Shown here: positions 1-33,058 of the stretch, piece after piece
How the letters are laid out: each line of letters begins with the position of its first letter
Position numbering within the stretch: position 1 is the first letter of the stretch
DNA from: Deltaproteobacteria bacterium
GTDB lineage: Bacteria; Myxococcota_A; UBA796; SXON01
Reading direction: 5' to 3'
DNA: 33,058 bases
Assembly: GCA_016875435.1 (NCBI GenBank)
Contig: VGRE01000013.1
Span: forward strand, 1-33,058
Program-made: the position numbers and the translations under genes
The notes under the pieces: model-generated
The model's input: the letters and a program-made list of their open reading frames with translations, nothing else
Told to the model about the DNA's origin: nothing
Databases searched by the model: none

Positions 1-576
1 GATGTCGACCAGAGCGCGCTGGTAGTGGAGGGTCCAGTAGGCGCTGGCGGCGTCGCCCACCGCCCGCTGCCGGGCGGCGGTGGCGGTCCACTCCGCCGTC
101 GCGACCGCCGCACCGGCGCTGCGCACGCCTTGCAGGTTGTAGGCGAGACGATGCCCCTGCAACAGCGCCTGCGACAGGGTGAACGCGAGCTTGCTGTCCC
201 AGGCCGGGTCGCCGAACTCCTGGTCGAGCTCCGAGATCTTGAACTGGGTGTCGGACTGGTTGGCGGTGAAGCCCACGCCGAGCGCCGTACCGGTGATGAT
301 CGGCACGGAGAGCGCCGCGTCCGTGGAGACACCCGTCGTCTCGCTCGTATACTCGCCGAACTGGAACTGTCCTTCCCCGGCGGAGCTGAAGTAGGAGCCC
401 GAGAGCGACAGGCTCGGCTCGAAGGCGGCCCGCGAGGCCAGGAGCGATCCCTCGGCGCTCTGCACGTCGGCGCGGGCGGAGAGCACCGAGGGCGCCTCGG
501 CGCCGGCGCGGGTGAGCGCCTCGTCGAAGCTGAGCGAGGTGTCGCCGGCGTGGGCGAGGGCAAGGCCGAGGATCAT
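1..576 (-). CDS. TolC-family outer membrane efflux protein, N-terminal part (cut by window edge)
   Basis: Reading the minus strand from ATG at 576 gives 192 codons still open at base 1, so the C-terminal part lies outside the window. The start overlaps the stop of the upstream RND gene as ATGA, which indicates translational coupling. The leader is very short (M-I-L-G-L-A-L-A-H-A, then GDTSLSFDEAL). The segment LSFDEALTRAGAEAPSVLSA resembles the first helix of TolC/OEP repeats. It is followed by alternating barrel-like stretches and by helical text with QALLQGHRLAYNL, typical of outer membrane factors. In the family, the trimer forms the outer membrane exit duct of tripartite pumps. Position as the last gene after an adaptor and two RND permeases supports that role. 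Substrate unknown. Confidence 0.85.
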   Translation of the reverse strand, partial: MILGLALAHAGDTSLSFDEALTRAGAEAPSVLSARADVQSAEGSLLASRAAFEPSLSLSGSYFSSAGEGQFQFGEYTSETTGVSTDAALSVPIITGTALGVGFTANQSDTQFKISELDQEFGDPAWDSKLAFTLSQALLQGHRLAYNLQGVRSAGAAVATAEWTATAARQRAVGDAASAYWTLHYQRALVDI

Positions 577-3500
577 GTCGTCTCCGGGCCACGACGCGGC
601 CAGCCGAAGGCCAGCCAGCGCGCGCTGCTTGCGCGCAGGTCGTCGAGGAAAGCGTAGAGGTAAGGCACGAAGAAGAGGGTGAGCACCGTGGCGGTGGCCA
701 TGCCGAAGCCCACCACTCGCCCGAGCGGCGCGTAGGGGATGCCCACGAAGGTGTCGTCGCCGGTGGCCATCGGGATCACCCCCACGATGGCGGTGAGCGC
801 GGTCATGAGGATCGGTCGCAGGCGCTGGCGGACCGCTTCTTTCAGGGCCTCGTCGCGCGCCAGCCCCTCGCCGCGCAGCTCGGTGATGCGGTCGATGAGC
901 ACGATGCCGTTGTTCACCACGATGCCGATGAGGATGACCATCCCCACGCCGCCCATCGAGTCGAAGGGGGTGTCGGTGATCCACAGCCCCCAGTACACGC
1001 CGAAAACCGCCATCGGGACGGTGGTGATGACAGTGATGGGCAGGAGGAAACTCTCGAAGAGCACGCCCATGATGAGGAACACGAAGGTGAGGCTGAGCAG
1101 CAGCGCGAGGTTGCGGGCGCTGTCACTCTCGCGCTGCTCCTCGAAGAAGTCGCCCTCCGCGGGCCCGTAACCGAGCGGCCAGTCCATCCCGCGCAGCGCC
1201 CCCATCGCGCGATCGTGCATCGCCATCTTGTCGACACCGTCGGCGAGGTCGAGGGTGAGGCCGAGCGAGGTCTTGCGGTCGCGACGGTCGATGCGTCCCC
1301 AGCCGGAGCCGGGCTCGGGGTCGACCAGGGCGCGCAGCTTCACCGCGCCGGCGGTGGGCGAGCCCACCTGGAAGTCGAGGAGCCGCTCCACGTCTTCCCG
1401 GTCGTCCTGGCCGAAGCGGGCGAACATCCGCACCTCGCGCTCGCCGAGCACCCAGGGGGTGAGCGGCACGCCGCGCATGGCGAAGGCCACCACCCGCCCG
1501 ATCATCGAGGCCGACACGTTGTAGCGGGCCGCCGCCTCTCGGTCGACGCGCAGCCGGATCTCCTCGTTGCCTTCTTCCTCGGTGTCGTTGTAGGCCGAGA
1601 GCACGCCCTCCAGCGAGCGGAGCCGTCGCAAGGCCTCGTGCGACAGGGCGGTGATCTGCTCGCTGTCCTCGCCCTGAAGCGTCACCTCGATGCGGTTGCC
1701 GCGGCCCGACTCGCCCTCCCCCCAGCCGATGGTGGCCTTCACGCCGGGGAGATCGGGGAGCTTGGCCTTGACGTCGTCGAGGATCTCCTGGCGGCTCATG
1801 CCCTCGGGGTGGTCTTCCAGGTAAGCGAACAGCCGCCCGCCGGTACTGTTGCCACCGAGGCGACTGCGGTAGGTGCGTACCGCCCAGTGTTCCCGGTTCT
1901 CCGCGACCATCTTCTCGAAGGCCTCGACCGTGCGCAGGCGCTCGTAGTAGGTGAAGTTGCGGGGGATCTCGAAGCGAACGGTGAAGTCGTCGAGGTTGCC
2001 CTCCGACTCGTCGGAGCAGCCCACCGCCCGCGCCGGCAACACCAGCGTGAGCACGACCACCGCGAGCATGCCCACGAAGGTGTCGACCGGGCGCCGCAAC
2101 ATCGCGCCGAGAATGCGCACCGTCCCGTCTGACAGCCGCGTCATCCAGCGCGTGTCGCCCTTCACCTCGGCCGAGCCCAGCCACACCGTCGACAAGGGCG
2201 TGAACAACAGGGTGATCAGGAGCGAACCCACCTGGATGAACACCACCGGCAGGCCCAGCGCCGACATGAAGAAGCTGAAGTCGGCGTCGGCGCTCATCAG
2301 GATCACCGGCAAGAACACGACGATCGACGTGAGCGTGGAGAGCACGATGGGCAACAGGACTTCGCTGGTGCCGTGAATCGCGGCGGGAACGGGCAGTTCC
2401 CCCAGCTGTCGCCGCCGGTAGATGGCCTCCACCACCACCACCGCGTTGTCGACCACCATGCCCACCGCGATCATCAGCCCGAGCATCGACAGCAGGTTGA
2501 GCGAGTCGCCGCGGAAGTACATCACCGTGAGTGTCAGCAACAACGACGCGGGGATGGTGGCCGCGATGAGCGCGGTGATGCGCCACTCGCGCAGGAACAG
2601 GATCAACACCAGCACCGCGAGGATGCCGCCCTCGAGCGCGCTCTCCTGCAAGGCGCCCATGCTCTCTTCGATGAGCGTGCCCTGGTCGAAGAAACTGTGG
2701 AACTTGTACCCCTGTAGGCGCGGGTCGGCTTCCAGTTCCTTCATCGCGGCGCGGATGTCGTCGCACACCTGCACCGTGTTGGCGCCGGATTCCTTGTTGA
2801 TGCCGAGGGCAGCGGCCTCCTGTCCCTCGATGCGGTTGATGTCGGTGGAGGCGGCGGGGGCGTAGCGGATCTCGGCGATGTCTTGCAGCACCAGGCCATT
2901 GCCCAGCGGCCACTCGCGCAGCTCGTCGAGCGTCGCGAAGCGGGCGAGGGCGCGCACGTAGCGAACCTCGCCGCGGTCTTCCACGCGGCCGGTTCCCACC
3001 TGGATGTTGTCGCCCTGCAAGCGCCCGAGCAGGTCGACCAGATCCACCTGGTGGCTCATCAGCCGCTCGCGGTCGAAGTCGATCCACACCACCGGCTCGG
3101 GCACCCCCCACACGTCGACCCGCGCCACGCCGTCGAGCCGTTCCAACCGCGGCTTGATGATGCGCTCGCTGTTGAAGAACTGCTCCTCGGGGCCGACTTC
3201 GAGCGGCGACTGGATGCCGGCCCATGTGACCGGCTCGTCGGTGGGATCGAAGCGCCACACCCACACCCGCTCCACGTCGTCGGGCAGGTCGGGCATGGCG
3301 CGCTCGATCCGGTCGCCCACGGCGTTGTAGGCCTCGTCCATGTCGGTGTCGGCCGAGAACTCGATGGAGAGCGCCGCGTTGTCGTTCTTCGACTCCGACT
3401 CGATGTGCTTGATGCCGGCCACGGTGGAGAGCTGCTCCTCCAGCGGCTTGACGATGCGCGACTCGGTTTCCAGCGGCGTGCTGTCTTCGTAGGGGATCCA

Positions 3501-3656
3501 CAACCACAGGTGCGGCGGCGACCAGCCGCCCGGCATCATCTGCACCGGGATGCGCAGCGTGGCGATCACGCCCACCACCATCACCACGCAGAACAGCGTC
3601 ACGACGGTGACCGGCCGTCCCACCGAGAAGCGGGGGACGAGGTCGGCCAACTTCAC
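573..3656 (-). CDS. RND efflux permease, second of a tandem pair
   Basis: 1027 residues from a GTG start that overlaps the stop of the first RND gene (GTGA). It shows the RND plan: N-terminal helix, a large periplasmic domain, TM2-TM6 from about residue 340, a second periplasmic domain and TM8-TM12 near the end. The TM4 motif is VVDNAVVVVEA (D403, N404) and the TM10 motif is GIVVNNGIVLID (N915, N916). The classical Asp-Asp-Lys relay of AcrB is therefore reduced to one Asp, as in many HAE1-like RND proteins outside Enterobacteria. The text after TM7 (VGCSDESEGNL) departs from the usual FPxxDxG region. Family knowledge: inner membrane proton-driven exporters working with an adaptor and TolC. 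Two different adjacent permeases suggest a heteromeric pump of MdtBC type, which is inference. Substrate cannot be read from the sequence. Confidence 0.93.
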   Translation of the reverse strand: MKLADLVPRFSVGRPVTVVTLFCVVMVVGVIATLRIPVQMMPGGWSPPHLWLWIPYEDSTPLETESRIVKPLEEQLSTVAGIKHIESESKNDNAALSIEFSADTDMDEAYNAVGDRIERAMPDLPDDVERVWVWRFDPTDEPVTWAGIQSPLEVGPEEQFFNSERIIKPRLERLDGVARVDVWGVPEPVVWIDFDRERLMSHQVDLVDLLGRLQGDNIQVGTGRVEDRGEVRYVRALARFATLDELREWPLGNGLVLQDIAEIRYAPAASTDINRIEGQEAAALGINKESGANTVQVCDDIRAAMKELEADPRLQGYKFHSFFDQGTLIEESMGALQESALEGGILAVLVLILFLREWRITALIAATIPASLLLTLTVMYFRGDSLNLLSMLGLMIAVGMVVDNAVVVVEAIYRRRQLGELPVPAAIHGTSEVLLPIVLSTLTSIVVFLPVILMSADADFSFFMSALGLPVVFIQVGSLLITLLFTPLSTVWLGSAEVKGDTRWMTRLSDGTVRILGAMLRRPVDTFVGMLAVVVLTLVLPARAVGCSDESEGNLDDFTVRFEIPRNFTYYERLRTVEAFEKMVAENREHWAVRTYRSRLGGNSTGGRLFAYLEDHPEGMSRQEILDDVKAKLPDLPGVKATIGWGEGESGRGNRIEVTLQGEDSEQITALSHEALRRLRSLEGVLSAYNDTEEEGNEEIRLRVDREAAARYNVSASMIGRVVAFAMRGVPLTPWVLGEREVRMFARFGQDDREDVERLLDFQVGSPTAGAVKLRALVDPEPGSGWGRIDRRDRKTSLGLTLDLADGVDKMAMHDRAMGALRGMDWPLGYGPAEGDFFEEQRESDSARNLALLLSLTFVFLIMGVLFESFLLPITVITTVPMAVFGVYWGLWITDTPFDSMGGVGMVILIGIVVNNGIVLIDRITELRGEGLARDEALKEAVRQRLRPILMTALTAIVGVIPMATGDDTFVGIPYAPLGRVVGFGMATATVLTLFFVPYLYAFLDDLRASSARWLAFGWPRRGPETT

Positions 3657-6600
3657 GGCGTCGTCTCCGGCACCCGCTCGGTCAAGCGCGCCGCGATGCG
3701 GTACACCACCGGCACCACCACCAGCGTGAGGAAAGTGCTGCTCGCGAGCCCGAAGATGATGGTGATCGCCAGCGGGCGCTGCATCTCCTGGCCCTCGCCG
3801 AGGCCCAGCGCCAAGGGGGCCAGGCCGAGCACCGAGTTGAGCGCGGTGATGAGGATCGGGCGCAGCCGGGTAGCCGCCGCCTTGCCGATCGCCTCGTCGA
3901 GGGCCAGGCCGTCGAGTCGTAAGCGCGAGATGGCGTCGACGAGCACGATCGCGTTGGCCACCACCACGCCGGCGAGCACGATGAGACCGATGAAGACCAC
4001 CACCGAGACCGCGTTGCCGGTGATCCAGAGGCCCACCGCCACCCCCACCAGCGACAACGGGACGGAGAACAGGATGACGAGCGGGTCGCGCAACGACTCG
4101 AAGGTGCTCGCCATGATCACGTAGACGAGGAAGATGGCAAGCGCGAGCGCCAACTTCAGCGAGCCGAGCGAGGTGTCCAGCTCGCGGTTCTGCCCGGCAA
4201 CCTCCAGGTCCACGCCCTTCGGGAGCGAGGTGCCCGTCACCGCGGCGGCCGCCGCGTTGCTGGCGCCGGCGAGGTCGAGGCCGCGGATGTCGGCGGAGAG
4301 CACCACGGCGCGGCGCTGGTCGATGCGCCGCACCTCGGAGGGGCCCTCGCCGTCGGCGAGCGTGGCCACCGCGTCGAGCCGCACCGGGGGCAGGATGCGC
4401 GGGTTGACGTTGATCGCCGCCAGGGCGTCGAGCGAGTCGCGGTCGGCCTCGCCGAGGCGCACCAGGAGGTCGACCCGCCGCTCGCCCTCGGCGATGCGCG
4501 TGGGACGCTCGCCCTGGACCTTCGCGCGCACCGCCCGCGCCACGTCGCCCACGCCGATGCCGAGCGCGGCCAGCCGGTCGCGGTCGTAGACCACCCGCAC
4601 CTCGGGGTAGCCGGCGCCGAGCGAGGAGCGCACCTCGGCCAGGGCGGGGAGTTCCTGCATCGCCGCCGCGCCGCGGTCGGCCGCCTCGCGCAGCGTGCGC
4701 AGGTCCTGGCCGAAGAGCACCAGCTCCACCGGGGTGTGGAAGGAGAACAGCGCCGGGCGGACGAAGCGCGCGGTGAAGCCTGGGAAACCGTCGAGTACGC
4801 CCCGGATCGCCTCGATGGTCAGGGCCTCGCGCTGCTCGAGATCGCCCCCCGGCGACAGCTCCACGAGCAAGCGCGCCGTGTTCTCGCCCTCGTCGGCCTT
4901 GCTGTCGGCGCGGCGCTCGGTGCCCACCACCGCGTACACCGTCTCGATGCCGCCGATGCCGCGCACCTCGGCCTCGAGCTGCTGCACGAGGCCATCGGTG
5001 CGCTCCAGCGGCGTGCCCACCGGCAGCGCCACCTCCACGGTGAAGCGGCCCTGGTGCACGTCGGGGATGAGCTCGGCGCCCACGCGGTCGAGGAGCAGCA
5101 CGCTCGCCAGGAAGGTCGCCGTCGCGACGAGGAGCACTCGGCCGGGACGCCGGAGCGAGCCGAGGAGCACCCGCGCGAACAAGCTCTCGGAGGCGGCGTA
5201 GAAAACGAGGAAGCGGTCGGCGAGCCACACGGTGGCACGATTGAAGAGCCCGAGCGACCACGCGAGCGCCCGAAAACCGAGGCGCAGCGTCCAGCCGCTG
5301 GCCACCGCGAAAAGGTTCGCCAGCGCCGCGAGGCTGCCGTGCACCAGGAAACGCGCCAGCGCCCAGGGCCAGAGCCAGGACCGGCGCCGCTGGGCGAGCT
5401 CCTGCCACGCGGCACGCGGCGAGCTGCCGGCGATGTCGCGAGCCCGCGCCGGGGGCGAGGGTAGCGCGATCGTGCGCGCCGCGAGCATCGGGACGAAGAG
5501 CAGCGCCACCCCCAGCGAGGCGAGCAGGCTGAACACCACCGTGAGCGCGAGGTCGCCGAAGATCTGCCCGGCCACGCCCTCCACGAACACGATGGGGAAG
5601 AACACGGCGATGCCGGTGAGCACGCTGGCAAACACCGCCTGGGCCACCTCGGCGGTGCCAAGGACGGCGGCTTCCAGTCGCGACTTTCCCCTGTCGATGT
5701 GGGTCTGCACCGCCTCCAGGACCACGGTGCCGCTGTCGATGACCATGCTCACGCCGAGCGCGAGGCCGCCGAGCGACATCAGGTTGAGCGAGAGCTCGCC
5801 CACGTACATCACGCCGAAGGTGGCGAAGAGGCAGATGGGGATGGCGGTGCTGATGATGAGCGTCGTCACCCAGTCGCGCAGGAACACGAACGTGACGAGG
5901 ATGGCGAGCAGGCCGCCGAGCCAGGCGTCGCCCACGAGATTGTCGAGGGCGGCCTCCACGAAGCGGGCCTGGTCGTCGAGCACCTCGGCGCTCACCCCCT
6001 CGGGGAGCACGCTGGTGACGGCCTGTTCGCCGGGCATGGCCTGCGGCGGCTCCAGCGCCCCCTTCACCCGGCGCGCCACCTGCACGAGGTTGGCGTCGGC
6101 CTCCTTGTACACCTCGATCTCCACCGCCGGGGCCCCGCCGAGCCGGGCCACCACCTCGCGATCGGCGCTGCCCTCGCGCACCTCGGCCACGTCGCCCACG
6201 CGCACCCGGGCGCCGTCGGGGCGCACCACCCGCAGCTCGCGCACGTCGTCGACCGAGCGGAACTCGTTGAGGGTGCGGATGAGGTACTCGTTCTCGCCCT
6301 CGCGGACGAGGCCTCCGGCCACGTTGACGTTCTCGGCCTGCAAGGTGGCGCGAAGCTGGTCGAGGGTCACCCCCCGCGCCGCGAGCCAGTCTTCCCGGGC
6401 CTCCACCAGCACCAGCCGCTCCAGGCCCCCGCGGACCGTCACCGCCGCCACGCCGTCGAGCGCCTCCAGGCGTCGCTTGACGTCTTTCTCGGCCGCATCG
6501 CGAAGCGCCAGCTCGCCCATCTCGCCGGTGAGCGCCACGCGGAGGATCGGCGAGAGCGACGGGTCGTAGCGCAGGATCAAGGGCCGCGGCACGCCGTCGG

Positions 6601-6952
6601 GGAAGAAGGTGGTCTGCAAGCGCTCGCGCACGTCTTGCATGCCGGCGCCCATCGGCGTGTCCCAGTCGAACTCCAGCACCACGTCGGAGATCCCCGCGCG
6701 GCTGCGCGACTCGATGGAGACGACGCCCTCCACGGTGGAGAGCGCCTCCTCGATCGGCCGGCTCACCTGGGTTTCCACCTCTTCGGGCGCCGCGCCCTCG
6801 TACTCGGTGCGCACCGTGATGGTCGGATAGGAAATATCCGGCATCAAATCCAGTGGTAGCTGGACCAGCGACACGTAGCCGAACACGACGACGGCCACGG
6901 TACACATCCACACGGCCACCGGGTGGTTGACCACCCACCGGTAAAACGTCAC
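3653..6952 (-). CDS. RND efflux permease, first of a tandem pair, with extra segment between TM6 and TM7
   Basis: 1099 residues from a GTG start placed 3 bases after the stop of the adaptor gene. N-terminal text (NHPVAVWM, LPLDLMPDISYPTITVRTEY) is classic for HAE1-like RND pumps. The TM4 motif reads VIDSGTVVLEA (D406, S407) and the TM10 motif GVVVANAIVLVD (A999, N1000), so both the second Asp and the Lys of the AcrB proton relay are absent. About 100 extra residues at roughly 497-600, rich in Trp, Arg and Leu, lie between TM6 and TM7 and could form amphipathic or additional membrane helices. This accounts for the length above the usual 1020-1050. It probably pairs with the overlapping downstream RND protein, with the adaptor upstream and TolC at the end of the operon. 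Substrate unknown. Confidence 0.93.
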   Translation of the reverse strand: MTFYRWVVNHPVAVWMCTVAVVVFGYVSLVQLPLDLMPDISYPTITVRTEYEGAAPEEVETQVSRPIEEALSTVEGVVSIESRSRAGISDVVLEFDWDTPMGAGMQDVRERLQTTFFPDGVPRPLILRYDPSLSPILRVALTGEMGELALRDAAEKDVKRRLEALDGVAAVTVRGGLERLVLVEAREDWLAARGVTLDQLRATLQAENVNVAGGLVREGENEYLIRTLNEFRSVDDVRELRVVRPDGARVRVGDVAEVREGSADREVVARLGGAPAVEIEVYKEADANLVQVARRVKGALEPPQAMPGEQAVTSVLPEGVSAEVLDDQARFVEAALDNLVGDAWLGGLLAILVTFVFLRDWVTTLIISTAIPICLFATFGVMYVGELSLNLMSLGGLALGVSMVIDSGTVVLEAVQTHIDRGKSRLEAAVLGTAEVAQAVFASVLTGIAVFFPIVFVEGVAGQIFGDLALTVVFSLLASLGVALLFVPMLAARTIALPSPPARARDIAGSSPRAAWQELAQRRRSWLWPWALARFLVHGSLAALANLFAVASGWTLRLGFRALAWSLGLFNRATVWLADRFLVFYAASESLFARVLLGSLRRPGRVLLVATATFLASVLLLDRVGAELIPDVHQGRFTVEVALPVGTPLERTDGLVQQLEAEVRGIGGIETVYAVVGTERRADSKADEGENTARLLVELSPGGDLEQREALTIEAIRGVLDGFPGFTARFVRPALFSFHTPVELVLFGQDLRTLREAADRGAAAMQELPALAEVRSSLGAGYPEVRVVYDRDRLAALGIGVGDVARAVRAKVQGERPTRIAEGERRVDLLVRLGEADRDSLDALAAINVNPRILPPVRLDAVATLADGEGPSEVRRIDQRRAVVLSADIRGLDLAGASNAAAAAVTGTSLPKGVDLEVAGQNRELDTSLGSLKLALALAIFLVYVIMASTFESLRDPLVILFSVPLSLVGVAVGLWITGNAVSVVVFIGLIVLAGVVVANAIVLVDAISRLRLDGLALDEAIGKAAATRLRPILITALNSVLGLAPLALGLGEGQEMQRPLAITIIFGLASSTFLTLVVVPVVYRIAARLTERVPETTP

Positions 6953-6955
6953 GGC

Positions 6956-8188
6956 TTACCCGCCCTCTCTGCGCCCGGGCTCCTTCCCTTCCTCGGCCTT
7001 GGCCATCACCGGGTCGCTCGGCAGGCGCACGCGAGCATCGTCGCGCAGGGCCTGGTTGCCCACCGTCACCACCTGCTCGCCGGCCGCGACGCCCTCGACG
7101 ATCTCGGCATTGACCCCGTCTTCGAAGCCAAGCTTCACCCGCACGCGGTGGGCGCGACGGTAGGGGCCGGGCACCTCGGGCTCCTCCTCCTCTTCCTCGT
7201 CGCCGCCAAAGTTGAAGGACCAGCCAGCTTCTTCTTCCTCCTCCTCTTGCTCCTCCTCGGGCTTCTCGCCCGGCGGGGGACCTTCGAGCAGCGTGTAGAC
7301 GTAGGACTGGCCTTCCTCCCAGACCACCGCGCGCCGGGGGACGGTGAGCACGCCCTCGTGGCGCGCCACCTCGACGCGCACCGACACGTACTGCCCCGGC
7401 CGCAGGACCGCCTGCCCCGGGTCGAGGGCCACCGTCACCCGCACCGTGCCCGTCTGCGTGTCGACCACCGGCGCCACGCGCACCACCTCGCCCGAGGCGC
7501 CCACCGCCTCGTCGTAGGCACTGACGACGGTGGCCGGCTGGCCCACGCGCACCCGCGCGAGGTCGCGCTCGGGCAGGGCCACCACCACCCGCAACTTGCC
7601 CGGGTCGACGATGGTGTAGGCCGGCGTGGGCCCCGCCGTTTCCCCGAAGCGGATGCCGCGGGCGGCCACCACGCCGTCGATAGGGCTCTCCAGTCGCGTG
7701 AATCCGCGCGTCTGGCTCGCCTCCTGGTGGGCGGTGCGGGCGGCCGCGAGCGCCCGCTGCGCCGTCTCCAGCTCGGTGCGCGCGATGGCGCCCTGCGCGA
7801 AGAGGCGCTCGGCGGCCTCGGCGTCGGCGGTGGCGCGCTCGAGCTCGGCGGTGGCGCGCTCGTAGGCGGCGTCGAGCTGGGGGGAGGCGATCACCGCGAG
7901 GAGCTGTCCCTTGCGCACATCGTCGCCCTCCTCCGCGTAGATACCGGTCACGACACCCGTCGTCTCCGGGACGAGCGCGGCCTGCGCCTCGGACTCCACC
8001 GCCGCGCTCGCGACGACATGGTCGCCCACCGTCCCTGGCGCCACGGCCGCGACATCAACCAGGGTGCGCGGGTCGACCGGGGGGCCCTTGCCTTCCTCGT
8101 CCTCGCCTTCTCCCTCCTCGCCGCCCTCGCCAGCCGACATGCTGCAGGCGAGCGAGAAGCCGGCGATGAGGGCCAGGACGAGACGCAT
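6956..8188 (-). CDS. RND periplasmic adaptor (membrane fusion) lipoprotein
   Basis: 410 residues, first gene of the efflux operon. The N-terminus MRLVLALIAGFSLAC gives a lipobox with Cys15, followed by an acidic linker (about 17-34). The first lipoyl half is TGVVTGIYAEEGDDVRKGQLL (about 78-98). An alpha-helical hairpin follows at about 100-160, then the second lipoyl half with LESPIDGVVAARGIRFGE, and beta-barrel and membrane-proximal domains. Family role: joins the RND permease to the TolC duct. Unusual: an insertion at about 303-341 made largely of Glu, with a central WSFNFGG, inside the membrane-proximal domain. It may bind cations or act as a flexible spacer; this is speculation. A TAGCCT element lies 9 nt before the ATG and no Shine-Dalgarno is seen. 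Confidence 0.92.
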   Translation of the reverse strand: MRLVLALIAGFSLACSMSAGEGGEEGEGEDEEGKGPPVDPRTLVDVAAVAPGTVGDHVVASAAVESEAQAALVPETTGVVTGIYAEEGDDVRKGQLLAVIASPQLDAAYERATAELERATADAEAAERLFAQGAIARTELETAQRALAAARTAHQEASQTRGFTRLESPIDGVVAARGIRFGETAGPTPAYTIVDPGKLRVVVALPERDLARVRVGQPATVVSAYDEAVGASGEVVRVAPVVDTQTGTVRVTVALDPGQAVLRPGQYVSVRVEVARHEGVLTVPRRAVVWEEGQSYVYTLLEGPPPGEKPEEEQEEEEEEAGWSFNFGGDEEEEEEPEVPGPYRRAHRVRVKLGFEDGVNAEIVEGVAAGEQVVTVGNQALRDDARVRLPSDPVMAKAEEGKEPGRREGG

Positions 8189-8197
8189 GGCGCGCTG

Positions 8198-8203
8198 AGG
8201 CTA
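8198..8203 (-). promoter_or_regulatory. candidate -10 element of the efflux operon
   Basis: TAGCCT on the minus strand lies 9 nt before the ATG of the adaptor gene. It fits the TAnnnT pattern that recurs before other first genes in this window. No convincing -35 is visible. Confidence 0.3.
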
Positions 8204-8385
8204 ATCGCGCCGCCGGGGCATCGCCGAGGGGTGACGAGGTTTGACAGGGGGTTGGCGGGCCGCACCCGGTCGCGGTGCTCACGCGGGCGACGCCATCGAC
8301 ATCGACGACGACAGCGACAGCGACGACTGCGAACCCTCGCGTCGCCTCCTGCGTGCCGCCCGGGGCCGCGCGCGCTGCCGACGAG
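8204..8385. other. intergenic stretch with no supported gene
   Basis: Between the efflux operon start and the decayed pair at 8386. It holds a short Asp/Ser/Thr-coding low-complexity stretch (about 8292-8330, GAC/AGC repeats) and a TTGACA-like hexamer at 8239-8244 on the plus strand without a matching -10. I see no gene. It may be further decayed sequence belonging to the remnants downstream. Confidence 0.4.
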
Positions 8386-8496
8386 GTGGATGGCTCGCTG
8401 GTTGCCTGGGCGCGGTCGCTCACGCCTCGCGAGCGCCTGGACCGAGCGACAGCCACGGGCACCTGGCCGGCGAGGGTTCGCCGTGCCGCGACCTGA
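8386..8496 (+). pseudogene. remnant of a small partner protein preceding a nucleotidyltransferase
   Basis: From GTG at 8386 the frame encodes 36 residues with WARSLTPRERLDRATATG and ends at TGA 8494-8496, overlapping by 14 nt the start of the nucleotidyltransferase remnant. Short proteins containing an L-T/S-P-x-E-R-L-type helix commonly precede stand-alone nucleotidyltransferase-fold genes in bacteria; that comparison is from memory. Here the protein is very short and its N-terminal part may be lost. It may be only a chance frame, but its phase and overlap with the next remnant favour a decayed bicistron. Confidence 0.35.
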
Positions 8497-8787
8497 CCAG
8501 GTCGACATCGGCGCGCTGCTTGGCCGGCTAGGCGAGCGCGGAATCGACTTCGTGGTGGTGGGTGGCGCGGCGGCTTTGCTCCACGCCGCACCCATCGCGA
8601 CGCGCGACCTCGACATCGTCCCCGATGCCCGGCCGGGAGCCCGGGAACACCTCGATGGCGGTGGGCAGCTCCTGCTGCGAACTCGCCTGTGTCCGCTCGA
8701 CGTGCTGCTCCGCCTCCACGGCGGGCCCGCGACCTGGTCGCGGTGCCCCTGCTCCTGCAAGCGCTTCGGCAGCGCGACCCCACCTGA
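8483..8787 (+). pseudogene. decayed nucleotidyltransferase-fold protein (internal deletion and frameshift)
   Basis: From GTG at 8483 the frame reads VDIGALLGRLGERGIDFVVVGG, then A-rich text and TRDLDIVPD. This is the signature of MNT/AbiEii-like nucleotidyltransferases: a GG loop followed by a DxD-type metal site. About 35 residues expected after DLDIVPD appear to be missing, because the text jumps at once to LLLRTRLCPLDVLLRLHGG, which looks like the later part of the domain. After about 8722 the expected C-terminus continues in another frame: bases 8725-8787 encode ARDLVAVPLLLQALRQRDPT and a stop. So there is at least one deletion plus a frameshift. No function is expected. It lies between two intact transcription units. 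Confidence 0.7.
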
Positions 8788-8838
8788 GTTGTCCCCCACC
8801 TCGCCGGGTCGGCCGGTCAACCGAGGCGGAGACTCCCC

Positions 8839-9657
8839 ATGAGCCTGTTCCTGCTCGCCTGCACCGCCGACCCGAGCACCGAAGACGCGGCGACGCTCGC
8901 GGAGTGCACCGCCACCGTGGCCGACGACGTGCCCGCCTTCTTCGCCACCTACTTCGCCTGCACCGACATCTCGATGGAAGGCGACAACGTGGTGCTCGCG
9001 ACGGACTCGCTGCCGCCGTATGCCACCTACTACTACGGCGCCGACCACGAGATGTACGCGGAATGGGACGATCAAGGCGGCGAGACCTCGCCGAACCCCA
9101 GCACGATCGAGGCACTCACGGTGCGCGTGGTCGTCCCGGCCGATCCGGTGGCCAGGGGCCTCGACATCACCGCTGCGCGGGTCGACCACCAGATGGGCAC
9201 CAGCGACGAGGAGTACGTGGCCGGCTCGGTCGGCGTGGCGCCCGACAGCGTGGCCAACTTCAACGCCACCGCCGCGCCGGGCGACGACATCTTCGAGGAA
9301 GAACTCACCTTCGACGAGTGGGACGCCCACCCCACGCCGAACGGCGAGTACCACCACCACGGTGCGAACCGGGGCGCCCTGGCCGCGCTCGACTTCCTCG
9401 GGGTCGATGCCACTGTCTTCGGCGTGATGTGCGACGGCACCGTACTCCTCGGTTGCGACGAACTCGATGGGAGCGCGGTCGACATCGACACGCTCGACGC
9501 GCAGGACGGTCACGTGGGCGACATCGTCGACCTCGACGGGACGGTCCACTTCAGCGGGCGCTACCACGCGCACGTCTGCGCGCATTACAACGGCTTCGGG
9601 CTGTACCCCGAGATCCAGTATTACGACGACTGTGACTCGGCACCTGCCGTGCCGTGA
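8839..9657 (+). CDS. YHYH-domain-like predicted lipoprotein
   Basis: 272 residues. The ATG is preceded by GGAG at 8828-8831 (7 nt spacing). The leader is only MSLFLLAC, with the lipobox Cys at residue 8. The C-terminal half contains NGEYHHHG, AALDFLGVDATVFGVMCDG and a later GRYHAHVC, the arrangement of YHYH-family secreted proteins, although the signature itself reads YHHH here. The histidines and acidic residues suggest a metal site (inference). Several Cys pairs could form disulfides outside the cytoplasm. Function of the family is not established. The next gene starts 49 bp downstream on the same strand. Confidence 0.75.
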   Translation: MSLFLLACTADPSTEDAATLAECTATVADDVPAFFATYFACTDISMEGDNVVLATDSLPPYATYYYGADHEMYAEWDDQGGETSPNPSTIEALTVRVVVPADPVARGLDITAARVDHQMGTSDEEYVAGSVGVAPDSVANFNATAAPGDDIFEEELTFDEWDAHPTPNGEYHHHGANRGALAALDFLGVDATVFGVMCDGTVLLGCDELDGSAVDIDTLDAQDGHVGDIVDLDGTVHFSGRYHAHVCAHYNGFGLYPEIQYYDDCDSAPAVP

Positions 9658-9706
9658 CCAACCCTTACAAGCGCCGCGCAATGCAACGGCTACACCAAGC
9701 GCTCCC

Positions 9707-10537
9707 ATGGCCATGCTCGTCGCCGTTGTCATGGCCCTCGCGGGCAGCCCCGACCCCGAGTACGTCGCCCTGCGCGACGCGCTCGTGCGCGATGCGAGCG
9801 AGAGCCAGCTCAAGGCCTGGGAAACAGGCGACGACTGGGAGAAGCGGATTACCGCGATGGACGTGCGCGCCTGGCAATACGACCATGGCGTCGCGAGCGT
9901 GGCGTGGACGGTCGAGCCCCAGCACACGCGACAGGCGCTGCTCCGCTTCATGGACCCGCGGCTAGAGGTGCCCGCGGCCGCGGGGCCCCTGCTCGCGCGC
10001 CTGACCTGGGGACGCGAAGACGCCGACGTTCGCGTCGCGCTGGTCGACGCGCTCACCCGGACCGGCGGCGAGTGGGCGCCGGTGCTCGGGACGATGTTCG
10101 GCGACGAGGACGAAACCGCCACCCGCGAGGTCATGGTCCAGGCCGCGCGCCGCGCGTCGATCACCGACGCCATCAGCCTGCTGAAGCTCGGCTTCGGCGA
10201 CAAGGCCGCGCCCGTGCGCGCCGCCGCCGCGGAAACCTGCCCCTGGGTCGACGCCAAGGGGACGCTCGACGGGCTGGTGCTCGTCGCCATGGCCGACACC
10301 GACCCCGAGGTGCGCGCCGAGGCGGTGCGGGCCGCCGGCTGGATGCGGATCGAGGCCAGCTGGGACCCAATCGTCAGGCTGCTCGGCGACCCCGACCCCC
10401 GGGTGCGCCTCCAGGCGGTGAAGGCCCTGCAACGCCTCGACCCCGCCGACACCGCCAGCCTCCCCGGGGTGGGTGCGCTCCGCCAGGACGCCGACACCAA
10501 GGTGCAACGCGCGGCCACCGAGGCGTCAGCGCAGTAG
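9707..10537 (+). CDS. HEAT-repeat protein, probably exported
   Basis: 276 residues from ATG 9707; ATG 9713 is a possible alternative. The start is M-A-M-L-V-A-V-V-M-A-L-A-G, an uncharged short Sec-like leader that would be cleaved near residue 13. From about residue 85 onward the protein is made of paired helices with the HEAT pattern, for example DTDPEVRAEAVRAAGW and DPDPRVRLQAVKALQRL, each with the Asp-Pro-x-Val-Arg turn. Such repeats serve as protein-binding scaffolds, with no catalytic residues. It is 11 bp upstream of the acyltransferase gene and probably co-transcribed with it. Partner unknown. Confidence 0.8.
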   Translation: MAMLVAVVMALAGSPDPEYVALRDALVRDASESQLKAWETGDDWEKRITAMDVRAWQYDHGVASVAWTVEPQHTRQALLRFMDPRLEVPAAAGPLLARLTWGREDADVRVALVDALTRTGGEWAPVLGTMFGDEDETATREVMVQAARRASITDAISLLKLGFGDKAAPVRAAAAETCPWVDAKGTLDGLVLVAMADTDPEVRAEAVRAAGWMRIEASWDPIVRLLGDPDPRVRLQAVKALQRLDPADTASLPGVGALRQDADTKVQRAATEASAQ

Positions 10538-10548
10538 AAGCACGGCCG

Positions 10549-11559
10549 ATGCTCAACGTCGCCGTCGACCAGCCCACCGGCCTCGCCGACCTGCGTGGCT
10601 CGCCCAAGGACGTGGCCCGCTGGTTGTTCTGGGTGAAGTTCCGGGGGGCCCTCGACCCCGGGCGGCCGGAGCAACTGGCGCGCCTCTACCCGCTGTGGCG
10701 CGGGCAGTACGCGCTCGCGCGCGGGCAGCGGTCGCTGATGGCCGACGAGTACCGCCGGTGGCGTGGCGAGGCCCCGGAGTCGCTGCTCCAGGACGCCTAC
10801 CGCGTGACCTTCCGGGTACACCTCGAGGAGCTGCTCCTCGGCAAGCTGACGGCGGACAACTGGCAGCGCTGGATGCGGCTCGACGGGCTCGCCAACCTCG
10901 AATCCGCGCTGTCGCGACAGAAGGGCGCTGTGTTGCTGTTCCCCCACGCGGGCAACTTCATGTTCATGCACGCGATCATGGGGCTCATTGGCCACAAGTA
11001 CACGCAGTACGCCGCGCGAGGCATGGCCCCGCCGGATGTGGCCGCCACCCACGCCGACGTGTTCGCCAACAACAAGTGGCGTCGCGAGGCGCGCGCGGCG
11101 AGGGAAGACAACGAGGATCGGCTCCCCATCAGCTTCATCTCGCTCGACACCCCGGTGCGCCACCTCTACCGCTGCCTCGACCGGAACGAGCTGGTGGGCA
11201 TCGCCTTCGACGGCCGCATCGGCGGCAAGTGGGTGAAGGCGCCTTACCTCGGCCGCACCGCGCTCCTGTCGCCCGGGCCGTACCGGCTCGCCGCCTCCAC
11301 GGGTGCCGCGCTGGTCCCCGTGTTCGTGTCGACTCCCGACGGCGAGCCCGGCATCTGCACCTTCGGCGAGCCCATCGAGGGCAAGGACAGCGAGGCGCTG
11401 ATGCAGCGTTTCCTTGCCGGCCACGTGGAGCCCTGGCTGGGCGATCACCCCGAGGAGTACGGCACCTGGCTCGCCCACTGTCGCGAGCGCGCGCATGTCG
11501 ACGACCACCCCTTCTTCACCGACTACGCGCCCGACGATCGCTGGAAGGCGTGGGAGTAG
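10549..11559 (+). CDS. LpxL/HtrB-like lysophospholipid acyltransferase family protein
   Basis: 336 residues from ATG 10549. The centre reads GAVLLFPHAGNFMFMHAI (H133) and later FDGRIGGKWVKAPYLG and LSPGPYRLAASTGAALVPVFV. These are the blocks of the LpxL/MsbB family, which adds secondary acyl chains to lipid A or related glycolipids on the inner face of the inner membrane. In the family, the catalytic motif is H-x4-D/E. Here the residue five after H133 is Met138, so the acidic partner is missing at the expected place. The N-terminal hydrophobic anchor is weak or absent. Either a divergent active site or a non-lipid-A acyltransferase is possible. Its stop abuts, with zero bases between, the stop of the convergent regulator gene. 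Confidence 0.82.
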   Translation: MLNVAVDQPTGLADLRGSPKDVARWLFWVKFRGALDPGRPEQLARLYPLWRGQYALARGQRSLMADEYRRWRGEAPESLLQDAYRVTFRVHLEELLLGKLTADNWQRWMRLDGLANLESALSRQKGAVLLFPHAGNFMFMHAIMGLIGHKYTQYAARGMAPPDVAATHADVFANNKWRREARAAREDNEDRLPISFISLDTPVRHLYRCLDRNELVGIAFDGRIGGKWVKAPYLGRTALLSPGPYRLAASTGAALVPVFVSTPDGEPGICTFGEPIEGKDSEALMQRFLAGHVEPWLGDHPEEYGTWLAHCRERAHVDDHPFFTDYAPDDRWKAWE

Positions 11560-12669
11560 CTACTCGCCCCACTCAACCACGGGTTTCCCGACGTGGAAAC
11601 CCTGCACGAGGTGCGCGCCGTGCCTCGCGAGCGACCGGAGCTCCTCCACGGTTTCCACGCCCTCGGCGATGAGCTCCGCGCCGGTGGCGCTGGCGAAGCT
11701 GGCCAGGAGGTGGATCAGGCGCTGCTTTCGCGGGTCGTCGTGTACGCGCCGCACGATGCTCATGTCGGCCTTGATGTGGGCGGGCTGCAGCTCGGCGAGC
11801 ACCGCCAGGGAGTTGTAGCCGCTGCCAATGTCATCCACGGCCATGCGGAAGCCGAGGTCGGCGAGGTCGCGCAGCGCCTGCTCGGCGCCGTGAAAGTCGG
11901 CGAGCGGCGCGCGCTCGGTAATCTCGAGCACAACCCGCGTGGCGAAGGGCATGAGCGGGTCGAAAGCGTGGAGCACCTGCGGGTCGGCGAACTGCGCGGG
12001 GTGGATGTTGACGAAGACGGCGACCGAGGCGGGGAGCGCAGCGACCTGCGCGGCGGCCAGCCGGTTGACCGCGCGACCGAGGTCGGCCACCCGGTCGCAG
12101 CGTTCCACCGCGTCGAGCACCTCGAGCGGGCCGACCAGCACCGGGTGACGACTCCGCAAAAGAAGCTCATAGGCGCATAGTTCCAAGTTGCGCACGGATA
12201 CGATGGGCTGGCGCGCGAGGGCGAAGCAGTGGTCGTCGAGGCACTCCTGGAACAGCCGGTCGGCGCGCTCGCGCTCGGGCTGGGACGAGACGGCCTGGCG
12301 GATGTGCTCGGCGGTCTCCATGAGCGTCCCGATCTCCTGCTCGAGCGCCTCGGCCTGGAAGGGCCGCGCGAGGCTCCGGTGAGCCAGCCCCGCGCTCACC
12401 AGCGCGGGGGCCGCGTGGCGCTGGGCGGGGCTCACCAGCAACATCCGCATGATCTTGGGCTGCCGGTCGCGCAGGCGAACGAGGAGTTCCGGTGCGCCCC
12501 CGTCGATGTCGTCGCTGACCAGGACGACATCCAGATCACGGCTTTCGAGCGCCTTGATCGCTCCACTCGCGTCGGCGGTCGCTTCCACCACGTGCCCACC
12601 GTTGTCGAGCACGCGATGCAAAGCCCGCCGGGACGGTTCACCAGCGTCGACAAGAAGGACTCGCGCCAC
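11560..12669 (-). CDS. receiver-like domain plus EAL (c-di-GMP phosphodiesterase) regulator
   Basis: 369 residues from GTG 12669. Residues 1-120 look like a response-regulator receiver (RVLLVDAGEP...), but it is degenerate: only one acidic residue (D8) in the acidic pocket, Ser52/Asp53 at the phosphorylation site, and Arg102 in place of the conserved Lys. Residues about 140-369 form an EAL domain with the catalytic set intact: E168 (Y-E-L-L-L-R), N221 (VNIHP), E249 (LEITER), D279-D280 (VDDIGSGYNSL), K300, E336 and E339 (AEGVET) and Q356-G-F. Family knowledge: hydrolysis of cyclic di-GMP to pGpG in the cytoplasm. The enzyme is predicted active; input through the receiver is doubtful. It is divergent from serA. 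Confidence 0.9.
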   Translation of the reverse strand: MARVLLVDAGEPSRRALHRVLDNGGHVVEATADASGAIKALESRDLDVVLVSDDIDGGAPELLVRLRDRQPKIMRMLLVSPAQRHAAPALVSAGLAHRSLARPFQAEALEQEIGTLMETAEHIRQAVSSQPERERADRLFQECLDDHCFALARQPIVSVRNLELCAYELLLRSRHPVLVGPLEVLDAVERCDRVADLGRAVNRLAAAQVAALPASVAVFVNIHPAQFADPQVLHAFDPLMPFATRVVLEITERAPLADFHGAEQALRDLADLGFRMAVDDIGSGYNSLAVLAELQPAHIKADMSIVRRVHDDPRKQRLIHLLASFASATGAELIAEGVETVEELRSLARHGAHLVQGFHVGKPVVEWGE

Positions 12670-12675
12670 GGCAGC

Positions 12676-12681
12676 GTTGTA
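12676..12681 (-). promoter_or_regulatory. candidate -10 element of the receiver-EAL gene
   Basis: TACAAC on the minus strand, within GGTACAAC, lies 6 nt before the GTG start. There is no Shine-Dalgarno. The spacing fits transcription starting at or next to the start codon. Confidence 0.4.
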
Positions 12682-12727
12682 CCACCACGCGGGGGGTGAC
12701 GACCTGCCGCCGCGGCAACAAAGTCGC

Positions 12728-12765
12728 GCCGCCGCGCGCGCGGTTGGGCATCGCGGCGCGGCGGC
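12728..12765. repeat. perfect 10-bp inverted repeat between the EAL gene and serA
   Basis: Left arm GCCGCCGCGC at 12728-12737 and right arm GCGCGGCGGC at 12756-12765 are exact reverse complements with an 18-nt loop. The right arm directly precedes a CATACA/TACAGG stretch that could be the serA -10. It could be an operator or simply a GC-rich hairpin. Confidence 0.45.
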
Positions 12766-12792
12766 ATACAGGACGCAGCCCCCGGAGCCAAC

Positions 12793-14001
12793 GTGCGCAT
12801 CCTCGTGGTCGACAAGCTCGCCCCCTTCGTGGCCGGGCGACTCCAAGATCTTGGCGGCGTGGTGACTGTCGATCCCTCGGCGAAAGACGCGGCGCTCACC
12901 GCGAAGGTGGCCGACCTGGACCCCGAGGTGGTGATCGTCCGCAGCACCAAGGTGACCGGCGCCGACATCGGCGCGGGCAGGGCGCTGTCCCTGGTGATTC
13001 GTGCCGGGGCGGGGGTCAACACCATCGACCTCGGCGCCGCCAGCGCGCGAGGCGTGTACGTCGCCAACTGCCCGGGGAAAAACGCGATCGCCGTGGCCGA
13101 GCTGGCCGTGGGGCTCTTGCTCGCCTGCGACCGTCGCATCCCCGACAACGTGAACCGCCTGCGCGAGGGCAAGTGGGACAAGAAGAACCTCGGCAGCGCC
13201 CGCGGCCTCAATGGCCGCAAGATCGCCGTCCTCGGGACGGGACAGATCGGCCGGGAGTTCATCGCGCGGGCCCTGGCGCTGGGGATGGTGGTCACCGCCT
13301 GGTCGAGGTCGCTCACCTCCGAGGCCGCCGCCGCGCTGGGCGTGGCGCGCGCAGAGACGCCCGAGGCCGCCGTGGCCGGGGCCCACGCGGTGAGCGTGCA
13401 CCTCGCGCTCGCGAAGGAAACGCGCGGGCGCATCGGGGAGAGCGTGTTTGCGGCGATGAAGTCGGGCGCCATCTTCGTCAACACGGCGCGGGCGGAGGTG
13501 GTCGATCACGACGCGCTCCTGCGCGCCATCGACGAGAAGAAGCTCAAGGTCGGCCTCGATGTGTTTCCCGACGAGCCGAGCGCGGGGCAGGCCGACTACA
13601 CCCACCCCGTCGCGAATCACCCCTCGGTGTACGGCACGCACCACATCGGCGCCAGCACCGACGAGGCCGAGGAGGCGGTGGGCGAGGAGGTGGTGCGCAT
13701 CGTGGCCGCCTACAAGGCCGGGGCCCCCATCCCCAACTGCGTGAACCTCTCCACCCGCACCCCGGCCACGCACCAGCTCGTCGTCCGTCACGCGGATCGC
13801 GTGGGCGTGCTCGCCGGCGTGCTCGGCGTGCTCCGCGAGAGCGGCGTCAACGTGGAAGACATGCAGAACATCATCTTCAGCGGCGGCGAGGCGGCCTGCG
13901 CGCGCATCGCCGTCAAGGGCGCGATCGGCGCCGACGCCCTCGCCCGGATCCAGTCCCTCCCCAACATCTTCGCGGCCAGCCTGGTCGCCCTCAAGGAGTA
14001 G
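12793..14001 (+). CDS. serA: D-3-phosphoglycerate dehydrogenase with ACT domain
   Basis: 402 residues from GTG 12793, preceded by GGAG at 12784-12787. The NAD-binding motif is GTGQIG (148-153). Catalytic residues of the D-2-hydroxyacid dehydrogenase family are visible: R233 (NTARAEVVD), E261 (FPDEP) and H284 (THHIGAS). A C-terminal ACT domain (about 325-402, VVRHADRVGVLAGVLGVLRESGVNV) is the usual serine-sensing regulatory domain. The enzyme oxidises 3-phosphoglycerate to 3-phosphohydroxypyruvate, the first step of serine synthesis in the cytosol. serC follows after 3 bases, which confirms the pathway. Length fits the short ACT-containing type, as in E. coli (410 residues). Confidence 0.95.
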   Translation: MRILVVDKLAPFVAGRLQDLGGVVTVDPSAKDAALTAKVADLDPEVVIVRSTKVTGADIGAGRALSLVIRAGAGVNTIDLGAASARGVYVANCPGKNAIAVAELAVGLLLACDRRIPDNVNRLREGKWDKKNLGSARGLNGRKIAVLGTGQIGREFIARALALGMVVTAWSRSLTSEAAAALGVARAETPEAAVAGAHAVSVHLALAKETRGRIGESVFAAMKSGAIFVNTARAEVVDHDALLRAIDEKKLKVGLDVFPDEPSAGQADYTHPVANHPSVYGTHHIGASTDEAEEAVGEEVVRIVAAYKAGAPIPNCVNLSTRTPATHQLVVRHADRVGVLAGVLGVLRESGVNVEDMQNIIFSGGEAACARIAVKGAIGADALARIQSLPNIFAASLVALKE

Positions 14002-14004
14002 CCC

Positions 14005-15087
14005 ATGGCTCGCCTGCACAACTTCTCGGCCGGCCCCGCCGTGCTCCCCGTGTCGGTGGTGGAGGAACTGCGCGACAACCTGCTCGACCTCAACGGCTCC
14101 GGCATCGGGCTGATGGAGATCAGCCACCGCAGCAAGACCTTCCAGGCGGTGGTCGACGGCGCCGTGGCGCGTATCAAGCGCGTCCTGTCGGTCCCCGACG
14201 ACCACACGGTGCTCTTCTTGCAAGGCGGCGCCTCGCTCCAGTTCTACATGACGGCCTTGAACCTGCTGCGGCCGGGCGAGGCCGCCGACTACCTGGTGAC
14301 CGGCACCTGGAGCCAGAAGGCCATCAAGGAAGCCAAGCGCATCGGCAACGCCAAGGCGATCTGGGACGACGCGCCCAACAACTTCAAGCGTGTCCCCGGC
14401 GACGACGACTACACCGTCCGCGACGAGGCGGTGTTCCTCCACTACACCTCGAACAACACCATCTACGGCACCGAGTTCAAGCGCACGCCCTCGTCGCAAG
14501 GCAAGCCGCTGGTGGCCGACTTGTCCTCCGACATCGCGGGCGTGCCCGTCGAGATTGCCAAGCACGACCTCGTCTACGCCGGCGCGCAGAAGAATCTCGG
14601 GCCGAGCGGCGTGACGCTGGTGATGCTGTCGCCGTGGGCCCTGTCGCGGGTGCCCGAGGGCCTCCCGGCCATGCTCGACTACAAGGTGCATGCCAAGGAC
14701 GGCTCGCTCTACAACACGCCCAACTGCGTGGGGATCTACGTGATCGAGCGCGTGTTCGCCTGGATGGAACAGAACGGCGGCCTGCCCGCGATGATCGCGC
14801 GCAACGAGGCCAAGGCCGGGGAGCTCTACGCCGAGCTCGACCGCACGGGCTTCTGGCGACCGCACGCCGCGAAGGACTGCCGATCGGTGATGAACGTCAC
14901 GTGGCGGCTTCCCAGCGAGGAGCTGGAGGAGCGCTTCGTGAAGGAGGCCAAGGCCGCGGCGATGGACGGCCTCAAGGGACACCGCTCGGTGGGCGGCATC
15001 CGCGCCTCGCTCTACAACGCGCTCGAGCCCGCGAGCGTGAGCGCGCTGGTGGGCTTCATGCGCGAGTTCGAGCGGAAGAACGGGTAG
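14005..15087 (+). CDS. serC: phosphoserine aminotransferase
   Basis: 360 residues; the ATG is 3 bases after the serA stop. N-terminal NFSAGPAVLPVSVVEE is the family hallmark. FLQGGASLQFYMT is the PLP phosphate-binding region, and YAGAQKNLGPSG carries the Schiff-base lysine (K196). The C-terminal GHRSVGGIRASLYNA is also conserved. It converts 3-phosphohydroxypyruvate and glutamate to O-phosphoserine and 2-oxoglutarate, acting directly after SerA. No phosphoserine phosphatase gene is present in the window. Confidence 0.97.
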   Translation: MARLHNFSAGPAVLPVSVVEELRDNLLDLNGSGIGLMEISHRSKTFQAVVDGAVARIKRVLSVPDDHTVLFLQGGASLQFYMTALNLLRPGEAADYLVTGTWSQKAIKEAKRIGNAKAIWDDAPNNFKRVPGDDDYTVRDEAVFLHYTSNNTIYGTEFKRTPSSQGKPLVADLSSDIAGVPVEIAKHDLVYAGAQKNLGPSGVTLVMLSPWALSRVPEGLPAMLDYKVHAKDGSLYNTPNCVGIYVIERVFAWMEQNGGLPAMIARNEAKAGELYAELDRTGFWRPHAAKDCRSVMNVTWRLPSEELEERFVKEAKAAAMDGLKGHRSVGGIRASLYNALEPASVSALVGFMREFERKNG

Positions 15088-15423
15088 GTGGCAGCGCCGC
15101 GCTGGACCTGGGCGCTCCTGGCCCTGCCCGTGCTCGGGGGCGTGCTGAGCGTGGCCGCGCCCTTTGTATTCGAGTCGCGACACATCCCGGCAGAGCTACG
15201 TCCGGGTGCGCAACCGCTCACGCCGCAGGTCGAGCGCGAGCTGTCCTGCGCGGTGGAAGCGGCGTGCGGGCCCTTGCGTGCACCGGTGACACTAGAGCTC
15301 GGGGGTGCACCCGAGCTCAACCCCAGCGACGTGATGCCGCCGGGCTACGCGGATTGCGCCGCGAAGCACCTCGGCCGCGCCTTCGGCGAACTAATCCAAC
15401 TTTCACCCTGCGAGGGCGGCTAG
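15088..15423 (+). CDS. small membrane-anchored protein of unknown function
   Basis: 111 residues from GTG 15088, which abuts the serC stop with no gap and suggests coupling. One N-terminal hydrophobic segment (WTWALLALPVLGGVLSVAAPFVF, about residues 6-28) would anchor it in the inner membrane or act as an uncleaved signal. The rest is extracytoplasmic-looking, with four cysteines (ELSCAVEAACG, YADCAAKHL and a C-terminal SPCEGG) that could form two disulfides. I do not recognise a family. Its TAG overlaps the TAG of the convergent Bor-like gene. Confidence 0.6.
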   Translation: MAAPRWTWALLALPVLGGVLSVAAPFVFESRHIPAELRPGAQPLTPQVERELSCAVEAACGPLRAPVTLELGGAPELNPSDVMPPGYADCAAKHLGRAFGELIQLSPCEGG

Positions 15424-15707
15424 CCCTTGCAGGTGACGAGCACCGTCACCGGGGTGTAGATGCCCGAGGTGAGCATGCCGAGGAGCATGTCGATCACGTT
15501 GTGTCGGCTCGACACCGACCACACGCCCTTGTCGCCGCACACCTTGTTGGCGTCGATGTCGTTGAGGCTGACGAGGCCGGCGATGAGCGCATGCACCTTC
15601 ACGCGCTGCTCGGCGCCGGGGCTGCCGCCCTCGAAGGTGACCGTCGCCTTGTAGCAGCCGGACAGGCCGAGGAAAGCAGCGAGCGCGAGGAACTTGACGA
15701 ACTTCAT
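15420..15707 (-). CDS. Bor/Iss-family-like lipoprotein
   Basis: 95 residues. It has a conventional lipoprotein signal with charged n-region (MKFVKFLALAAFLGLSGC, Cys18), unlike most lipoproteins in this window. The C-terminal half NDIDANKVCGDKGVWSVSS and LLGMLTSGIYTPVTVLVTC matches the pattern of the Bor family (phage lambda Bor, E. coli Iss): a K-x-C-G motif followed by a G-I-Y-T-P motif. These are outer membrane lipoproteins, linked in E. coli to serum resistance. The role here is unknown. GGAG lies 7 nt before the ATG. The 3' end overlaps the convergent gene. Confidence 0.78.
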   Translation of the reverse strand: MKFVKFLALAAFLGLSGCYKATVTFEGGSPGAEQRVKVHALIAGLVSLNDIDANKVCGDKGVWSVSSRHNVIDMLLGMLTSGIYTPVTVLVTCKG

Positions 15708-15741
15708 GGGGTACTCCGTGGTCGGCCACCGATATCACGGG

Positions 15742-15747
15742 TATGGG
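15742..15747 (+). promoter_or_regulatory. candidate -10 element of the glycerophosphodiesterase gene
   Basis: TATGGG, within GGTATGGG, lies 6 nt before the GTG at 15754. No Shine-Dalgarno is visible. Confidence 0.35.
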
Positions 15748-15753
15748 CACACG

Positions 15754-16641
15754 GTGTTCCTCCTCTGGTTCTTGGCCTGCGGTCTCGTCGACGCGGAGGG
15801 CGAGCCGAGGATCGAGGCCCACCGGTGCGCGGCCGGCTACTACCCTGAGAACAGCGCCACGGGCTGCGCCAAGGCGCTGGAGGCCGGCTTCGGCACGCTG
15901 GAATTCGACCTCGTGCTCACCCGCGACGACGTGGCGGTGATCCACCACGACCCCTTCGTGAACCCCGAGATCTGCACGCTCGCCGACGGCACGCGCCTCG
16001 GCGAGGAAGAAGCCGATCGCGTGTACTTCAAGGACATCACCGCCGCCGAAGCCCGGGCCGGGTACCTCTGCGGCGGCATCGAGGTGGAGGACTTCCCCAC
16101 CCAGGCGCTGGTCGATGAGCCGATCATGACCTGGGCCGAGCTGCTCGACATGATCGAGGGCCACCCCGACGTGTACCTCCACATCGACATCAAGTGGGAA
16201 GGCGACCTGTCGCGACCACCGGATACCTACGCGAGGGTGGTGATGGAGGAGTTCTGGGCGCGCGAGCTGCCCAACGACTACTACGTGTCGGCCGAGTACC
16301 CCGAGCCGCTCCAGGAGGTCGAGAAGCTCGACAGCAGCGTCGTCACGTCGTGGAGCTGGCCGAGCTTCCCCGACGGCGAGAGCACCACGCTGGTGGCCAT
16401 CGGCCACGAGCTGCAAACCACGCTGGGGACGGAAGACCTGGTGCAGCTCGCGAACGACGCCAAGGTCGACGAGCTGAACATCCCCTGGCAGGTGGCGGAT
16501 CGTCGCCGGGTGGAAGACGCGGTGGCCTCGGGCCTGCCCATCCAGCTGTGGACGCTCAACACCGCCGCCGGCCTGGAGGCCTTCGGCAAGTGGCCCGTCG
16601 AGGCCCTGATCACCGACTACCCGGCGGGCGACGCCCCATGA
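15754..16641 (+). CDS. glycerophosphodiester phosphodiesterase family lipoprotein
   Basis: 295 residues from GTG 15754. This start gives an ultrashort lipobox leader (M-F-L-L-W-F-L-A-C, Cys9). ATG 15706 is in frame but overlaps the divergent Bor-like start and gives a less plausible leader. GDPD signature: EAHRCAAGYYPENS (first catalytic His and the E-N-S), LEFDL (metal-binding acids), VIHHDPFVN (second catalytic His) and HIDIKWE in place of the usual N-I-E-I-K. The C-terminal QLWTLNTAAGLEAF and ALITDYP are also family-like. The family hydrolyses glycerophosphodiesters to sn-glycerol 3-phosphate and an alcohol. As a lipoprotein it would act in the envelope. Confidence 0.88.
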   Translation: MFLLWFLACGLVDAEGEPRIEAHRCAAGYYPENSATGCAKALEAGFGTLEFDLVLTRDDVAVIHHDPFVNPEICTLADGTRLGEEEADRVYFKDITAAEARAGYLCGGIEVEDFPTQALVDEPIMTWAELLDMIEGHPDVYLHIDIKWEGDLSRPPDTYARVVMEEFWARELPNDYYVSAEYPEPLQEVEKLDSSVVTSWSWPSFPDGESTTLVAIGHELQTTLGTEDLVQLANDAKVDELNIPWQVADRRRVEDAVASGLPIQLWTLNTAAGLEAFGKWPVEALITDYPAGDAP

Positions 16642-17093
16642 TCCTGCTCGTCGCGATCGCCCTCGCGCAGCCCTTCCGCTTCGACCGGGTCGACATCCTC
16701 GCCGAGGACCCCGGCACCTGGATCAACTACGACCTGCCCCAGGCGCCCGTGGCCTTCACCCAGACTGCGGTCCGCCTCGTGGAGCAGGTGTCGGTGCAGT
16801 GGCAGTTGCCCGTCACCAACTTGTACCTTGGCACCTCGATTGCCTCCCAATCGCTCACCTACGAGCTGCCGTGGAAACACGGCCTGGGCGTCCACGGCGG
16901 CCTCCAGACCTCGCTGTTGTTGCCCCGCGGCGCGGTGCTCGGCGCCCACTGGCGAACCGGGCGGGTGCGGCTCGGCCTCGGGGCCAGCGTGATCTCGTCG
17001 GCCACGTGGGCCCACGTCGACTACAGCCAGTGGCACGTCCTGCCGACGATCGGCGTCGGCGTGGGCAGAAAGTACGAGGCCCCAGCGGGATGA
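16638..17093 (+). CDS. small predicted beta-barrel outer membrane protein
   Basis: 151 residues; the ATG overlaps the glycerophosphodiesterase stop (ATGA). The leader is only MILLVAIALA followed by QPFRF. The mature part alternates polar and hydrophobic residues (VSVQWQLPVTNLYLGTSIA, LGAHWRTGRVRLGLGASVI) as in outer membrane beta strands, and ends with ...PTIGVGVGRKYEAPAG. Family not recognised. Coupling suggests a shared role with the phosphodiesterase in the envelope. Confidence 0.65.
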   Translation: MILLVAIALAQPFRFDRVDILAEDPGTWINYDLPQAPVAFTQTAVRLVEQVSVQWQLPVTNLYLGTSIASQSLTYELPWKHGLGVHGGLQTSLLLPRGAVLGAHWRTGRVRLGLGASVISSATWAHVDYSQWHVLPTIGVGVGRKYEAPAG

Positions 17094-17125
17094 ACGGTTA
17101 GGCCGCGCCCGATCCAGGAGCCCCC

Positions 17126-17458
17126 GTGGCCAAGAAGCCCCCCGAAGAGCACGATCACGCGCACGACCACGAGGAAGGCGAGCTCGCCGAGGAAGACCTG
17201 GTGGTGCTCGTCGACGAAGACGGCAACGAGACCACCTACCTGTTCATCGGCACCGTCGAGGTCGACGGGGAGAGCTTCGCGCTCCTGGTCGACGCCGAGG
17301 AAGAGGGCGACGAGGAGAACACCAGCGTGTTCGTCTTCCACTACGCGCAAGACGAAGACGGTGGCGAGGAGTTCGAGCCGGTGGACGACGACGACCTGCT
17401 CGCCAAGGTGCAGGCCGCCGCCGAGAAGATGTTCGACGAGGCGGAGAAGGAGTCCTAG
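17126..17458 (+). CDS. DUF1292-like acidic protein with His-rich N-terminus
   Basis: 110 residues from GTG 17126, with GGAG at 17117-17120. After a histidine-rich head (EEHDHAHDHEEGE), the text DLVVLVDEDGNETTYLFIGT, then FALLVDAEEEGDEE and VFVFHY.., matches the DUF1292 layout (D-E-D-G-N, E-Y/F-A-L-L). It closes with FEPVDDDDLLAKVQAAAE. DUF1292 proteins are small acidic cytoplasmic proteins of unknown function, best known from Firmicutes. The histidines could bind metal (speculation). It is convergent with the next gene, with only 17 bp between stops. Confidence 0.75.
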   Translation: MAKKPPEEHDHAHDHEEGELAEEDLVVLVDEDGNETTYLFIGTVEVDGESFALLVDAEEEGDEENTSVFVFHYAQDEDGGEEFEPVDDDDLLAKVQAAAEKMFDEAEKES

Positions 17459-17475
17459 CGAGCAGGCGAGAGCAG

Positions 17476-18132
17476 CTAGTCGCCAAGCTCCTTCTCATCG
17501 AGCCCCGTCCATTCCAACCACGGCCCGAGGTCGACCCCCGCCCACAGGATCACCACCCCGGGTCGCCCCCACGGCAAGTAGTACGAGGTCGCGACGTAGG
17601 GCGCGATGGACTGCTCGTCGAGAAACCGCACGGGAACGAAGACGCCCGCGAGGCCGCCGATCCCGTGAGCGTCGGCGTCGTCGAGGGTGGGCTCCTTCCA
17701 GTAGCCGACGTTCAGCGCGGGACGGATGGCGAGGTCGTCACCGAGCAGGCGGTTGCTGCTGAGCAGCACCTGTCCCCGGAGGATGGGTCGCAAGGCGAGG
17801 TCGACGTTCACCTCGGCGTCGAGCGCCACCGAGAGCGGCGTCTCGTGGCGTCGCTCGTCCAGCACGCTCCACTTGACGTCCACCCCCTTGGGCGGCGTGA
17901 GCCCGCGCACCCCGATCTCCCAGCCGCGCCCGAGGCCCACGCGGAACTCCATCTGCACCGGGGCGGCGAAGCCGGGGCAACTGTCGGCGAAGTAGTCGCA
18001 CTCCAGCGTGTAGAGCGCCTCGCCCGGCTGCCAGAAGGCGGCCACGCTGCCCGCGCCCTCCAGCTTGCCGAGGGAGTGCGCGGGGCGGAGCGTGGCCGGC
18101 GCACAGGCCGCCAGCCAGAGCAGGATCGTCAA
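17476..18132 (-). CDS. predicted lipoprotein of unknown function, coupled to the POT transporter
   Basis: 218 residues from a TTG that directly follows the TAG of the transporter gene, which suggests coupling. The leader M-T-I-L-L-W-L-A-A-C puts the lipobox Cys at 10. The body alternates strands (PVQMEFRVGLGRGWEIGVRG, VNVDLALRPILRGQVLLSS, IAPYVATSYYLPWG) like a small outer-membrane-associated barrel or sandwich. One Cys pair (LECDYFADSC) may form a disulfide. No family recognised. Another nearby start codon cannot be excluded. Confidence 0.65.
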   Translation of the reverse strand: MTILLWLAACAPATLRPAHSLGKLEGAGSVAAFWQPGEALYTLECDYFADSCPGFAAPVQMEFRVGLGRGWEIGVRGLTPPKGVDVKWSVLDERRHETPLSVALDAEVNVDLALRPILRGQVLLSSNRLLGDDLAIRPALNVGYWKEPTLDDADAHGIGGLAGVFVPVRFLDEQSIAPYVATSYYLPWGRPGVVILWAGVDLGPWLEWTGLDEKELGD

Positions 18133-20211
18133 CTAGTGGCCGCCGCTCGCTCTCGCCTCGCCCGGCTGTTCATGCATCCAGCGCACGAGGATGGGCGAGA
18201 TGGCCAGCAGGAACACGGCCGACACGATGCACGCCACGCCGATCTGGCCGAACACGCCGGCGTACACGCCCAGGGTGTCGATGGGCGCGGGGACGGTGCG
18301 CTCGTCGCCGCCGCCGTGACCCACACCCGTGAAGGTGGCGATGATCCCGGCCAGGAGGCTGGAGAAGGCGGTCGCGAGGAACCAGGCCCCCATCACCGTG
18401 CTCACCAGCCTCGCCGGCGAGAGCCGCGTCACCATGGCCAGCCCCACCGGCGACAGGCACAGCTCTCCGGTGGTGTGCAGCAGATAGCCCAGAATCAACC
18501 ACGACATGCTGACCATTCCGCGCGCATCCGCCTGCTCGGCGCCCAGCCACAGCACCCCGAAGCCCAGGCCGAGCTGCCCGAGCCCGAGGGCAAACTTCAC
18601 GGCCGTGTTGGGCTCCCAGCCACGCGCGCCCAGGAAGCCCCACAGCCCGGTGAACAACAGGCCGAAGAGCAAGATGAACACGGGGTTTGCCGCCTGGAAG
18701 GTGGACGCGGGAATCTCGGAGCCCCCGACGCCCATGCCCACGTCGCCCGGCGCCACCTGCCAGCGCGCCGCGACGCTGGCCTCGACCTTGGCGCCGCCGC
18801 CATTGCCGGCCTCCTGCGCTAGCCGACGCGCCTCCTCGCGCGCGCGGTCGAGGTGGGTGAGCGAGAGTACCCCCGGCGACCAGGCGGCACCCGGCACGAC
18901 GCTGAGCTTCTCGTCCGCCCCCCACTCCAGGCCCGAGGCCACCCCGTTCACCAGCAGTTCACCCGAGAAGTGCCGGCCAACCTGCTCCTGGTTCAGCTCG
19001 AGCTCCAGGGTGGAGCCCACCTCGCTGGCGGCCACCGCGCGGTCCTCGCGCACCCGGTCGACGTTGCGATCCGTGAAGTTGTTGATGGAACTCCCGGCCT
19101 GCTCGAAGAATGCCCAGAACAACATCGAGAAGAACATCATCACCACCACCACGAACAGGCGCTGGCGCTCCACCAGCTCCGCCCGCAGGGCGTTGCGCAG
19201 GATGAACACCAGCGCGACGGCGCCGCTGGCGAAGAGCACCAGCCCCGGCGGCGTGGCCACCTCGCCCAGGAAGCTGGCGGCTACCTGGAGGAAGGGGTTG
19301 CTCCCCGCCTGGAGCCCCTCGATCAGCTCCTTCGGCACCAGGCGCACGCTCCGCGCGCTGCTCACCAGCCACGCGAGCACCGGCACCGACAGGAACACGC
19401 CGCCGCCGATCACCGCCGCTACCGGCAGGCCGAAGAGCTGCGTGGGCGCGCCCGCGGGCGCCTGGCCCGCGTCGTCGGGGATGCCGCCCTTGTTGAGCGC
19501 CAGGAAGGCGATGACCCCGCTCGCGACCAGCGCCAGCGCCACGAAGGCGTTGACGGCGAGCAGAATCGCATCGTCTTGCAAGAACACCATCGACCCCGCC
19601 GTGAGCATGGCACCCACGATGATCAAGAGCTGCGCAATGCGCGTCGGCACGGCGAAGACAGCGAGGCCAACCAGCATGCCCATCGTGGCGAGGCCAAAGC
19701 CGTAGTGCCAGCCGAAACGCTCGCCCACGTAGCCGCACAACAGCGGCGCCATCGCCGCGCCGAGGTTGATGCCCATGTAGAAGAGGGTGAAGCCGGCGTC
19801 GCGCTTGGTGGAGCCCTCGGGGTAGAGCGAACCGACGATGGTGGAGATGTTCGGCTTGAAGAAGCCGTTGCCCACGATCAGCAGCGCCAGGGCGACGTAG
19901 AAGGCGCCAGCACTCTCGATGGTCATGGTCAGGTGACCCGCCGCCATCAGGAGCCCGCCGAGGATGACCGCGCGGCGCGCGCCCAGCAGCCGGTCGGCGA
20001 GCAAGCCCCCGAAGAAGGGCGTCATGTAGACCAGGGCCGTGTAGGCGCCGTACACCGCGTACGCCTCCCTGTCGCCGTAGGCGAGGAAGCCCTTGAGCAT
20101 GTAGAACACGAGCAGGGCGCGCATGCCGTAGTAGGAGAAGCGCTCCCACATCTCGGCAAAGAAGAGGTTGAACAGCCCCGTGGGGTGTCCAAAGAGCGTC
20201 GGTCGATCCAT
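18133..20211 (-). CDS. POT/PTR-family proton-coupled oligopeptide transporter
   Basis: 692 residues. The N-terminal EMWERFSYYGMRALL is the ExxERFxYY proton-coupling motif of the family (E20, E23, R24). FYMGINLGAAMAP is the second POT signature (about 144-156), and WAFFEQAGSS in TM7 holds the conserved Glu (E370). Many hydrophobic helices give an MFS fold in the inner membrane importing di- and tripeptides with protons. It is longer than the usual about 500 residues because of a hydrophilic segment of about 140 residues (about 372-510) between TM7 and TM8, followed by IPASTFQAANPVFI. Similar loops occur in POT proteins outside Enterobacteria. The lipoprotein gene is coupled behind it. Confidence 0.93.
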   Translation of the reverse strand: MDRPTLFGHPTGLFNLFFAEMWERFSYYGMRALLVFYMLKGFLAYGDREAYAVYGAYTALVYMTPFFGGLLADRLLGARRAVILGGLLMAAGHLTMTIESAGAFYVALALLIVGNGFFKPNISTIVGSLYPEGSTKRDAGFTLFYMGINLGAAMAPLLCGYVGERFGWHYGFGLATMGMLVGLAVFAVPTRIAQLLIIVGAMLTAGSMVFLQDDAILLAVNAFVALALVASGVIAFLALNKGGIPDDAGQAPAGAPTQLFGLPVAAVIGGGVFLSVPVLAWLVSSARSVRLVPKELIEGLQAGSNPFLQVAASFLGEVATPPGLVLFASGAVALVFILRNALRAELVERQRLFVVVVMMFFSMLFWAFFEQAGSSINNFTDRNVDRVREDRAVAASEVGSTLELELNQEQVGRHFSGELLVNGVASGLEWGADEKLSVVPGAAWSPGVLSLTHLDRAREEARRLAQEAGNGGGAKVEASVAARWQVAPGDVGMGVGGSEIPASTFQAANPVFILLFGLLFTGLWGFLGARGWEPNTAVKFALGLGQLGLGFGVLWLGAEQADARGMVSMSWLILGYLLHTTGELCLSPVGLAMVTRLSPARLVSTVMGAWFLATAFSSLLAGIIATFTGVGHGGGDERTVPAPIDTLGVYAGVFGQIGVACIVSAVFLLAISPILVRWMHEQPGEARASGGH

Positions 20212-20234
20212 GCGCGGGGTCCGGGGAAAAGCGC

Positions 20235-20287
20235 CGCGAGGGTAGCACGCGCGACAGCGCCGGGCCCTCGCCGGTGCTACCCTTGCG
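20235..20287. promoter_or_regulatory. divergent promoter region with inverted GTGCTACCCT elements
   Basis: GTGCTACCCT(T)GCG at 20274-20287 on the plus strand and GTGCTACCCT(C)GCG at 20248-20235 on the minus strand form an inverted repeat with one mismatch. Each contains a TACCCT -10-like hexamer directed towards its own gene (radical SAM right, POT left). No clear -35 is seen. The symmetry may reflect a shared regulator or mirrored promoters. Confidence 0.4.
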
Positions 20288-20309
20288 CGGCTACTGGACG
20301 GGATCTGGC

Positions 20310-21875
20310 ATGAACGATCGTCTCGCTCGCCTCGTGGACACCGCCAAGGGACGCCCCGTGCGCGTCGGTATCGTGTCGATGTACGACGTGGAGAACAACG
20401 CGGTGCGCATCCTCGCCGGCACGCTGCGCAAGGCGGGCCACCACGTGGCGGAGATCTACTTCAAGGACTGGATCTCCAACCACCTCGACCCCGCCACCGA
20501 CGCGGAGCTCGACAACCTCGTGGGCGTGGTGCGCGACGAGCAGCTCGACTTCGTCTGCATCAGCATTCGCGCCAGCGCCTACTACAACGCGGCGCGCATC
20601 CTCACCGACCACCTCCACGACGTGCTCGACGTCCCCGTGCTCTGGGGCGGCATGCACCCCACGCTGATGGGCGCCCAGTGCATCCAGACCGCCGACATGG
20701 TGCTCCAGGGCGAGGGCGAGATCGCCTTGCAGCAGCTCGGCGACCGCATCCGCGACGGCGGCGACGTGCTCGCCACCGGCAACATGCTCTTCCAGACCAG
20801 CGACGGCGTGAGGAAGAACGCGCTCTTGCCGCTGATCGAGAACCTCGACACGCTCACCTATCGCGACTACACCACGCACGATCACAAGTACTTCATCTGG
20901 GGCAAGAAGGTCGAGAAGGGCGACCCGATGCACGGCGACCCGGTGTTCCAGATGATGGGCAGCCGCGGCTGCATCTACAAGTGCAGCTACTGCTACAACA
21001 GCACCTACAAGAAAGACGTTTACCCCGGGCAGAAGTGGTTCCGCGTGCGCTCCCCGGCCAGCATGGTCGACGAGATCAACGAGGCGCGGAAACACTGGGA
21101 CTTCAAGCGCATCCGCTTCGACGACGAGGTGTTCAACTTCCAGCTCGACTGGCTGGAAGACTTCTGCGAGCGCTACCCGCGCGAGGTGGGCCTGCCCTTC
21201 GAGGTGTTCATCGAGCCGAAGCTGGTCAACGCCGAGCGGATGCGCATGCTTCGCGACGCGGGTCTCGTCAGCGTGTACATGGGCGTGCAGTCGAGCGAGC
21301 GGGTGACGGGCCACCTCTACGATCGCCGCGTGAAGAACAGCACCATCGGCGACATCGCCACCCTCTTCCACGAGCTCGGCATCAAGGGCCACTTCCAGCT
21401 CATCTTCGACGACCCGGTGAGCACCAGCGAAGACAAGCAGAAGCTCTTCGAGATGATCTCGGAGTTCCCTCACCCCTTCGACCTCTACCTGTTCTCGATG
21501 ACGGTGTTCCCCGGCTCGGAGCTCAACCACAAGCTCCTGGAGTCGGGCCTCATCAGCGAGTACGACATCGAGGGCACCGCCACCAAGACCTTCTACCAGC
21601 ACAGGATCAACCTGGAGTACCCGCGCCCAGTGGAAGACACCTTCTGGATCGCGCTCACCCAGATGCTGTCGAAGCCCTTCGTGCCTCGCGCGATGCTCAA
21701 GCCGCTCGCCAAGAGCGACTTCCTCAAGAAGCACCCCTGGCCACTCATCCAGATGGCCCACGCGGCCAACTACGTGAAGATGGGCACCACGGCGGTGAAC
21801 ATGGCCGCCAACGGCGAGATGACCAAGACGCTGATGCGGCGCTGGTTGAGCTTCGACCGGGTGATCACGACCTAG
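20310..21875 (+). CDS. B12-binding-type radical SAM protein
   Basis: 521 residues from ATG 20310. The N-terminal about 150 residues resemble a cobalamin-binding Rossmann domain (VRVGIVSMYDVENNAVRILA, VLWGGMHPTL) and contain GEGE at about 134-137, usual in this superfamily. No D-x-H-x-x-G is present, so cobalamin would bind base-off without a His ligand, or not at all. The radical SAM cluster motif is C221-x3-C225-x2-C228 (RGCIYKCSYCYN). A TIM-barrel-like region follows with DDEVFNF and VYMGVQSS. The C-terminal about 100 residues are basic and helical, possibly membrane-associating. This superfamily does methylations and other radical reactions on lipids, peptides and cofactors; the substrate cannot be inferred. 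It is apparently monocistronic. Confidence 0.9.
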   Translation: MNDRLARLVDTAKGRPVRVGIVSMYDVENNAVRILAGTLRKAGHHVAEIYFKDWISNHLDPATDAELDNLVGVVRDEQLDFVCISIRASAYYNAARILTDHLHDVLDVPVLWGGMHPTLMGAQCIQTADMVLQGEGEIALQQLGDRIRDGGDVLATGNMLFQTSDGVRKNALLPLIENLDTLTYRDYTTHDHKYFIWGKKVEKGDPMHGDPVFQMMGSRGCIYKCSYCYNSTYKKDVYPGQKWFRVRSPASMVDEINEARKHWDFKRIRFDDEVFNFQLDWLEDFCERYPREVGLPFEVFIEPKLVNAERMRMLRDAGLVSVYMGVQSSERVTGHLYDRRVKNSTIGDIATLFHELGIKGHFQLIFDDPVSTSEDKQKLFEMISEFPHPFDLYLFSMTVFPGSELNHKLLESGLISEYDIEGTATKTFYQHRINLEYPRPVEDTFWIALTQMLSKPFVPRAMLKPLAKSDFLKKHPWPLIQMAHAANYVKMGTTAVNMAANGEMTKTLMRRWLSFDRVITT

Positions 21876-21922
21876 GGCCTGGCCAGGGCACACGCCTTCA
21901 CCACCCCCAGCTCGCAAGCACG

Positions 21923-21938
21923 CGCCCGGGCCCGGGCG
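21923..21938. repeat. 16-bp perfect palindrome in convergent intergenic region
   Basis: CGCCCGGGCCCGGGCG is self-complementary and sits in the 111-bp gap between the convergent radical SAM and calcium-repeat genes. It could act in termination for both strands, but there is no T-tract. Nothing else is seen in the gap. Confidence 0.35.
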
Positions 21939-21986
21939 GCCGTCTAAGGGTCCACCCGACTACTGTTCGTGTGCTGCCAGGGGACC

Positions 21987-23372
21987 TCAGTCGAGCGGCA
22001 CTTCCTGGATGCCCGCCAGCGCGAAGGTGACGTGCTCCCACTGGTCGATGGTGGCGCTGGCCGGGGCGGCGCTCAGCTCCTCGACGAGGATGTCGGTGCC
22101 GTCGTAGTAGAGCCGGTACAGGCCCACGTCGTTGGGGTACTCCTCGGCGAGCAGGATGTCGCCGGCGATGGGCAGGAACTCCATGCCGACCGCGCCGAGG
22201 AGCGAGCGAGTGCCGTAGTTCACCCCGAAGAAGTTCTCGTAGGGCACGATGATGTCGATGTCTTCCACCTCCACGCCGCAATCGAAGCTGCTCACCGTGC
22301 CGTCGGGCGCGATGACGTAGAGCAAGCGCTCCTCCTCGGCGCCGGCGAGGATCATGCCCGCCAGGGGGCCGTAGCGGGCCGGCGCGTCGGGGACCACCAC
22401 CAAGCCCTCGAGGTGGGTGCCGCTGATGTCGGCCAGCATCGTGGGCGAGCCGCTGCTGTCGATGGTCCACACCTCGCCGTCGGTGGTGGCGATCACCAGC
22501 TGGCCGGCGTGCACGCCGGTGCGATCGACGTAGAGCGAGCCGCGCATGAGCCCGTTGTTGTCGCCGGGGAGATCGACCCAGGGGTTGCTCACGCTGCTGC
22601 CATCGGCGCTCACGCGCACGATCTGCCCGTCCGAGCCGTTGCCCACGAACAGGTCCCCGGTGGTGAACCCGCCACTGTTGCCGGAGCGGACGGTGGCGAT
22701 CTTCACCTCGCTGGTCACGTTGGCGAGCGCCGAGAACTGGCTGTGCGATCCGTCGGCGGCCACCGTCTCCAGCGCGTGGGGGGCGCCGCTGGAGTAGTTC
22801 ACCGACATCACGATGTCGAAGGCCGACTCGTGGTAGTCGATGCCGATCGGCGAGTTGAAGTCCGTGCTGATGGCCGTGAAGGTGATGTCGCCGAGGCTCG
22901 AGTCGTTGCGCGGGTCGCGGAAGTTGTCGTCGCCGTCGCCGTCCCAGTCCTCGTTGCCCTCCACCGAGTCGAGCAGGCTGTCGTCGTCGCTGTCCTCGTC
23001 GATGTAGTCGCCGAGCCCGTCGCCGTCGAAGTCGCCAGCCCCCTCGGTGGCATCAGACAGGCCGTCGCCGTCGCTGTCGCTGTCGAGGTAGTCGGCGATG
23101 CCGTCGGCGTCGGTGTCGCGCGCCTCGGCGCGGCCCTCCTCGGTGTCGGTGATGCCGTCGCTGTCGCTGTCGAGGGCGGGGTCCCAGCCGGTGTCGCGGC
23201 TGGTGTCGCGGCTGGTGTCGACTGGGCGCTCGCCCGTCTCCGACAGGGCGCTGTCGGGGCGCGTGTCGCCCGGGGGCAGGTCGGCCGAGTCTTCTTCCTG
23301 CTCCTTGGGCTCGTCGACCACCGCCGTGGTGGGCTGGCTGCAGGCGGCGAGGGCGAGGAGCAGGGCGCGCAT
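21987..23372 (-). CDS. lipoprotein with thrombospondin type 3 calcium repeats and propeller-like domain
   Basis: 461 residues from ATG 23372 (leader MRALLLALAAC, Cys11). An in-frame ATG at 23384 would add four residues, but a TATGCT element lies 7 nt before ATG 23372, so I prefer the shorter form. An acidic, Pro/Asp-rich linker contains DTSRDTSRDT. Residues about 68-154 carry D-x-D-x-D-G repeats (DSDSDGITDTEE, DTDADGIADYLD, DFDGDGLGDYID), the thrombospondin type 3 / OmpA-stalk type that binds calcium outside the cytoplasm. The remaining about 300 residues have repeated strand blocks (GDLFVGNGSDGQIVRVSADG, GQLVIATTDGEVWTIDSSG, LLYVIAPDGTVSS) like an SMP-30/NHL propeller. Likely surface-exposed; ligand unknown. 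Confidence 0.85.
   Translation of the reverse strand: MRALLLALAACSQPTTAVVDEPKEQEEDSADLPPGDTRPDSALSETGERPVDTSRDTSRDTGWDPALDSDSDGITDTEEGRAEARDTDADGIADYLDSDSDGDGLSDATEGAGDFDGDGLGDYIDEDSDDDSLLDSVEGNEDWDGDGDDNFRDPRNDSSLGDITFTAISTDFNSPIGIDYHESAFDIVMSVNYSSGAPHALETVAADGSHSQFSALANVTSEVKIATVRSGNSGGFTTGDLFVGNGSDGQIVRVSADGSSVSNPWVDLPGDNNGLMRGSLYVDRTGVHAGQLVIATTDGEVWTIDSSGSPTMLADISGTHLEGLVVVPDAPARYGPLAGMILAGAEEERLLYVIAPDGTVSSFDCGVEVEDIDIIVPYENFFGVNYGTRSLLGAVGMEFLPIAGDILLAEEYPNDVGLYRLYYDGTDILVEELSAAPASATIDQWEHVTFALAGIQEVPLD
23191..23220. repeat. 2.5 copies of a 12-bp tandem repeat
   Basis: The unit GTGTCGCGGCTG occurs at 23191-23202 and 23203-23214, plus a half copy. It encodes the D-T-S-R repeat in the linker of the calcium-repeat lipoprotein. 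The unit is a multiple of three, so slippage would keep the frame and only change linker length. Confidence 0.7.
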
Positions 23373-23379
23373 CGGGCGA

Positions 23380-23403
23380 AGCATACCACTACCGGGTGAT
23401 ACT
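23380..23403. promoter_or_regulatory. back-to-back -10 elements of two divergent genes
   Basis: Only 39 bp separate the start codons at 23372 (minus) and 23412 (plus). TATGCT on the minus strand (23385-23380) ends 7 nt before ATG 23372. GATACT on the plus strand (23398-23403) ends 8 nt before ATG 23412. Both are TAnnnT-like, and neither gene has a Shine-Dalgarno. Confidence 0.45.
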
Positions 23404-23411
23404 GCGATCCC

Positions 23412-24269
23412 ATGACCGCGCTCATGGACATCGTCGACTCCGCCGCGGTCGCGCTGGTGCGCGCGCGAGGGGCGAGGAGCGCGTTCCTCGATGGCGACGG
23501 TTCCCCGGTACACGTGTTGCGCGCCGCCGGGCGCGGTCACGCCCCGCCGGTGTTGTTGCTGCACGGCCTCGGCTCGCAGGCCTCCGACTACATCGCGGTG
23601 ATCGCGGGACTCTTGCCTCACGTCTCCGAGGTCCTGGCCCTGGACTTGCCGGGCCACGGGCTCTCGCCCGCGCCCCCGGGGGGCATGTGCCCAACCGCCA
23701 TGCGACGGGTCACCCTCGCCGCCGTCGACCAACTGCTGGAGCGTCCCGTGGTGGTGTTCGGCAACTCGCTGGGCGGCCTCACCGCCGTGCGCCTGGCGCT
23801 GTTGCGTCCCGATCGCGTGCTGGGACTGATGCTCGCGTCGCCCGCCGGCGCGCCGATGTCGGACGAGGAGTTCTCCAACCTGCTCGCTGGCTTCGAGTAC
23901 CCCGACCACGACGCCGCCCTGCGCTTCGTCGACCGTTTCACCCGCGCCTCGCCCGTGGTGCGCCACTCCTTCGCCTGGGGCGTTCGCCAGCGCATGTCGC
24001 GCGCCGCCATCCGCGATCTGCTCGGCCGCATCGGCCCGGGCGACCTGCTCGCCGCCGAGGATCTCGCCGCGCTCGACGTGCCGGTCCACGTGGTGTGGGG
24101 GGCCCTCGACCGCATCTTGCCCGCGACACACGCGGACTTTTTCCGCGACAGCCTGCCATCGGGTGCGGTGGTGGAGATCGACGAGCGCGCGGGTCACGCG
24201 CCCTACCTCGACGACCCGCTCGGCTTCCCGAGGGCGATCGCGCGTTTCGCCGCCCGGTGCGCCGCGTGA
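23412..24269 (+). CDS. alpha/beta hydrolase
   Basis: 285 residues, no signal peptide, probably cytoplasmic. Oxyanion-hole motif HGLGSQ (51-56), nucleophile elbow GNSLGG with S119, acid D233 in WGALDRILP, and catalytic H262 in AGHAPYLDDP. This is a complete classical triad of the esterase / C-C hydrolase / epoxide-hydrolase-like family. The nucleophile is Ser, so epoxide hydrolase and dehalogenase are excluded. Substrate unknown. The next gene overlaps as GTGA, so it is an operon with an exported phosphatase/sulfatase-like lipoprotein. Confidence 0.9.
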   Translation: MTALMDIVDSAAVALVRARGARSAFLDGDGSPVHVLRAAGRGHAPPVLLLHGLGSQASDYIAVIAGLLPHVSEVLALDLPGHGLSPAPPGGMCPTAMRRVTLAAVDQLLERPVVVFGNSLGGLTAVRLALLRPDRVLGLMLASPAGAPMSDEEFSNLLAGFEYPDHDAALRFVDRFTRASPVVRHSFAWGVRQRMSRAAIRDLLGRIGPGDLLAAEDLAALDVPVHVVWGALDRILPATHADFFRDSLPSGAVVEIDERAGHAPYLDDPLGFPRAIARFAARCAA

Positions 24270-25636
24270 TCCTCGGGCTGCTGGCCTGCGAGCCCGGTCC
24301 GCCCGACTCGGCCGCGCCGGTATCGACGCCCTCGTGTGACAGCTTGCTGCCCATCGTCGACGAGCCGGTGGAGGGCCTGCGCTTCGACGGCGACGCGCCG
24401 CAGTCCTTGCTCCTCGTCGTCAACGACACCTTCCGTCACGACGTGGTCCAGTTCTATGGCGGCGACCGGGTGACGATGCCCTGCCTCCAGTCGCGCGCCG
24501 ACCACGTGGTGCGCTTCGACAACGCCTATGCCACCGGGAACTGGACCGGCATCACCACCGCCTCGATCCTCACCGGACTCTTCCCCGAGCACCACGGGCT
24601 CTTGCGAGTAGACAGCCAGTCCGGCGCACCGGAGATCGACGTTCCGGTCACGGCGCCGACCTTTGCCGGGCATTTCGCCAGCCTCGGGCACAGCACCCTG
24701 CAGGTGTCGGGCAACGGCTGGATCTCCGAGGAGTCCGGCCTGATGGCCGGCTTCGAGAGCGTGAAGGCCAACCCGGGCGAGGAAGGACAGACCGACGCGT
24801 CCGACATCGCGCCCGAGGTGCGGGCCTGGCTCAACGCCCTCGCTGCCGACAAGCCCTTCTTCATCCACTTCCAACCGGTCGACAACCACGACCCCTACCT
24901 GCCGCTCTCCCAGTACGCCGACCGTTTCATCGACACGGCCGACTACCCGTGGCCGCCGACACGCGACGGGCAACGCGAGTTGACCACCGCCTACCCGGAC
25001 ATGAGCGAGGCGGACAAGGCGCTGGCGCGCGAGTGGTTCGCGGGCCTGTACGCGGCGGAGACGCTCGCGGTCGATGCCGAGGTGGAGGCCACGCTGGCCA
25101 CGCTGGCCACCAGGGGACGGCTCGACGACACGCTGCTCATCGTGATGGGCGACCACGGCGAGGCGCTCGACGACGACCGCACCGACTACTTTGGGCATGG
25201 CTCGTCCCTGCGCGAGGAACTGGTGCACGTGCCGTTGCTGGCCTACCACCCCCGACTGCAGCCCGGCGCCGTGGCCGGGATCGTCCGCGGGATCGACGTG
25301 TTGCCCACCGCGCTCGCGGCGATGGGGCTCCCCGCGCTCGACGGCGTGGACGGCGCGGCCGGCGGCGCCTCGATGGCCTACGGCGGGTGGTGGCGCAACG
25401 ACGACGAGCCCCTGCGCACCGAGGCGGTGTACGCGGTGTCCGGGCGGGTGAAGCTGGTCCGCAGTTGCGCCGGCGGCGAGTCGGCCTACGACCTCGAGGC
25501 CGACCCCGCCGAGATGGCGCCGGTGAGCGATCTCTCGCAGCTCGCCGGCGCGGTCGAGCTCGGCGCGGCCCTCGACGCCCAGGTGGAGGCCCTCCAGTCG
25601 GGGACGAGCCGCCTCGATGCCTGCCTGGCGCGTTAG
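24266..25636 (+). CDS. alkaline-phosphatase-superfamily (sulfatase-like) lipoprotein
   Basis: 456 residues from GTG 24266 overlapping the previous stop. The leader is only M-I-L-G-L-L-A-C (Cys8), followed by a Pro/Asp-rich linker. Metal-site text: VVNDTFRHD (D54) and VMGDHGEALD (D296, H297), with FGHGSS (H311) further on. At the nucleophile position sulfatases have C/S-x-P-S-R; here it is T94-G-I-T-T-A-S-I-L-T-G. No formylglycine can form, and Thr94 is the candidate nucleophile as in LtaS-type phosphoglycerol transferases. So phosphatase, phosphodiesterase or phosphotransferase activity is more likely than sulfatase. Acts in the envelope. 8 bp to the next lipoprotein gene. Confidence 0.85.
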   Translation: MILGLLACEPGPPDSAAPVSTPSCDSLLPIVDEPVEGLRFDGDAPQSLLLVVNDTFRHDVVQFYGGDRVTMPCLQSRADHVVRFDNAYATGNWTGITTASILTGLFPEHHGLLRVDSQSGAPEIDVPVTAPTFAGHFASLGHSTLQVSGNGWISEESGLMAGFESVKANPGEEGQTDASDIAPEVRAWLNALAADKPFFIHFQPVDNHDPYLPLSQYADRFIDTADYPWPPTRDGQRELTTAYPDMSEADKALAREWFAGLYAAETLAVDAEVEATLATLATRGRLDDTLLIVMGDHGEALDDDRTDYFGHGSSLREELVHVPLLAYHPRLQPGAVAGIVRGIDVLPTALAAMGLPALDGVDGAAGGASMAYGGWWRNDDEPLRTEAVYAVSGRVKLVRSCAGGESAYDLEADPAEMAPVSDLSQLAGAVELGAALDAQVEALQSGTSRLDACLAR

Positions 25637-25644
25637 CGGCGAGC

Positions 25645-26526
25645 ATGCTCCTGCTACTCGCCTGTGCTGCCCCCGAGGACGACGAGTTCGCCGCCGAGAA
25701 CACCGACTCGGCCGAGGTCGTCGACGAGGGGCCGCCCCCGGCCGACCTGGCCGACCCCTCCGCCGGGAGCTGCCCGAGCTTCGACGAGCCCGGGCAGGTG
25801 AAGTTCACCAGCGCCGATCTGGAGCGCAAGGCGCGGATCTTCTACCCCGAGGATCGCCCTGCCAACATGCCGGTGCTCTTCGTGTGGCACCCGCTCGGCG
25901 CCAACGCGCGCAGCATGGTTAGCTGGCTGGAGATCGACAGCTTCGCCGAGGAGAACGGGATCATCGCCGTGGTGCCCGACGCCGACGACAGCATGCCCTT
26001 CGAGTGGGGCTTCACCGGCAACGCCAGCGTCGACCTCGCCCTCTACGACGACCTGCGCACTTGCCTCGTGCAGGAACTGGGCGCCGACGTGCGCCGCGTG
26101 TACAGCGTGGGCATGAGCGCCGGCGCCTTGTGGACCACCTACCTGGGCATTCACCGGGGCGACACGCTGGCGTCGATCGCCACCTGGTCGGGCGGCACCG
26201 GCGACCTGGTGCCCTACTCGACGCCTGCCTACGCCTTCCCCGCGCTCCTGGTGTTCGGCGGCGACGACGACACCTACAACGCCGGTGGCTACGTGGTGGA
26301 GTTCCACGAGCTGACCCTCGAATTCGCCGACCAGCTCGCGGGCGACGGCCACTTCGTCGACCTGTGCGAGCACGACCTCGGTCACTACTTCCCGCCCGAC
26401 CCCCAGGCGACGATCAGCGACTTCCTCATGGTGCAGCGTTACGGACAGCCCTCGCCGATCACGGAGGACAACCTCCCCGACCTGTCGATGGATTGCCAGG
26501 TGGTGACCGGCGGCGTCAGCGACTGA
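25645..26526 (+). CDS. esterase lipoprotein, PHB-depolymerase/feruloyl-esterase-like alpha/beta hydrolase
   Basis: 293 residues from ATG 25645. Leader M-L-L-L-L-A-C (Cys7), then a very acidic linker to about residue 40. Hydrolase text: VLFVWHPLGANARSM (oxyanion region), VGMSAGALWTTYLG with nucleophile S158, FGGDDDTY (probable acid) and HDLGHYFP with H247. This layout is that of the LpqC / polyhydroxybutyrate depolymerase-like esterases, which cleave ester bonds in polymers or feruloyl sugars outside the cell. The acidic linker probably lifts the domain off the membrane. Follows the sulfatase-like gene closely, so likely one operon. Confidence 0.85.
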   Translation: MLLLLACAAPEDDEFAAENTDSAEVVDEGPPPADLADPSAGSCPSFDEPGQVKFTSADLERKARIFYPEDRPANMPVLFVWHPLGANARSMVSWLEIDSFAEENGIIAVVPDADDSMPFEWGFTGNASVDLALYDDLRTCLVQELGADVRRVYSVGMSAGALWTTYLGIHRGDTLASIATWSGGTGDLVPYSTPAYAFPALLVFGGDDDTYNAGGYVVEFHELTLEFADQLAGDGHFVDLCEHDLGHYFPPDPQATISDFLMVQRYGQPSPITEDNLPDLSMDCQVVTGGVSD

Positions 26527-26640
26527 GCGCCCGCGCCACCCCCAAGCCGAGCCCGCCCACTCGGTAGTTCGTGCCGCCCGGGTAGTCGCCGTGCCGGGCA
26601 CGAGGTCGGCGGCGGCGCAGGCAAAGACGGTCAGCCCGGG

Positions 26641-26646
26641 TAGATT
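26641..26646 (+). promoter_or_regulatory. candidate -10 element before the PAF-acetylhydrolase-like gene
   Basis: TAGATT (within GGGTAGATT) ends 7 nt before ATG 26654, in a 127-bp gap that otherwise holds no supported gene. There is no Shine-Dalgarno. Confidence 0.4.
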
Positions 26647-26653
26647 CTGCGCC

Positions 26654-27709
26654 ATGCTCCTCCTCGCCTGCACCACGCCTCCCGACGACGACGCGGCGGC
26701 GGCCCCGTCTACCTACGCCGTGGGCCACGTGGAGGCCGAGGTGAGCTACACCGACCCCGAGGGGAACCCGCGCGCGCTGCGCACCGCCGCGTGGTACCCC
26801 GCCAGCGGCGAGGGAAACGGCCCCGCGCAGTACCTCTACGGCACCATCGAGAGCGAGGGAGCCAGCGAGAGCGCTCCCGCCGCCGAGGGCGAGTTCCCGG
26901 TGGTGGCCTTCTCCCACGGGCACCAGGGTTTCGCGGAATTGTCGAGCTTCCTGATGGAACACCTGGCGTCGCGAGGCTTCGTCGTGCTCGCGCCCGACCA
27001 CGCCAACAACACGACCTTCGACGGCGGCGACCGGAGCACCGCCATCTACCTTCAGCGCCCCTTCGACCTCTCGGCGGTGATCGACGCCCAGGAGGCCGGG
27101 CTTTTTCCCGGCCTCCCCGCCACCACGGGACAGGTGGTGGCGATGGGTCACAGCTTTGGCGGGTACACGATTTTCGCCAGCGGCGGCGCCGCCTACGACA
27201 CCGGCGAGATCGAGGCCGCCTGCGAGGCCGGCACCGGCGGCAGCGTGTGCAGCGACTGGTCCGCGGACTGGGTCTCGCGATTTGATGCCGGTGGTCGCGA
27301 CGGCCGCGTGCTTGGCATCGTCGCGATGGCGCCGGGTAACTACTGGATGTTCGAGGACAACCTCCAGGGCCTCGCCGTCCCCACCCTGTTGATGACCGGC
27401 GCGGTCGACCCCGAGCGCGACGCCGACGGCGCGAGCTACTGGGCGGCGCTCTCGCCTCCGTTGTCGGAGACCAACGGCGCCTGCGGCGGCTGCGAGCACC
27501 ACTGGGTCGACATCGCCACCGCCGGCCACAACGCCTTCACCGACTTCTCGGGCAGCCTCGACGACGGCGGGACCATCGAGCCCGGGCGCGGCTGGGACAT
27601 CGTCAACGCCTATGCGCTGGCGCTTGCCCGGTTCGCGACGGGTGACGACCACGCCCTCGACGTGCTCCGCGGCGAGGCGGCTGTTGACGATCTCGCCACC
27701 GTCGAGTGA
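26654..27709 (+). CDS. PAF-acetylhydrolase-like alpha/beta hydrolase lipoprotein
   Basis: 351 residues from ATG 26654. The leader M-L-L-L-A-C puts the lipobox Cys at residue 6, the shortest in the window. The following text is TTPPDDDAAAAP. Hydrolase features: RTAAWYPASGEG near the N-terminus, FSHGHQGF (oxyanion region), FVVLAPDHANNT, GHSFGGYT with S167, MTGAVDPERD with D252 and TAGHNAFTDF with H292. This layout resembles bacterial homologues of platelet-activating-factor acetylhydrolase and dienelactone-hydrolase-like enzymes. Six cysteines after the lipobox may form disulfides. Substrate unknown; an ester or lipid in the envelope is plausible. Confidence 0.85.
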   Translation: MLLLACTTPPDDDAAAAPSTYAVGHVEAEVSYTDPEGNPRALRTAAWYPASGEGNGPAQYLYGTIESEGASESAPAAEGEFPVVAFSHGHQGFAELSSFLMEHLASRGFVVLAPDHANNTTFDGGDRSTAIYLQRPFDLSAVIDAQEAGLFPGLPATTGQVVAMGHSFGGYTIFASGGAAYDTGEIEAACEAGTGGSVCSDWSADWVSRFDAGGRDGRVLGIVAMAPGNYWMFEDNLQGLAVPTLLMTGAVDPERDADGASYWAALSPPLSETNGACGGCEHHWVDIATAGHNAFTDFSGSLDDGGTIEPGRGWDIVNAYALALARFATGDDHALDVLRGEAAVDDLATVE

Positions 27710-27721
27710 CCCCGGTCGCGG

Positions 27722-27727
27722 TACCAT
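27722..27727 (+). promoter_or_regulatory. candidate -10 element before the DUF1592 gene
   Basis: TACCAT, within GCGGTACCAT, ends 8 nt before GTG 27736. The alternative reading is that translation starts at GTG 27706, overlapping the previous stop, in which case this element lies inside the gene. Confidence 0.3.
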
Positions 27728-27735
27728 ACTCGGCC

Positions 27736-29340
27736 GTGCCGCTCGCCCTGCTGCTCCTCGCCTGCGACCCGGCGCCAGACCGCGCCGCGCCGGAGGCCGT
27801 CCGCGGCGAGGCCCCGGCCTTCACCGCCCAGCCGCCCGTCCTGCGCCGCCTCACCTACGCCCAGTACCAGTCCACCGTGGCCGCGCTCTTCGGCGAGGGG
27901 CTGGTCATCCCCGCCGAGCTCGAGCCCGACACCCGCGTGTCGGGGCTCTACGCGGTGGGCGCCTCGGTCACCTCGATCTCGTCGCTCGGAGTGGAACGCT
28001 ACGAAGCCGACGCCTTCGACATCGCCGAGCAGGTGCTGGCCGACGAGTCCCGTCGCTCGGCGCTCGTCCCCTGCACCCCGGCGAGCACGATCGACAGCGA
28101 CTGCGCCCGCGCCGTCCTCGCCGACCTCGGCCCGCGCGCGTGGCGCCGTCCCCTCGAGAGCGACGAGCTGGATCGACTCGTCGGCATCGCCGACACCGCC
28201 GCCGCCACGCTCGACGACTTCGACCAGGGCCTCGCCTACGCCCTCGCCGCGCTCTTGCAGTCGCCCCATTTCCTGTTCCGTCCCGAGCCGGGGGAGGACG
28301 ACCCGGAGCGCCCCGGCGAGCGCCGCTACACCGCCTACGAGATGGCTTCCCGGCTGTCGTATTTCTTGTGGAACACCATGCCCGATGCCGAGCTGTTCGC
28401 GGCGGCGGCCGATGGTTCCTTGCTCACCACCGAGGGGCTGGCCGCGCAGGTGGACCGCCTGCTCGCCGACGAGCGCGCCCGCGAGGGCATGGCGGCCTTC
28501 ATCACCGACACCTGGATGCTGAGCGACCTCGACGATCTCACGAAAGACCCGGCCATCTACACCTACATGAGCGACGGGCTCGGCGCCTCGGCCCGGCAAC
28601 AGACGCTCCTCGACGCCGAGGCCATCGTCTTCGACGACGACGGCGACTTCCGCTCGATCCTCACCACTCGCGCCACCCACCTCGACCGGACGCTGGCGGC
28701 GCTCTACGACGTGCCAGCGCCCGCCCGCGAGGGCTTCGGCGCCACCACCTTGCCCGAGAGCGGCGGTCGACGGGGACTGCTCGGCCAGGTGAGCTTCCTC
28801 GCCTTGCAGTCGCACGCCACCAGCACCAGTGTCACCCGGCGCGGCATCTTCGTGCGCGAGGTGTTGCTCTGCCAGGCCTTGCCCTCGCCCCCGGCGGGGC
28901 TCAACACCTCGATCCCCGAGACCACCGAGGAAACGCCCACCATGCGCGACCGCGTGGCCCAGCACCTCGAGGACCCGTCCTGCGCCGCCTGTCACAACTA
29001 CATGGACCCCATCGGGCTCGGCTTCGAGAACTTCGATGGCATCGGCCGCTGGCGAACGACCGAGAACGAGGTGGAGATCGACGCCAGCGGCGATCTCGAC
29101 GGCGTGGACTTCGACGATGCCTGGGCGCTGTCGGCGGCCATCGCCGATCACAGCGCCTTCGCCCCCTGTGTCAACAAGACGCTCTACGCCTACGCGCAGG
29201 GCCGGGTGGGGGGCGAGGGCGAGGACGACATCGTCGACTGGCACGCCGAGGGCTTCGCCGTGGAGGACTACCGCCTGAAGTTCCTGCTCCGCGACATCGC
29301 CACCGGGCAGGCCTTCCGGACGGCGGGGGTGGCGGAATGA
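27736..29340 (+). CDS. DUF1587/DUF1592/DUF1588/DUF1585 lipoprotein with CxxCH haem-c site
   Basis: 534 residues from GTG 27736 (leader M-P-L-A-L-L-L-L-A-C, Cys10). GTG 27706, overlapping the upstream stop, would add ten residues. Domain order by recognised text: DUF1587 (LRRLTYAQYQSTVAALFG, about 37-100), DUF1595 (about 118-180, AWRRPL.., LQSPHFLFRPE), DUF1592 (about 195-325, YEMASRLSYFLWNTMPD), DUF1588 (about 340-440, VTRRGIFVREVLLC.., DPSCAACHNYMDPIGLGFENFD) and DUF1585 (about 455-530). C416-A-A-C419-H420 is a c-type haem attachment site. These proteins are common in Planctomycetota and Myxococcota; molecular function is not established. The DUF1552 partner gene overlaps by ATGA. Confidence 0.9.
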   Translation: MPLALLLLACDPAPDRAAPEAVRGEAPAFTAQPPVLRRLTYAQYQSTVAALFGEGLVIPAELEPDTRVSGLYAVGASVTSISSLGVERYEADAFDIAEQVLADESRRSALVPCTPASTIDSDCARAVLADLGPRAWRRPLESDELDRLVGIADTAAATLDDFDQGLAYALAALLQSPHFLFRPEPGEDDPERPGERRYTAYEMASRLSYFLWNTMPDAELFAAAADGSLLTTEGLAAQVDRLLADERAREGMAAFITDTWMLSDLDDLTKDPAIYTYMSDGLGASARQQTLLDAEAIVFDDDGDFRSILTTRATHLDRTLAALYDVPAPAREGFGATTLPESGGRRGLLGQVSFLALQSHATSTSVTRRGIFVREVLLCQALPSPPAGLNTSIPETTEETPTMRDRVAQHLEDPSCAACHNYMDPIGLGFENFDGIGRWRTTENEVEIDASGDLDGVDFDDAWALSAAIADHSAFAPCVNKTLYAYAQGRVGGEGEDDIVDWHAEGFAVEDYRLKFLLRDIATGQAFRTAGVAE

Positions 29341-30671
29341 AACGGATCGCCATCCCGCGGCGCCGCTTCTTGCGGGGCTTCTTCCAGGGCTCGGCGGTGT
29401 TCGTGGGCCTGCCGCTCTTCGACTACCTGCTCGACGGCAACGGCGCCGCGCTCGCCTGCGGGGGCGCCATCCCGCGCCGCTTTGGCTTGTTCTTCTGGGG
29501 CAACGGCAACCGTCCCGACCAGTGGACGCCGGCCAGCGACGGCGCCGACTACGCGCTCACCGAGGAGTTGGCGCCGCTGGTCAACGTGAAGTCGAAGATC
29601 TGCGTGGTGTCGGGTCTCGCGGTGAAGGTCGACAATGTCGTCCCCCACCTGTCCGGCGCCGCCGGGCTGCTCAGCGGCTACGACCTCGTGTCGTCCGACG
29701 GCAACGACACCATGGGCGCCGCCACCATCGACCAGATCATCGCCGCCGAGATCGGCGCCGACACGCTCTACGCCTCGATCCAGACGGCGGCCACCAACTG
29801 CTCCGGCATGTCCTACAACGGCCCCAACTCGCGCAACCCCCCGGAGACCGACCCCTACACGCTGTACGAGAAGCTCTTCGGTCCCACCTTCCGCGAGCCC
29901 GGCGAGGAGGGCGTGGTCGACCCCACGCTCGGCCTGCGCCGCAGCGTGCTCGACAGCGTGATGGGCGACATCGCCACCCTGCAATCGAAGCTCGGCGCCG
30001 CCGACAAGGCGCGGCTCGACCAGCACCTCACCGGGGTGCGCGAGCTGGAGGAGCGCCTCGCCAAGCTCGAGGAAGACCCCCCCTCGCTGGAGAGCTGCGC
30101 GCGACCGGACAGCGAGCCCGAGGCCAGCTACCCCGACGAGGACGGCCGCCCCCAGATCAGCGCCCGCAGCCGGGCGATGGTCGACATGCTGGCGATGGCG
30201 ATGGCCTGCGATCAAACGCGGGTGTTCGGCCACTACCTCACCGACCCGGTGTCGAACCCGCTGTTTCCCGGGGCCTCGGCCGGCCACCACAACCTCACCC
30301 ACGACGAGCCGGGCGAGCAGCCCGAGGTGCACGCCATCACCGTGCAGATCATGGAGGAGTTCGCCTACCTGCTGGAGAAGTTCGACAGCATTCCCGAGGC
30401 CGACGGCACCTTGCTCGACAACTGCGCCATCCTCGGCACCACCGAGGTGTCGCTCGGGCAAACCCACGACATCACCGAGATCCCGGTGGTCATCGGCGGC
30501 AGCGCCTGCGGCACGATCCAGACCGGACTCCACTACCGCAGCTACACCGCCGACAATGCCTCGAAGCTGATGCTCACGCTGATGCGATCGATGGACATCC
30601 TCGCCACCGGCTTCGGCGACCCGGCGAGCGAGGCCTACTCCGAAGACAGCCTCACCGAGATCGAGGCCTGA
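29337..30671 (+). CDS. DUF1552 protein with Tat signal
   Basis: 444 residues; the ATG overlaps the stop of the DUF1592 gene. The N-terminus MKRIAIPRRRFLRGFFQGSA has a twin-arginine motif R8-R9-x-F-L (here RRRFLR), followed by a hydrophobic stretch and a likely cleavage near ALA-C. The body shows DUF1552 features: FGLFFWGNGNRPDQWTP, VSGLAVKV, HLSGAAGLLSGYD, DQIIAAEIGADTLYAS, RAMVDMLAMAMACDQTRV and a late ILGTTEVSLGQTHDITEIPVV. Tat export implies folding, perhaps with a metal cofactor, before transport. The DUF1501-like layout suggests an alkaline-phosphatase-like core (inference). It pairs with the upstream DUF1592 protein; function unknown. Confidence 0.9.
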   Translation: MKRIAIPRRRFLRGFFQGSAVFVGLPLFDYLLDGNGAALACGGAIPRRFGLFFWGNGNRPDQWTPASDGADYALTEELAPLVNVKSKICVVSGLAVKVDNVVPHLSGAAGLLSGYDLVSSDGNDTMGAATIDQIIAAEIGADTLYASIQTAATNCSGMSYNGPNSRNPPETDPYTLYEKLFGPTFREPGEEGVVDPTLGLRRSVLDSVMGDIATLQSKLGAADKARLDQHLTGVRELEERLAKLEEDPPSLESCARPDSEPEASYPDEDGRPQISARSRAMVDMLAMAMACDQTRVFGHYLTDPVSNPLFPGASAGHHNLTHDEPGEQPEVHAITVQIMEEFAYLLEKFDSIPEADGTLLDNCAILGTTEVSLGQTHDITEIPVVIGGSACGTIQTGLHYRSYTADNASKLMLTLMRSMDILATGFGDPASEAYSEDSLTEIEA

Positions 30672-31510
30672 TGTCCTGGCTGCTCCTGGCCTGCGCGGAG
30701 GCGCCCGACACCGGCGACGGCGGAACGTGCAGCAGCAGCGCCGACAGCGAGCTGGTGGTGGTGCGCACCATCGAACTGGTGATCGCCGACGACGCGGGCC
30801 TGAGCGAGGGTTTCAACCTCGACGGCGCGGTGTCGACGAGCGGCGGCTCGTCGGGTTGCGGGATCGGCGACTACGTGTCGCCCGGGGGCGTGGAGGGCAT
30901 CGACAACAACTTCTCGCGCCTGGTGCCCACGCTGGAAACCACCGAGGCCAAGGTCGAGACCATCGAGGGGCTCATCCAGTCGGCCATCGACAGCGGCGAG
31001 TTGCTCATCAGCTTCGAGCTTGGCGGTGTCGATAGCTGGGAGAACGACGAGTGCGTGAGCCTGAGCGTGGGGCAGGCCACCGGCGACGCGATGCTCGGGA
31101 CCGACGGGCTCCTGCTCGACGGCCAGACCTTCGACCCCGATCCCGGCGCGCCGGTGACGGAGGCCGACGACGGGAGGATCAGCGACGGCACCTTCACCAC
31201 CACCGGCGTGGCCACCGATATCCCCGCCCAGATCCTCAACGCCTACCTGACCTTGCCCATCAGGAGCGGCGCGGTCAGCATCACCCCGCAGGGCGACGAC
31301 CTCTACGCGGGCTTCCTCGGCGGCGGCGTGCCCACGAGCTACCTGCAGAGCGTGGCCGAGACCGAGAACGTCGACCCGGTGGTGGCGGAGCTGCTCGGCA
31401 CCGTGCTCAGCTACAACGCCGACCTCGACGACCCCGACGAGGGCGAGTGCAAGGCGCTGTCGATGACCCTCGCGTTCGATGCGGTGGGCGCCTACTGGTA
31501 CGCGGATTGA
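30671..31510 (+). CDS. lipoprotein companion of the DUF1592-DUF1552 pair, function unknown
   Basis: 279 residues; the ATG overlaps the DUF1552 stop (TGATG). Leader M-S-W-L-L-L-A-C (Cys8), then a short Asp/Gly linker. The body has a conserved-looking layout: FNLDGAVSTSGGSSGCGIGDYVSP (written here only as landmarks near residues 48-71), VEGIDNNFSRLVPTLE, LLISFELGGVDSW, then repeated beta-like stretches, DDLYAGFLGGGVP and a C-terminal ECKALSMTLAFDAVGAY. Cysteines are paired. I recall similar proteins next to DUF1552 genes in Myxococcota but cannot name a family. Probably part of the same envelope complex. Confidence 0.75.
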   Translation: MSWLLLACAEAPDTGDGGTCSSSADSELVVVRTIELVIADDAGLSEGFNLDGAVSTSGGSSGCGIGDYVSPGGVEGIDNNFSRLVPTLETTEAKVETIEGLIQSAIDSGELLISFELGGVDSWENDECVSLSVGQATGDAMLGTDGLLLDGQTFDPDPGAPVTEADDGRISDGTFTTTGVATDIPAQILNAYLTLPIRSGAVSITPQGDDLYAGFLGGGVPTSYLQSVAETENVDPVVAELLGTVLSYNADLDDPDEGECKALSMTLAFDAVGAYWYAD

Positions 31511-33058
31511 CGCCGCTTCTCGACGCGATTGTGACTCTGGAGTTGCCGGCTGGGCAGTCGCCGCCGGGGAGCCCGCGCGATCTCGACCGCTGGGTGGCGG
31601 CGGTGTCCGCCGTCCGGTCGCGCGCGCTCGATTGTATCCGACCGGTGGAGAACCGCCGTGACTACTACGCCAACCCCGTGCTCCACGTGGCCCTCGACGC
31701 CGCGTCGCTGGCCCGCGCGCGGGGGTGCGAGGGGGTGATCTCCATCGTGGAAAACCGGACGCTCCGCGTGAACGTGGCGCAGAGCGTGCCGCTGGTGGGG
31801 GCCGACGTCGCGCTGGGCAGCTACGGCGTGGACGGCGGCGGCACCGCCGTGGCGATCATCGACACTGGCGTGGACTACACCCACGCCGACGTGGGCGGCT
31901 GCCTGGGCGGCGCCTGCAAGGTGGCCTACGGCTACGACTTCGGCGACGACGACGGCGACCCCAGCGACTGCCACGGGCATGGCACCAACGTGGCCGCCAT
32001 CGCCGCCGGCAACAGCGGCGTGGCGCCCGGGGCCGACATCCTCGCCTACAAGGTGTTCGCCGACAGTGGCTGTTCCAGCACCACCGACGCGGTGATCGCC
32101 GCCGCGCTCGACGACGTGGTGCTCTACGCCAGCACCTACAACGTGGTTGCGGTCAACCTGTCGCTCGGCACCTATGACTACCGGACGTCGTCCACCTGCT
32201 CCGGCACTGGCACCGCCACCGAGACCGCCGTCAACACGGCGTGGTCGGCGGGACTCTTGCTCGTGGCCGCCGCCGGGAACGACGGCGACGAGGAGAGTGT
32301 CAGCTTCCCCGCCTGCCTGCGAAGGGTCATGGCGGTGGCCAACAGCTACGACGCGGCGGCAGGGTCGTCCAGCTACTGCACCGACTCGAGTTGCGCGAGC
32401 TACTGCACCGACGGCAGCCCGGGCGCCGACAGCCTCAACTGCTCGTCAAACGGCGGCAACCTCGTCGACCTCGCCGCCCCGGGCACCACCATCGTGGCCG
32501 GCGGGGAGACGATGGCCGGCACCTCGCAGGCCAGCCCCCACGTGGTCGGCGCCGCCGCGATCCTCGCCCAGCGCGTGCCCGGCGCCGAGCCGGGCAGCCT
32601 CGCCGACTGGCTGGTCCGGAGCGACAGCGTGGTTTCTGACACTCGTGGGGCCACCACCTACGACTACCCCCGGCTCGACTTGCCGACGATCCTCGCCGGC
32701 CACCCGGACGACCTGTCGGTGTCCGACCTCTACCTCGACGGCGACGGCATCATCGAGCGCGGCGAAGCCGAGGGCATCGTGGTCGAACTGGCCAACAGCG
32801 GGCCGGGCGACCTCGAAGACGTGAGCCTGGTCGTCACCAGCACCGACCCCGAGCTGGTGTTCGATGGCGCGGCCGCCGTCGCGGGCTCCGTCCCGAGCAA
32901 CGGCACGCTGCTGGTCTCGCCGGTCCCGTTCTCCGTGCTCGACACCTGCGCCGCCGATCACAACGCCGAGATCACCGTCGCCGTCACCGCCGACGGGCAG
33001 GTACAGGCGGAGACGGTGACCGTGGCGGTGTACTGCACGGAGGCGCCGGTGGACACCG
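31507..33058 (+). CDS. subtilisin-like serine protease (S8), C-terminus cut by window end
   Basis: 517 codons remain open at the window end, read from a TTG that overlaps the previous stop (TTGA). Residues about 7-95 look like an S8 propeptide (AIVTLELPAG.., VLHVALDAASLARARG, VISIVENRTLRV). Catalytic triad: D119 (VAIIDTGVDYTH), H158 (CHGHGTNVAA), S340 (MAGTSQASPHVVGAA), with oxyanion N258 (AAAGNDGD). A Cys-rich insert occupies about 290-312. After the catalytic domain, DLYLDGDGIIERGEAEGIVVEL starts a CARDB/immunoglobulin-like module. No signal peptide is encoded in frame before the propeptide: upstream in the same frame there is no ATG or GTG and no hydrophobic leader. Cys-rich content argues for an exported protein, so this is a puzzle. 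Confidence 0.88.
   Translation, partial: MTPLLDAIVTLELPAGQSPPGSPRDLDRWVAAVSAVRSRALDCIRPVENRRDYYANPVLHVALDAASLARARGCEGVISIVENRTLRVNVAQSVPLVGADVALGSYGVDGGGTAVAIIDTGVDYTHADVGGCLGGACKVAYGYDFGDDDGDPSDCHGHGTNVAAIAAGNSGVAPGADILAYKVFADSGCSSTTDAVIAAALDDVVLYASTYNVVAVNLSLGTYDYRTSSTCSGTGTATETAVNTAWSAGLLLVAAAGNDGDEESVSFPACLRRVMAVANSYDAAAGSSSYCTDSSCASYCTDGSPGADSLNCSSNGGNLVDLAAPGTTIVAGGETMAGTSQASPHVVGAAAILAQRVPGAEPGSLADWLVRSDSVVSDTRGATTYDYPRLDLPTILAGHPDDLSVSDLYLDGDGIIERGEAEGIVVELANSGPGDLEDVSLVVTSTDPELVFDGAAAVAGSVPSNGTLLVSPVPFSVLDTCAADHNAEITVAVTADGQVQAETVTVAVYCTEAPVDT

Follow-up and report, generated by a model that had tools for sequence, protein, structure and literature searches.

Related gene pairs in other bacteria

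In Planctomycetes and Verrucomicrobia, PSCyt3 genes usually adjoin one family of unknown genes (PMC5615132), which we infer to be DUF1552. A comparable arrangement is that of DUF1501 with DUF1800, where the DUF1501 protein is described as exported by the Tat pathway and paired with another unknown protein (PMC5122149). Planctomycetes, Verrucomicrobia and Myxococcota are rich in such gene pairs (DUF1592/DUF1552 and DUF1549/DUF1501), and the papers we found report a function for neither.

The window, by which we mean the whole stretch of 33,058 bases analysed here, carries a variant of the already known DUF1592-DUF1552 pair, to which a lipoprotein (LP) is added. The PSCyt3-type domain set is common to this locus and the PSCyt3/PSD-DUF1552 pair of Planctomycetes and Verrucomicrobia, whereas the Myxococcota subfamily adds LP and often an esterase, and its HxxSHH motif ends in D or N. 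The systems in which DUF1501 occurs with PSCyt2 or DUF1800 contain a full-length homologue of DUF1552 that is also described as Tat-exported and paired, but the partner families (PSCyt2, DUF1800) differ, and we know of no DUF1501 pair with LP. We put the probability at roughly 55% that the locus represents, in this lineage, an envelope module that is conserved in Myxococcota, consists of three core parts and acts by the mechanism proposed below.

Organization of the locus

Four open reading frames were verified at 27706-33058, at the coordinates given in a preliminary description of this DNA. The features used in the analysis are as follows.

26591..27709, + strand: upstream gene, alpha/beta-hydrolase (esterase-type) lipoprotein; likely start ATG at 26654; GHSFG at 27146-27160
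27706..29340, + strand: gene 1, mono-haem-site lipoprotein of the PSCyt3/PSD family; GTG start; lipobox LLLLAC at 27748-27765
28981..28995, + strand: CAACH c-type haem-attachment motif (residues 426-430), in gene 1
29337..30671, + strand: gene 2, Tat-exported DUF1552/HXXSHH protein with an alkaline phosphatase/sulfatase-like predicted fold
29643..29678, + strand: PHLSGAAGLLSG, with His104 ten residues before the final Gly, the superfamily-nucleophile spacing
30282..30308, + strand: GHHNLTHDE histidine cluster (His317, His318, His322); the family motif HxxSHH ends in Asp here
30671..31510, + strand: gene 3 (LP), lipoprotein whose family has no name; lipobox LLLAC at 30680-30694
31507..33058, + strand: gene 4, subtilase (Peptidase_S8); TTG start; incomplete at the contig end

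The overlaps that had been described between the four genes are all present (ATGA at 29337-29340, TGATG at 30669-30673 and TTGA at 31507-31510, each of 1-4 bases), and Pfam and NCBIfam searches agree with the gene types assigned earlier, namely a CxxCH lipoprotein, a Tat-exported DUF1552 protein, a lipoprotein of no known family and an S8 protease. The preliminary description did not mention the esterase lipoprotein directly upstream, the stop of which overlaps the start of gene 1 in GTGA at 27706-27709. The contig is exactly the 33,058-base window, so gene 4 is truncated by the contig end. DUF1552, LP and DUF1592 are present in one copy each in the genome. The order of genes 1-3 is kept in dozens of other genomes, therefore the arrangement is more than chance. 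A promoter and terminator scan at the locus gave signal at about the level of shuffled sequence. Further upstream, at about 25567-26526, lies a second lipoprotein with a hydrolase-like GMSAG motif and no Pfam match, which outside this window was observed solely in the closest relative (locus L033).

The haem-site lipoprotein

Gene 1 encodes the domain chain DUF1587-DUF1595-DUF1592-DUF1588-DUF1585, with all five domains over the Pfam cut-off, and with this full chain and the CxxCH haem motif it has the features that characterize PSCyt3/PSD proteins. All of the 95 distinct homologues of DUF1592 contain the motif, 94 of them as a single copy and the remaining one as two copies. Most of the homologues inspected also have a lipobox, and cytochrome c assembly genes were found in the genome. 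The c-type haem site proposed earlier for this protein is thus well conserved, and the gene 1 product would be a lipid-anchored mono-haem protein.

Linkage of LP with a DUF1552 subfamily

In a survey of the order (63 genomes), LP relatives were found at 73 places in 45 genomes. With a profile of the window's DUF1552 subfamily, strong matches (E below about 1e-160, the next match being 1e-127) were obtained at 57 places, and in 46 of these LP lies directly downstream on the same strand. Among the 44 genomes with this subfamily, 43 contain LP; in the single LP genome without a subfamily match, the end fragment of a DUF1552 gene precedes LP at a contig edge. Two further LP genes are divergent from DUF1592. 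About 18 of the 73 LP places are unlinked to DUF1552, so LP need not be co-transcribed with it; clustering of the reading frames around these unlinked genes did not yield a conserved neighbour, and most of them stand alone. A second genome collection gave a similar picture, with LP right after DUF1552 in 46 of 54 informative loci at gaps of 21-252 bases.

On the scale of the phylum (331 genomes), 123 genomes gave a strong LP match (E below 1e-20), and 122 of them contain DUF1552 as compared to 63 of the remaining 208; the p value of about 1e-41 is without correction for relatedness, and the co-occurrence is inflated by shared ancestry. On examining 40 DUF1552 loci of the order that were picked for having no adjacent LP, we found DUF1592 beside or near DUF1552 in all 40, while in most of them DUF1552 is distant from the window's subfamily. 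Therefore, LP tracks one subfamily and not the DUF1592-DUF1552 pair in general, the pair itself being nearly universal. These results bear out the earlier suggestion that the unnamed lipoprotein is a partner of DUF1552. The survey of DUF1552 neighbourhoods proposed at that time supports the conservation of LP downstream and does not support that of an S8 protease.

LP as a new lipoprotein family

No Pfam or NCBIfam match was obtained for LP over 61 members, and gene 3 thus founds a lipoprotein family new to both collections. The conserved residues are D51, C63, D67, D78, N79, D126, Q152, D251 and C260; those without any variation include Asp51, Asp67, Asp78 and Asp251 as well as Cys63 and Cys260, the last two of which likely form a disulfide. 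The AlphaFold model, built from the 61-sequence alignment, has a pLDDT of 93.3 and was unmatched against PDB and viral folds (best E about 0.1); sequence searches of PDB with single LP proteins and with LP profiles also gave no meaningful match. Tandem LP pairs follow DUF1552 in several genomes (loci L021, L023, L030 and L049). Weak LP relatives (loci L280-L287) occur in genomes without DUF1552, in contexts that appear unrelated on visual inspection of an approximate gene prediction, which suggests a wider Myxococcota lipoprotein superfamily.

Predicted fold and histidine centre of the DUF1552 protein

The gene 2 protein matches PF07586 with 217 bits (cut-off 30) and has the Tat motif PRRRFLRG. 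Its model (pLDDT 89.9) was searched with Foldseek, and the best match was steroid sulfatase (probability 1.00, E 2e-5, TM-score 0.39), followed by other sulfatases and alkaline phosphatase relatives at TM-scores of about 0.3-0.4. The model thus predicts the core fold of the alkaline phosphatase/sulfatase superfamily, the active site of which holds two metal ions. Such a metalloenzyme fold would suit the Tat-exported, possibly metal-containing partner that had been envisaged for the haem protein. At the level of profiles, DUF1552 aligns with DUF1501 over 358 columns (probability 98%, E 4.5e-15) and is thus its homologue over the full length; against sulfatase profiles only a weak C-terminal segment aligned, and a global alignment was not obtained. 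PDB sequence searches with single DUF1552 proteins and with profiles gave no meaningful match.

His104 is conserved in 100% of the DUF1552 proteins, ten residues ahead of the Gly in S/T-G, and the pattern H-x8-TG is also present in 10 of 11 DUF1501 sequences. The nucleophile of sulfatases and alkaline phosphatases sits at this spacing before the Gly. From this sequence pattern and the profile alignment, the invariant His104 apparently occupies the nucleophile position of the superfamily. It should be noted that this comparison of spacing leans mainly on DUF1501, since the CxPSR sulfatase signature was matched in just 1 of the relatives' sulfatase-type proteins. While DUF1552 has the predicted fold and C-terminal profile similarity in common with the superfamily, it differs by an HxxxH pattern and by His in place of the Ser/Thr/FGly nucleophile: neither the sulfatase signature nor an FGly cysteine/serine was found, nor Ser/Thr at the nucleophile position. 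On this ground we do not file it as a canonical superfamily member.

The literal HxxSHH motif is absent from gene 2, which reads HNLTHD. In the LP-linked subfamily the motif is HxLTH[DN] (T in 99%, the last position always D or N), as against other DUF1552 proteins, 42% of which have H at the last position. We assign gene 2 to a divergent DUF1552 subfamily by profile score rather than by motif. Across the LP-linked subfamily, His104, His317, His318, His322, His377 and Asn56 are conserved at 98-100%, and this histidine-rich centre probably binds metal.

The upstream esterase

The esterase scores over the cut-off for PF03403 and PF07224 (PAF-AH/chlorophyllase, Pfam), and all 15 members compared retain the Ser, Asp and His. 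In its Pfam matches and conserved triad it is like the PAF-acetylhydrolase/chlorophyllase alpha/beta hydrolases, from which it differs in being a lipoprotein family that recurs beside the cassette. On clustering the remaining neighbours of the cassettes, the esterase family stood out as the one clear repeat, with 19 loci as compared to 7 for the second-largest cluster. Within 39 cassettes with complete flanks, it lies at 72-279 bases in 14, upstream or downstream and always on the same strand (14 of 14), while most cassette loci are without it. The esterase family is also present beside one DUF1552 pair that lacks LP (locus L160).

Proposed module

That genes 1-3 make up one functional module is well supported by linkage and co-occurrence; a physical complex, its metal and haem content, its chemistry and its substrate are what we infer beyond this. 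In the proposed mechanism, the lipid-anchored PSCyt3/DUF1592 protein would carry one c-type haem, and the DUF1552 protein would be exported folded via Tat with its histidine-rich, probably metal-binding centre. LP would work with one DUF1552 subfamily, most likely either by tethering the DUF1552 protein, itself soluble, to the membrane beside the haem protein or by contributing to the substrate site of that protein. The secreted esterase lipoprotein accompanies them in about a third of the loci. The module most likely attacks an ester-bearing substrate that is extracellular or periplasmic, a substrate type for which the esterase and the DUF1552 fold are the sole hints. The esterase may cut carboxyl esters while the DUF1552 centre performs a metal-dependent step, with the haem carrying electrons or activating an oxidant. 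As the presumed nucleophile position is His, a standard phosphatase/sulfatase reaction is not assured.

A more specific version of this proposal is speculative and, in our estimate, rather unlikely: a hitherto unrecognized exported enzyme complex in which the alkaline-phosphatase fold with a His-rich metal centre performs redox or radical catalysis, with the c-type haem partner feeding it and a lipoprotein of new fold holding it. If this were true, DUF1501 and DUF1552 pairs, in Planctomycetes as well as in other phyla, would be relatives within one large enzyme system. LP offers a defined and testable partner for two long-unexplained protein families, and the subfamily-specific third partner, together with the DUF1552 fold, the candidate metal ligands and the recurrent esterase, makes direct experiments possible.

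Alternative explanations

The same observations could be read with DUF1552 as a non-catalytic protein, its alkaline-phosphatase fold being structural, in a set that builds or anchors a surface structure and in which the haem protein has a structural or sensory role. The invariant His replacing the expected Ser/Thr/Cys nucleophile agrees with this, as does the literature search, which found no catalytic function for DUF1501/DUF1552; yet the near-invariance of the five histidines and Asn56 across the LP-linked subfamily is what one would expect of a metal centre rather than of a decayed active site, and we regard this explanation as unlikely. Somewhat more improbable still is a sulfatase or phosphodiesterase module, in which DUF1552 would hydrolyse sulfate or phosphate esters of polysaccharides or lipids and the haem protein would serve electron transfer independently. 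Sulfatases are the best structural matches of DUF1552, the 4.8 Mb draft genome itself has 28 sulfatase-family (PF00884) matches, and the literature associates PSCyt genes with carbohydrate modules and with neighbouring sulfatase genes (PMC5615132). Against these stand the missing signature and FGly residue at the nucleophile position and the Foldseek TM-scores, which are merely 0.3-0.4. As for LP being an ordinary lipoprotein that is in the operon by chance or vertical inheritance only, its weak relatives in unrelated contexts and its unlinked copies would fit, but its linkage to DUF1552 and co-occurrence with it are stronger and more subfamily-specific than this explanation would allow. In the DUF1552 tree, moreover, the smallest clade holding every LP-positive gene has 60 LP-positive and 9 LP-negative members with no LP-positive gene elsewhere, node support being low, and we give this explanation hardly any credence.

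The remaining question for the three-part module concerns gene 4, which had been taken for a maturation factor of the other three products in a complex of four parts. It encodes a Peptidase_S8 domain (PF00082, 123 bits) with an intact Asp/His/Ser triad, and both the TTGA overlap in the window and the presence of S8 downstream in close relatives speak for such a role. However, the S8 gene is confined to the window's closest relatives, in several of which it is about 700 bases away from LP, and none of the other cassettes with readable downstream flanks contains it. On the neighbourhood survey we reject the S8 protease as a part of the conserved module; the subtilase is a lineage-restricted passenger and not a core component, and we hold the complex of four parts to be very improbable. 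The complete relatives of gene 4 (L142 at 6719-8731, L143 at 7485-9497, L033 and L144) have a MYXO-CTERM-like tail at the C-terminus. Tails of this type are typical of separate cell-surface proteins, which points to the subtilase being such a protein. The MYXO-CTERM tag is sorted by myxosortase (PMC11980579). The tail consists of a Cys-Gly-rich motif followed by a hydrophobic stretch and then Arg; the MYXO-CTERM profile gave 17.3 bits on one relative (cut-off 20), and the motif is visible in others.
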